Assembly (NCBI GenBank): GCA_016793885.1
Contig: JAEUHE010000124.1
Coordinates: 1 to 56,065, forward strand
DNA length: 56,065 nucleotides
Direction: 5' to 3'
Origin: Verrucomicrobiales bacterium
GTDB taxonomy: Bacteria > Verrucomicrobiota > Verrucomicrobiia > Limisphaerales > UBA11320
Position numbers and translations under genes: made by a program
Shown here: piece after piece, positions 1-56,065 of the stretch
Layout of the letters: every line of letters begins with the position of its first letter
How positions within the stretch are numbered: position 1 is the stretch's first letter
The notes under the pieces: model-generated
What the model was told of the DNA's origin: nothing
Database searches by the model: none
The model's input: only the letters and a program-made list of their open reading frames with translations

Positions 1-77
1 AATAACCATCCCCCCCCGCAGCCTTGCCCAAAACTTTCCCATTCTCATTTGATCCCAGAGTCACTAAGGTCCGTCGC

Positions 78-1013
78 ATGCCGCCCAGCACCGCGGAAAG
101 ACGATCTTCGTCGATCGATGCCAAAGCCCTCATGGCGATTCGCAATCTCGAGTTGCGGGCCAGGGTTGTTGTCCAAGGATTTTGGAATGGCCTCCATCGG
201 AGCCCCTATCACGGATTCAGCGTGGAGTTCACGGAATACCGCGAATACACCCCCGGCGACGACCCGCGCTACCTCGACTGGAAGCTCTACGCGCGCAGCG
301 ACCGCTACTACATCAAGAAATTCGAGGACGAGACCAACCTGCGCTGCCACCTGTTGGTGGACAACAGCCGCTCCATGGGCTTCGGCAGCCTGGGCCACAC
401 GAAGTCGGACTACGCCAACACCTTGGCTGCCACCCTTGCGTGGTTCTTGTTTCAGCAGGGCGACGCCACCGGTCTGATGACCTTCGACGCCGAGATCCGG
501 GACTACCTGCCGCCCAAGGCTCGCAAGGGACATCTCCGACAAATCATGCTGGCGCTGGAAAAGCCAGCCAGCGGCGTTTCCACGGATCTGGCCGCTCCGC
601 TCCGTCGCATCGCTGACTTGGTGCGTCGTCGCGGCCTGCTCGTGCTCGTGTCCGACCTGCTCGCGCCCATCGAAACCCTCGACACTCACCTCGGGTTCCT
701 ATCCGCAGCCGGTCACGAAGTCGTGGTCTTTCAGGTGTTGGATCCTGCCGAGTTGTCGTTCCAGTTCAAGGAGGCCTCGCTCTTTCGCGACTTGGAGACG
801 GATCAAGAGCTATACATCGACCCCGAAGTGGCGCGAACGACCTATCAGGAGAAATTTTCCGCGCACAATGCGGCAGTCAAGCAAACCTGCGAACGCCATG
901 GCATCCAGTTTCACCCGGTCGTGTCGGACCAGCCGATGGAGTTTGCCCTGTTCGACTTTATGCGCAGCCGCATGCAACGAGCGCGCAGCGTGCGACGTCG
1001 TGTGTTGAGGTAA
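78..1013 (+). CDS. DUF58 domain protein (VWA-like)
   Basis: This is a DUF58-family protein of about 311 residues. DUF58 proteins are usually encoded next to a MoxR AAA+ ATPase and are thought to act as its partner in folding or assembling other proteins. The DUF58 signature EYTPGDDPRYLDW is followed by a von Willebrand A-like segment with a MIDAS-type DNSRS motif, so metal-dependent binding is plausible. There is no signal peptide or membrane helix, which suggests a cytoplasmic protein. The frame is open from a TTG at 24, but the ATG at 78 is a more natural start. It ends 4 nt before the PIG-L gene, so the two are probably co-transcribed. Any MoxR gene would lie upstream of the window. Confidence 0.85.
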   Translation: MPPSTAERRSSSIDAKALMAIRNLELRARVVVQGFWNGLHRSPYHGFSVEFTEYREYTPGDDPRYLDWKLYARSDRYYIKKFEDETNLRCHLLVDNSRSMGFGSLGHTKSDYANTLAATLAWFLFQQGDATGLMTFDAEIRDYLPPKARKGHLRQIMLALEKPASGVSTDLAAPLRRIADLVRRRGLLVLVSDLLAPIETLDTHLGFLSAAGHEVVVFQVLDPAELSFQFKEASLFRDLETDQELYIDPEVARTTYQEKFSAHNAAVKQTCERHGIQFHPVVSDQPMEFALFDFMRSRMQRARSVRRRVLR

Positions 1014-1017
1014 TCGC

Positions 1018-1902
1018 ATGCTGAAGGTTCAATACATTCACGCTCACTACGACGACTACGAATTCACCGCCGCGGGCACCTTCGAGCTGTGGAGACGACA
1101 ACTTGGGTCGGAGTTCAAAGCGCAGGTCGTGGTATGCACCGACGGCAAAGCAGGCCACCATTTTCGCACCCGGGAGGAAACCGGCCTGGTCCGACTCGAA
1201 GAGCAGCGCGAATCGGCACGGCTAGGCCGGTATGAGTTCAAACCCTTACTCTTGCCCGATGGCACCCAACCTCGCGAGGCTTGTTTACCGGTTTCCATTC
1301 CCCTGCTCGCCGCGCTGTGGAAAACCATTCGCGATTTTGAGCCGGACTATCTGTTCTGCCCCCCGCTCGTGACGGATCCCCTGGCCGGACTCCACAATGA
1401 TCACCAAACCATCGCGGAGGCCGTTCGTCGCGTGGCCTACATGATCAATGTGCCTCACGCGTTCACTCCGGAGTTTCCAGCCGACGAGACCGCCTCCAAG
1501 CCCTGCAAGGTTCCGGTCATCATCCCGGTGTACGATGGCTATCAATTTGGAGCGAACAGCTTCGACCTGGCGGTCAATACCGACGCAACGTTCCCCGTGG
1601 TGAGCGAGATGACCTGGGCTCACCAATCTCAAGTTCGTGAATGGCTGCCCTGGGTCGGTCGGCATCAGATGGAACCCCCAGCCGATTTGGAGGCTTGGCG
1701 GAAAACCCTGCGCGCACGGTTCAGTCGAAGGAACGGGGAGCTGGGCCTTCAGACCGAGGATTACATGGAGGTGTTCACCGTGAGTGCCTGGGGTGAAATC
1801 CCGACGATCGACCAGCTGAGGAAGGACTTCCCATTCCTGGATCCCGAAAGATCCAACCTCGCGGCTCTGGCGGCCCGTCTCAAGCGGTGGCGCTCGGAGT
1901 AG
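1018..1902 (+). CDS. PIG-L family deacetylase
   Basis: This 294-residue protein belongs to the GlcNAc-PI de-N-acetylase (PIG-L/LmbE) family of zinc-dependent deacetylases, which act on N-acetyl sugars in glycolipids, mycothiol or bacillithiol. The N-terminal metal motif reads HAHYDD (residues 8-13), a variant of the usual AHPDDE. A second metal motif, HNDHQ, corresponds to the family HPDH and is followed by a helix. The Tyr in place of Pro in the first motif is slightly unusual. The true substrate cannot be read from the sequence. The ATG follows the DUF58 stop by 4 nt, which indicates translational coupling. It faces metF tail to tail. Confidence 0.85.
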   Translation: MLKVQYIHAHYDDYEFTAAGTFELWRRQLGSEFKAQVVVCTDGKAGHHFRTREETGLVRLEEQRESARLGRYEFKPLLLPDGTQPREACLPVSIPLLAALWKTIRDFEPDYLFCPPLVTDPLAGLHNDHQTIAEAVRRVAYMINVPHAFTPEFPADETASKPCKVPVIIPVYDGYQFGANSFDLAVNTDATFPVVSEMTWAHQSQVREWLPWVGRHQMEPPADLEAWRKTLRARFSRRNGELGLQTEDYMEVFTVSAWGEIPTIDQLRKDFPFLDPERSNLAALAARLKRWRSE

Positions 1903-1984
1903 GGAGCGATGGCCGATAAGCGATCGTCTCCATCAAGGCTCTCCACGACGCATCCACTCCCAATTCGCTACCCTAGGGCCCATC

Positions 1985-2027
1985 AGGGCTCGAGCGGAAT
2001 CTCGCCCTACCCCGTATCGCTGGGGTA
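1985..2027. terminator. Two adjacent hairpins between convergent genes
   Basis: The 133-bp gap between the PIG-L gene and metF has two inverted repeats. One pairs AGGGC (1985-1989) with GCCCT (2004-2008), with an inner GAG/CTC. The next pairs TACCCC (2008-2013) with GGGGTA (2022-2027). Neither has a clear T-run. They may terminate transcription of the convergent genes, or may be part of a dispersed palindromic repeat. Confidence 0.35.
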
Positions 2028-2035
2028 AGGTCAAC

Positions 2036-2935
2036 TCAACCCTTACCGCCGCCTAGCCCGAGATTCTTGGCGACCTGCACCGTGCTCCGCGCTTTGTTGA
2101 GACAGTAGAAATGGAGCCCGGTCACCCCGGCCTTGAGCAATCCCTCGCCCTGTCGAGTCGCGTACTCGATTCCAAATTCGATGGCGGCCTCCTCACTGTC
2201 CCCCAGTTTCTCCAGCGAGGCAGCCAGCCCCTCAGGGATACGGGCGCCGCACAGAGCGGTGAATTTCTTGATCTGAGTCGCGCTCAGAATCGGGATCAGG
2301 CCGGGAATCAGCGTCGCCGTATTCCCTAGTTTCGTGAGAAAATCCCGAAAGCGAAAGAAGTCGTCGTTGTCGAAGAAAAGCTGAGTGATGACGAAATCAG
2401 CGCCACGATCAATCTTGGCCTTCAGCCGATGCCAATCCACTTCGCGTCCTTCCTTGCACGCGATATGTCCCTCCGGAAAGCCGGCGGTACCGATGGAGAA
2501 CCCGCCCATCTCACGGATGAAAGCAACCAGCTCGTGCGAGTACTCGAAGCCGCCGGGGGTCTTCACGAACTCCGTTTGACCGCCAGGAGGATCGCCTCGA
2601 AGTGCGAGAATGTTGCGAATACCGCGCGCTCGGGCATCGTGAAGAACCTCCGACAACTGTTCCCGGGTCGAGCCGACACAGGTCAAGTGAGCCATCGAAG
2701 TGAGCCTATGCTCTTTTTGAATGCGCTCGACGATCCCCAGCGTCTTGTCGCGTGTACTCCCGCCTGCCCCGTAAGTCACCGAACAATAATCAGGATGGAG
2801 GTTGACCAAGTCAGGGATGGTTCGTTCAAACAGCGCTTTCTCACCCTCCGGGGTTTTCGGAGGAAAGAACTCGAACGAAAACGCCGGCCGACCCGCTGCC
2901 TTACACCGCGCGTGGATATCCCTAATCAATTCCAT
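2036..2935 (-). CDS. metF: Methylenetetrahydrofolate reductase
   Basis: MetF reduces 5,10-methylene-THF to 5-methyl-THF using NAD(P)H and FAD, supplying the methyl group for methionine synthesis. The motif FSFEFFPPKTPEGE near the N-terminus is diagnostic of the family, and the remainder fits the single TIM-barrel bacterial form of about 300 residues. The frame is open 36 nt further upstream to a TTG at 2971. The ATG at 2935 (MELIRDIHAR) puts the start just ahead of the conserved motif and is preferred. The gene diverges from argA across a short region with a strong hairpin. I see no SAM riboswitch in that leader. No other methionine or folate gene is adjacent. Confidence 0.93.
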   Translation of the reverse strand: MELIRDIHARCKAAGRPAFSFEFFPPKTPEGEKALFERTIPDLVNLHPDYCSVTYGAGGSTRDKTLGIVERIQKEHRLTSMAHLTCVGSTREQLSEVLHDARARGIRNILALRGDPPGGQTEFVKTPGGFEYSHELVAFIREMGGFSIGTAGFPEGHIACKEGREVDWHRLKAKIDRGADFVITQLFFDNDDFFRFRDFLTKLGNTATLIPGLIPILSATQIKKFTALCGARIPEGLAASLEKLGDSEEAAIEFGIEYATRQGEGLLKAGVTGLHFYCLNKARSTVQVAKNLGLGGGKG

Positions 2936-3067
2936 TTCGGTGACGCTATCGTTGAGCCGGGAACAATTCAAGGCGAACCCATACCGGTATGGATGCCAAA
3001 CATCCCGGCGGTCGAACTAAAATAAGGATTGCACCTCGGCGAAAACAGCTTACTAGTGCGGGCGCAA

Positions 3068-3104
3068 GCCGGCAGGTATCCTGTTGTATCTAGGATGAGC
3101 CGGC
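3068..3104. other. Hairpin in the metF/argA divergent region
   Basis: GCCGGC (3068-3073) pairs with GCCGGC (3099-3104), and inside it ATCCT (3078-3082) pairs with AGGAT (3092-3096) around a 9-nt loop. It ends 13 nt before the argA start, so it would lie in the argA 5' leader or overlap an operator. Confidence 0.4.
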
Positions 3105-3117
3105 ACTGGACTCTGAA

Positions 3118-4422
3118 ATGAAGCTGACCAACCTGCGGGGCATTCTCCAATATGTTCCGCGATTTCGTGAAAAAACGTTCGTCCTGAGCATCGACGGTGC
3201 GGTGGTCATGGATGAGATCTTCGCGAGCCTCCTCCAGGACATTGCGGTACTCCGCTCACTCAACATCCGAGTGGTGATCGTCCATGGAGCTGCGGCGCAG
3301 ATCAAGAGCCTAGGGGAAGAACAAGCTGTCACTCCCAGCGACCTCGAAGGGAACGGCGTGACTGACGGCGTTACCCTCAAACTGGCGCTCACCGCCGCCA
3401 ATCGACTCACCCACGAGATTCTGGAAGGTCTTTCGGCCAACGATCTCCGCGCCGTCTCCACCAACGCGGTGATCGCGCATCCCCTGGGAATCTTGCAGGG
3501 GGTCGACCATCTCTTTACCGGCAAGGTGGAGCGGGTCGATGTGGAGATGCTCCAAAGCCTGCTCAACCAGGGCATCGTTCCAATCTTGCCGCCGCTCGGA
3601 TTTGACGGGGAAGGCCGCACCTACCGGGTAAACTCGGACCATGTGGCGGTCGCCGTCGCTGAGGCGCTCAAGGCGATCAAACTGATTTTTATCGGGAGCA
3701 TGGATGGCCTCATCTTCCAGAACCAAAAGATTCCGGACATGCTGGCGAGTTCCCTTTCGACGCAGCTCAGCACGCGCAAAGCCGACTTCCATCCCGATTG
3801 CCTCTCCAAGGCTACCCACGCCGCCCAAGCCTGCCAGATGGGAATTCCGCGAGTGCATATCATCAATGGCCTCGTGAACGAGGCTTTGTTGGCGGAGGTG
3901 TTCTCGAATGAGGGCATCGGGACGCTCATCTACGCGAACGAATACAGCCAGGTGCGGCCGGCTCTGCGGAAGGATATCCGCAACATCCTGCTGCTGATCA
4001 AGAATTCGGTGGAGTCTGCCGAGCTGGTGAAACGGACGCGCACAAGCATCGAGAAGCAGCTCGGGGATTACTACCTATACGAGTTGGACCGGAACATTGT
4101 GGGTTGTGTTGCGGTGCATACTTATCCCGAAGAGAAGGCTGCGGAGCTGGCCTGTCTCTTTGTCAGCCGCGGGCATGAAAATCAGGGCATCGGACGCAAG
4201 CTCATCCAGTTCGCCGAAAGCCGCGCCCGAGAGCTGGGGATGAAGGAGATGTTCGCGCTCTCGACCCAGGCTTTCACCTACTTTCAGAGCAAGGGCGGAT
4301 TCATCGAGGCCTCGCCCGATATGCTTCCAGCCAGCCGCAAGGAGAAGTACGAACAGAGCGGTAGGTTCTCCAAAATCCTGCTCAAGCGACTCACTCCCCC
4401 TCAAAACGGGACATCATCCTAG
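3118..4422 (+). CDS. argA: Amino-acid N-acetyltransferase (N-acetylglutamate synthase)
   Basis: ArgA transfers acetyl from acetyl-CoA to glutamate, the first step of arginine biosynthesis. The 434-residue length matches the classical two-domain enzyme. An amino-acid-kinase-fold domain (about residues 15-290, with VVIVHGAAAQI) carries the usual arginine-binding site, and a C-terminal GNAT domain (about 300-430) has an acetyl-CoA loop near NQGIGRKLI. The segment linking them (LLIKNSVESAELVKRT) matches ArgA rather than a stand-alone ArgB kinase. The ATG at 3118 opens directly into conserved sequence. No other arg gene is nearby. Arginine feedback inhibition is expected from the family, not visible here. 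Confidence 0.9.
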   Translation: MKLTNLRGILQYVPRFREKTFVLSIDGAVVMDEIFASLLQDIAVLRSLNIRVVIVHGAAAQIKSLGEEQAVTPSDLEGNGVTDGVTLKLALTAANRLTHEILEGLSANDLRAVSTNAVIAHPLGILQGVDHLFTGKVERVDVEMLQSLLNQGIVPILPPLGFDGEGRTYRVNSDHVAVAVAEALKAIKLIFIGSMDGLIFQNQKIPDMLASSLSTQLSTRKADFHPDCLSKATHAAQACQMGIPRVHIINGLVNEALLAEVFSNEGIGTLIYANEYSQVRPALRKDIRNILLLIKNSVESAELVKRTRTSIEKQLGDYYLYELDRNIVGCVAVHTYPEEKAAELACLFVSRGHENQGIGRKLIQFAESRARELGMKEMFALSTQAFTYFQSKGGFIEASPDMLPASRKEKYEQSGRFSKILLKRLTPPQNGTSS

Positions 4423-4469
4423 GGCTGACTCCACGTTTCCCGCGGTTCCCGGCCCCGATGCCGCAATGG

Positions 4470-4505
4470 GCTAGGGCTCGCCCCGGCCGAGGTGTGGGGC
4501 CTAGC
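4470..4505 (+). other. Stem-loop between argA and eno
   Basis: GCTAGG (4470-4475) pairs with CCTAGC (4500-4505), and CCCC (4481-4484) with GGGG (4496-4499), leaving a 5-nt bulge and an 11-nt loop. No T-run follows, so it is not a classic intrinsic terminator. It could be the 3' end structure of the argA transcript. Confidence 0.35.
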
Positions 4506-4556
4506 GGTCCCGGAATGAGGCTCGTCCGCTCTCGACTGCCCCCCTGCAACGACTGC

Positions 4557-5928
<1,372 letters not shown>

Positions 5929-5974
5929 TCCTGCCGAAGGCCAGCCGGATTGAGTCCGGTCTGGCAAACAAGCT

Positions 5975-6008
5975 AGCCAGAGCTCCGGTATTATCCAGGG
6001 CTCTGGCT
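5975..6008 (+). terminator. Intrinsic terminator after eno
   Basis: A perfect 9-bp stem, AGCCAGAGC (5975-5983) with GCTCTGGCT (6000-6008), is followed by the T-rich stretch TTTCTTCT. It lies about 46 nt after the enolase stop codon. Confidence 0.7.
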
Positions 6009-6090
6009 TTCTTCTGCCCGTGCACCCCCCAGTTGGGGAGGAACCACCAGCTAAGGGGCCACGGCAAACCGGCTTGCTAGTCGGTGAGGT

Positions 6091-6963
6091 TTAGAACCGG
6101 AAGATCATGTCAAAGGTGTAACGATCTTCGAAGAGGCCCTGAGGATGAGTCAGTCCCCGCTCGTAGGCGACACCCAGGTCCACCCACGAGAGAAGTCGAG
6201 AACGGAAGCCAACGCCACCGGTCACATCCGTGGTCCCAGCAGCATTGGACGCTCCGAAGTTAATAAGGTCATAGCCCTCATGCGTCAGCCCGAGCCCACG
6301 ACCATTGTTCAAAGTTGAGTACGCGTTCAGCGCAACAAACGGGATGAAGTACTGGCAGGTGACATAGTCGACCTGGGCACTGTAATGCAACTGAGCGGTC
6401 TCCTGGCTGAAGTCGTTAGGGATTCGCGCGCCGATGCTACCGGTCAGGTTCAGCCGATCGTAACCTTTGGCGGCCGACACGAATAGGTCCCACTCACCGC
6501 GTCCATTGCCTTGGAACACCCGTTGATTTCCGGTCGGGAGCTCAAACTTGAAACCGGGCGTCACGATGAAGTCGTTTTCCTTATCATCGATCACGGCATA
6601 CTTCAGGCCTGCGCCGATATCCGCCCAGCCGTCGTTATGCGCCACCGCTCGGCTCGGGTGGAGCGAGATGTAGCCGTCCTTGGTGGCAATCAGCGCCAGG
6701 CGATCAGTGATCGCCCATCGCACTTGCGCCGCAAACACGCGCGCGATTCCACCCTGCGTCACAAACGACTCGTCGATGTTGTGGTAGGCAAAGATAGGAC
6801 GAACCTCGCTCGTGATGTGCGGATCTTCAAAGAAGAGCGGATTGGTAACCGGTGAGATGTGGATAGGTTCTGCATCCGCTTCGGCAGCCTGAACTCCAGA
6901 GCTCAGGCCAACACTCGCCACAGCAGCGCAGGTTAGAAGGGAAACTTTTGTTGAGTTCATCAT
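6091..6963 (-). CDS. Secreted outer-membrane beta-barrel protein
   Basis: This 290-residue protein has a clear signal peptide (hydrophobic core and VQAAEA cleavage region near residue 26). Alternating polar and aromatic strands follow, and the last residues are MIFRF, a terminal aromatic typical of outer-membrane barrels recognised by BamA. The pattern (IGAGLKYAVID..., IVTPGFKFELPTGN) resembles the MetA/phenol-degradation 'transporter' barrel group, which are presumed small-molecule channels. The substrate is unknown. It stands alone, diverging from the small gene at 7118. The start is an ATG-ATG pair and either codon is possible. Confidence 0.7.
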   Translation of the reverse strand: MMNSTKVSLLTCAAVASVGLSSGVQAAEADAEPIHISPVTNPLFFEDPHITSEVRPIFAYHNIDESFVTQGGIARVFAAQVRWAITDRLALIATKDGYISLHPSRAVAHNDGWADIGAGLKYAVIDDKENDFIVTPGFKFELPTGNQRVFQGNGRGEWDLFVSAAKGYDRLNLTGSIGARIPNDFSQETAQLHYSAQVDYVTCQYFIPFVALNAYSTLNNGRGLGLTHEGYDLINFGASNAAGTTDVTGGVGFRSRLLSWVDLGVAYERGLTHPQGLFEDRYTFDMIFRF

Positions 6964-7071
6964 ACGCGTTCATGTTTAGAGGCTTCACCGCAGCCTGACT
7001 CAACCCTTCTTGACCAAGAACCGGCTGGAATTGCTCTCTGAGACAAACTGTCGGCCAGCCAAAACCCGGAC

Positions 7072-7102
7072 TTGCCCTCCGAGGCTGAGCAGTCTCTATA
7101 AT
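7072..7102 (+). promoter_or_regulatory. Candidate promoter with perfect -10
   Basis: A perfect TATAAT at 7097-7102 is preceded by TTGCCC (7072-7077) at a 19-nt spacing. The next gene's ATG is at 7118, so the leader would be only about 8-10 nt long. Confidence 0.45.
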
Positions 7103-7117
7103 CATGAAAAGCACTCC

Positions 7118-7459
7118 ATGTTATTGCTCAAAGGCGAAAAAATCCACGTCGTGCACCGCCGGCTGTTCGATCACGACATCCGCAAGCACTTCATCGGCGA
7201 GGTTGAGGACTACGAGCACGGAATCGTGCGTGTGGTCGGGCATGTTTGGGTAATCGAAGACATCAAGGAGAATATCTTCCGCCGGAAACCAGAACCGCGG
7301 ACACGTCTCATCTCACTCAGCTCTGGCGAGGTGTTCGTCAATGTTCTGCCTCCGACCATCGATTTGGAAAAAGTCCGCTATGAGGGCGTGGGCCACAATG
7401 TGCGCGTCACGGACGGCTCGGACTGGCACCTCGACATCAAGGAATTCGGCTGGGCCTAG
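7118..7459 (+). CDS. Small conserved-looking protein, function unknown
   Basis: A 113-residue protein starting MLLLKGEKIHVVHRR. I do not recognise its family. The sequence is rich in short beta-strand patterns (HFIGEVEDYE, IVRVVGHVWVIE, VRYEGVGHNVRVT) and acidic residues, with no signal peptide or membrane segment, so a small cytoplasmic beta-protein is likely. The frame is open to 7010, but that upstream part is low-complexity in character and lies before a perfect -10 box. The ATG at 7118 is therefore preferred. It has no Shine-Dalgarno and would have a very short leader. Confidence 0.6.
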   Translation: MLLLKGEKIHVVHRRLFDHDIRKHFIGEVEDYEHGIVRVVGHVWVIEDIKENIFRRKPEPRTRLISLSSGEVFVNVLPPTIDLEKVRYEGVGHNVRVTDGSDWHLDIKEFGWA

Positions 7460-7470
7460 ACCGCGGCTCC

Positions 7471-8871
7471 TCACTGGCGGCGCAGCCGGAAAAATGCCCG
7501 CTCCGCGGAGAGCGGAAGCTTGAGTCGATACCGGTCTCCCTGCTTCCTGGGAAGCTCTGCCACCCCGCTCCAGGGTCCGGACGCAGCGGAACGTGATGTT
7601 TCGAGCGCGAAGCCGATCGCCAGGGCCGACCAGGAAAACTCGACACCCTCGGAGACAATCTCAACTCCCAGGCGCGGAGGGGTGAGCAGATCCCGCACTA
7701 CCGTCCACCGCGTGGTCGAGCTCAACCGCTCGAGCGGATCGTTCCTGACGAGTGGAGTGGTGAGGACCAAATCCGCGGTAAGCACATTAGTTTCGAAGGG
7801 CAAGGCGACGCCAGGTAGGGACAGTTTAAGCCCAGGCTCTGAGGGACCCAATGGAACTCCATTTAGCGCCCAACTCACACTGGCAGACTCCGAGGCGACC
7901 GTGAGTATCTCCAACACGAAATCCCGCTGGTCGTAGAGTGAGATGCTCACCGGAATGTCGACTGCCGGCAACGTGCTTGGAGGCTGAGGCAAGCGCTCAT
8001 GGATGCTGAGCACCAAAGCCTCGGAGCATACTTCGCAGAACGGCACGCCCAGCGCTCTCATTTTGCAATCATGCTTAGGTCGATACCAACCCGTGGTGTG
8101 GTAATGGGCGCCTTCGAACAACCCGACAACGGACTCGAAACCTGACGACGGGGTAGGAACTGGGGTTGAGGCTCGGATCCACGCATTCCATTTGACCTGG
8201 GCGCGCACCGTAGTACGGGTGGTATTGGGTTCTTCGACATCCGGATAGCCAGGGTTGGCAGTGGAGTATTCATCTCCCAGGCGGGCCAGCGTGTGTCCCA
8301 GCTCGTGCACGGCGATTTCTCTCGAACTGGAATGGTTGGAGACCACCAAGGTGCGACCTCCGGATCCGCCATACTCGGGATCATTCACAACGATCGCCAC
8401 CAGGTCATATTCGGGATACATCGCGGCGAGCAACTCCAACACTTTGCCCTGGCCATTCGCGCTGTTGGAGTCGTGGTTGTTGGGCGGGATCGTGATGAGC
8501 CTCTGAATCCCAAAGCTGTCGAAGCTGCTGTTAAAATAGGTATTGCGAAAGGAACCCCGAAACGGGTGGTCTGACCCGGATTCCTGCGAGGCGACGAACA
8601 CACCGACCACATTAAAATGGCTGGCATACTCCCTCAGAGGAGGGGCCTGAAGGATCCCGTCGGCCACCGCTCGGGCATCACGCAGGAACACGTCGCGTTC
8701 CGCCTCCAGGTAACCTTCGGAGAGGATGACGAGGTTGAGTCTAGCCTCCGCCGGTCCGTTCACGGACAACCGGACCAGCTCGCCAATCGCTGCCGAGACA
8801 TGAACTGGGGAGCTGACCAGAAAACAGACCAGGACCCAAGCAATCCACCGCCCATGTCGGGGCTTCTTCAT
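7471..8871 (-). CDS. Secreted peptidase, M64 (IgA peptidase-like) family
   Basis: This 466-residue secreted zinc metallopeptidase has a signal peptide ending near VHVSAA. The M64 signature follows: LNLVILSEGYLEAE near the start, then the zinc motif HELGHTLARLGDEY, a metzincin-type HExxH site with a nearby acidic residue. M64 includes the Clostridium ramosum IgA peptidase, but most members in environmental bacteria have no known substrate. A C-terminal region of about 150 residues is beta-rich and ends RAFFRLRRQ, a pattern common in secreted verrucomicrobial proteins. Its start overlaps the upstream gene's stop by 4 nt (ATGA), so the two are translationally coupled. Confidence 0.82.
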   Translation of the reverse strand: MKKPRHGRWIAWVLVCFLVSSPVHVSAAIGELVRLSVNGPAEARLNLVILSEGYLEAERDVFLRDARAVADGILQAPPLREYASHFNVVGVFVASQESGSDHPFRGSFRNTYFNSSFDSFGIQRLITIPPNNHDSNSANGQGKVLELLAAMYPEYDLVAIVVNDPEYGGSGGRTLVVSNHSSSREIAVHELGHTLARLGDEYSTANPGYPDVEEPNTTRTTVRAQVKWNAWIRASTPVPTPSSGFESVVGLFEGAHYHTTGWYRPKHDCKMRALGVPFCEVCSEALVLSIHERLPQPPSTLPAVDIPVSISLYDQRDFVLEILTVASESASVSWALNGVPLGPSEPGLKLSLPGVALPFETNVLTADLVLTTPLVRNDPLERLSSTTRWTVVRDLLTPPRLGVEIVSEGVEFSWSALAIGFALETSRSAASGPWSGVAELPRKQGDRYRLKLPLSAERAFFRLRRQ

Positions 8872-9392
8872 GGTCCTCTCAGCGGTGCTGTTGTCGCCGG
8901 AAGTAGCGACAAGCGAACCAGGACCGGACGCGGACCACCGGGAACCCCTCCCAACTGGGGACCCACTTCAGGAGCGGCCAGCGGGGGATTCGGGATGGCC
9001 CCGAGTAGTTGAAACTCGCTGGCTGACGGCTTCAAAGGAACCCGAACCAACACCTCTCCGGTGGGAAGCCATTTCTCGATTTGACGGATCCCCCCCGGCT
9101 GACTCTCGTCCGGAAACTCGAACCTTTGTCGCCGAGGATCCTCTAGCGCAGACACCCAGAGGGCATTGCCTTGAACGTCGGCCAGTCGAATTTGGAGTGC
9201 ACCTTCGGCGGAAGGCTGCGGTTTCAGCCGGCCGGCAACGCGCTCGCTTTTGACCACCGTGACTTGATTGCTCACCCAGCGAAGATGCACCAACAAAAAG
9301 GCATCACGCGGGCCAGCCACCGGCACGGTGGCTGCGCCCGCGGTGGTAACCGCGAACAGGACGAAAGCCCAAAGTATGCGGATTGGGTCCAT
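8868..9392 (-). CDS. Secreted protein upstream of the M64 peptidase
   Basis: About 174 residues, unrecognised. MDPIRILWAFVLFAVTTAG gives a clean signal peptide, so the ATG at 9392 is preferred over in-frame GTG (9419) and ATG (9410) candidates. The mature part is beta-rich with a proline-rich tail. The stop overlaps the ATG of the M64 peptidase gene by 4 nt, so it is probably a co-translated partner, for example an inhibitor, anchor or chaperone of the peptidase. That role is a guess from position only. Confidence 0.6.
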   Translation of the reverse strand: MDPIRILWAFVLFAVTTAGAATVPVAGPRDAFLLVHLRWVSNQVTVVKSERVAGRLKPQPSAEGALQIRLADVQGNALWVSALEDPRRQRFEFPDESQPGGIRQIEKWLPTGEVLVRVPLKPSASEFQLLGAIPNPPLAAPEVGPQLGGVPGGPRPVLVRLSLLPATTAPLRGP

Positions 9393-9440
9393 AACAAACT
9401 GATGTCCCATCGGCTGCACCGCGCAGAAGCCGGCTCAGAT

Positions 9441-9519
9441 CGCCTAACCGAGGGACCGAAACCGAGGCCTGTCCGAGTTCATTACCGGCTCCCGGAGCTT
9501 CAGCAGCGCCGGTTAGGCG
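9441..9519 (-). other. 10-bp inverted repeat in the ilvD to M64 operon gap
   Basis: CGCCTAACCG (9441-9450) and CGGTTAGGCG (9510-9519) are perfect complements 59 nt apart. A smaller GCTCC/GGAGC palindrome lies between them. The element fills the 115-bp gap after ilvD and would be in the 5' leader of the secreted-protein operon if transcription starts at the -10 box at 9534-9539. Confidence 0.45.
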
Positions 9520-9533
9520 GCAAACCGCTGTCC

Positions 9534-9539
9534 ATTATA
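9534..9539 (-). promoter_or_regulatory. TATAAT -10 box overlapping the ilvD stop
   Basis: On the minus strand a perfect TATAAT spans the ilvD stop codon (TAA at 9537-9535). No strong -35 is visible. It would start transcripts near 9526, giving a leader of about 130 nt ahead of the ATG at 9392. Confidence 0.3.
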
Positions 9540-11259
9540 GATCGGTCACGGCGCCCAAGTGAGCAGAGCTGACCGACTTGGCGTACTTCGCCAGCACACC
9601 GGAAGTGTAACGCGGGGCCGGACGCCGCCACTGGGCGGCACGACGCTTGATCTCCGCCTGAGGCACTTCGAGATTCACTTGGCGATTCTTGGCATCAATG
9701 GTAATCGGGTCCCCATCCTTAACCAAGGCGATCACGCCACCTTCATAGGCTTCCGGGGTGACATGCCCGACGACGAATCCGTGGCTGCCTCCGGAAAACC
9801 GCCCATCGGTGATCAGCGCCACCTCTTTCCCAAGGCCCTTGCCCATGATGGCGGAGGTGGGAGAGAGCATTTCCCGCATTCCAGGCCCACCCTTAGGTCC
9901 TTCGTAGCGAATCACGATCACATGGCCCTTCTTGACCGTGCCATCCAAGATCGCCGCCAAAGCCTTTTCCTCACTCTCGAACACCAGAGCTTTTCCGCTG
10001 AACTTGAGGCCCTCCTTGCCGGAAATTTTGGCCACCGCCCCGGTGGTTGCAAGGTTTCCGTAAAGCACCACCAAATGACCCTCCGGCTTGATCGGGTTAT
10101 CGAAGGATCGAATCACGTCCTGGCCCTTCGGATACGGCTTCACCCCGCGCAGGTTTTGGGCGATCGTCTTGCCCGTGACGGTCATGCAGTCGCCGTGGAG
10201 CAATCCCTTGTCGAGGAGCATCTTCATCAACGGTGTCAAACCGCCAATGCGAACCAGCTCGGCCATGACGTACTTGCCGCTGGGCTTAAGGTCACCCAAG
10301 ACCGGAACACGCTTTCCAACCCGCGTGAAGTCATCGATGGTCAGCTTGACGCCCGCAGCATGGGCCATCGCCAGGAGATGCAGCACGGCATTGGTCGAAC
10401 CGCCCAAAGCGGTCACGACGGTGATGGCATTCTCGAAGGCTTTCTTGGTGAGGATATCCAAAGGCCGAATGCCCAGCTTGACCAAATTCAACACCGCCGC
10501 GCCCGCGCGCTCGCAGTCCAGCTCCTTGTCCTTGGAGATGGCCGCCTGAGCGGAACTGTTCGGCAAGCTCATACCCAAAGCCTCGATGGCCGAGGCCATC
10601 GTGTTGGCGGTATACATACCGCCGCATGACCCCGCTCCAGGGATCGCCTTGCTCTCCAGCTCGTCAAGCTGCCGGTCGTCCATCTTGCCGGCCGCATGCT
10701 TGCCCACCGCCTCGAAGACGCTGACCACGTCTACCGGGTTGCCTTCATAGATGCCCGGCATGATCGTTCCCCCGTAGACGAAAACCGCTGGACGGTTCAA
10801 ACGAGCGATCGCTATCAGGCAGCCCGGCATGTTTTTGTCGCAGCCGCCAATCGCGACCAAGCCGTCCATCCCCTCGCAGCCGACCACCGTCTCGATCGAG
10901 TCGGCAATGACCTCGCGAGAGACCAGCGAGTATTTCATGCCCTCGGTTCCCATGGAGATACCATCCGAGATCGTGATGGTGTTAAAGGTCACGGCTTTCC
11001 CGCCCGCCTCGTTCACGCCGATCCCCACTTGGACCGCGAGATGATCAATGTGCATATTGCACGGCGTCACCATTCCCCACGTCGAGGCCACTCCGATCTG
11101 CGGCTTGCGAAAGTCTTCCTTCTTAAACCCGACAGCATACAGCATCGCCCGGCTGGCGGCGCGCTCCGGCCCGTCCACCACGATGGACGAGAACGTACGA
11201 GTGGAGTCAAGGGCTCCCCGGCCCCCCCGGGAAGAACGCTGTTTAGAAATCTTTTTCAT
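9535..11259 (-). CDS. ilvD: Dihydroxy-acid dehydratase
   Basis: IlvD dehydrates 2,3-dihydroxy-isovalerate and 2,3-dihydroxy-3-methylvalerate to the 2-oxo acids in valine, leucine and isoleucine synthesis. It uses an Fe-S cluster and Mg2+. The 574 residues match the family. The three cluster cysteines lie in [16 protein letters not shown] and [14 protein letters not shown], and the C-terminal [18 protein letters not shown] signature is intact. The start is ATG at 11259 (MKKISKQ). No other ilv gene is adjacent. It diverges from the TPR gene across about 90 bp. Confidence 0.96.
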
Positions 11260-11348
11260 TCGTTTGTATGGGGAGCAGCATTGATGAAGTCGCGGGAATT
11301 GGCAAGCAACGGGTTGGAGGCGATTTCAGGTTTGGCATTGGCCAATCG

Positions 11349-11975
11349 ATGGCTATGGTTCGTGGTGTGTCTTATCGGCTGACAGATCCGCTGAGCCAGC
11401 TTGGCCCCGAGGATGAGGATCCAATCCGACGTTGGATCAAGCAGCTCTCCAGCGGAGCCCCGGCCGAGCGGCAGCGCGCAGTGCGGCAACTGATCCGCAA
11501 GCGCGCTGAACCCGCCTTGGTGGAGTGTCTTCGCAGTCCCGACGCCCTGGCGGTGTCCCTCGCCACCAACGCGCTCTGGGAATGTTGGCTCAACGAACGC
11601 GGGCGTCACGCCCGCAGCGAGATCGACCGCGGCGTGGGACTGATGGAGTCAGGAGAGTATCGGGAAGCGGAAGAAGTCTTTCTCAACCTCATGGCCGAGT
11701 ATCCCGATTGGGCCGAAGCGAAAAACAAGCAGGCCACCCTGCTCTACCTGCGCGGGCAGCCTGCGTTGAGCATGGCCCTCTGCGCCGAAGTGGTCCGCCT
11801 GAAACCGCATCACTTCGGCGCCTGGAATGGCATGGCGCTGTGCGCCGCCCAGCTGGGGAAGTGGACGATGGTCTTGGATGCAGCCACCAAGGCCCTCGAG
11901 ATCCAACCCAACTCCGAAGCCAACCTCCATCTCATCCAACTGGCCAAGGAACAACTCGACGAAGGGCTAGTGTAG
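11349..11975 (+). CDS. TPR-repeat protein
   Basis: A soluble protein of about 208 residues. The first part is helical with HEAT-like character (PAERQRAVRQLIRKR, PALVECLRSPDALAVSLA). Two to three tetratricopeptide repeats follow (GVGLMESGEYREAEEVFLNL, AEYPDWAEAKNKQATLLYLR, and one ending ALEIQPNSEANLHLIQLA). These fold into protein-binding superhelices, so a scaffold role is likely, with no specific partner visible. The frame is open to an ATG at 11268, only 8 bp from the divergent ilvD start. The ATGs at 11349 or 11355 leave room for promoters and are preferred. Confidence 0.6.
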   Translation: MAMVRGVSYRLTDPLSQLGPEDEDPIRRWIKQLSSGAPAERQRAVRQLIRKRAEPALVECLRSPDALAVSLATNALWECWLNERGRHARSEIDRGVGLMESGEYREAEEVFLNLMAEYPDWAEAKNKQATLLYLRGQPALSMALCAEVVRLKPHHFGAWNGMALCAAQLGKWTMVLDAATKALEIQPNSEANLHLIQLAKEQLDEGLV

Positions 11976-12024
11976 TGTCTCACAAGGTCTGACACCAACC
12001 AAAGCCCCCTCGAGCAGGTTGACA

Positions 12025-12040
12025 CCCTCTCCTTGGAGGG
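12025..12040. terminator. Short hairpin between convergent genes
   Basis: CCCTC (12025-12029) pairs with GAGGG (12036-12040) in the 84-bp gap after the TPR gene. It has no T-run. It may end the convergent transcripts. Confidence 0.25.
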
Positions 12041-12059
12041 AGCCGCCAGGGCGAGGCGA

Positions 12060-12416
12060 CTACTGCCGTGCCAGGTTCGCCCGGCCGCCACGCAGAACGT
12101 ACTTCTGCACCTTACCCGTAGCGGTCTTCGGCAGCTCAGGCACCCAAGTAAAAAACTGAGGCACTTTAAAATGAGCGAGATTCTGGCGAGCAAACTGGCG
12201 CAGTTCGTCCTCGGCCAACGCGGCTCCGGCACGCAGGACCACGAAGGCATGCGGTGACTCACCCCATTTCTCATGAGGCACCCCCACCACAGCGACCTCC
12301 TGCACCGCAGGATGCCGAAGGAGCAGCCCTTCCACCTCGACGGAGGAGATATTCTCACCGCCGCTGATGATGACATCCTTGAGTCGATCGCGGATTTCGA
12401 GGTAGCGGTCGGGATC
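12060..12416 (-). pseudogene. C-terminal fragment of an acyl-CoA synthetase
   Basis: About 118 residues match the C-terminal domain of AMP-forming acyl-CoA synthetases: DRYLEIRDRLKDVIISGGE, NISSVEVEGLLLRHP, VAVVGVPHEKWGESPHAFVV, and the PELPKTATGKVQKYVLR tail with the catalytic lysine motif. The large N-terminal adenylation domain of about 400 residues, including the P-loop and acyl pocket, is absent. Homology stops abruptly at about 12416, exactly where cytochrome sequence on the opposite strand begins. The frame runs on to an ATG at 12473, but that extension is antisense to the cytochrome. This is either a true truncation or an assembly join. It cannot encode an active enzyme. Confidence 0.8.
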
Positions 12417-13292
12417 GCCTGCGTGACTTGCCACGACACCCACAATCAGCATACCTACAACAACCCGCTTCACGGCGTGGTGTCGTTCACCAACCTCCTA
12501 ACCGGCTCGGTCATCCAGCTCACGAATCAAGCGCTGGGAGCACGTTACACCACGCAGCTCCGTGAGCCCTTGTCATCCCTCGAGGACTACCATTCGACCG
12601 GAAACTTCGCGACCAACTACAACCCGGCGATCAACCTCTGCGCTCAGTGCCACAACGACCGAGGCGCGACCTTCACCAGGACCGATCGCCCGCCTCACCG
12701 GTCACCGCAGTACAATATGCTTCTGGGCACCGTAGGCGAACTGCCGGATCATTATCCGGCCCACCTGCCCTCCACCCACTCGCGGATAGAGAAGCAATGC
12801 GTGTCGTGCCACATGCAGACCTCAGGCCAGGGGGAGATGGGTCAGTCAGGACACCACTTCAAGGTCACATCCTATGAAGCCTGTGCCAGCTGCCATGGGA
12901 GCGCGGAGAATGCCCAGGCTTTCGCCGCGTTTGTGAAGGATGTCATTCTCTCGCTGAGCAACGATGTCAAAACAGCTTTGGACAAGTGGGCAGTCACCCG
13001 GGCGGCGCCCGGCCTGCGCAAGTACGGAGCCTTGGCCTGGGAATATCAGAACGCCGGTGGGCTCTCCACCACGAACGGAGCGCTCGCGGGTCCCGTCTCC
13101 TCTCCGAATGATCCTGCTCGGGATGAGCAACGGCTCATTCCGCTGAATATCCAGAAGGCGCGCTTCAACCTCTACCTGGTGATCAACGACGGAAGCTATG
13201 GCGCGCACAATGGCCCGTACGCGATCAGCCTGCTGAGCGCGGCCCTCGATTGGATCGAGCAAGAGAACACAGAGCCTAACCAACCCCAATGA
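12415..13292 (+). pseudogene. 5'-truncated multihaem c-type cytochrome
   Basis: About 290 residues of a multihaem cytochrome survive, with four CxxCH sites: CVTCH, CAQCH, CVSCH and CASCH. The conserved tail KARFNLYLVINDGSYGAHN occurs in octahaem and related respiratory cytochromes. The first haem motif begins at 12420 with no signal peptide before it. The frame continues upstream to 12273 only because it is antisense to the acyl-CoA synthetase fragment. The N-terminus with its export signal and probably further haems is missing. It overlaps the next cytochrome gene by ATGA, so it was the first known gene of the porin-cytochrome operon. As it stands it would not be exported. Confidence 0.75.
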
Positions 13293-14197
13293 CAGAAGAA
13301 ACCGAGAGGTCAGGACGACCGAAGGGACATTTCATGAAAATTCGCAACTTCCGTGGAGTCGGAAAGCTGGTATCGGGACGGGCGAGGAGGTGGGCCTGCT
13401 TGGCTGCAGTGGTCGTAGCCCTGATTGCGGCCGTCTCCTGTTCGACGGTCCGCCGGACGGTGGTGCAACTGCCCATGGTTCCCGGAGCCTCCTATGTGGG
13501 TTCCAAGGAATGCGAGCAATGCCATGAGGAGATCTACCGGGGCTTTATCGGCACGGCTGACCATGCCCGGCTCATGACTCCCGGGCCGAACGCTGTGGAG
13601 GCGGGCTGCGAAGCCTGCCATGGCCCGGCCAGCCTTCACGCCGAGTCGGGAGGCGAAGTAAAGACCGCTTATGGCTTCAGCGCCGGGCGCCCAGCGGCCA
13701 ACAGCTTCGGGGCCGCCGTGGCCCTCCACGGAGCACGATCCAAGGACACCGCCTGCTTTCAATGCCATGCCGATGTTCGAGGGCAGTTCAGCCTACCCAG
13801 TCATCACCCGATGCCGGAGGGGAAACTGAACTGTGTGGATTGCCATCCGCCGCACAAGGGCTCCAGCCATCTAGGCGGCGGGGCCGCATTGCTTACTCAA
13901 AACCAGGGTTGCCTGAGCTGCCATCCCTCACAACGCGGTCCTCACGTTTTCGAACACGAGGCCGTCCGCGAGGGATGCACCGTCTGCCACACGGCGCACG
14001 GGTCGGTGAACCCGAAGCTGCTCACCGCTCGAGACGCGAACCTCTGTTATAAGTGCCACTTCCAGAGAGTCAGCGGCGGCCAGTTGCTCATTGGCGATTC
14101 CGATCACACGTTGCGAGTGCAACAGGGCACCTGCTGGACCGCTGGATGCCATGAAGCTGTTCACGGTTCCCGAGTCAGTTCATCTCTGCGCTTCTAA
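13289..14197 (+). CDS. Eight-haem cytochrome lipoprotein (DmsE/MtrA-like)
   Basis: This multihaem c-type cytochrome has up to 302 residues. The CxxCH sites in order are CEQCH, CEACH, CFQCH, CVDCH, CLSCH, CTVCH and CYKCH, and a final CWTAGCH has the rarer CxxxCH spacing, giving eight predicted haems. DmsE/MtrA relatives usually carry ten. The N-terminus has a signal peptide with a lipobox-like AAVSC, so it is probably a periplasm-facing lipoprotein. The ATG at 13289 overlaps the previous stop (ATGA). A second in-frame ATG at 13334 has GAAGGG upstream and starts directly at the signal peptide. The following MtrB/PioB-like barrel suggests it inserts into or docks on that porin to carry electrons across the outer membrane. 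Confidence 0.82.
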   Translation: MTEETERSGRPKGHFMKIRNFRGVGKLVSGRARRWACLAAVVVALIAAVSCSTVRRTVVQLPMVPGASYVGSKECEQCHEEIYRGFIGTADHARLMTPGPNAVEAGCEACHGPASLHAESGGEVKTAYGFSAGRPAANSFGAAVALHGARSKDTACFQCHADVRGQFSLPSHHPMPEGKLNCVDCHPPHKGSSHLGGGAALLTQNQGCLSCHPSQRGPHVFEHEAVREGCTVCHTAHGSVNPKLLTARDANLCYKCHFQRVSGGQLLIGDSDHTLRVQQGTCWTAGCHEAVHGSRVSSSLRF

Positions 14198-14210
14198 CTC
14201 ATCGCCCTCC

Positions 14211-16334
14211 ATGAAACCTCACCGGACACCCATTCAGGATCGGGCGAACTGGCTCTGGGCCTCGCCCCTCGGTTTCTTAGCCGCAGTGTCGGCGCTCTCC
14301 GCGGCGGACACGAACTCTCCGCCGGCAGCCGTCGAACCCCTCACCCCGGAGCAACTGTTCGAAGGCGGAGCAACCAGCTACAATAACTGGATCGACATTT
14401 CCACCGGTGGTTTTTTCAACAGCGGCAACCGCTCCTCGGCACAACGCCGACGTCAGGGCCCCACCGGCGCCTTCGGGGGTATCGAAGATTTCCACTACCA
14501 GGCGGACGTCGACAAGACAACCACCTTGGCACTCGACGGCAGGGCGTTACTCGAGAGAAACGACTACAAGCTCAGCCTGGATCTCGTTCGGGAGAAAGTC
14601 GGATTTCTCAAGGTTTCCTACGGGGAATACACTACCTGGTCCAGCAGCGACGGTGGATTCTACCCTCCGTCCGACACCTGGTACCGAGTCTTTGATCACG
14701 CGCTCACCCTCGACCGAGGTGAGTTTGCTTTCGAGGGTGGTTTAACCTTGGAGAATGCGCCTCAGGTTCGATTCAAATACACCCACAGCTCGCGCGATGG
14801 CCAAAAAGGCTCCACCATTTGGGGGATCGCGCATCCATCAGTTGGGGTCACGCAAGGACTGTCCCCTTCCTTCTACGACATCAACGAGCAACGGGACGCG
14901 TTCCAACTCGATGTTACCCATAAAATCGAAAAGACCGATGTGGGCGTCGGAATCCGCTATGAGAAAGGTGAGGTCGACAACGCCCTCAAGATCACCCAAT
15001 CGCCCGGCGAACCGGCTCAACTGCGGGTCACCGACCGCCAGGGAACATCCTACGATCTTTTCAACATCCATGCGTTCACGGAAACTTGGATCAATCCAAA
15101 GATACTTTTGTCCTCGGCCTATTCCTACACTGACCTCGACAACACCTTCTCAGGCAGCCGCATCTATGGGACAGACTTCGATGTCGGATACGTCCCCGCC
15201 GCTCAGAACGGTGCTGGCTATTATGGCTTGAATGGAGGATCGCGCGTGGACGAATACGTCATGGAGCTCAGCCTGATGTATCGGCCCATTCCAACCCTGG
15301 CCATCACACCCTCGTTTCGCGCCCAACAAGAACTTACCGAGGCAAGTTCGAGCGGTTACGAAACCCTTCGAGCGAGTGCGCCGGTCCTTTACAACAGTCA
15401 CAGTGACTCCAGTCCGCTGGACGTGAGGGAACGTCTCGACCTGACCTACTCCGGCGTCACCAATGCGGTGATCTTTGCCCGTGGGGAATGGACAGAGGGA
15501 CGGGGATCGCTCTATGAGAATGGTGGCTTCGGGCCGGTGGGTGGCATCGGCGCAGCCCCTATTCGCCGCCGCACTGAGAGTGACCGGTTCTTCCAGAAGT
15601 ATTCAGCCGGGGTTCGGCTTTACCCCAGCTCCCGGGTCAACTTCGGAATCGGCGGATACTACAAGCTCAACAGCTACGATTACGCGCATCGCATCGACAG
15701 CACCCCCAACAACGGAGCCGGCAACCTCTATCCAGCCTTTCTCGCGATGCACGGGTTTGAGACTTACGACGGCAACCTCCGGATGACCGTGCGCCCGGTC
15801 AAGAACGTGACCCTCGTGAGCCGCTATGAATATCAGCTCTCCACTGTTCAAGCCGAGCCCGACTCAATTGCTGGGCTGGGACAGGTGGAGTCAGCCAAGA
15901 TGACCAGCCGCATTCTCGCTCAAGACGTGAGCTGGAGTCCGTGGTCGCGACTGAATCTGCAGGCTGGGTTCAACTACGTCCTTAGCGACACCAAGACACC
16001 GATCAGCGACTACACTGCCGCGATTCTGAAAGCCCAGAACAACTACTGGACCGCCAACTTATCGTCCACCCTGGTCCTGGATGACAAGTCCGACCTGAAT
16101 CTGGGATACTTTCACTACAGCGCCGACAATTACACGGACAACTCCAACTTCGGCGTTCCTTATGGAGCCGGAGGGCAAGAACATGCCGTCACCGCGACCC
16201 TGACTCGGCGGATCAGTGCCAACATGCTACTCTCCATCAAATACGGTTACTTCCAATACAACGACATCACCTTCGGCGGTCACGACGACTACATCTCGCA
16301 CCTGGTGTATTCGAGCCTCCGCTATCGCTTTTGA
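14211..16334 (+). CDS. MtrB/PioB-like outer-membrane beta-barrel
   Basis: A large outer-membrane barrel of about 707 residues. The N-terminus (MKPHRTPIQD...) has a hydrophobic export segment ending ALSAADT. Many amphipathic strands with aromatic girdles follow, ending SSLRYRF, a terminal Phe typical of BamA substrates. Length, strand density and the adjacent multihaem cytochrome fit the MtrB/PioB/OmbB porin family, which sheathes a cytochrome wire through the outer membrane. The N-terminal CxxC of Shewanella MtrB is not seen. The frame is open to 14091 inside the cytochrome gene, but the ATG at 14211, 13 nt after that stop, is the sensible start. The family call is a pattern match. Confidence 0.7.
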   Translation: MKPHRTPIQDRANWLWASPLGFLAAVSALSAADTNSPPAAVEPLTPEQLFEGGATSYNNWIDISTGGFFNSGNRSSAQRRRQGPTGAFGGIEDFHYQADVDKTTTLALDGRALLERNDYKLSLDLVREKVGFLKVSYGEYTTWSSSDGGFYPPSDTWYRVFDHALTLDRGEFAFEGGLTLENAPQVRFKYTHSSRDGQKGSTIWGIAHPSVGVTQGLSPSFYDINEQRDAFQLDVTHKIEKTDVGVGIRYEKGEVDNALKITQSPGEPAQLRVTDRQGTSYDLFNIHAFTETWINPKILLSSAYSYTDLDNTFSGSRIYGTDFDVGYVPAAQNGAGYYGLNGGSRVDEYVMELSLMYRPIPTLAITPSFRAQQELTEASSSGYETLRASAPVLYNSHSDSSPLDVRERLDLTYSGVTNAVIFARGEWTEGRGSLYENGGFGPVGGIGAAPIRRRTESDRFFQKYSAGVRLYPSSRVNFGIGGYYKLNSYDYAHRIDSTPNNGAGNLYPAFLAMHGFETYDGNLRMTVRPVKNVTLVSRYEYQLSTVQAEPDSIAGLGQVESAKMTSRILAQDVSWSPWSRLNLQAGFNYVLSDTKTPISDYTAAILKAQNNYWTANLSSTLVLDDKSDLNLGYFHYSADNYTDNSNFGVPYGAGGQEHAVTATLTRRISANMLLSIKYGYFQYNDITFGGHDDYISHLVYSSLRYRF

Positions 16335-16412
16335 GGCAAAGCCATCCTGTGAGCGACGTCCGTCACTGGACGATCCCCTGAGCGCAGCGGGCGTTCCTCT
16401 ACCCTTCCTTCC

Positions 16413-16440
16413 GGGGCCCCCGATGGGCCGAGACGGCCCA
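16413..16440. terminator. Hairpin pair in a convergent gap
   Basis: GGGGCCCC (16413-16420) is a palindrome. TGGGCC (16424-16429) then pairs with GGCCCA (16435-16440) over a 5-nt loop. It lies between the convergent porin gene and the PVC dehydrogenase and has no T-run. Confidence 0.3.
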
Positions 16441-16457
16441 CGCTACCTCCCACTCAA

Positions 16458-19400
16458 CTACTTCAAACTCGCCAGGTAGGCGATCACGTCGCGCAGCTCG
16501 AACAATGTGAGAACGTCGCCCATGGGAGGCATGGAGGATAAGGAACTCGAGGACTCCTTCCCAATGTCGCGGCGAGGGATTTCACGAATTTCCCCGGACG
16601 ACAAACGCAACACGATCCCATCGGCGGTTTCACGAACTCGGATACCATCCATCACCTCTCCATCACGAAGCGCCAGCGAGATCGTGACGAAACCTTCTGC
16701 GATCCGACGGCCCGGATCGACCAACGATTCCAGTAGATATTCCCGCGACACCTTGGCCCCAATTCCTTTGAGGACCGGGCCCGCCTGATACCCATCCCCC
16801 CCAGCCTCATGACACCGCACACATTGAGCGCTAGCGTGCGTCTTAAAGATTTCCCGCCCCGACGTCACATCCCCGCCCTGAAGCGACGGGCGAAATCGGG
16901 AGAGCGGATCCGAGGCCGGTAGCATCGCTTCAAATGCCGAAAGCTTGGTCTGCAACAGAGGTTCCGATCGTCCCCTCGCCGCCTGCAACACGTCCAGAAC
17001 GAGCTCGGGAGCAAGTCGGCCCGCGTGCGCATCGGTCAGATACCGATCCAGGATCTCAACAGCCTGGCGCTCAGACAGGGGCGCCAGAAGCCGCAGCATG
17101 AGCTGTTGTTCTCGAACCGAAAGCGACTGGCCTGCCCGGGTGACAGTGGACAGAAAATCCTGAGGTGACTTCGTCGCCAACAGTCGGAGCGTGGTGAGCC
17201 GTACGGCGGGATCACCGGACACCCATGCCTGGGCGAGCAACGCGGGCAGCCGGACATAATCACGCTGACTCAGCAGCTCAAGGGCATGAGACTTGACGGC
17301 GGACGGTTGATTCGTGGAAACGGCCCAACCCGCGAACAGTTCGGGATCCGCTTCAAGCCGATTCTGCAAGATCACTTGGGTCAAGACTCGAGACAGCGTC
17401 AGTCCTGCTCCGTTCAGGAGGCGATTGAGATTCTGCTGCAGCAGACGATCCCCCAGCCCCGCTGGACGATCGCCCAGAGATCGCACCAGTCCCTCAACGC
17501 GATCCAGGTAAGGTCGCCGCTCCCAGACGGCCAAACACTCGGTCGCTTCTGCACGCAAAGACTCAGGGTGGCTTGGATCCAGAGCGTAGCGTAGGAGCCG
17601 CTCCGCGCCAGCCTCGCTACCGAGGCGCAAGTTGGCATTGAGCAGTCGCCGAACTGCACCCTCTTCCGCCCCCATCTCTGCGGTGTCGAGCATGGCAGCG
17701 AGCGCAGGCAAGGCGGCGGGAATTGAGAAGTCGTCATGAACAGCCCGAATGGCCTCATAGCGAATCACGGCATCTCGGTCGCGCAGAAATTCCGCAACCA
17801 TCGGCGAACTCAACCGGCGTAAAGCCAACACGGCCGCTCGTCGAACATCGACGGATGCATGCCCGGCGAGAGCCTTCAATGCCGATTCGTCGCCGATCCC
17901 AGCCAGGCCCATCACTCCAGCATGGCGGAGAAGCGGATCCTGATTGGCGTTGTTTGCCAGCATCCCAACCAACTGCGGAAACGCGCTGGCATTGGCGATT
18001 TTCCCCAAGGCCACCGCTGCATGGTAGCGAACCCTGGGGCTTTCGTCGTCCAGGCTCCTGGCAAGACGCCCCGCCACGGGCAACCGCAGATCCCCGGCTA
18101 GTTTTGCAGCCTGAGCGCGAATTTCCGGATCCGGATCCGAGAATGGGAGCGGGTCTGCATCGAAGGAACGGCCGCACTGGCCCAGTCCCCACAAGGCATG
18201 GACTCGCGCCAAACGGGCGGCGGAGGCAGTACGAGCCACCTCCAGGAGAGTGCTCTTTGCTCCGCGCGTCACCAACTCAAACTGAGCCCGCTGGCGCACA
18301 CGCTGGTCGGGATGCCCCAGGAGAAGCGCGAGTTCCTCGATGGACGTGGCGTTAAGACCTACGGAGAGCAGTCGTCGGACTTCGACCCGCAAAGGCGATC
18401 CAGCCTCACGCGGATCGTCCAATCGCCAAATAGCCCCCTTGTCGTTCGGCTCCCACATTCCATCCCAATCCGCGACGAACAGAGCGCCGTCAGGACTGAA
18501 GTTCAACGCACTGGCCATCATCCCACTCAGAAGTACATGCTCGTTCACCATCTCAAACGAAGCCCCCTTGGGCTGCGCCTGGAAGGCCGTCACTTTCTGG
18601 ACCGGGAACTGTACGAGGAAAAAGTAACGGCGATAGGACTCGTTGAGGGCAGTGCCCGGGTTGTATTTAATGCTGCCCGGGCCAACCGAGTAGTTGAGGA
18701 TGGGCGGGGTGATATGTGCCGGCTGAGCGGAGTGATGCGGGATCCACATCTTCTCGGCGATCCAGGGGTTGTAGTTGGGCTGATGCGTAAATTTGGCCCA
18801 GCCAGCGTCTCGAAACTGCCAATGCAATCGCCATCCCGAGTCGCTGCCCTCCGCGATGTAAACAAATCGCTCGCGCTCGTCCTCCAGGTCCCCATCGTTG
18901 TCCACCGAGAATAAGTTGCCAAACTCATCGAACGCGATCTCCTGAGGGTTTCTGAGACCCGTCGCGAAGATCTCCAGATCTGATCCATCGGGATTCATGC
19001 GAAGCACTCCGCCCGTGTTCGGAGAGTGGAGCAAACGTCCTTCCTGGTTGGTGACGGAAAACCCATTGTCTCCGACCGAGAAGTAGATTTTCCCCTCCGG
19101 GCCGACCGTCAGCCCATGAAGATCGTGCCCATCGAACGCGGCATGAACTCCAAAGCCTCGGAACATGGACTCCTGAAGCTCCGCAACCCCGTCCGCACTG
19201 GTATCCCGAAGCCGCCACAGGGAGGGATACGCGGTGACCAGTACGTCCTTGCCCCAGGGCATCACGCCCGCGATGACCCCGCCAATTTCCTCATTAAAAC
19301 CCTCCGCGAAGACCTGCGTGCGGTCGGCCTTCCCCTGCCCTTGAGTGTCCTGGAGCAAATGCACGCGCTCCCTCACCATGGTCAGATCCTGCCAATCGTG

Positions 19401-19781
19401 AATTCCATCACGGTTCAGATCGCGAAGCCATCGCGCGTTCTCGATGCTGTGTGCCGCGGACATCTTGTCGTGAAAGAACCTCCGGAGATCATGCACTGAC
19501 TGATTGGAAAGATCATCGACGATCCAGGACTGATGACTTCGGATATCAATGTCTACCGTGCTTCGGCGCACAGTCTCAACGACATAGCAGCGTCCCTGAT
19601 CGTCGAACGAGAACGCCACCGGATTCTTGAGCATCGGTTCACGAGCCCACAGCGACAGCTTAAGTCCTGATCGAGGGGAAATCGCCACGCCTGGTGTGGA
19701 GGAGGGTTGAGCCCAGCCCTGGAGGGCCAGCAGAAGCAAGCCGAGCCCATAGTGGAGCGGTTTGGGGGAATTCATAGCCAT
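16458..19781 (-). CDS. PVC-type dehydrogenase with HEAT repeats and haem domain
   Basis: A secreted protein of 1107 residues typical of Planctomycetes and Verrucomicrobia. After a signal peptide (LLLLALQGWAQ) comes a sugar-dehydrogenase-like beta-propeller (about residues 35-480, with NPVAFSFDDQGRCYVVET and FATGLRNPQEIAFDE). HEAT repeats follow (about 480-900, e.g. DPDPEIRAQAAKLAG). A class-I cytochrome c domain closes it, with CVRCH near residue 978 and a probable distal Met in SMPPMGD. Such proteins are presumed periplasmic oxidases of sugars or alcohols passing electrons to the attached haem. The natural substrate is unknown for the family. The ATGs at 19781 and 19775 are both possible starts. 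Confidence 0.88.
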   Translation of the reverse strand: MAMNSPKPLHYGLGLLLLALQGWAQPSSTPGVAISPRSGLKLSLWAREPMLKNPVAFSFDDQGRCYVVETVRRSTVDIDIRSHQSWIVDDLSNQSVHDLRRFFHDKMSAAHSIENARWLRDLNRDGIHDWQDLTMVRERVHLLQDTQGQGKADRTQVFAEGFNEEIGGVIAGVMPWGKDVLVTAYPSLWRLRDTSADGVAELQESMFRGFGVHAAFDGHDLHGLTVGPEGKIYFSVGDNGFSVTNQEGRLLHSPNTGGVLRMNPDGSDLEIFATGLRNPQEIAFDEFGNLFSVDNDGDLEDERERFVYIAEGSDSGWRLHWQFRDAGWAKFTHQPNYNPWIAEKMWIPHHSAQPAHITPPILNYSVGPGSIKYNPGTALNESYRRYFFLVQFPVQKVTAFQAQPKGASFEMVNEHVLLSGMMASALNFSPDGALFVADWDGMWEPNDKGAIWRLDDPREAGSPLRVEVRRLLSVGLNATSIEELALLLGHPDQRVRQRAQFELVTRGAKSTLLEVARTASAARLARVHALWGLGQCGRSFDADPLPFSDPDPEIRAQAAKLAGDLRLPVAGRLARSLDDESPRVRYHAAVALGKIANASAFPQLVGMLANNANQDPLLRHAGVMGLAGIGDESALKALAGHASVDVRRAAVLALRRLSSPMVAEFLRDRDAVIRYEAIRAVHDDFSIPAALPALAAMLDTAEMGAEEGAVRRLLNANLRLGSEAGAERLLRYALDPSHPESLRAEATECLAVWERRPYLDRVEGLVRSLGDRPAGLGDRLLQQNLNRLLNGAGLTLSRVLTQVILQNRLEADPELFAGWAVSTNQPSAVKSHALELLSQRDYVRLPALLAQAWVSGDPAVRLTTLRLLATKSPQDFLSTVTRAGQSLSVREQQLMLRLLAPLSERQAVEILDRYLTDAHAGRLAPELVLDVLQAARGRSEPLLQTKLSAFEAMLPASDPLSRFRPSLQGGDVTSGREIFKTHASAQCVRCHEAGGDGYQAGPVLKGIGAKVSREYLLESLVDPGRRIAEGFVTISLALRDGEVMDGIRVRETADGIVLRLSSGEIREIPRRDIGKESSSSLSSMPPMGDVLTLFELRDVIAYLASLK

Positions 19782-19840
19782 GACCTGAACCTAATCCGTC
19801 TGGTCGCAGGCCCCTATGGAGCATGAGCCTTGGAAAAAGG

Positions 19841-19869
19841 TCGATAATGGGAGTTTCATCCGCCTGCAA
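19841..19869 (-). promoter_or_regulatory. Candidate promoter for the PVC dehydrogenase
   Basis: On the minus strand TTGCAG (19869-19864) and TATCGA (19846-19841) are 17 nt apart, about 60 nt before the start at 19781. The -10 match is weak. Confidence 0.25.
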
Positions 19870-20056
19870 TAGTGATTACTAGGGGGTTTGGCAAGGGGGA
19901 TTCCCAGTGCCCAGCGCGAGCCGAACCGTCCTTCGTCAAAGCCCGACGGCGGCGTGTTTTAGGTTCGGAGCCCTGGTTGGCCGACCTGACACCCTCCTGC
20001 CGACCCTACGGAGGGTGGACCTCCCCCTCCCCCCGCTTAATATTTTAACTGCGCCG

Positions 20057-20084
20057 TTGACTCCACAGGCCTCTTTGTTAGGTT
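20057..20084 (+). promoter_or_regulatory. Candidate promoter of ppdK
   Basis: TTGACT (20057-20062) and TAGGTT (20079-20084) are spaced by 16 nt, about 70 nt before the ppdK ATG. Confidence 0.35.
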
Positions 20085-20155
20085 CGCGACTCGTTTTTCG
20101 CGGAGTTTTCCGACGCAACGCAATTTGCAAGTGTGCAGCAGACCTACTGAGATTT

Positions 20156-22924
<2,769 letters not shown>

Positions 22925-22943
22925 GGCGTTGAGCCCTCTTACA

Positions 22944-22976
22944 GGCCGCTCTGGCTAGCCCGGAGCGGCCCTTTTT
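22944..22976 (+). terminator. Intrinsic terminator after ppdK
   Basis: GGCCGCTC (22944-22951) pairs perfectly with GAGCGGCC (22963-22970), followed by CTTTTTATT. This is a textbook Rho-independent terminator 20 nt after the ppdK stop. Confidence 0.88.
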
Positions 22977-23060
22977 ATTGCCCGGATAGGACCACTGAGA
23001 CAGGTGCGATCAACGGTTGATGCATCACCGCCCACTCCGGCCGAGCTCCCCATTTTGGCA

Positions 23061-23089
23061 TTTACCCGCAAGGGCTTTCGCCGTAAATA
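23061..23089 (+). promoter_or_regulatory. Candidate promoter of the histidine kinase
   Basis: TTTACC (23061-23066) and TAAATA (23084-23089) have an ideal 17-nt spacer. The kinase ATG at 23099 is only 10 nt beyond the -10 box, so the message would be almost leaderless. Confidence 0.4.
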
Positions 23090-23098
23090 TATGCGGCA

Positions 23099-25402
23099 AT
23101 GCCCACCCCAGCATCCAGCGGCTTATCACGCAGGCACCCCCTGCTCCCAGCAACGATCGTGTTGGCTGTCTGCCTGGTCCTAACTGCGGGATTGTCCTGG
23201 ATGGTCCATCGCACGACCCAGGCCTGGGAGGTCGAACGATTTGAAGCCCTCTGCGCTTCGGCCTACCGCAACCTGGCGAACAGCGTCGAGTACGAACTCA
23301 ACGCCATCCGCGCAGTCCAGGGCCTATTGCATACCACAGGCGGCCTTACCGAGGAACAGTGGAAGCGATTCCTACCCAGCCTTAACTGGAGGCGCAATTA
23401 TCCCAACTTGCTCAGCATGGGTTACGCGGATTGGTCGACCGACTCGCGGCTAACAACACCCCAATGCCGGGTAAAGGTGATCGACTCAAGAATCCCTAAG
23501 GCTGGCTTCGAACCTGGAACGGATCTGGCCAGCGATCCCGACCTCCTGACGGCGATGTTCAAGGCCGCCGATTCCACCTCTCCGGCTTCCTCAACCGTCC
23601 GTCCATTCACTTTAGCGAATACGAATGGGACCGTCCAAGGGAGCTTACTTTTCCTCCCAGTGTATGCCAGCGGCACCATCCCTCGGCCAGGTCCGGAACG
23701 GCGCACCGGGCTTAAGGGCTTCGCGTTCACCGCCTTGATCGCCGTCAACGAATACCGGACCCTCCTCTCCTCCCAATCCAACCAGGTGGTTCACATCGAG
23801 ATTGAAGACCTTCCCGCCGGCCACCCCGGGGTGAAGCCCGGAGGAAATCGACCAACTCCCGTCGTGCGATTGCCGGATGGACGCCTCGAGCAAACCCTAG
23901 TGACTCCGGGAATCGGCAGGGTCTGGAAGCTTCGTTTTAACACCGATTCCAACTTTCCACGTGACTCGTCCCGGCACTTCCCGTGGGTGGTGGCTATCGT
24001 TGGCGGTCTCACCACCCTCATGCTATTCGGTTGGCTCCGAAACCAGGCGCGCGAGAAAACGAAATCCGATGAATGGAACCAGCGGATCCGTCAAATCAAC
24101 GAAGCTCTCGAGCAACGCATCGACGAACGAACTCGCGAACTGACCCAGGCCAATCAGCAACTTCAGTCCGAAGTAGCCATCCGCACGGAATCGCAGGAGA
24201 TGCTCACTCAGATGGAGGAGCTATACCGCCGCTGCATCGGCGTGGCCAATGCCGTCCCATACAGCCGCGACTACCGCACCGAAAGCTTTACCTTCGTCGG
24301 AGAGGGAATCTTCCAGATCACCGGCTATTCCCCTCACGAGATGACACCACAAATCTGGGAGACTTTGGTGGAGGATTCCCAGCTCCAAGGCGAACTGGCG
24401 GGACTCAGCGTGGAGGAAGGAATCCGTCGAGCGCGCGCGGGAGAGTTCAAGTACTGGCGGGACGACTGCCGAATTCGAACTCGGGATGGAAACACTCGCT
24501 GGGTGAGCGATGCCTCCGTCGAGGTGTTGGGTCCCGACGGCAAACCGATCGGTTCGGTAGGGATTCTTCAAGACATCACGGAGCGGAAACGCGCGGAGGT
24601 GGAGCTAACCAAGTCGCTGCAGCTCGAGCGCGAGCTGGGGCAGCTCAAAACAAACTTCGTCGCGACTGTATCCCATGAGTTCCGAACTCCCCTGGGCATC
24701 ATTATCTCGTCCGCTCAGATCCTCGAACGTTACCAGGAACGACTCTCCCCCGAGGCGCGCACGGAGCATCTGCACAGCATCCGCGATGCTGTCATGACGA
24801 TGGCCCGGATGATGGAGGATGTCCTCGTCCTTAGCCGAGCCGACGCCGGCAAGCTGGAGTACCACACGCGAGAACTGGATCTCATCGAACTTTGTCGCAC
24901 GATTATTGATGAGACGCTGGTTTCCACCGGGCGGCGCTGTCCCATCACGTTCCTACCGGAGGGAGATGATCTCAGGCAAGCCAAGGGCGATGAAACGCTT
25001 GTGCGTCACATCCTGAGCAATTTGGTCTCTAACGCGGTGAAGTATTCCTCGGCCGGATCAACAGTGACGGTCCACCTGCGCAAACAGGGCTCGGATGGCA
25101 TCATTGAGGTGCGCGACCAGGGGCGTGGCATCCCCCCTCACGAAAAGGATCGCATCTTCGAAGCCTTCCACCGAGCTTCCAACACCGAAGGTGTTCCCGG
25201 CACCGGGCTTGGACTGGTGATCGTCAAGCGCTGCGTGGACTTGCATGGCGGGGAGATCCGCTACCAGAGCCAGGAGAATGTCGGAACAGAGTTCGTGGTG
25301 CAGCTGCCGCTCTTCGCCCCGCAATCCTCACTCGTCACTCGTCACTCCCCTACCTCAGGGTCTGCAGGAATGCTTGGATATCCTCAAGCTCCTGTGGGCT
25401 GA
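23099..25402 (+). CDS. CHASE-PAS hybrid sensor histidine kinase
   Basis: A 767-residue membrane sensor kinase. A TM helix (about residues 17-36) precedes a periplasmic CHASE domain (about 55-270), which binds small ligands in other proteins. A second TM helix (about 295-312), a coiled coil (ALEQRIDERTRELTQANQQL) and a PAS domain (about 370-495, ending GILQDITERKRAE) follow. HisKA carries the phospho-accepting His in VSHEFRTP. HATPase_c has the N box (SNLVSNAVKYS), G1 (DQGRGIPP) and G2 (GTGLGL). No receiver domain or response-regulator gene is nearby, so it is an orphan. Its 3' end overlaps the opposite gene's 3' end by 53 bp and contains a heptamer repeat, so the last about 25 residues may be an appended tail. 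Confidence 0.9.
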   Translation: MPTPASSGLSRRHPLLPATIVLAVCLVLTAGLSWMVHRTTQAWEVERFEALCASAYRNLANSVEYELNAIRAVQGLLHTTGGLTEEQWKRFLPSLNWRRNYPNLLSMGYADWSTDSRLTTPQCRVKVIDSRIPKAGFEPGTDLASDPDLLTAMFKAADSTSPASSTVRPFTLANTNGTVQGSLLFLPVYASGTIPRPGPERRTGLKGFAFTALIAVNEYRTLLSSQSNQVVHIEIEDLPAGHPGVKPGGNRPTPVVRLPDGRLEQTLVTPGIGRVWKLRFNTDSNFPRDSSRHFPWVVAIVGGLTTLMLFGWLRNQAREKTKSDEWNQRIRQINEALEQRIDERTRELTQANQQLQSEVAIRTESQEMLTQMEELYRRCIGVANAVPYSRDYRTESFTFVGEGIFQITGYSPHEMTPQIWETLVEDSQLQGELAGLSVEEGIRRARAGEFKYWRDDCRIRTRDGNTRWVSDASVEVLGPDGKPIGSVGILQDITERKRAEVELTKSLQLERELGQLKTNFVATVSHEFRTPLGIIISSAQILERYQERLSPEARTEHLHSIRDAVMTMARMMEDVLVLSRADAGKLEYHTRELDLIELCRTIIDETLVSTGRRCPITFLPEGDDLRQAKGDETLVRHILSNLVSNAVKYSSAGSTVTVHLRKQGSDGIIEVRDQGRGIPPHEKDRIFEAFHRASNTEGVPGTGLGLVIVKRCVDLHGGEIRYQSQENVGTEFVVQLPLFAPQSSLVTRHSPTSGSAGMLGYPQAPVG
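25329..25349. repeat. Heptamer tandem repeat, CACTCGT type
   Basis: Two perfect CACTCGT units (25329-25335, 25336-25342) are followed by CACTCCC. The same heptamer family forms the longer tract at 42228-42273. It lies in the 3' end of the kinase gene, directly before the convergent gene's stop. Confidence 0.6.
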
Positions 25403-28280
25403 AGATGTCCGCCATCGGCGGCATCGGCGAGAGCCCGGTACCTTCGAAGCCTTGAGCCAGAACTTTGCTCGGCTCCAAGAGACTTTCCTTGATATAGGTG
25501 CGGTCTTTGCGAGTGGCGATGCCATCCAGAGCCGGGCCGACCGTGCTGCCATTACCTTTGATCGTGTGGCACAGGATGCAGCGGGCGGTATGATTGTAAA
25601 CGATGTGTTCCCCGCGTTTCACGTCCCCAGCCGTGACCATGGATGCCGCATCATCCAAGGGCAGGAGTTCGCAGAACTTGATGTCATCAAAGTATCCCTC
25701 ACCCCGAGCGACGAAGAGGATGTTCAGGCTGGCCAAGGGAGCCGATCCGCTGTTGTAGGTAGCCTCGACCAACTGCCAATCTCCATCGCGCGTTACCCGC
25801 TCCGTCTCCGCTCGGTTGATGTGATCATTGAAGCTGATCTTACCTCGAAGGCCCTTCCCTTTCACCCAGCCGGAAAGACGGTAATCAGTATTGGGCTTGA
25901 GCTGGACGTCAGCGTAAAGGCTGGAATCCGCATCGCCCGTGGCTGTGCAACGAACGGCGACCGAACCCGAGCGAACCTGGCCCGCACCCCGCACGACCTC
26001 CCACTTGGCGGTCTGGTTCGCCGGACGGTTCCCGTAGTCGCGACGTTTCCAGCCCTCGGGCAATCCATCGGCCCCGACAGTCTCCAACCCGGGATTGGCG
26101 AGCAGGTTCGGTCCCTCTTTGAACAGCTCTGTATGATGCTTCTTGCTCAGCAGACGAATGCCCTCCCTAAGCCATTCGTCGGATCGATGGACCGGATTGC
26201 GCGCCAGGGTGCCGACCAGGGTCTGAACTTCCGGGGTCGTTTGGAACTCCGAGAGCTTAACCAGAGCCGCGGAGCGCGTCAGGAGATCCGGATCGCTGAC
26301 CACGCCTGCGCTGAAGAAGGAAGTACGAGCCTCGTCATCGTTGCCCAAGGCGCGAACAGCATTGCGTCGCAACGCGGAGTCCTTGGCCAGCAACGCCGCG
26401 CGAAGGGTCGCGCTGTCCAACTGCCCAATGCCGCGCAAGCTCCACAGGGCGTGGATGGCACCCACCCCAGTCTCTCGCGCTGTCACCAGCTGTCGCAGCC
26501 CGCCCGCGACACCCGAACGTTTACCCTCCACCAAAAGACGTTGCGCTGTCAGACGCCAAAATGGATTGGGATGCGACAACGACCGGACCAACTCATCATC
26601 CGAGGCTCCCTTCAGCGATTTCGGAGCCGCCTTCTTGGCCTGATCCCAGACCACCCGATACACCCGGCCGCGCACGTGGTCGCGGAGCGGGTTCTCGTGC
26701 GCTCCACCCACACCGGTCTTGGCATCATACCCACCACGAGAAACACTGGGGGTAGGATTGTGCTGAATGATGAAATTTTGCCAGTCCGCGAACCAAACGG
26801 CACCATCCGGCCCGACTTCCGCAAAGACCGGAGACATCCATTCGTCCGTGCTGGCCACCAGATTAAAACCGTCCTTAGCCGTATAGCCTGCCCCCTTCGC
26901 CCGAACATCCATGAGGCCGATCGTCTTCATGGTGGGCTCACACACCATGGCCATCCCCTGGAACCGCGCGGGCAGCTGATCGGAGTAAATGAAAGCGCTG
27001 CCGGCCGCCGCAGTGTATCCGCCAAACACATCCACTTGCCGATAATTGGGGGTGATGGTGTGTACTCGATCCTCCTCGTTGATCTTCTTGGCGGTTAGCC
27101 CACGCGTACCGGCGGGATAGGCGGTCGCGGGGATCCCCCCGTAAAAGATCGGCGCGCCGTTGGCTGTGCCGCCAAACTGATCCCCGAACTCATTGGCGCT
27201 GTGGCCCCAGCTGTTGTTCGAGAACTGATGCAAGAACTCCAGGGCGGACCCGTCCGCCTGGAAACGGAAGGTGCCCATCGCGAACTGCTTGCGAACTCCG
27301 CCCACGGAGCCGCTGAAACCGGAGTATCCCACGCAACCATAGAGCCAGTTGTCATGGCCGTAGTGCAGGTTGTTCGCCTGAGCATGAGTGTCACCGATAC
27401 CCCACCCTTCCATGATCACCTCGCGGACATCCGCCTTATCATCTCCATTGGTATCCTTCAAAAAGAGCAATCGTGGAGGCTGAGTAACCACCACCCCTCC
27501 ATTCACAAACACCAAACTGGTCGGGATGTTCAATTTGTCCGCGAAAACTGTAAATCGATCCGCGCGTCCATCACCGTCAGTATCCTCGCAGATCTTGATG
27601 GTATCGTTGCCCTCGCCAGTCGGCTTGACCTCATGCGGATAATCACGAGTTTCGCAAACCCATAGCCGCCCCCGTTCATCCCAGGCCATTCCGATGGGCT
27701 TGGCAATGTCAGGCTCGCTGGCAAAGAGCTCCAACCGCAGATCCACCGGGACCTGCGTGCGCTCCCGACTGCCTTTCTCGTTGAACGGATGTTGAAACGT
27801 AATCGCTTTCGGTCGGTTCTCGTAATTGGCAACGTTAGAATCCGGCTCACGTCGCTCGGGCTCGCGCTGCGCCAGAAACTTCTCCCAGCCCTGCTGCCGA
27901 ACCCCGCCCACTGCGGTTAGGATCTGACCGCGCAAAGCAGTCAAAAACTCAGGACTCGACCAGGCCCTGCTGTCGCCCGTGAAAGTAACCTTGAAAACCC
28001 GATCCGCTGCCTGGCCGAAGAGAAACCCAGCGGCCGGGGGTGCGGAGGCATCGAACAAGATGGCATCAAATCGGGCCAATAGATCGGGTGTAAGCCATTT
28101 GGGTTCAGAAAGGTAATCAAACCAAATCGCGTCCCTCCCCAGCTCTCGCATCACCACATGGCAATGGCTCCGTGAAGGCTCAGATCCGTCCCCCAAGAAG
28201 AGGACACGAAGCGGGCCCGATGCCGCCTCGACTCCGTAGGATGAAGCCCAAAGCAACGCGTAAAGTAGCAGAGATTTCAT
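25350..28280 (-). CDS. ThuA-like, PVC dehydrogenase and haem fusion
   Basis: A secreted protein of 976 residues. After a signal peptide (MKSLLLYALLWASSYGVEA) comes a short ThuA-like module (about residues 23-150, PLRVLFLGDGSEPSRSHCH). A dehydrogenase-type propeller follows (about 175-560, IGMAWDERGRLWVCETRDYP), then HEAT-like repeats (about 560-720). A carbohydrate-binding-like beta-sandwich comes next (about 735-880, NLLANPGLETVGADGLPEGW), and a cytochrome c domain closes it (CILCHTIKGNGS, distal Met in SPMPPMAD). It probably oxidises a sugar-like substrate in the periplasm or at the cell surface and passes electrons to its own haem. It is a paralogue in architecture of the protein at 16458. 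It converges on and overlaps the kinase gene. Confidence 0.85.
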   Translation of the reverse strand: MKSLLLYALLWASSYGVEAASGPLRVLFLGDGSEPSRSHCHVVMRELGRDAIWFDYLSEPKWLTPDLLARFDAILFDASAPPAAGFLFGQAADRVFKVTFTGDSRAWSSPEFLTALRGQILTAVGGVRQQGWEKFLAQREPERREPDSNVANYENRPKAITFQHPFNEKGSRERTQVPVDLRLELFASEPDIAKPIGMAWDERGRLWVCETRDYPHEVKPTGEGNDTIKICEDTDGDGRADRFTVFADKLNIPTSLVFVNGGVVVTQPPRLLFLKDTNGDDKADVREVIMEGWGIGDTHAQANNLHYGHDNWLYGCVGYSGFSGSVGGVRKQFAMGTFRFQADGSALEFLHQFSNNSWGHSANEFGDQFGGTANGAPIFYGGIPATAYPAGTRGLTAKKINEEDRVHTITPNYRQVDVFGGYTAAAGSAFIYSDQLPARFQGMAMVCEPTMKTIGLMDVRAKGAGYTAKDGFNLVASTDEWMSPVFAEVGPDGAVWFADWQNFIIQHNPTPSVSRGGYDAKTGVGGAHENPLRDHVRGRVYRVVWDQAKKAAPKSLKGASDDELVRSLSHPNPFWRLTAQRLLVEGKRSGVAGGLRQLVTARETGVGAIHALWSLRGIGQLDSATLRAALLAKDSALRRNAVRALGNDDEARTSFFSAGVVSDPDLLTRSAALVKLSEFQTTPEVQTLVGTLARNPVHRSDEWLREGIRLLSKKHHTELFKEGPNLLANPGLETVGADGLPEGWKRRDYGNRPANQTAKWEVVRGAGQVRSGSVAVRCTATGDADSSLYADVQLKPNTDYRLSGWVKGKGLRGKISFNDHINRAETERVTRDGDWQLVEATYNSGSAPLASLNILFVARGEGYFDDIKFCELLPLDDAASMVTAGDVKRGEHIVYNHTARCILCHTIKGNGSTVGPALDGIATRKDRTYIKESLLEPSKVLAQGFEGTGLSPMPPMADIFSPQELEDIQAFLQTLR

Positions 28281-28489
28281 GGTTCAGTGCAGTGCGCGCA
28301 AAGGCAATCAGACTTCAAGAGAGGTGACCAGCCAAAAGAAGCTCAGGGAGGGGCTTTCAGGAAAGTGTTTGGAAACCGATAAGTGGAGAGAAACGGCTGA
28401 TTCCCGAGCGGCCTCGGATCCACGCACGGGATATCAGGCTGGGTGAAAAGGCGGTGAACGGACGAAGTCTCAGGAACAACAGTTGAGAT

Positions 28490-30145
28490 ATGAAGTTAAG
28501 CTCGAAATTGATGGTAGGGTTTGCAGTGCCCATGTTCACCCTGATCGCCCTGGTCGCCGGAACACGCTATAGCCTCTCACAGCTTCAACACGGGATCACC
28601 GAGGCACAAACGCAGGCGCACTCCAGCTTCGAGCATGCGATGAAGGCGCAGTCCATGCGCTATGACGTCGTGCAAGTGCAACAATTCCTCACGGATGTTT
28701 CCGCGACTCGGGCACAGGATGGTTTGAGCGATGGTTTCGAAAAGTCAGAACACTTTAGGAAATCCTTCCTCACCAACCTTGAGGAGTTCGGCAGAACATG
28801 CCAGCAGGGAGACTCGGAGCAGCTCCGTCAGCGCCTGAAGACGCTCCGCAGCGCTTTCGAGGCGTGGCATGCCGAGGCGGTCACAATGGCCAAAGCTTAT
28901 GTGACCAACGGGACTACCGCCGGCAATGCGTTAATGGGGAAAGTGGACGCGACGGCTGCGAAGCTGACGGAGGAGTTGGAGCCGTTCGTTCGGGAGCACA
29001 GTAAAGAGGCTGACGGAGTCGTCACAGTACTCACCGCAACCACGGAGCGAATCAGGTTCTGGTTTCTCGCCATCTCCTCTGTGGTCACGCTCGGCTGCTT
29101 CCCGGTCATCGTCTGGCTCCTCCGATCGGTGTCAAAACCCGTGCAAAAGACATCGAACGATCTTAAGATCATTGCCACTCACCTGACCTCAGCAGCGGCC
29201 GAGATCGGTCGCGCGAATCAAAGCCTCGCCGAGGGCGCCAATTCTCAGGCGGCATCGCTGGAGCAGACCAGCGCGTCGCTTGAGGAGATCTCCAGCATGA
29301 CCGCGAGAACCGCCGAGCAGTCCAAGGAAGGGCAGGCTCAGGCGAAACAGGCGCGCTCGAGCACCGAATCGGGCGCCGCCGCGGTCCAGGAGATGTCTCA
29401 GAGCATGCAGGTCTCCAAACTGGCCGCAGAACAAATGCAGGCCGCCTTGTTCGATCTCCAGACTTCGTCCACAGAAGTGGCGAAGATTATCAAGACCATC
29501 GATGAGATCGCGTTCCAGACAAACATCCTGGCACTCAACGCCGCCGTGGAAGCCGCGCGTGCGGGAGAGGCTGGACTCGGATTCGCCGTGGTTGCTGACG
29601 AGGTGAGAAACCTAGCCCACCGCAGCGCCCAGGCGGCCAAGGAAACCGCCACCCGCATTCGATCGTCCATCAACAAAAGCGAAGGCGCGCAGTTGGCCAG
29701 CCAAAAGCTCCATGAAAGTCTAAACGCCACCGAAAAGCAGGCCGCGGCGGTAGCCAGTGGATTGGAAGGGATCACTCAGAACATCCGCACCCTGGATAAA
29801 ACCGTTCAGGACATCGCCTGCGCCACCAGCGAGCAGAGTCAAGGAATCCGCCAGATCAATTCTGCCGTAAGCCAGATCGACAAAGTGACTCAGAACACCG
29901 CTGCCCAAGCGCAGATCAGCGCCGCAGCTGCCGATCAGGCAAGAATACAGGTGGAACGCCTGAATGCCGCGCTCGGCCAGTTGCGATCACTGGTAGAGGG
30001 ACAGTTCCACAGCGATTACGTTCTAGAAACCCAGGCGGAACCACCGGCTCAGCTGAACCTCCCCCGCCACATCGAGCCGACGAGTTTGTCGGGCTCGTCC
30101 TCCACTTTAGTGTCCAGCAGCGCCTCGAACGACAAACATTTCTAA
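28490..30145 (+). CDS. Methyl-accepting chemotaxis protein
   Basis: A 551-residue chemoreceptor with TM1 (about residues 8-27), a helical periplasmic sensor of about 155 residues in the four-helix-bundle style, and TM2 (about 185-210). A short HAMP-like segment and a long coiled-coil signalling domain follow. The CheA/CheW-binding tip reads [20 protein letters not shown] then [20 protein letters not shown], with GLG for the usual GRG/GKG. Flanking Gln/Glu-rich helices contain likely methylation sites. No che or flagellar genes are in the window, so its array partner is elsewhere. The C-terminal about 50 residues are disordered and Ser/Pro-rich, without an obvious CheR-binding pentapeptide. 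Confidence 0.9.
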
Positions 30146-30152
30146 AGGCCTG

Positions 30153-33100
30153 TTAAGGGGCGGCTATCACCCCCGAAAAAGTGGGCAAAGCAATGTTCTG
30201 AGGATCCTCCGAGCCTACGGCCATCCCGAAGAAGAGCCCGGGCGCCCAAGCCGCCGGAATGGTCGCGATCAACTGCCAAGCCACGCCATCGGTCTGGGCA
30301 AAGGCGTAGATGCTCTCCCCCTCCCGGCTCAGTTGAATCCACAACTCCTGCGCCGCTGGCAGCGACAAAGTCCAGCGATCGGCCATGCTTTCCCCACCAG
30401 TCAACCCACGGCTCTGGAGGATAAGATCGTCCATGCCTGACGTCCCAATAAAGACATAAGGCGAGTCAGCCGCCAGGTTCTGTCGGATCATCAGACCGAT
30501 GAGCTCTTCCGCTCCGCTCCCGCGAGCAGAGCTCAGCTTGGCCGTGATGACTCCGTCCCCATTGAGAGGCTGATGCACATAGTGGAAACTGTCGGACGAT
30601 CCGCCAATTGTCCCGGAGCCTCGGATCAAGAATCGACCGTCGGCATCAACGAAGCGTGCCGATCCCGGCGTGGGCGGAACGCCGATGTCTGAGGCGATCC
30701 AGGGGTATGGGGGAATGCTCTCGGTGACTTGTTCCGGATCCAGAGCCCCCGCCTCACCGGGAGGCAGTCCCTGCGGATCGGTCGTCAAGTAGATCGCATC
30801 CAGGATGACGTTCTCCTGACCCGCCCTTAGACGCAGGGTATGAGCCCCCCCCTGCCAGAAAAGCAGCCGGGGTTCTCTTCCCAACTCCGTCTCCGCTCGG
30901 ATCCAGTGGAGCGGCGCCGACCGGAAGGAATTCGTAACCGACCAGGAGAATTCAGGGCCTCCATCCACCGAGACATGGAACAGGTTCGTGGCTAAGTCAG
31001 GAGGCTGAACTCGAGCCCAGAGGACGTAGCTGGCCGCGCGAGGCGCTTCCACAAGAACAGAGACCGCACCCGTTTGTGCGGAAGGCGAAAATACAAAGGC
31101 GCCTCCCGAGGCGTTGGTGTGGCTTCCGGTAGTCAGCGGATCCTCGACGGTTCCCAACTCGGCCTCGAACCATAGTTGGTTCGTGGGCGGAGAAGTGACT
31201 AGGACGTTGAACGTTCGCTGAACGGATCCATGCTGGGGTTGACCATCTTCCACGGTCACAAAAATCTGAGCCGAGCCGGACGCATTCACGGAAGGAGTGA
31301 ATGTCAAGCTCCCGGAGCCCGACGCCCCCACCGGAGTCACCTCGAGGTGTTGAAAGAGGCTGGAGTCGCTGGAGCCTGTCCGAACCGTCAGCAAATCGTT
31401 CTCGTTGGGGGCTCCGGAGGTCAGCTGCAGAAGCTCAACCACCTGCGGCCCTGAATCCGAGTAAACCACCAGATCGGGCAACTCCGCCAGGGTGGGAGTG
31501 TCATTCACTGGCTTCACATGAACCAGGAAGCTTTGAACCGTCGTGGAGGCGGGGTTCAGCGCATCCGCCACCCGAACCTCGACCAGAGCCGACCCGAACG
31601 CATCCGGAACCGGGGTCAGCCAAAGGCTCGCCACGCTGTCACCTTCGCTATGACTCAAACTAGGATTCGGCAGGACGAGGGGATTGCTGGAGGTAGCAGA
31701 CAAGACCATCGGATCGAACTCATTCGGAGCCCCAGTTCCGATGCCGGTCAAGGTCACGTGGTGCGCGGAGAAGTCCTCTTCCAGCTCCAGATCTTGAATG
31801 GAGTCGAGGGTGGGAAGATCATCAACGGCGTTTACCGTGACCTCAAAGGAACGGGTGACCTGGGAGTTCTGTCCATGGCCATCGCTTACCGTGATCTGAA
31901 TCCTGGTCCTTCCGAACGCATCGGGAGCAGGGGCGAGCAGCAGGATTCCGGTGCTTCCCGGCGACTCATACACGATGGTCGGGTCCGGGATCACACTCGG
32001 ATCGCTTGAGCTCGCCGTTACAGTCAGGTCTTCCAACTCGTTGGCGGCTCCGGAGGTGATGCCGGTTAAGGAAATGCTCTGAAATGCCGCATCCTCCTCC
32101 AAAACCAGATCCTCGAGCAGCGCCAGGGTGGGAAGGTCATTCTCAGGCGACACCGTGACAACAAAGGACCGACTGGCGAGCGCGCTCAAGGGCTGCCCAT
32201 CATCGGCGATGACCGTAATCACTGCCGTGCCGGCCGCATTCTCCACCGGAGTCAACTGCACGCTACCCTTATCGCTCCCCTCCTCATAGTAAATCTGAGG
32301 ATGCGGGACCACCGATGGATTGCTTGAAACCGCACGCAACGTCACAGCCTGGGCTTCATTGTCGGGACCAGCCCTGACACCCGTGATGTCCAAACTATGA
32401 GTTCCGGAGTCTTCGGCCACATTGAGATCCGGAATCGGGTCAAAGTAGGGCGGGTCATTGACCTCTAAAACCCATACTGCGAACGTTGTCACCGCCACAT
32501 TTTCCGGATCTAGACTGTCCTGGACAGCGACGGAGATGGTGGCGAAGCCAACGGCATCCGGAACCGCGACGAAGCTGAGCTTGCCCACTGTGCTCCCGCT
32601 GACATAGCTGATGGAGGGATCAGGGATCAAACTCGGATTACTGGACGACGCTGTGACTGAGATGGTAGGTGCTCCCGGACCAAACGGCGAGCTGATGCCC
32701 GTGAGATGCACCGTCTGAACGCCGGAGTCCTCAGCAATTCTGAGTCCGGGGACAGGATCAATGGAGGGATTCCCGGTAGGAGCATTTACCTTCACATTGA
32801 AAATCCTGGTGAGCGTGCTGTTGGTGGACTGGCCATCAGTGACGCTCACCGTGATGGTGGAGCTCCCCGTTGAGTTAGGCACCGGTGTTAAGATCAGACT
32901 TCCGGTGCTCGCGGGTCCGGAATAGCGGATGACCGGATCAGGAATGCAGGTTGGATCGCTGGAGATCGCGGTGATCACCACCGGTTGCACCTCGTTCGGG
33001 GCACCACTACCGATTCCTGCCAAAGGCACCGTGTGAACCGGTGAATCCAGGGAGATGGTGCGATTTGAGATCGGGTTCATCGTGGGCGGATCATTGACCT

Positions 33101-35315
33101 CAACGACCACCACGTGAAACTCGTTGGTCGCCAGACTGTGCGGCGTGCCTCGTCCATCATCCAGAATCACGGAGATCGAAGCGGACCCACTCGCATCAGG
33201 AGCGGGCCGAAAGCTCAGCGCGGCTGCGCCCTCAGCATCGGGTCCAAGGATCTCCGGAGATGGAATCAAGGAAGGGTTGCTGGAAGTGGCCGTCAATCTA
33301 AAGGAACTGCCACGACCATTGGGAGTGAGGACCCGTAATGCCACCGTCTGAAGGCCTCCGTCCTCTGAGATCAGTCGGTCAGCGACCGGCTCGATGCTGG
33401 CAAGTCGCGGAGCACTACCCAGAACCACGGCAAAGCTGCGTGTGATGACGCTATTGAAACCTTGTCCATCATCGACCCGGACGGCGATAGAAACCAGACC
33501 AGCGGCACCAGGAACCGGACTGAAGGTCAGAGTCCCAGTCGTGTGGGGGCTGTTATAGATCACTCTCGGATGGGGAATCAGCGACGGGTTGCTGGAAACC
33601 GCGGACACTCGCAGCGACTGGGCCTCATTGGCCGCCCCCGAGCTGATGCTCGAGAGCCCGACCGTCTGCAAACCCGGATTCGAGGGAAGAATGAGGTCTG
33701 CCAGAGGGGCTAAGGTTGGTGGATCGTTCACGTCCCAAACCGAAACGTTAAAACTGCGCACCAGCTTGCTCGACGGTGTGCCCCGGCCGTCGTCCAAGGT
33801 GACTGTGATCTTGGCGATTCCTGCGACGTTGGCCAAGGGAGCAAAGGAAAGTGTCCCGGTAGTCGATGGACTCTGGTAGTTTACCTTGGGATGAGGGATC
33901 AATCCCGGGTTGCTCGAGATTGCGGTGATCTTCGCGGTCGCGTTGCCATTGGCCGTCGCGATCCGAGTGAGGGCAACCGTCTGCGTGCCGCTGTCTTCAG
34001 CGATGGAACGATTGGGTATGGTGTCCAAGGTAGGGGCAGAATTGCTACCCGTCACCGAAACCGTGAATGTGCGGGTCGTCAGGTTGTTGAAGGTGTGCCC
34101 GTCGTCCACTCGAACTGTAATAGTGGATGCCCCGGAAGCGTTGGCGACCGGAGCGAACGCCAGGGTCCCGGCTATGCCCGGGGAGGAATACGTCACCACA
34201 GGATTGGGTATGATGGCCGGGTTGCTCGAAGTGGCTCGAATCACCAAACTCTGCAATTCATTGGGCGCTCCGGAGCCGATCCCTGAAAGGGTTACGACCT
34301 GACGGGGAGCATTCTGCAGGAGCCCAAGGTCGGGCAGAGCGTTGATGGTGGGAGCATCGTTCACCTCCCACACCGATACGTTGAAGGTGCGGGTGACCAG
34401 GGTCAGGCCTGAACCGACGTCCTTCAGAGCTACCGTGATCGTGGCCAACCCGCTCGCATTCGACGAAGGAGCAAAGGTGAGACTGCCGCTTGTGGCCGGA
34501 CTGGAATATTTCACAGTGGGATGCGGGATCAATCCGGGATTGCTCGACGTGGCGGTCACCCGGAGCGTGCCCCCGGATCTAGTGATCGGCGAACCGATCC
34601 CCGCCAAGACGATCGTCTGTAGGGGGGAATCCTCAGCGATGGAGCGATTGCCGATGGCATTCATCGTGGATGCGCTCTCGAGCGAGGTTACGGAGACGCC
34701 GAACTGTTCGGTGGCAACTCGAGAGGGATCGGTCAGATCCACTGCGGTGATCGTCACCGAGGCGCTTCCGAGCAACCCTGCGGTCGGGAGCAACGAGACC
34801 GAAAAGTTGGTGCTCGACGCACTGACGACCAGGTTGGATTCCGGCAGAAAACCGGTGTTGGAGGAGGTCAGCCGAACATTCAGATTGCCCAGCGCGGTCC
34901 GCCCCAGTCGCACGTGAAACGACACCGTCCCGGGAGTGTTAGGCAGGAGCACGACATCGGAAACCGGAGAAACCCTCAGCGCATTGGGGTCGGGAACGCG
35001 ATAGACAAATTCGGCCGAAGGAATGCTCTCCTCCCCATTGGCCTTATAGGCCGTCGAGGCAAAGAAGTAAGTGCCTCCGGGGGACAGGCAACACACTCGA
35101 ACCTTGGTGGCCGCGCCGGCGTCGACGCTGTTCGTGTAATGTCGCGTGGATGGACCGTAGTAAACCCGATACCCAGCTGGGTTGGAACTTAACGGGGGAT
35201 CCCACTCCAGATCAACGCTCGACTGCGCGCGAACCTGCAGGGAAGAACAAAGCCAAAGCAGAACCAGAAAGAAACCTGAAAGAAGTCTCGAGGAAAATAC
35301 CGCCAAGGACGCCAT
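30153..35315 (-). CDS. Giant secreted protein with eleven Ig-like repeats
   Basis: About 1720 residues. The start is set at ATG 35315 (MASLAVFSSRLLSGFFLVLL), which leaves a good signal peptide; the frame is open to 35396. A fibronectin-III-like domain (VDLEWDPPLSSNPAGYRVYY) and one divergent beta-domain come first. Eleven tandem cadherin/Ig-like repeats of about 105 residues occupy roughly 34670-31190, most with a core like TSSNPGLIPHP and an end like FNVSVWEVND. Two C-terminal lectin-like modules follow: a CBM6-like one (LWFEAELGTVEDP) and a DUF1349/LamG-like one (GVITAKLSSARGSGAEELIG). No sortase, TonB or type-IX tail is evident. A surface adhesin or polysaccharide-binding protein is most likely. 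Confidence 0.85.
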   Translation of the reverse strand: MASLAVFSSRLLSGFFLVLLWLCSSLQVRAQSSVDLEWDPPLSSNPAGYRVYYGPSTRHYTNSVDAGAATKVRVCCLSPGGTYFFASTAYKANGEESIPSAEFVYRVPDPNALRVSPVSDVVLLPNTPGTVSFHVRLGRTALGNLNVRLTSSNTGFLPESNLVVSASSTNFSVSLLPTAGLLGSASVTITAVDLTDPSRVATEQFGVSVTSLESASTMNAIGNRSIAEDSPLQTIVLAGIGSPITRSGGTLRVTATSSNPGLIPHPTVKYSSPATSGSLTFAPSSNASGLATITVALKDVGSGLTLVTRTFNVSVWEVNDAPTINALPDLGLLQNAPRQVVTLSGIGSGAPNELQSLVIRATSSNPAIIPNPVVTYSSPGIAGTLAFAPVANASGASTITVRVDDGHTFNNLTTRTFTVSVTGSNSAPTLDTIPNRSIAEDSGTQTVALTRIATANGNATAKITAISSNPGLIPHPKVNYQSPSTTGTLSFAPLANVAGIAKITVTLDDGRGTPSSKLVRSFNVSVWDVNDPPTLAPLADLILPSNPGLQTVGLSSISSGAANEAQSLRVSAVSSNPSLIPHPRVIYNSPHTTGTLTFSPVPGAAGLVSIAVRVDDGQGFNSVITRSFAVVLGSAPRLASIEPVADRLISEDGGLQTVALRVLTPNGRGSSFRLTATSSNPSLIPSPEILGPDAEGAAALSFRPAPDASGSASISVILDDGRGTPHSLATNEFHVVVVEVNDPPTMNPISNRTISLDSPVHTVPLAGIGSGAPNEVQPVVITAISSDPTCIPDPVIRYSGPASTGSLILTPVPNSTGSSTITVSVTDGQSTNSTLTRIFNVKVNAPTGNPSIDPVPGLRIAEDSGVQTVHLTGISSPFGPGAPTISVTASSSNPSLIPDPSISYVSGSTVGKLSFVAVPDAVGFATISVAVQDSLDPENVAVTTFAVWVLEVNDPPYFDPIPDLNVAEDSGTHSLDITGVRAGPDNEAQAVTLRAVSSNPSVVPHPQIYYEEGSDKGSVQLTPVENAAGTAVITVIADDGQPLSALASRSFVVTVSPENDLPTLALLEDLVLEEDAAFQSISLTGITSGAANELEDLTVTASSSDPSVIPDPTIVYESPGSTGILLLAPAPDAFGRTRIQITVSDGHGQNSQVTRSFEVTVNAVDDLPTLDSIQDLELEEDFSAHHVTLTGIGTGAPNEFDPMVLSATSSNPLVLPNPSLSHSEGDSVASLWLTPVPDAFGSALVEVRVADALNPASTTVQSFLVHVKPVNDTPTLAELPDLVVYSDSGPQVVELLQLTSGAPNENDLLTVRTGSSDSSLFQHLEVTPVGASGSGSLTFTPSVNASGSAQIFVTVEDGQPQHGSVQRTFNVLVTSPPTNQLWFEAELGTVEDPLTTGSHTNASGGAFVFSPSAQTGAVSVLVEAPRAASYVLWARVQPPDLATNLFHVSVDGGPEFSWSVTNSFRSAPLHWIRAETELGREPRLLFWQGGAHTLRLRAGQENVILDAIYLTTDPQGLPPGEAGALDPEQVTESIPPYPWIASDIGVPPTPGSARFVDADGRFLIRGSGTIGGSSDSFHYVHQPLNGDGVITAKLSSARGSGAEELIGLMIRQNLAADSPYVFIGTSGMDDLILQSRGLTGGESMADRWTLSLPAAQELWIQLSREGESIYAFAQTDGVAWQLIATIPAAWAPGLFFGMAVGSEDPQNIALPTFSGVIAAP
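31190..34670 (-). repeat. Eleven tandem protein-coding repeats
   Basis: The repeat region of the giant protein consists of eleven units of about 315 bp. Early units alternate: those opening RSIAEDS and ending in a (W/V/L)(E/D)VND linker, and those with SGAPNE/SGAANE near the middle. This suggests growth by duplication of a two-domain block. Late units are more diverged. Boundaries are approximate. Confidence 0.7.
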
Positions 35316-35439
35316 ACGTCCGGACGCGCACCAAAAGCCAATCCAGGATACGTCTGAGGTCTGGGCAGGTAAAACTGCGATACGTCTTAACTTCATTCCG
35401 ACTACGACAATGCCGGGTTACTAAGCAGGACCACGAACC

Positions 35440-35454
35440 GGGGCAAAATGCCCC
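35440..35454. other. Compact hairpin in a 272-bp gap
   Basis: GGGGCA (35440-35445) pairs with TGCCCC (35449-35454) around AAA. It lies in the 35316-35587 gap between the FGE-fold gene and the giant gene, upstream of the latter. No T-run follows on either strand. Confidence 0.3.
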
Positions 35455-35587
35455 TGTCCAAATGATCCTAAGTTGCGAGATCACTCGGTTGCTGGGTCCG
35501 CGACGAAGTGTGTACGTTTTTTCAGATCGCGCCATAAGAATCCACTCCCAGCGCATCGGAAAACACTCCAGGAATCTTACCGCAGAG

Positions 35588-36610
35588 TTAAGGCAGAGGA
35601 GAAAGAGCGATTCTGAATCCGATAGCGTAGTGAGCATGCTCGGGCACGCCAGCGTAACGTCGCGCTGATCGACAGATGCGCCCACCGACGTCCCACGCCC
35701 CCCCACGAACCGCGACATGCGAGTGATCGAGGACGCCCTGAGGATCGACGATGGGATCCACACTATAGTCATCATAACCGTCGGCGCACCATTCACTGAC
35801 ATTGCCATGCATGTCATGCAGGCCAAAGGCATTGGGCTGGTAGCTCCCGACCGGAACCGGCCCCATGGGAAGTGGGTCAGGTGCTCCAAATTTGGTGCCC
35901 GTCGCTTCGTCGTACTCCTCTTGCGTATTGAATCGGGCCATGCCCGCACGCAAGGCCGGACCGAAACTGAAGGCCGTGGTGGTGCCGGCTCGACAACCAT
36001 ATTCCCACTCCGACTCCGTGGGCAATCGATAGACCAGACCCTGCGGAAGCCGACCGGCCGCCTGTTCCCGTTGCGTCAGCAGACCGCAGAAGTTCGTGGC
36101 TTCGTGCCAGCTGACCGATTCCATCGGCAAGGACGGCCCACGAAAAGTACTCTGAGTTCGGCCGGTGAGTTCGGCATACAGCGCCTGAGTGACCTCGAAC
36201 TGCGCCATCCACACCCCACGAGTCAAGGTGACTTGATGCTGGATCTCCCTAAACTCGACGTCCCGTTCCGCCTCGGTCGGGGGACTTCCCGCCAGGAAAG
36301 TGGCCGGTGGCAGCCAAACAAAATTGGTGGGAACTTCGAAGGCTCGATAAAAACGGTGTCCTGTCTGGGCGGGGTCAACCAGCACCTCACGGGGCGTGCC
36401 AGCGGTGATTGAGAGATTCGTGAGCACCCGCCATCGTACGCCCCCCGCGTCAGCCAGATTATCCGTCCAAAGTATCGCCTGCGTGGTGCTGACAGGCCCC
36501 TGAACCTGAAGCCGAGGTGCCAGCGGGTTGGAAATGGTCAGTTCCGCTGAATGCAAGATTCCCGCCAAACAAACCCAACTCGCTAGCGCACGCGCCACAA
36601 CACAACTCAT
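35588..36610 (-). CDS. FGE-sulfatase-fold (SUMF1-like) secreted protein
   Basis: A 340-residue secreted protein (signal peptide near VCLAGILHSAE). From residue 100 it matches the formylglycine-generating-enzyme fold: FVWLPPATFLAGSPP, YRLPTESEWEYGCRAG, MHGNVSEWCADG, VAVRGGAWDVGGRICRSA. True FGEs oxidise a sulfatase Cys using two active-site cysteines. Here only the Cys of ICRSARR is present in that region and the earlier partner seems absent, so enzymatic activity is doubtful. Many bacterial relatives have ligand-binding or other roles. No sulfatase gene is nearby. It follows the TolB-like gene by 46 bp on the same strand and is probably co-transcribed with it. Confidence 0.85.
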   Translation of the reverse strand: MSCVVARALASWVCLAGILHSAELTISNPLAPRLQVQGPVSTTQAILWTDNLADAGGVRWRVLTNLSITAGTPREVLVDPAQTGHRFYRAFEVPTNFVWLPPATFLAGSPPTEAERDVEFREIQHQVTLTRGVWMAQFEVTQALYAELTGRTQSTFRGPSLPMESVSWHEATNFCGLLTQREQAAGRLPQGLVYRLPTESEWEYGCRAGTTTAFSFGPALRAGMARFNTQEEYDEATGTKFGAPDPLPMGPVPVGSYQPNAFGLHDMHGNVSEWCADGYDDYSVDPIVDPQGVLDHSHVAVRGGAWDVGGRICRSARRYAGVPEHAHYAIGFRIALSPLP

Positions 36611-36655
36611 AGCCTACAAATAGACCATTCCCGCGGCGCAAACTCAAGGGACAAT

Positions 36656-37906
36656 TCAGGCGATGACGGGGAGCCAGCGAGGATGGTCCGCTCCTTGGTC
36701 CTCGAATCCGGCCGTTAGCCGACGCTGCCGTGCCCCGTCCCGATCCATAACCCAGATGGCCGGACTCTCCCCGGTCCGCGCTCGGCAAAAGACAATTTCT
36801 TTGCCATCGGAAGACTCGCTCATCCGAAAGTCCCAGACCGCGGGCTCTGCGGACGTCAACTCAGCCACCTGCCCCGTATCAGGATTGAGCCGGACGATCT
36901 GAGTGCCTCCGCGCGAAAGCTCGGGCTTGAACTCACGATTGAAATGGTCGGTGTCTGGGCGGCCGACTTGATATTCCCAGGGAACCTTGGCACCCGGTGC
37001 ACGTCGCGAGAACAAAATCTGCCCATCCGAGCTCCATCCCGGCATATTCGAGCCTCCCCCTTTTCGGTCCTTGGACCCGTAAGTCGCCGCAAACCACTGG
37101 GGCTGTCCCTGGGAAAGCACGCGATGCTCACTGCCATCGGGACGCCCCACACACACGTCTGACCAGTCATGCCCTGGATCCTGGCGATGGTGACAATCAT
37201 GATAGAGAATCCAACGTCCATCAGGTGACCAGCTCGTGCCGAAATAAAGATGATCGGGATGCGCGGCCACGCGAACCCGATCCGTTCCATCCACACGCGA
37301 AGTCCAAACTTGATATCCCTGAGGGCTGGCTAGGTGAAACGCAACGCGCTGACCATCGGGACTCAGACTCAATCCGTAGGGTAACCCCTCTCCTGCCCGG
37401 GTGAAGGGACGCGCATCCGTGCCGTCGAGGTTCATGCTATAGATTTGCCCCACCTTATTCTTGACGACTTGCACCAGAATCCGTTGATCGCTCACCAGCA
37501 AGGCCGGGGTGTAGAAGACAGCCATCCGATCCCGATGCGCGATCTCCTGGTAGCTGCCCTTCTCCAGATCGTAGATCCAGAGGTGGGTGGGAGTCTGGGT
37601 GTAGTACTCCTCGAACGGCTTCCCCGGCCCATCCCGGCGCGGCTCCATGCTCAACAAGATCACGCGCCGGCCATCCGATAGAAATGGCCCCGGCTGCCAG
37701 GTAGCCTGGTTGGGAACTTGAAACTCAAGGTACCGGAGCGAGGTTCCATCCGAGTTCATCATCGCCGTTCTTCCTTGGCTGGTGAAGAAGAACCGACGCT
37801 TCGGGCCGGCGAGCCGATTCATATGGCCCTGGCACCCGGCGGACAGGGAAGCGCCCGAGACGGCCGCGAGCGCCAGAAAGCGGCGTCGTGAAACAATCAG
37901 TGGCAT
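36656..37906 (-). CDS. TolB-like beta-propeller lipoprotein, Tat-type signal
   Basis: A 416-residue protein whose N-terminus has a twin-arginine-like SRRRFLALAA followed by a lipobox LSAGC. It is probably exported folded and lipidated. The body has PD40/TolB-type propeller blades (YGLSLSPDGQRVAFHL, FGTSWSPDGRWILYHDC, MPGWSSDGQILFSRR, IWVMDRDGARQRRLT). Related proteins include oligogalacturonate-lyase-like and TolB-like folds. I see no clear catalytic set, so a binding role is as likely as an enzymatic one. The start codon is 1 nt after the upstream gene's TGA, so the two are translationally coupled. Confidence 0.8.
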   Translation of the reverse strand: MPLIVSRRRFLALAAVSGASLSAGCQGHMNRLAGPKRRFFFTSQGRTAMMNSDGTSLRYLEFQVPNQATWQPGPFLSDGRRVILLSMEPRRDGPGKPFEEYYTQTPTHLWIYDLEKGSYQEIAHRDRMAVFYTPALLVSDQRILVQVVKNKVGQIYSMNLDGTDARPFTRAGEGLPYGLSLSPDGQRVAFHLASPQGYQVWTSRVDGTDRVRVAAHPDHLYFGTSWSPDGRWILYHDCHHRQDPGHDWSDVCVGRPDGSEHRVLSQGQPQWFAATYGSKDRKGGGSNMPGWSSDGQILFSRRAPGAKVPWEYQVGRPDTDHFNREFKPELSRGGTQIVRLNPDTGQVAELTSAEPAVWDFRMSESSDGKEIVFCRARTGESPAIWVMDRDGARQRRLTAGFEDQGADHPRWLPVIA

Positions 37907-37907
37907 G

Positions 37908-40133
37908 TCAGGGAATCCTCGTGGCTCGGTAGAAGCGTCGCTCGGCCGCGACAGAATTCAGATCAACCCAGATCTGATGATTATCCCGAATGAGGAGATT
38001 CGTTGCCGTCACCCACGACGGCGAACTGGAAAGCTCAGTCGTGTAATCGATTCGGTAAGTGCTCCCCGGCGTTCCGGCAATGGTGATACCAGCATAATAC
38101 TGAATGCTCAGTTCCCCGACCTCCGGTTGAACGATCTTCAAAAGTGCAGGAAGCGACACCGCCTCTCCGACCGAATTGCGCACGGCACACACGTAGATGC
38201 CGGCCTCCGATGCTTGAACGCCTGCCAGCAGGAGAGTGGCGTTGGTCCCGCCAATGATGGGCACCCCATCCTTGCGCCACTGGAATTCTAAGCCCGCCAG
38301 GTTCGATACCAGCACCGTAAACTGGGCGTCACCCCCTAGGCTGGCCGTCGCATTTGCAGGTTGCGCAACGATCTGAGGCAAACCGCCTTCGCGGGGTGGC
38401 GATTGAATGATAAGCCCCTCCTCACCCACGCCGAAGACGGAGCTGTCTGCAAAAATGGCATCACGAATGAATTTCTGATTGGGAGGACGCCATGCCACGT
38501 CCGTCCAGTGCACCCCGTCCTTCGACTGCAATATCTTGGCGCCGATCGGGTCGATGCCAAATGAAAAGAAGGCTCCCCCGTCCCCCATGACGACCAGGGG
38601 GAAGAACGCCACTCCCATCGAACCGTAGGGCACGGTTACCGAATCCTGCAAATTGGTGCTGATGATCAAAGATTGATTGGCCTCATCGCGCAAAACAAAG
38701 ATTCCCCGATCGTAGGCTAGCAGCGAGCCTCGTCCCACGGCCGAGGAGGTGGGAAGGACTTCCCAGCTCCTCCCATTAGAGCTTCGTGCGAAAAATGACT
38801 CGGTAGGTGATAATCTGACTTGGCCCAAGAAGGTACCGTCTGCAAATACGGCTTTTTCCAATGGACGAGTCTGAAACTGCGGGACGATCTGCGGTTCCCA
38901 AGTCTTTCCATCCTTAGATACCCACAGCGCCGTTGTTCCCTCAACGGAGGTGCCGCTGGCCACAAATGTTTTGTTTCCGGCAGCCAGGGTGGAAATAGAA
39001 TAATACCCCGCCGATTGGGTCCAGTGGACGCCATTGGTTGATGTTAGAACCGTGCCGTCCTGAGTCGCTGCCGCGAACACACCTTCTAAAAAGGCGATAT
39101 CCAGTATCCGCGCCGGTGTGGGCGGGGAAACGTAATTCCACCGGATGCCATCGGCAGATGTCATAATGCCCTGACCTGCAGCGACGAAGATGCCCTGCCC
39201 ATAGATGATGATCGACAAGTCCCTTGAGGTGGATTGAGGGCTGGCTGACCAATGAATTCCGTCCTCCGACTGGATCCGAGAGCCATCATATCGGATCATC
39301 AGAAAACCAGCGGTCCCGTGAGCAAGGATTCTCACCTCCCCCCGGTCGGTTTTGAAAGCCTCCGTCCACGAGGTACCATTCGACGAGGTCCAGATGGAGG
39401 TGGCGCCCACGGAAACAAATAGCGAGGCGCCAAAGCAGGCGGCCCCAGCACTCTCGTCAGGAGTCTGGTGTATCTCCCAGTGACGAGCGTCGGACGAGGT
39501 GTAGGAAGCCCTATATCCCATTGCGACATAGACGCCATTCCCATAAGCCAACGAGCTGAGATAGGGCCTTCTCTGAAACTCCCACAGCCTCCCGTCTTGA
39601 GAAGTCAAAATCCCGGCGTTTGGAGCCGCGACCACGAATCCAGCATGACCGAACACCACTTGCGTCAACACCGATCCGTCTCCTCCGGAGACAAATTCCT
39701 GCCACGTGCGTCCTTGATCAAATGAAGTTAGGATATTTTCTCCGACTGCCACAAACACGTTATTCCCGTAAGCCACGGAGTACAACGTGCCGAGGGATCC
39801 AGAAAACTCCTTCTCCCAATGGATTCCATCATCTGAAGAGAGAATTTCACCAAAAGCGCCCACGGCTATATAGCGGCCGGCTCCAAAGGCGACGGCGGCA
39901 ATGTCGACAGACGTTTGGCTGTCCACGGCCACCCAATCTTGACCGTTCCTCGAGACCGAAAACGCGCCGAACCGACCAAAGGCGAAATACAATTCGCCCG
40001 CGAAGGTGCCGCTGCTCACATCGAGAAGATGAGGATCGGGGTTACGAATTCGCCATGAATCCGTTTCGATCGCACCTCCGAGACAGATGAAGCTGAGAGC
40101 CCAAACACAGAGGAGGCAGACAACTGTCTTCAT
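37908..40133 (-). CDS. Secreted BNR/Ycf48-like propeller with Ig domain
   Basis: About 741 residues from ATG 40133 (MKTVVCLLCVWALSFICLGG, a signal peptide); the frame is open to 40181. Many repeats of a 40-45-residue blade follow, e.g. IAAVAFGAGRYIAVGAFGEI then LSSDDGIHWEKEF, a sialidase/BNR-Ycf48-type propeller with Asp-box-like SxDGxxW motifs. An Ig-like domain (LEFQWRKDGVPIIGGTNATL) and a C-terminal beta-module ending RRFYRATRIP complete it. This combination is frequent in secreted verrucomicrobial proteins of unknown role. It lies 57 bp downstream of ggt and is coupled to the TolB-like gene. Confidence 0.78.
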   Translation of the reverse strand: MKTVVCLLCVWALSFICLGGAIETDSWRIRNPDPHLLDVSSGTFAGELYFAFGRFGAFSVSRNGQDWVAVDSQTSVDIAAVAFGAGRYIAVGAFGEILSSDDGIHWEKEFSGSLGTLYSVAYGNNVFVAVGENILTSFDQGRTWQEFVSGGDGSVLTQVVFGHAGFVVAAPNAGILTSQDGRLWEFQRRPYLSSLAYGNGVYVAMGYRASYTSSDARHWEIHQTPDESAGAACFGASLFVSVGATSIWTSSNGTSWTEAFKTDRGEVRILAHGTAGFLMIRYDGSRIQSEDGIHWSASPQSTSRDLSIIIYGQGIFVAAGQGIMTSADGIRWNYVSPPTPARILDIAFLEGVFAAATQDGTVLTSTNGVHWTQSAGYYSISTLAAGNKTFVASGTSVEGTTALWVSKDGKTWEPQIVPQFQTRPLEKAVFADGTFLGQVRLSPTESFFARSSNGRSWEVLPTSSAVGRGSLLAYDRGIFVLRDEANQSLIISTNLQDSVTVPYGSMGVAFFPLVVMGDGGAFFSFGIDPIGAKILQSKDGVHWTDVAWRPPNQKFIRDAIFADSSVFGVGEEGLIIQSPPREGGLPQIVAQPANATASLGGDAQFTVLVSNLAGLEFQWRKDGVPIIGGTNATLLLAGVQASEAGIYVCAVRNSVGEAVSLPALLKIVQPEVGELSIQYYAGITIAGTPGSTYRIDYTTELSSSPSWVTATNLLIRDNHQIWVDLNSVAAERRFYRATRIP

Positions 40134-40190
40134 GAGCAGGGTACATAGCAGATTAGAATGGCCCTGTCTGCGAAAATTCAAAGGGGAGGC

Positions 40191-42065
40191 TCACCACGCA
40201 ATTCCGTAGTCCTCGCCATGATTGCTCGCCCCGCCCCAAAAAGTATTGTGCCGCTGATCGAAGAAGATCGCGGTGATCGGACCCGAGGACTTCCGCTGAA
40301 AGTCGAGCCGATACCCCATCTGAAGGAGCTCCCGGCGCACCCAGGAAGGCACCTCTTCGTTGACCGTCATCCGTCCGGGTTCCGAAGGATGCTGGTCAAA
40401 CGATGCCCGCATTTGATAACTGTTCATGTTCGCCGCCTCGCAGGCCTCCTGTACATTCATTCCAAACTCAGTCATGTTCAGAAAGAACTGAAGCAGATTT
40501 TGGTCCTGGGTGTCGCCGCCTTGCACCGAGAAGCAAAGAAAAGGCCGGCCATTGGTGAGCGCCAACGAAGGGGTGAGTGTCACCCGCGGCTGCTTTCCGG
40601 GAGCGACGACATTGAACGGGTTCTCCTCGGGATCCAGAACGAAGCTCTGCATCCTCTGGCTCATCGCGATTCCCGTTCTTCCCGCAATGCACGCCGGCAT
40701 CCAGCCTCCGCTGGGCGTGACCGAAACCGCCCACCCCGAGGCATCAGCCGCCTGAATGGAGGTGGTTCCCATCTGGAACACCGACTCGATGCTGGCTGGG
40801 ACGGAAGCCACCCCATTCGTCAGCTTTCGTTGCCCCCTGAATCGATGCCAATTGGTGAGCAGATGGCTGTAGGGGTTGGTCTCGTTCTGAAAGGGATAGG
40901 GATCCCCCGGAAAGATCTCCTTGGGGTTCCGCTGCCAATCGATCGTGGCCCGCCTCCGATCGGCATACCCCTTCGAAAGCAGCCCGGCGATCGGTTCCGC
41001 AGGAGGGGTCAGGGGATCTCCGTAATAGAAGTCTCGATCGGTGAACGCCAGGTTCATGGATTGGTAGAGCGCATGCAGATAACGAGCGCTGTTGTAGCCC
41101 ATGCTTCGCAGGTCAAGAGCTTCGAGCAAATTCAGGGCCTGCAGCATGGCCGGTCCCTGGGTCCAATGGGTGAGTTTGTAGACCTCGATTCCCTTGTAGG
41201 TGGTAACCACCGGCGGTTCGGTTCTCGCCTTCCAGCCGGCGAGATCCTGGACGGTGTGCAAGCCTCCCTGCTCTTGCGATCCGCGGCAGAACTCCTGGGC
41301 AATGTCCCCTCGGTAAAACCGATCGTACGCGGCATAGATCGCTTCCCTCCTATTCTTGCCCGAAGCCAGAGCCTCCGACTCCGCTGCAACCAGTTTCTCC
41401 AGCGTCGCTTTCAGATCCAGCTGGCGAAAAAGTTCTCCTGGCTCCGGCGCCTCATGCTCCTGGCCCAGGTGTGGAAGCAGGACTTTTCGCGAGTAAGGCC
41501 ATTGTTTGATCTTGGCCTTGCCGTTCTCGATCTTGCGGACCAGTTCCGCCTCGATAGGGTACCCGTCAGCCATCTGGATGGCTGGGCCCAGCACCTTTTT
41601 GAGGGACAGAGTTCCGAATTCCGCCAACATCAGCATCAGCCCCCCGGGATTGCCGGGCGTCACCGCCGCCAACGGTCCTTCACTCGGAGGGTAGAGCAGG
41701 CCCTTGCTTCGGAAGAACTCGGGGGTTGCGCCCGTTGGAGCCACGCCGAGCCCGTTGACGCCGATCACCTTTTTCGTGCGCGGATCGTAGATCAAAGCCT
41801 GGGTTTCCCCTCCCCAGCTCACATCGTCATACATGGTGCAGACGACCGCGAGCATGGCACAGGCCGCATCGATGGCATTTCCCCCATTCTGAAACATGAG
41901 AGCCCCAGCCGTCGCCCCGGCCGGCTTTCCGGTAATCGCCATCCAATGGCGTCCGTGCAAGATCGGTTTGTCGGTCATCGACTGAAGGTAGGGAGGAGCC
42001 GCTTGGACGCAGACAGCGATGCATCCCAATCCTAAAATCGCGGAGACCACCGAGGAGGCTTTCAT
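40191..42065 (-). CDS. ggt: Gamma-glutamyltransferase
   Basis: A periplasmic Ntn-hydrolase that cleaves gamma-glutamyl bonds of glutathione and similar compounds, after autoprocessing at a Thr that becomes the nucleophile. From ATG 42065 it has about 624 residues with a signal peptide (SAILGLGCIAVCVQA). The conserved N-terminal region includes MFQNGGNAIDAACAMLAVVC. The processing site reads GTTSIQAADASGWAVSVT, with the second Thr as likely nucleophile (canonical TTHFSVVD). Downstream PRVTLTPSLAL and GGDTQDQNLLQFFLNM match the small subunit. The usual GSGGP-like loop is altered. The gene heads a run of four same-strand genes. Confidence 0.88.
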   Translation of the reverse strand: MKASSVVSAILGLGCIAVCVQAAPPYLQSMTDKPILHGRHWMAITGKPAGATAGALMFQNGGNAIDAACAMLAVVCTMYDDVSWGGETQALIYDPRTKKVIGVNGLGVAPTGATPEFFRSKGLLYPPSEGPLAAVTPGNPGGLMLMLAEFGTLSLKKVLGPAIQMADGYPIEAELVRKIENGKAKIKQWPYSRKVLLPHLGQEHEAPEPGELFRQLDLKATLEKLVAAESEALASGKNRREAIYAAYDRFYRGDIAQEFCRGSQEQGGLHTVQDLAGWKARTEPPVVTTYKGIEVYKLTHWTQGPAMLQALNLLEALDLRSMGYNSARYLHALYQSMNLAFTDRDFYYGDPLTPPAEPIAGLLSKGYADRRRATIDWQRNPKEIFPGDPYPFQNETNPYSHLLTNWHRFRGQRKLTNGVASVPASIESVFQMGTTSIQAADASGWAVSVTPSGGWMPACIAGRTGIAMSQRMQSFVLDPEENPFNVVAPGKQPRVTLTPSLALTNGRPFLCFSVQGGDTQDQNLLQFFLNMTEFGMNVQEACEAANMNSYQMRASFDQHPSEPGRMTVNEEVPSWVRRELLQMGYRLDFQRKSSGPITAIFFDQRHNTFWGGASNHGEDYGIAW

Positions 42066-42390
42066 GAGTCCGAACCTACCAGGGAGTTTCGCCTTGGGAA
42101 CCACTTTTATTCGATGAGTTAGGGTTGTCGAAGGGAATCGTCCAGGGACGGACGACGCTACAAGGGGACGGGCTTACTATTACGATTACGATTACGAGCG
42201 GACGGGAACACGCCGAGCGCTAGTCAACACTCGTCACTCATCACTCATCACTCATCACTCATCACTCATCACTGTCTCCTTAGGTTGACGATTCTGCTCG
42301 AGGAGTTCAGGATACATCCGATCCTTTCCAAAATGACCTGAATAAAGTTAACCAGAGAATGGTCATCGGAGTTACATTGGATTTCGCTCT
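42066..42390. other. Divergent intergenic region with simple repeats
   Basis: The 325 bp between ggt and the DUF1553 gene has no gene. It contains an ATTACG-type hexamer tract near 42178-42197 and a heptamer tract at 42228-42273. A TTGACG at 42284-42289 may be a -35 element for the plus-strand gene, but no good -10 is visible at the right distance. Confidence 0.5.
42228..42273. repeat. Heptamer tandem repeat, CACTCAT x5
   Basis: One CACTCGT unit (42228-42234) is followed by five perfect CACTCAT units (42235-42269) and a partial CACT. This is a short-sequence tandem repeat of the 7-nt class. A related CACTCGT tract is at 25329-25349. Confidence 0.9.
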
Positions 42391-44973
42391 ATGAGCTTTA
42401 TGCGCAGCATACGCAGCCGCAAGGCCCGACAAACCCTCGAGTCGAGAGCATGGCGGCGCTCCGCAGCCAGGATTTGGACGGGACTGCTCTTGCTTTGGGC
42501 CGCCCAACCCAGCCACGCGGCGCCCTCCCCAGCCGCCGGGTCGCATTGGTCCTTCGCCCCGGTCCGGCAGCCGGCCCTCCCGGCACAACTGGATCCGAGC
42601 CACACGGACATTGACCGATTTATCGTCGCGGCGCTCCAAAAGCGTGGACTCACCCTAGCCGGCTCGCTTCCACGCTGGCAGTGGATTCGACGCGCCACCT
42701 TCGACCTAACCGGCCTTCCCCCGACCTGGGAGGAGGTCCAAGCCTTTGTCGAGGACAACTCCCCCCAGGCCAAAGAGAAGGTGCTGGACCGATTGCTTGC
42801 CTCGCCACGCTACGGCGAGCGCTGGGGAAGACACTGGTTGGACCTGGCTCGCTACGCGGACACCCTGGGTGGCAGTGCCATCGGTTTCACGCGCTTCCCG
42901 TTCTCATACACCTACCGCGATTACGTGATTCGCTCCTTCAACGTCGATACCCCTTACGACCGCTTTCTAACGGAGCAGATCGCCGCCGACCAGATGGGAC
43001 TCCCCGAGAATGACCCCGCCCTCGCCGGACTGGGATTCCTGACAGTAGGGATGCAGTATCGCAACCGACACGACGTCATTGACGACCAGATCGACGTCAT
43101 CTCACGCGGCCTGATGGGGCTGACGGTGGCCTGCGCTCGCTGCCATGATCACAAGTACGATCCCATCCCCACCAAGGATTACTACTCCCTCTACGCCGCG
43201 CTCGCACCCAGCCGTTCTCCGGAACTTCTCCCGCTGTTGGGCAAAACTGAGGAGACGGATGCTTACCGCGACTACCAGCGCGAACTGGGACGCCTGCAAA
43301 CTCGGCATGACGAAATGGCCGCGGAACAGAATGAAGTCATGCGAGCCCGACTGCGCATGCAAGTGGGGCTCTACCTGCGTGAGCTCGCCAAGGGGGTCCC
43401 GGAACAGGATCTCTCCACCGCGTTCCTGTCCTACCGAACCGACGACATCCGACCGTTGGTGCTCAACCGTTGGCGTGAGTATCTCGCGAAAATGCCAGAG
43501 CAGGAACCAGTCTTCGGCCCGTGGGTGAAACTGGCTAGACTCCCGGCAGCAGGTTTCGCGGAGTCCTGCACCAACCTGGTCAAGACCCTGGAGAAGGAGA
43601 ACGGAGATCCAGCCAAATTCAAAGACCTGCACCGCTTGACCGCCGAAGCGCCCACCTGGAATCCACTCATCCTAAAAGCGCTGGCCAGCAAGGCCCCAAG
43701 GACCATGATCGAGGTGGCCGATGTCTACGGGGAGGTCTTCTCCAGCGCGCATCAAGGGTGGTTGAAGGCTCTGCACACGGCTTCCGCCGAAGCCGCACCC
43801 GGAGCGGAAATCATCCCCGACGAGGACCCCCGTCAGCTTGAGATCAATAGTCCGGTGACACGGCAACTCCGCCGCCATCTCTACGGCAGTTCCAGCCCCA
43901 CCTCCGTACCCGATCCGATCGCCCTCACTTTGTTGAACCGCACAGTGAATGATAACCTCGCCGGTCGTCGAGGTTCCATCCATGAGCTTCATTTGAACGC
44001 CGCTGGCTCACCACCTCGAGCCATGTCACTGGAGGAGAGTCCCACACCAGAGACCTATCATGTGCTCCAGCGCGGCAATCCACTAGCGCGCGGTACGGTG
44101 GTCGCGCCCGGATTCCTCTCTGTGATTTCCCCGACCAATGCAGGGCTCTGGCCGGATCGAAATCGCCGGCTGGCGCTTGCTCGCGCGGTGGTTTCGCCAA
44201 ACAATCCGCTCACCCGTCGAGTGCTCGTCAATTGGGTATGGCAACACCACTTCGGACAGGGATTGGTAAAAACCCCGGACGACTGGGGCACAAGAGGCAA
44301 CCGTCCTACTCATCCAGAGCTATTGGATTATCTCGCCTCCACTTTTGCGGAGGAAGGTTGGTCGATCAAACAGCTCCATCGACGCATCATGCTTTCGGCC
44401 GTCTATGGCCAACGCGCCGCAGAGAATGAGCAAGCCAGGAATATCGACCCTGAAAACGAGCTGTTGTGGCGGATGCCAAGCCGCCGGTTGGAGCTCGAGG
44501 CGATGCTCGATTCCATGCTGGCGACCTCCGGAGAGCTGGACCTCACCATCGGCGGCCGGCCATTCGACCGCCAAAACCAGCCCAAGGTGCATCGACGTAG
44601 CGTTTACGCCTTCGTCAACCGTGACATCGTTTCAAACCTCTCCAGCACCTTCGACGCCGCCAACCCCAGCGCCTGCACCGCCCGTCGCCCCGACACCACC
44701 GTCCCTCAGCAAGCATTGTTCGCGCTGAACTCCGAGTTCATTCAAGACCGTGCCATAGCGTTGGCCGCCCAGGTGGCGGCGAGCGCAGGAGACGACGAGG
44801 CGCGTCGCGTTCGCGAGCTGTACCGTCGGATCTTCTCACGAGAGCCCAATCCCGCCGAAGAGGATCGCATGCTACGCTTCGTCCGCTCCGCCGCCGAACC
44901 CTCCTCGACGGCAGCCTGGCAACAGGTCGCCCACACCCTCCTTGCCGCCAACGAATTTTCCTTCGTCGACTAA
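42391..44973 (+). CDS. DUF1549/DUF1553 haem-motif protein
   Basis: An 860-residue secreted protein of the planctomycete-cytochrome-associated family. After an export signal come DUF1549 (TDIDRFIVAALQKRGL, RRATFDLTGLPPTWEEV, YGERWGRHWLDLARYADT) with the haem-type motif CARCHDHKYDPI, a helical linker, and DUF1553 (VLVNWVWQHHFGQGLVKTPD, NRPTHPELLDYLA). The N-terminal PSCyt1 cytochrome domain seen in many relatives is missing. The family is invariably paired with DUF1501, and the pair is presumed to act in periplasmic polysaccharide or sugar oxidation. The biochemical function is unproven. It ends 20 bp before the DUF1501 gene. Confidence 0.9.
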   Translation: MSFMRSIRSRKARQTLESRAWRRSAARIWTGLLLLWAAQPSHAAPSPAAGSHWSFAPVRQPALPAQLDPSHTDIDRFIVAALQKRGLTLAGSLPRWQWIRRATFDLTGLPPTWEEVQAFVEDNSPQAKEKVLDRLLASPRYGERWGRHWLDLARYADTLGGSAIGFTRFPFSYTYRDYVIRSFNVDTPYDRFLTEQIAADQMGLPENDPALAGLGFLTVGMQYRNRHDVIDDQIDVISRGLMGLTVACARCHDHKYDPIPTKDYYSLYAALAPSRSPELLPLLGKTEETDAYRDYQRELGRLQTRHDEMAAEQNEVMRARLRMQVGLYLRELAKGVPEQDLSTAFLSYRTDDIRPLVLNRWREYLAKMPEQEPVFGPWVKLARLPAAGFAESCTNLVKTLEKENGDPAKFKDLHRLTAEAPTWNPLILKALASKAPRTMIEVADVYGEVFSSAHQGWLKALHTASAEAAPGAEIIPDEDPRQLEINSPVTRQLRRHLYGSSSPTSVPDPIALTLLNRTVNDNLAGRRGSIHELHLNAAGSPPRAMSLEESPTPETYHVLQRGNPLARGTVVAPGFLSVISPTNAGLWPDRNRRLALARAVVSPNNPLTRRVLVNWVWQHHFGQGLVKTPDDWGTRGNRPTHPELLDYLASTFAEEGWSIKQLHRRIMLSAVYGQRAAENEQARNIDPENELLWRMPSRRLELEAMLDSMLATSGELDLTIGGRPFDRQNQPKVHRRSVYAFVNRDIVSNLSSTFDAANPSACTARRPDTTVPQQALFALNSEFIQDRAIALAAQVAASAGDDEARRVRELYRRIFSREPNPAEEDRMLRFVRSAAEPSSTAAWQQVAHTLLAANEFSFVD

Positions 44974-44993
44974 GACTCAGCTCCTCCCCTTCT

Positions 44994-46385
44994 ATGCACA
45001 CCTGGCTTACTTCCTCGCGACGGGACTTTCTCAAACGGTGCGGGATGGGCTTCGGATCGCTCGCGCTCGCCGATTTGCTCAGCTCCCGGGCACAGGCCGC
45101 CGAGGTGACGTCGCATTTTGCGCCCCGAGCCAAAAGCGTGATTCATGTGTTTCTCAACGGAGGCATGTCTCAGGTCGACACGTTCGACCCCAAGCCGGAG
45201 TTGACCAAGCGCGGTGGCCAGATGCTGCCCTTTGAGAATCTGCAAACCGAACGAAAGACCGGCGTCGCCTTGCCATCTCCCTTCACGTTCCGAAATCACG
45301 GGCAGAGCGGCATTCCCATCAGCGACCTGTGGCCAAACCTTTCCCGGTGCGCCGATGAACTGGCCGTGATCCGGTCGATGCACGTGGAACTCCCCAGCCA
45401 CGAGCTGTCGCTCATGCTCATGAACACCGGCGATCAAAGGCAGGTCCGTCCGAGCCTCGGATCCTGGCTCACCTGGGGCATGGGATCGGAGAACCAGAAC
45501 CTGCCAGGGTTTGTCGCCCTGTGCCCGGGTGGCATGCCGGTCGGGGGCGCGGGGAATTGGAGGTCCGCCTTCCTGCCCGGAGCCTACCAGGGAACCCATA
45601 TCGACACTTCCCAGGCCGACCCCAAGAAGCTCATCGAGCATATCCGAAACACGCGGGTAACCGCTCAGGCCCAGAAAGCTCAGTTTGAACTTCTCCGGGA
45701 GCTGAATGCGGACCATCTGGCATCACGTCCGGGAGAAACCGCGCTGGAGTCGCGCATCCGATCCTTCGAACTCGCCTACCGTATGCAGATGGAAGCGACC
45801 GACGCGTTCGACATCGATCAAGAGCCCGAGCACATTCGAAAAGCCTACGGTGAAGGACCCCAGAACCGTCAGCTGCTCATGGCTCGGAGGTTGGTCGAGC
45901 GAGGGGTTCGCTTCGTGCAAACCTGGCATGGGAACCTTCAGCCCTGGGACAGCCATTCCAACATTCGGGAGGAGCACCGGAAAGTTGCCAACGAGTGCGA
46001 TCAGGGTTTGGCGGCGCTCATCATGGATCTGAAGCAGCGCGGACTGCTCGAATCGACTCTCATCCTCTGCAGCGGGGAGTTTGGACGCACACCCTCCGTG
46101 GAGATGGGACAGAACGGCTCCGGGGCCGCACAAGGCCGCGACCACAACCACTGGGGGTTCTCCCTGTGGCTGGCAGGTGGCGGTGTTAAGGGCGGCACGA
46201 TCTATGGCGCTACCGATGAGTTTGGCTTTCGGGCCGTCGACAAACCGGTGTCCGTGCACGACCTACACGCCACCATGCTGCGACTCCTGGGATTCGATCA
46301 TGAGCGCCTGACCTTCCGCTACGCCGGCCGGGACTTCCGCCTGACCGACGTCTACGGAAACGTAGTCCACGACATCATTGCCTAG
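44994..46385 (+). CDS. DUF1501 protein, Tat-exported
   Basis: A 463-residue protein with a twin-arginine signal (SRRDFLKRCGMGFGSLALAD). The DUF1501 body follows: VIHVFLNGGMSQVDTFDPKP, GNLQPWDSHSNI, LILCSGEFGRTPSVE, GRDHNHWGFSLWLAGGG. The fold is alkaline-phosphatase/sulfatase-like, with His and Asp residues suited to metal binding. It is the standard partner of DUF1553, and the two are co-transcribed here. The substrate is unknown. The stop codon TAG (46383-46385) lies inside the left arm of a 12-bp inverted repeat. Confidence 0.9.
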   Translation: MHTWLTSSRRDFLKRCGMGFGSLALADLLSSRAQAAEVTSHFAPRAKSVIHVFLNGGMSQVDTFDPKPELTKRGGQMLPFENLQTERKTGVALPSPFTFRNHGQSGIPISDLWPNLSRCADELAVIRSMHVELPSHELSLMLMNTGDQRQVRPSLGSWLTWGMGSENQNLPGFVALCPGGMPVGGAGNWRSAFLPGAYQGTHIDTSQADPKKLIEHIRNTRVTAQAQKAQFELLRELNADHLASRPGETALESRIRSFELAYRMQMEATDAFDIDQEPEHIRKAYGEGPQNRQLLMARRLVERGVRFVQTWHGNLQPWDSHSNIREEHRKVANECDQGLAALIMDLKQRGLLESTLILCSGEFGRTPSVEMGQNGSGAAQGRDHNHWGFSLWLAGGGVKGGTIYGATDEFGFRAVDKPVSVHDLHATMLRLLGFDHERLTFRYAGRDFRLTDVYGNVVHDIIA

Positions 46386-46466
46386 CAGCAAACCCCGCCG
46401 GCGCGAAGGCACGACTGTTGTTAGCTGTGGAAACTGTGGGATCGCGTCAGCGGCGTTTGCTGCTAG
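46382..46466 (+). other. 12-bp inverted repeat at the DUF1501 stop
   Basis: CTAGCAGCAAAC (46382-46393) and GTTTGCTGCTAG (46455-46466) are perfect complements 61 nt apart, with further GC pairing just inside. The left arm contains the stop codon. It may be a 3'-end stabilising structure or a recombination scar. Confidence 0.5.
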
Positions 46467-46818
46467 AAGGCACTGCGTGCGAGAAGATAGATGTCTTTTG
46501 ATATTCAAGGGGTTCGTAAATAAGTTTCTGGAGAGGGGCACCTCCGAAAAATGGACGTGAATGGAGGCCATGAACCTGGTGGCAGGGGAGCGAGCGGGGC
46601 AGCTCTATGGACTGCGGTGGCACGACACCGCTTTTCCTTCGCCCGAGTTCAGTCCCTCTAACGGGGGCGTTCACAAGAGGCACACCAGCAGCCACTCCGC
46701 CACGCGCAGGAAAGCTCAGGACATGTCTCCGAAGTCCACAGCGCCTGGTTCTTTCGCTTGCGATTGCAAAGCTCCGGACACCGAAGCGAGCGACCGGTTC
46801 ATGGAAGGTCGACCGAAT
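46386..46818. other. Convergent gap, about 430 bp, no sure gene
   Basis: This lies between the DUF1501 gene and ATPase C. It holds the 12-bp inverted repeat and a hairpin GCGGTG (46614-46619) with CACCGC (46626-46631) followed by TTTTCCTTC, which may be a terminator or a dispersed palindrome. A minus-strand open frame (46821-46447, 124 codons) begins in an ATGA overlap with ATPase C but is Arg/Ser/Pro-rich and unrecognised, so I do not call it a gene with confidence. Confidence 0.5.
46614..46635 (+). terminator. Hairpin with T-run after DUF1501
   Basis: GCGGTG (46614-46619) pairs with CACCGC (46626-46631) around GCACGA and is followed by TTTT. It is about 230 bp past the DUF1501 stop, far for a terminator. 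Confidence 0.35.
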
Positions 46819-49142
46819 CATGGTTCGGTCGCCCGATCCAATATGCTCACCCTTCCCTCTTCATCCAAGTCGAGGTGCAGCGTGCGGTTGCGGGCCTTGG
46901 GCCAAGCCATCCGCCACTCAGCTAGGCGCACGGCCACCTGACTTTCGATGACGCGCTGCAGGGGGCGAGCTCCGAAACGGTGATCGTAACCATCGCGAGC
47001 CAGCGAGCTGACGACACGATCAGACCAAGTGACCTTCAGGTTCGCTGCCGCCAAGCCCTCGCGGGCTGCCAACTCAGAAAGTTCCTTCCGCGCGATCTGC
47101 TTCACATCCTCGGCACCGAGCGCCTTAAAAGTAATCACCTCATCCAGACGATTGAAGAACTCCGGGCGAAAGAACTTCGTGACTTCGGCCTCCTGGCCAA
47201 CCTCGGTGCCAATGCCAAAGCCGGCGCTATCGCGTGTCGATGCACCGAGATTGGATGTCATGACGACAATGGCGCTGCGAAACCAGGTGATGCGTCCGAA
47301 GCGGTCGGTGAGCCTACCCTCGTCCATGAGGCCCAGCATAATGTCAAAAATCTCCGGAGCGGCTTTTTCGAGCTCGTCGAACAGGACGACACAGAAAGGC
47401 TGGCGGCGAACCGATTCGATCCATGACGCAGGTCGGCCATTCTCGCCTTGAAGAAACCGCTGAGCCGATCCCCACCCTGAATACTCACTCATATCCAAGC
47501 GAACGAGTCGATCCTTCGCGCCATTGGAACCGAAACAAAACTCGACGAGCGCCTTCGCCAACGCAGTTTTTCCCACGCCCGTAGGCCCGCAGAACAGCAG
47601 CACGCCCAAGGGCCGGGACGGATCAGTCAGTCCGGTCTTGATCGAAACGAGCAGCCGGGATCCAGCAGTAACCGCATCGGGCTGACCGACAATCTCGGCG
47701 ACGAGTCGGTTTCTCACCTGCTCAATAGGCAGCAGCGACTCGTCGCGTAAGAAGACTTCCGGCAGACCTGTAAGCTGGGCGAACTGCGCGATAACGTCGC
47801 CAGCAGTGACCGTTTTGCGGCTTGGGGCGCCCGTGGGAGGAGCCTGGATTAGCCTTCGGAGGAAATTGGCAGCGTGCCCGGGGAAAGCCGTGTAAGGTTG
47901 ATAGCGCTTAAACAGACGGAACACCAGTGCCGGAACGCCCACTTCAAGGTCGAGTTGCGCCGTGGCAGCCTGAGTGGAAGCTACTCGTTGAAGCACCAGC
48001 TCCGCAGTCGACTCGTCGAATAAGGGGACTGGCACAATCTGGAAGACATCGAGCAATCCGGGAAGCAATCGACGACACGCCAACACCTCCTCCGGGGTCG
48101 CTTCCGCAACCATGCGCAACTCGCCACGCTCTAGATAGGGGAGCAGGAAGGCCGCCACGCTGTCGCCTGCGCCTTGGCCGCCAACTTGTAGGAGCTCGAG
48201 CAGGCTCTCAGCGCAGAAAATTCCATCAATCTCTTTCAACTGGGCGATCAACGCTTCGCATCGTTCCTCCCATTCACCCAGAAAACGCATTCCCGAGATC
48301 AAACGGCCACCGCTCCCTCTCCAGCAGCGCAACGAAGCCTCCCCTGCATCTGAGTAACTCTGATCCTTGCCGGATTCCGTGGGCGAGGAAGCTCGCTCCA
48401 TTCGCGTCATGCGCTTCGCCGAATCCAGTAGGAGTGTGGTTTTACCCACGCCGCATTCGCCGACCAGCAGAACGTTGGCTTTCTCCTTCCCCAACTTGCG
48501 GGCGACCACTTCCGACAGCTGCTCACGACCGTAAGCCGCCGATGCATGCCGTTTGCGACCAACGTCGTACAGGAGCGGGTCGGCTACTGTAAACAGTAAC
48601 TTTAGCTCAGGCCTATCCACAGGCATGACGCGGCGAACCCTTTCCCCAAGGCTTGGGATAGGCAGCGTCTCTAGCCGACAGCGGGCCGACGGAAAACTGG
48701 AGGCCAGTTGCTCAGGGGTGACATCCCGGAGAGATTCTTTGACGTAATGAGCGACCAAGTTCGGGAGAGCCGAATGATCCTGATAGTTGAACTGCGCCGG
48801 AAGGTGCGGAACAACACAAAGAAGCAGCCCGTTGTCCTGCTTACCCGTCACGCAGGGAACCCGCAGGAACAGGGTTTCCGGGCAGGGTATGATCCTGGCG
48901 CCATGGCGATACTGAGGTCGGACCTCAACTTTCACTTCGATCAGGACCGCCTCACGCACTTCTGAATCAACCGCCCAAGGCTCGTGGTCCACACGCCAGT
49001 CCAATAATTCCTTAAGCTGAAGCACCGCTTCCTCAGGGGTCGAACCGTTAGCCGCAGCGCCCTCCAGGTCCCCAACCAGTGAGGCCGTGAACCAACCTGA
49101 GGCATCCTGCCAGGTCAAAATGGGGTAATGGTGGCTGCCCAT
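46818..49142 (-). CDS. Clp-like double AAA+ ATPase C with HicB-like N-terminus
   Basis: A 774-residue protein, third in the ATPase operon. Residues 5-48 (ILTWQDASGWFTASLVGDLE then NGSTPEEAVLQLKELLDW) resemble a HicB/UPF0150 domain. D1 has Walker A GECGVGKTT (about 228-236), but the Walker B is FCAES (Asp lost) and the Arg finger is absent. D2 has GPTGVGKT (519-526), VVLFDE (585-590), Arg finger RPEFFNR (659-665) and sensor-2 GARPLQR (724-730), so it should hydrolyse ATP. The D2 pore loop GYVG is missing. AGF (640-642) sits at the ClpP-loop position. There is no ClpB middle domain and no Clp_N repeat. It starts 3 nt after ATPase B stops and ends shortly after the D2 small domain, without the release-factor-like tail of A and B. 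Confidence 0.88.
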   Translation of the reverse strand: MGSHHYPILTWQDASGWFTASLVGDLEGAAANGSTPEEAVLQLKELLDWRVDHEPWAVDSEVREAVLIEVKVEVRPQYRHGARIIPCPETLFLRVPCVTGKQDNGLLLCVVPHLPAQFNYQDHSALPNLVAHYVKESLRDVTPEQLASSFPSARCRLETLPIPSLGERVRRVMPVDRPELKLLFTVADPLLYDVGRKRHASAAYGREQLSEVVARKLGKEKANVLLVGECGVGKTTLLLDSAKRMTRMERASSPTESGKDQSYSDAGEASLRCWRGSGGRLISGMRFLGEWEERCEALIAQLKEIDGIFCAESLLELLQVGGQGAGDSVAAFLLPYLERGELRMVAEATPEEVLACRRLLPGLLDVFQIVPVPLFDESTAELVLQRVASTQAATAQLDLEVGVPALVFRLFKRYQPYTAFPGHAANFLRRLIQAPPTGAPSRKTVTAGDVIAQFAQLTGLPEVFLRDESLLPIEQVRNRLVAEIVGQPDAVTAGSRLLVSIKTGLTDPSRPLGVLLFCGPTGVGKTALAKALVEFCFGSNGAKDRLVRLDMSEYSGWGSAQRFLQGENGRPASWIESVRRQPFCVVLFDELEKAAPEIFDIMLGLMDEGRLTDRFGRITWFRSAIVVMTSNLGASTRDSAGFGIGTEVGQEAEVTKFFRPEFFNRLDEVITFKALGAEDVKQIARKELSELAAREGLAAANLKVTWSDRVVSSLARDGYDHRFGARPLQRVIESQVAVRLAEWRMAWPKARNRTLHLDLDEEGRVSILDRATEP

Positions 49143-49145
49143 AGA

Positions 49146-52100
49146 TCAACTCTCCCGCGATAGACTCACCGCAACCTCCGGTGGCAAAGGCAACATCGAG
49201 AGTAGCAAACTTCGGAACTCGTCGTCCGAGGGCCGATCCGGAACGGTGACCCCGCTCCGAAAGTCTGTCATTCCCTGATTCTCAACGACACGCTGAATCA
49301 CGGGCCCAAGAGAATGAACATCCATGTCATCTACGGATGGAGAAAGCTGTTGGCATTGTGCCCCCCCGTTGCTGTCCGCGGCCAGCGTCTCCAGGCTCGT
49401 TAGGATGACTCCGGTGCCTCCGTCGGCCCGCTTGATCAGGATGAGGTTGGGTCCCTCGGGCAAAAACCGGCGGGCATCGTGGCCGACAATCCGGATCGCC
49501 ATCGAGCGTCCCTGAGGCTCACTGAGGTTCCCACTCCCGCCCAGGTTCTTTTCCCCGAGGGACTCCACCGACACCAACTTGGAAGCCCCCCAAATCGAGC
49601 CAAGAGCTTCGACATGCAATCGAACGAGGCGGTGCATCAGATCGTTGTCTTTGGCCAACAACGTACGGAACGTCAGTAGCAGGACCTCCTTCTCGCCATC
49701 CATAGGCGCTTGGGCGAGTGCCTCAAGCAGGGCAACCTCGCGAAGCAAGGCCGCGAGTGGCGAATCCGGCAGCTCCACAACGTCGGCCTCCAAGTCCTCA
49801 AGCGAATGCCTAACAGCAAAAACATCCCTCAATCGGTGCAAGAACGTTCCCGAAGGACTGTCAAACAACCTCTCTGGACGCAAGGTCCTGGCCCGCGGCA
49901 GCTTGGATGCTCGTTTAGGACGGCCAGCCATGACTTGCGCATCCTCGACATCTTTAATGAGCTGAAGCACATTCACGATGGATTCGCGACCAAGGAAGTA
50001 GCGCACGTGATGAGCAGGAAGAGCCGCCAGTTCAATCGTTCCCGCAGGCGCGTTCTTTCCCAACTCCGTTTCGATTCGGCGCAAAGCGCGTCGCACTCCA
50101 TCGAGAACCTTGACGGTCCAATTCGGATCGGATGCCAGCGGACTGGCTGGTCCTAAAGTCTCTGGCCAGGTTACCGAACGGTCCACGGGATTCAAACTTC
50201 TCAGGCTGACGGCAAATCCCGTCTCTTTCGCGGCCAGCAAGGCCATCATGGCAGTCCCTGGCGGCAACGCGACGAGCAGCTCTGCCAGTGGTTGAGCTAC
50301 TTCCCGTTCAATCACTCGCTTCAGGGCGCGCGCACCCAGCTGGGGATGATTCCCTAATCCCACCAGCCGCTGGATAGCGGCTGGGGCCACCGTTAACACA
50401 CCATCCCGACGGCGCAATCCATCACGCGTCAGAAGATTTCCAATGAGCAGGCCGCAAATGCGTTCCAAGTGAGTGGCATCCAGAGTGCGAAAAGGAACGA
50501 CTCGATCCAAACGATTGAAAAACTCAGGCCTAAAAAACTTCTCAGCTGCGGAGATATAGGCAGTGTCATCCGCTGCGGAACCAGCGGAGCCGACTCCAAA
50601 GCCGAGTCGCGCCCGGGACTCACGTGCGCCCAAGTTTGAGGTCATCAGGATCACCGTCTGAGTGAAATCCGTCACTCGCCCCAAAGAATCGGTCAGCCGG
50701 CCTTCGTCGAGGACCGCGAGCAACAGATCGAAAAGCTCCGGAGAGGCCTTCTCGATCTCATCGAACAAGACCACACTAAACGGCTGCCGTCGCACGGCAC
50801 TGGTCAGCAAGCCCTCCGGCTCCATCGGGGAACCGGTCAATCGGAGAACCGATGACGCGTCCACGTACTCGTTCATGTCGAAACGCAACAGCCGCTCCTT
50901 GCCGCCAAACAGAAGCTCGGCCAGAGCATTGGCGGCTTGTGTCTTACCTACCCCCGTTGGCCCCAGCAGGAGCAGAGTCCCCAAAGGCCGGCGCGGATCG
51001 TTGAGGCGTGCTTTCAGCGTCACCAGAATATCGGCGAAGGCTTCCAGGGCATTGTCCTGACCCACGACCCTCGTGCGCAGTTGCTCCAAGAGACTGCTGC
51101 GCTCCAACTTCACCGAGCCATCCAGCATGGCCACGCGCAGCCCGCTCTGTTGCTGGAACTCCTCCAACGCATCCGCTCGCGTGACCGGTTGTCCTGAATG
51201 CCGAGCGGCCAACCGTTTCAAAAAGTCCGCCGCTTTTCCAGGGAACGCGGCGTCGGTGCCGAAGCGACGAACCAGGTCGCAGGACGCCGGGACCACCTCC
51301 AAGTCGAACGCGCAGCGATGCGCTTCCTCCAGGGATCGGTCGACATGGATCAAGATGCGCAAGGTCTCAGCGTCGGACGGTTCTTCTACCGGGATGAGGT
51401 GAAATAGATCGGCGAATGCGCGGTCTCGTTCCTGGAGCTTGCGCCAGGCCTCGGGGGCGATTTCAGCAACCAACCGGACCGATCGACGTTCGAGCCACGG
51501 ACGAAGTACCTGGGCAACATTGAGGTCGGAGGCGGAACTGACCCCGGCGCTGAACAACCCGAGCAAGTCGTCGAAATAGAGCACCAGGTCTTTCTCTCGG
51601 GCATGTTCCAAGATAGCCAGCACCCGATTCTCCCACTCGCCCAAATAGCTCATTCCGCTGATAAGGCGCATAGGGGACACGAGCCAGACATCCGGCCCGT
51701 CACCAGAACCTCCTTTCCGACGGGCGCAGATTCGCCGCACGAGTTCGTGCAGCACCGTGGTCTTTCCAACCCGTCTGGGACCGACCAGCAGAACCGGTCG
51801 ACGATCATCGGCAACCAACAAGCGATCCAACTCCTCAACCTCATGATCACGATAAAAGGCGCGCTCCAGGTCGTCCGGATACATGCTATTCAACCGGCGA
51901 CCTGTTCTTCGCAACTCCACTTCACCCTCCTTCTTCTCCTGGCCGCCAAACAACGCGGCCCGGGTTGTGCCACTCTTCTTCGTGGCGAGTGAAGCGGGAT
52001 CCAGCGCCACTTCGAGAATGGTGAGGCGCCCCTTTCCGATCAGAGCAAAGTCATCCAGATCCACTGCGCCCCTGTCGCGTTCCATTTCCCGAAAATGTGG

Positions 52101-52505
52101 GGTGAATACCGTGACGGCGCGATCCGCCAACGTCTGGTTGGACAAGACTTCAAAATGGAGTTCGGGCAGCTTCGGACAAAAATAGAGTTTTCGACCGAAC
52201 GAGGAATAGCCAACCAGGAAAAAAAGTCGACGATGCGAGCCAGACTTGAGCTCAAGCCGCAGCTCAATCGTGGTCTCGTCCAACAAAGGATCAAAGGTCC
52301 ATGCCGCCAGGTCGTCATGGCGGGGGCTTCGACCTAACCCAAGGAGGAGCTGGTGGAGGTTGTTCGAAAGCTTAGCCAGAGCGCGAGTCAGTTTCTCGGC
52401 TCGCTGCACGGGTTCTCGCTGGAATAACGGTCGAACGACAAAGGTCGGGGAGATGCCCGGCCCCGAAGAGCGTTCCTCGATAAAGATTGGGATCGAAAAG
52501 ATCAT
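49146..52505 (-). CDS. Clp-like double AAA+ ATPase B
   Basis: An 1119-residue protein, second in the operon, 6 nt after A. An unrecognised N-terminal domain (1-205) is followed by D1 with Walker A GPRRVGKTT (242-250), a pore-loop-like SYLGEW (286-291) keeping Tyr, Walker B YFDD (310-313, Glu to Asp), and no Arg finger. D2 is intact for ATP use: GPTGVGKT (515-522), VVLFDE (578-583), RPEFFNR (659-665) and GARALKR (724-730). GYVG is replaced by a short TGSPMEPEGLL. LGF (634-636) matches ClpP-docking loops of ClpC. The C-terminal 370 residues are helical, then weakly PCRF-like (about 915-1045), alignable with the tail of A. A remodelling ATPase is expected; client and partners are unknown. Confidence 0.88.
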   Translation of the reverse strand: MIFSIPIFIEERSSGPGISPTFVVRPLFQREPVQRAEKLTRALAKLSNNLHQLLLGLGRSPRHDDLAAWTFDPLLDETTIELRLELKSGSHRRLFFLVGYSSFGRKLYFCPKLPELHFEVLSNQTLADRAVTVFTPHFREMERDRGAVDLDDFALIGKGRLTILEVALDPASLATKKSGTTRAALFGGQEKKEGEVELRRTGRRLNSMYPDDLERAFYRDHEVEELDRLLVADDRRPVLLVGPRRVGKTTVLHELVRRICARRKGGSGDGPDVWLVSPMRLISGMSYLGEWENRVLAILEHAREKDLVLYFDDLLGLFSAGVSSASDLNVAQVLRPWLERRSVRLVAEIAPEAWRKLQERDRAFADLFHLIPVEEPSDAETLRILIHVDRSLEEAHRCAFDLEVVPASCDLVRRFGTDAAFPGKAADFLKRLAARHSGQPVTRADALEEFQQQSGLRVAMLDGSVKLERSSLLEQLRTRVVGQDNALEAFADILVTLKARLNDPRRPLGTLLLLGPTGVGKTQAANALAELLFGGKERLLRFDMNEYVDASSVLRLTGSPMEPEGLLTSAVRRQPFSVVLFDEIEKASPELFDLLLAVLDEGRLTDSLGRVTDFTQTVILMTSNLGARESRARLGFGVGSAGSAADDTAYISAAEKFFRPEFFNRLDRVVPFRTLDATHLERICGLLIGNLLTRDGLRRRDGVLTVAPAAIQRLVGLGNHPQLGARALKRVIEREVAQPLAELLVALPPGTAMMALLAAKETGFAVSLRSLNPVDRSVTWPETLGPASPLASDPNWTVKVLDGVRRALRRIETELGKNAPAGTIELAALPAHHVRYFLGRESIVNVLQLIKDVEDAQVMAGRPKRASKLPRARTLRPERLFDSPSGTFLHRLRDVFAVRHSLEDLEADVVELPDSPLAALLREVALLEALAQAPMDGEKEVLLLTFRTLLAKDNDLMHRLVRLHVEALGSIWGASKLVSVESLGEKNLGGSGNLSEPQGRSMAIRIVGHDARRFLPEGPNLILIKRADGGTGVILTSLETLAADSNGGAQCQQLSPSVDDMDVHSLGPVIQRVVENQGMTDFRSGVTVPDRPSDDEFRSLLLSMLPLPPEVAVSLSRES

Positions 52506-52511
52506 AGGAAC

Positions 52512-55500
52512 TCAGCGGGTGGCCTCCTCGACGGCCAGCTCCAAGCGCTCCTCGGTTAGCACTGCCAAGCACTGTTTCAATCCCTCACCAGCCCAAGGTC
52601 GATCGCCGAGCTTCCGATCTCGGACAACTCCCTTCTCCTCAACATAGGTCCGACAGTTCGACGCGCCCCGGGCGTCAATACCGCCCTGGCGATGGATGCC
52701 GGGTGGTGGCTCATATTTGTCCACAGGTGGCGAAGCGGACTCGACCAGCACTTTGAACCCTTTGTTCCTTCGTTGGATGAGGTGCAAGCCAGCCTCCGAT
52801 TGAAATCGAACGGCAAACAAATCGCCCCGCAGATGCATCACAATACCCATCAACTCTTCCGGCGGCGAGGCGAGAAAGACACTCAGTTTCTGAGGGGTTT
52901 CACGGACCAGTTTGGTCACATTCGATGCCTTGCCGGCCGGGAGACGCAGATAGTCGAGTTTGAGGACTTCCCCCAGATCCAAAGCGAGGCGGTAATAGGT
53001 TAGCGCCAACTCGAGCAACGAGGATCGATCCTCACAGTAGAAGGCGAGTACAACATCATCCGGTGAGGACTGCTGGTGGCGAACCACTTCACGCTTCAAG
53101 TGCCGCAACTCCTTCGTCAGAGCATCCAACTCCTGGGTCATCAGGCTCTCATCGATCGCTGCACGCCCATGGAATAGCGTCAACGCGTCCGTCTCGAACT
53201 GGCTGGCCCGCTCAAGGAGGTCGGTTACCGCTCGCAAGCAGGCGCGCAGTTTCGGCCATCGAGCCAGACGGACTTGTATTTCCGGTGCCTTGCTCGCGTT
53301 GGGCTTGAGTCGACGCTCCAGAGATTCAAGCATGGCCACTTCGTCCTCTATCCTGCTGAACGAAACACACCGCACGAGCCGACCCACACGACGGCGCTGC
53401 TCGACCAGTCGCGTAATGATGGAATGAACAGCTGGGCTAGTGCGCTGTGGGTCGTTTTCCTCCTGAGCCTGAACTTTTACTTGAATCCGTCCTTGCTTCA
53501 ACCATACCGATACCTGCAGGGCGGTAGTGCTCCGGTATTGGTTGATCGCCTCGGCCAACGGTACCAGCAACTCTTGCTGGATGGCGCGTTTGAGAGGGCG
53601 AGCGCCATACCGCACATCATACCCGCGGCCGGCCAGATGGTGGGCGACCTCTGGCTGCCATTGCCACCGAATAGAGCGGAGGCGGAGACCATCCCGCAAT
53701 CGGAGCGAGTCCAGATGCTGCCTGGCGATCGCCAACACCGTATCCTGCGCCAGAGCATGGAATGGAACGATGGAGTCCAGCCGATTGTAAATCTCCGGAC
53801 GTAGGAACTGGCGCACTGCGTCAGAAAAATCGGATTGAACCTGAGCGCTCGACCCGGCGTCCGATCGGAAACCGGTCGGCCCGCGCTGGATTCGTTCCGC
53901 GCCCAAGTTCGAGGTCATCACGATGACACTATTGCAAAAGTCGGCGACTCGACCGGAGGCGTCCGTGAGCCGCCCCTCACCGAGAATCTGCAGCAGGAGG
54001 TCAAAAAAGCTTCGATCCGCTTTCTCGAATTCATCCAGCAACACGACGCTGAATGGCTGCTCCCGGATTCGTGCGGTGAGTAACCCTTCATTCCCGTTCG
54101 TCAACGGGCCGCCAATCAGCCGCTGAACCGACACCGGATCACTGAACTCGTTTAAGTCGAAACGGACGAGGCGACGAGGGTCACCGAACAGAAAACCGGC
54201 CAATGACTTCGCCATCTCGGTTTTTCCGGTGCCGGTCGGTCCGATGAACAAGAAGGAACCCAAAGGTTTACGTGGCCGGGCGAGCCTCGCTTTAACCACC
54301 ACCAGCAGCTCCACCACTCGAGCTACAGCTTCAGGCTGCCCCAGCACGCGTTGAGCAAACCACTCCCGCGTCGCCGTTAGATCCAAGTCGATCTCGTCAT
54401 CCAGCAACATCGGGGGCAAGCCCGTCTCCCGCGAGAAGGCAGCGATGACTTGCCCTTCGTTCAACTGCTTCTCCGGAAACCGGTCGGCCAACAAGTTCTT
54501 CAGAAAGCGCAACGGACGACCAGGATTCGCCGAGTAGGTGGCATAGCGCTCGTGAAGCCGATGCAGCCGAGCCAGTGCCAGCTCATTGGCTACACCATCC
54601 ATGCCCTCTTCGCCTGGAGACACAGCCAGAACCTTTCCGAGAATCTCTCGAGTTTGTCCAGCGGTACGCGCCGCGATAGCCAACGGCTGGAACGCACCGA
54701 GCAGGTGTGGCTCCTCGCGCTCGATCATGCTCAACTGCTCCGGCGTGCATTCGGCGATCGCGAGCACCTCGCCCCGCGCGATCCAGGGCCGCAGGAAACT
54801 ACCCACGCTCTGTTCCCCACGGGAAGCCTTGCCCACCTGAAGCAACTCATCCAGCCCGTTGAGATGAAGGATCGCCTGGGATTTGGAAACATCGCGGCAG
54901 AGAGACTGACAGCGTTCCTGCCACATTCCGAAGCCGATCTGTCCGGTCATCAGCCGCGAACCGCTGGTAGACCAAAACGAGCTGTGGCCAAAACCAAACT
55001 GATTCCGACGTCGGGCCAATTCGCGCACCAGCGCGGTCTTCCCGCACCCGGGAGGACCCACCAAAAGCACGCTACGAGCATTTGGTCCTGCCAACAGCTC
55101 GGCCAACTGTTGAAGCTCGGCATCCAACTCGAAAGCGGGCTCAGACACTCCGGCAGGGGCGGACTTTCCAGAGTTGCGTCGACCTGCGCCCCCAGTCCTT
55201 CGTCGCGGCGGCAGTTCCTCGGCCAGTTGACTCAGCGCGGATGACTGTTCCTCCTTGGCCTCTCCAGCCATGGCTAGCTCCTTCGGCGTCTTGCGGTGCG
55301 CGGCCAACTCCAAGTGCCCCACCCGGAGCTCAGAGACTCGCTCGAGCTGAGCCAACCGACTCAGGCTGAGTTGCGGACCCGCACCGGCCAACACCAGACG
55401 AACATGAGCCTCCAGGCGCTCCAGGAGGAGCGCGGGAGAGTTGGCGAACACGTAAACGCCAAGCCCAGGCACCGCTGCATGGCACACCTCATCCACGACC

Positions 55501-55808
55501 CATCGCACGAAATGAATCCGCAGCATCAGCGGTTCCTCCCACTCAGGTGAACGTCGTGGCGGATCGAATCTCAAGGTCACCGAGTCCACTTCGAGATCGG
55601 CTCGAAAATTTCGACGATGCAAGGAGAGGGCTGGTGAAAGGCTGGCGTCCTCCAGCAAAATTCTAGCTTTGGCTTCAAAGCAGGTCCGAGACTTCTGCCC
55701 GTCCGCCTCCAAAGCGGAGATTTCGGAATACCCCATCGCCTCCAAGAGTTGGGTCCCCTCCTCAAACACGCGAGTGACCGTGGTCAGTTGAAAGGGCATT
55801 TCGGGCAT
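52512..55808 (-). CDS. Clp-like AAA+ ATPase A with release-factor-like tail
   Basis: About 1098 residues, first gene of the operon. ATG 55808 is preferred over TTG 55814; ATG 55799 is also possible. Numbering here is from the TTG. The N-terminal domain (1-225) is unrecognised. D1 has Walker A GPPGCGKTA (253-261), but the Walker B became HLNGLD and the Arg finger is lost. D2 is complete (GPTGTGKT 525-532, VVLLDE 590-595, RPEIYNR 672-678, GARPLKR 737-743) but lacks the GYVG pore loop. TGF (647-649) is at the ClpP-loop site. Residues 815-1100 resemble a class-I release factor: a helical domain 1 (ELDALTKELRHLKREV), then a PCRF-like core (LRGDLFAVRFQSEAGLHLIQ). The GGQ peptidyl-hydrolysis motif is absent, so a ribosome-binding rather than catalytic role is inferred. 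Confidence 0.88.
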   Translation of the reverse strand: MPEMPFQLTTVTRVFEEGTQLLEAMGYSEISALEADGQKSRTCFEAKARILLEDASLSPALSLHRRNFRADLEVDSVTLRFDPPRRSPEWEEPLMLRIHFVRWVVDEVCHAAVPGLGVYVFANSPALLLERLEAHVRLVLAGAGPQLSLSRLAQLERVSELRVGHLELAAHRKTPKELAMAGEAKEEQSSALSQLAEELPPRRRTGGAGRRNSGKSAPAGVSEPAFELDAELQQLAELLAGPNARSVLLVGPPGCGKTALVRELARRRNQFGFGHSSFWSTSGSRLMTGQIGFGMWQERCQSLCRDVSKSQAILHLNGLDELLQVGKASRGEQSVGSFLRPWIARGEVLAIAECTPEQLSMIEREEPHLLGAFQPLAIAARTAGQTREILGKVLAVSPGEEGMDGVANELALARLHRLHERYATYSANPGRPLRFLKNLLADRFPEKQLNEGQVIAAFSRETGLPPMLLDDEIDLDLTATREWFAQRVLGQPEAVARVVELLVVVKARLARPRKPLGSFLFIGPTGTGKTEMAKSLAGFLFGDPRRLVRFDLNEFSDPVSVQRLIGGPLTNGNEGLLTARIREQPFSVVLLDEFEKADRSFFDLLLQILGEGRLTDASGRVADFCNSVIVMTSNLGAERIQRGPTGFRSDAGSSAQVQSDFSDAVRQFLRPEIYNRLDSIVPFHALAQDTVLAIARQHLDSLRLRDGLRLRSIRWQWQPEVAHHLAGRGYDVRYGARPLKRAIQQELLVPLAEAINQYRSTTALQVSVWLKQGRIQVKVQAQEENDPQRTSPAVHSIITRLVEQRRRVGRLVRCVSFSRIEDEVAMLESLERRLKPNASKAPEIQVRLARWPKLRACLRAVTDLLERASQFETDALTLFHGRAAIDESLMTQELDALTKELRHLKREVVRHQQSSPDDVVLAFYCEDRSSLLELALTYYRLALDLGEVLKLDYLRLPAGKASNVTKLVRETPQKLSVFLASPPEELMGIVMHLRGDLFAVRFQSEAGLHLIQRRNKGFKVLVESASPPVDKYEPPPGIHRQGGIDARGASNCRTYVEEKGVVRDRKLGDRPWAGEGLKQCLAVLTEERLELAVEEATR

Positions 55809-56065
55809 GGGCAAAACACGTCAGAACAATAGGATGCAACGTGCTGGAGCGAGAGTAAAAGACTCGCGAAGACTTTGTCTAGTGTGGTTCTCATGCGGCG
55901 CCAGTCCGAGAACCCGCAGGGTTCCGAGAGATTAGCCGGGCGATCGAAGATCCCCGGAATTCCGTTCCCTTTTCCGCCGCACCCTGAAAGGCGTGCCACC
56001 CGTCGTATAGCCTAACCGAACAAACGGATTAGGCTCCTTGAGTCCGGGTGACGCAAGTCTCAGAA
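55809..56065. promoter_or_regulatory. Upstream region of the AAA+ operon
   Basis: The last 257 bp carry no gene I can support. GCGAG (55849-55853) and CTCGC (55863-55867) form a short hairpin about 40 nt before the ATPase A start. A larger hairpin lies at 56009-56035. No convincing -35/-10 pair is visible on the minus strand. Confidence 0.35.
56009..56035. other. Hairpin with one bulge
   Basis: AGCCTAACCG (56009-56018) pairs with CGG-A-TTAGGCT (56025-56035) around AACAAA, with one bulged A. No T-run follows on either strand. It shares the word CCTAACCG with the inverted repeat at 9441-9450. Confidence 0.4.

What the first reader, a model, noticed from the sequence alone, without database searches (positions are those of the whole stretch)
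52512..53372. Release-factor-like domain fused to a Clp-type ATPase
The last about 285 residues of ATPase A read like a class-I release factor: a helical, Glu/Leu-rich domain 1, then a PCRF-like core whose LRGDLFAVRFQSEAGLHL fits the release-factor pattern (I-x-G-x-x-A-x-x-x-L-x-x-E-x-G-x-H-R). A closing ERLELAV helix is also similar. The GGQ tripeptide is missing, so it cannot release peptides but could bind the ribosomal A site. Coupling ribosome recognition to an AAA+ motor suggests a rescue or nascent-chain quality-control role.
Basis: partly seen in the sequence, partly recalled or inferred. Interest (0 to 1): 0.82.

Follow-up and report, generated by a model that had tools for sequence, protein, structure and literature searches.

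The report
Dead release factor fused to ClpB-like ATPase
Some Verrucomicrobiota bacteria carry ring-type protein-remodelling motors (relatives of ClpB) whose tail is an old translation release factor that has lost both its stop-codon reader and its peptide-cutting site, which suggests, but does not prove, a motor aimed at ribosomes.

Summary
The last ~300 residues of the 1100-aa ClpB-like ATPase A (52512-55814, -) derive from a class-I release factor. Pfam finds nothing in A alone, but three lines agree. (1) A profile of A orthologues has RF1 as its best PDB match (E 2.3e-4), in three colinear blocks, with the RF stretch holding the SPF loop and GGQ domain shrunk from ~112 to ~29 residues. (2) A solo paralogue class "S" (HEAT repeats, two AAA+ modules, tail), one in the same genome, carries a nearly full-length RF2-like tail (PDB RF2 E 1e-16; prfB model hits 10/10; predicted fold matches RF1/RF2), without GGQ or SPF. 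(3) A and S tails match by profile (E ~1e-6; shuffles >=0.05), sit at the same place, and their ATPase cores group apart from ClpB/ClpC. A lies in a conserved cassette of three ClpB-like genes (A-B-C); B has a more decayed tail, C none. A and S each occur in 11 of 320 genomes of one Verrucomicrobiota order. I found no report of it. Function is inferred: a stop-codon-blind, hydrolysis-dead RF module probably docks an AAA+ ring on ribosomes. Ribosome binding is untested.

The parts
52512..55814 (-). ATPase A, whole gene (1100 aa; likelier ATG start at 55808): N-terminal domain, two AAA+ modules, RF-derived tail
   Evidence: ORF; Pfam; orthologues
55155..55814 (-). N-terminal domain of A, no Pfam match
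54495..55151 (-). AAA+ module D1: Walker A intact, Walker B acidic pair replaced (HLNGLDEL against ClpB FIDELHTL), pore-loop-like GFGMW
53535..54482 (-). AAA+ module D2 plus ClpB_D2-small: Walker A GPTGTGKTE, Walker B LLDEFEKA, arginine finger FLRPEIYNRLD; the ClpB GYVG pore loop is absent
52515..53426 (-). RF-derived tail of A (residues 797-1100)
53130..53426 (-). helical part, position of RF domain 1
   Evidence: position in the tail; hhalign
52932..53129 (-). block 1: end of RF domain 1 and first part of domain 2 (profile 104-168 ~ RF1 61-131); coordinates approximate
52764..52844 (-). block 2: PCRF core motif GxxxxxxxxxExGxH (profile 196-222 ~ RF1 139-165)
52677..52763 (-). about 29 residues that replace the SPF loop and the whole GGQ domain (about 112 residues in RF1)
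52524..52676 (-). block 3: RF C-terminal block RTY...VRDRKLG plus closing helix (profile 251-301 ~ RF1 277-332)
49146..52505 (-). ATPase B (1119 aa), second gene of the cassette, 6 bases after A
   Evidence: conserved order
49149..50156 (-). tail of B: more decayed RF-like tail, keeps the D-x-R-(S/T)-G motif of the RF2 C-terminus
   Evidence: weak: no PDB hit
46818..49142 (-). ATPase C (774 aa), third gene, 3 bases after B, no RF tail

Best explanation
A is a ClpB/ClpA-type ATPase with two AAA+ modules whose C-terminus is a captured class-I release factor (RF2-like) that has lost its stop-codon-reading loop and its GGQ domain. SHOWN: the descent of the tail, the losses, the conservation of the fusion, and the A-B-C cassette. 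INFERRED: the three ATPases assemble together (C without a tail, A and B with tails) and use the release-factor fold as a docking arm for ribosomes, probably stalled or otherwise abnormal ones, or for a ribosome-bound partner. D2, the only module with a complete catalytic set, then pulls on a ribosome-associated substrate, such as a nascent chain or a bound factor, while peptide release itself is left to RF1, RF2, the ArfB-like protein or tmRNA, all of which the genome has.
For: Descent: S tails against PDB sequences give RF2, E 9.7e-17, colinear over 10-341 of 350; prfB model TIGR00020 matches 10/10 S members (best 2.4e-16) and Pfam PCRF 9/10; the top 50 Foldseek matches of the S model are all RF1/RF2, VIA-align Z up to 15. 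A tail: RF1 is the top PDB match, E 2.3e-4, in three colinear blocks (3.5e-3 with 11 sequences); hhalign A versus RF 7.4e-6 and A versus S 3e-6, against a reversed control of about 0.02 and 60 shuffles no lower than 0.049. Losses: GGQ 0/31 tails; SPF loop absent in S; no PF00472 match. Constraint: dN/dS 0.17-0.47 where dS is finite, some dS near saturation. ATPase: D2 motifs intact. Cassette A-B-C kept in several families. Own RF1, RF2, ArfB-like ORF and tmRNA present.
Against: Nothing shows ribosome binding. What S keeps is largely the fold core; the codon-reading loop is replaced and the GAGG(T)E motif is gone. D1 lacks the Walker B acidic pair and D2 lacks the GYVG pore loop, so ordinary threading is uncertain. 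No ribosome, ClpP or rescue gene was seen beside the cassette. The A-tail AlphaFold model failed.
Confidence: 0.5

Rival explanations
1. Exapted scaffold: the RF-derived domain no longer meets the ribosome and now serves as an oligomerisation or substrate-adaptor domain of the ATPase complex.
For: All known functional RF loops are lost; the A and B tails drift further than the S tails; B retains only scraps; D1-D2 motifs are atypical.
Against: The S tail keeps RF domains 1, 2 and the remains of 3 in full length and order, with the C-terminal RF2 block its most conserved part (0.68 against 0.51-0.57 for the other large segments); a new basic loop stands where the stop-codon loop was, conserved in most S members.
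Confidence: 0.33
2. Chance resemblance: the A tail is a helical extension unrelated to release factors.
For: A alone gives no Pfam or NCBIfam match; E-values for A are modest.
Against: Top PDB match RF1 with colinear blocks; the motif is practically RF-specific in the sequence looked at; a clear RF2 tail at the same place in a related ATPase.
Confidence: 0.04
3. Decaying remnant: the tail is a non-functional relic of an old fusion.
For: Stepwise loss from S to A to B to C.
Against: Open frames across many divergent species, purifying selection on the tails, invariant residues in A.
Confidence: 0.06
4. Counter-conflict device: the module senses ribosomes damaged by toxins or phages (as PrfH does) and the ATPase removes or remodels them. 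This is a special case of the ribosome-docking reading.
For: Patchy distribution; PrfH is a precedent of an RF with a changed recognition domain (PMC6514570).
Against: No neighbouring toxin, RtcB or defence gene recognised; PADLOC hits are only generic AAA matches.
Confidence: 0.1

Closest known systems
RF2/RF1 (prfB/prfA, PCRF PF03462 + RF-1 PF00472)
   Same: Order of domains and core motifs of domain 1, domain 2 and the C-terminal block
   Different: No GGQ, no SPF loop; in A the whole GGQ domain is gone; fused behind a AAA+ ATPase
ClpB / ClpA / ClpC (Hsp100)
   Same: Two AAA+ modules, D2 and D2-small with intact catalytic motifs
   Different: HEAT repeats (S) or unassigned N-terminal domains (A, B, C); D1 Walker B pair lost; D2 GYVG loop lost; separate branch in the D2 tree
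PrfH
   Same: Release-factor paralogue with altered recognition domain
   Different: PrfH keeps GGQ and lacks domain 1 (PMC6514570); here domain 1 is kept and GGQ lost
Vms1/ANKZF1 with Cdc48 (eukaryotic ribosome quality control)
   Same: A release-factor-like protein coupled to a AAA+ unfoldase (PMC6514570)
   Different: Unrelated RF fold (aeRF-1); there the partners are separate proteins

Membership tests
Class-I bacterial release factor (RF1/RF2) | Sequence homology over RF domains | tested here: met
   S; A: (profile level only)
Class-I bacterial release factor (RF1/RF2) | GGQ motif for peptidyl-tRNA hydrolysis | tested here: not met
   0 of 31 tails
Class-I bacterial release factor (RF1/RF2) | Stop-codon recognition loop (SPF in RF2) | tested here: not met
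   Absent at the aligned position in all S tails, region deleted in A
Class-I bacterial release factor (RF1/RF2) | RF fold | tested here: met
   S model only; the A model is uninformative
Class-I bacterial release factor (RF1/RF2) | Binds the ribosomal A site | not testable with these tools
   needs biochemistry
ClpB (Hsp100) | Score above the ClpB model cut-off (TIGR03346, 1232 bits) | tested here: not met
   311 bits for A, 343 for S
Clp/Hsp100 AAA+ superfamily | Two AAA+ modules with D2-small domain | tested here: met
PrfH | Lacks domain 1, keeps GGQ | tested here: not met
   GGQ absent, domain 1 present in S

The most novel reading that the evidence does not exclude
A bacterial ribosome-targeted AAA+ ring: a captured, catalytically dead and stop-codon-blind release factor steers an Hsp100-type motor to stalled or damaged ribosomes and couples A-site recognition to ATP-driven extraction, a one-protein counterpart of the Vms1-Cdc48 pairing.
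Probability: 0.4. Interest if true: 0.9.

Novelty: new variant of a known kind. Interest (0 to 1): 0.72.

Why it matters
No bacterial Hsp100-type ATPase that carries its own ribosome-factor domain is known to me, and the survey of bacterial release factors that I read does not mention one. If the tail binds ribosomes, this would be a bacterial quality-control machine joining A-site recognition and mechanical remodelling in one protein. The S-to-A-to-B series also shows how a release factor can be stripped of catalysis and reused.

Tried and rejected
Pfam and NCBIfam on the A tail alone: no hit (one orthologue reaches PCRF at 1.8e-4). B tail against PDB: nothing; its RF relation rests on the D-x-R-(S/T)-G motif and hhalign 7e-5 to 5e-4. 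High-scoring RF-like hits elsewhere in the phylum (L058, L060, L064) turned out to be ordinary RF1/RF2 with GGQ. PADLOC: only generic AAA matches. The letters SPF occur in two A tails; dismissed, because the RF region that holds the SPF loop is missing there. Literature: four searches and two papers read in part; no such fusion found, but the library lacks most subscription papers. Distribution outside Verrucomicrobiota was tested only by one pattern scan of 84,980 species, which returned three S loci, all Verrucomicrobiota; that scan misses divergent members.

Full report
What was checked. ORF A (52512-55814, -; likelier ATG at 55808) is open and encodes AAA+ module D1, AAA+ module D2 with ClpB_D2-small to residue ~760, and then a ~300-residue tail. 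The window is contig C124 of an 8.7-Mb genome. The three relatives with record titles are Verrucomicrobiota MAGs, and their contigs have the lengths of contigs found in the window's order, so the window's phylum is taken as Verrucomicrobiota.

Finding the key relative. Pfam gives nothing for the A tail. A search of the window's own genome with PCRF (PF03462) returned two ordinary RFs and a third place above the curated cut-off inside a 1182-aa frame. That protein, here class S, has HEAT repeats, two AAA+ modules related to A (34% identity), and a tail. Its order of motifs follows RF2: domain-1 helices with GFxxD, LxxMYxxxAxRR, VxGLGAxxLxxxExGLH, VRVEVxP, and RRYDLGIGSRIKDLRTGxxTxRLxxxxRGxxxL. 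The last block corresponds to IRSYVxxPYxxVKDLRTGxxxxNxxAVxDGDxD in RF2s of the same phylum.

Strength of the S relation. A four-sequence profile finds RF2 in the PDB at E 9.7e-17 over nearly its whole length; ten sequences give 8.4e-17. The NCBI prfB model matches all ten members, best 2.4e-16; prfA models match fewer members and more weakly, so the origin is RF2-like. The AlphaFold model (three sequences, pLDDT 72, pTM 0.60) has only RF1/RF2-type factors among its first 50 Foldseek matches. TM-scores are low (0.3-0.5) because the arrangement of domains differs or is unsure; the match over domains 2-4 is better (VIA Z 15, 205 residues at 5 A).

What S lost. The SPF codon-reading loop is replaced by a basic loop (RxxxNPRxGRExTQED in several members), GAGG(T)E is gone, and the GGQ loop reads about KPxxSRxxxxA. 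Domain 3 is otherwise still alignable, but PF00472 no longer detects it.

Strength of the A relation. Six A tails as a profile find RF1 (1rq0) first in the PDB at E 2.3e-4: three blocks in order, 104-168 ~ 61-131, 196-222 ~ 139-165, 251-301 ~ 277-332. Between the last two, 112 RF residues shrink to about 29. With 11 sequences RF1 is still first, E 3.5e-3. hhalign gives 7.4e-6 (A-RF) and 3e-6 (A-S), reversed profiles ~0.02, and the best of 60 column shuffles 0.05. These hhalign E-values are for one pair and not calibrated on a database. The core motif is nearly exclusive to RFs and this family in the 719,406 residues looked at. The AlphaFold run for A failed and is no evidence either way.

ATPase cores. 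In a D2 tree A, B, C and S are each one group, and all four lie apart from ClpB/ClpC on a long, fully supported branch. Deep branch order among A, B, C and S is weak (88), so one fusion with later decay and loss in C is the simplest reading, not a proven one. In all four classes the D1 Walker B acidic pair is changed while D2 Walker A, Walker B and arginine finger stand; the ClpB D2 GYVG pore loop is not seen (by eye on an alignment of examples; B D1).

Cassette and distribution. A-B-C follow each other with gaps of a few bases in the window and in the same order in G138, G017, G656, G701, G697 and G698; in G674 A-B without a seen C; in G069 with broken frames; in G039 and G139 the genes lie on separate or cut contigs. 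No recurring neighbour stood out. A was found in 11 and S in 11 of 320 genomes of the order; beyond the order there is one A relative in another order of the class among 378 genomes of the phylum sampled, and no S in a similar sample. The tails are under purifying selection (dN/dS 0.17-0.47 where dS is finite; several dS values are near saturation).

Mechanism. The tail cannot release peptides or read stop codons by any known RF means. The genome keeps RF1, RF2, an ArfB-like ORF and tmRNA, so the fusion is an addition. Retention of nearly full-length RF domains in S, a new basic loop in place of the codon reader, and the precedent of PrfH (PMC6514570) favour ribosome docking; the lack of any direct data and the drift in A and B favour an exapted scaffold. 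I put ribosome docking at about 0.5.

Known or not. The release-factor survey PMC6514570, in the sections read, lists RF1, RF2, ArfB and PrfH among bacterial versions and no AAA+ fusion. No other paper found describes it. The architecture is thus apparently unreported, a new combination of two known families.

Noticed in passing
window 42391-44973 and 44994-46385 (+): Adjacent ORFs that look like the planctomycete/verrucomicrobial PSD1-type and DUF1501-type pair, by eye only.
   Followed up: no
L053 5000-14179: In genome G069 all three genes of the A-B-C cassette are split by frame breaks (decay or assembly errors).
   Followed up: partly
window 46818-55814: All four ATPase classes lack the acidic Walker B pair in D1 and the GYVG pore loop in D2, while D1 keeps an aromatic pore-loop-like residue.
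   Followed up: partly
window 48573-49142, 51861-52505, 55155-55814: N-terminal domains of C, B and A have no Pfam match; the start of C reads a little like a HicB-type domain.
   Followed up: partly
L136 (G363:C40:9108-9773): A divergent A-type tail in a 1167-aa frame from another order of the same class.
   Followed up: no
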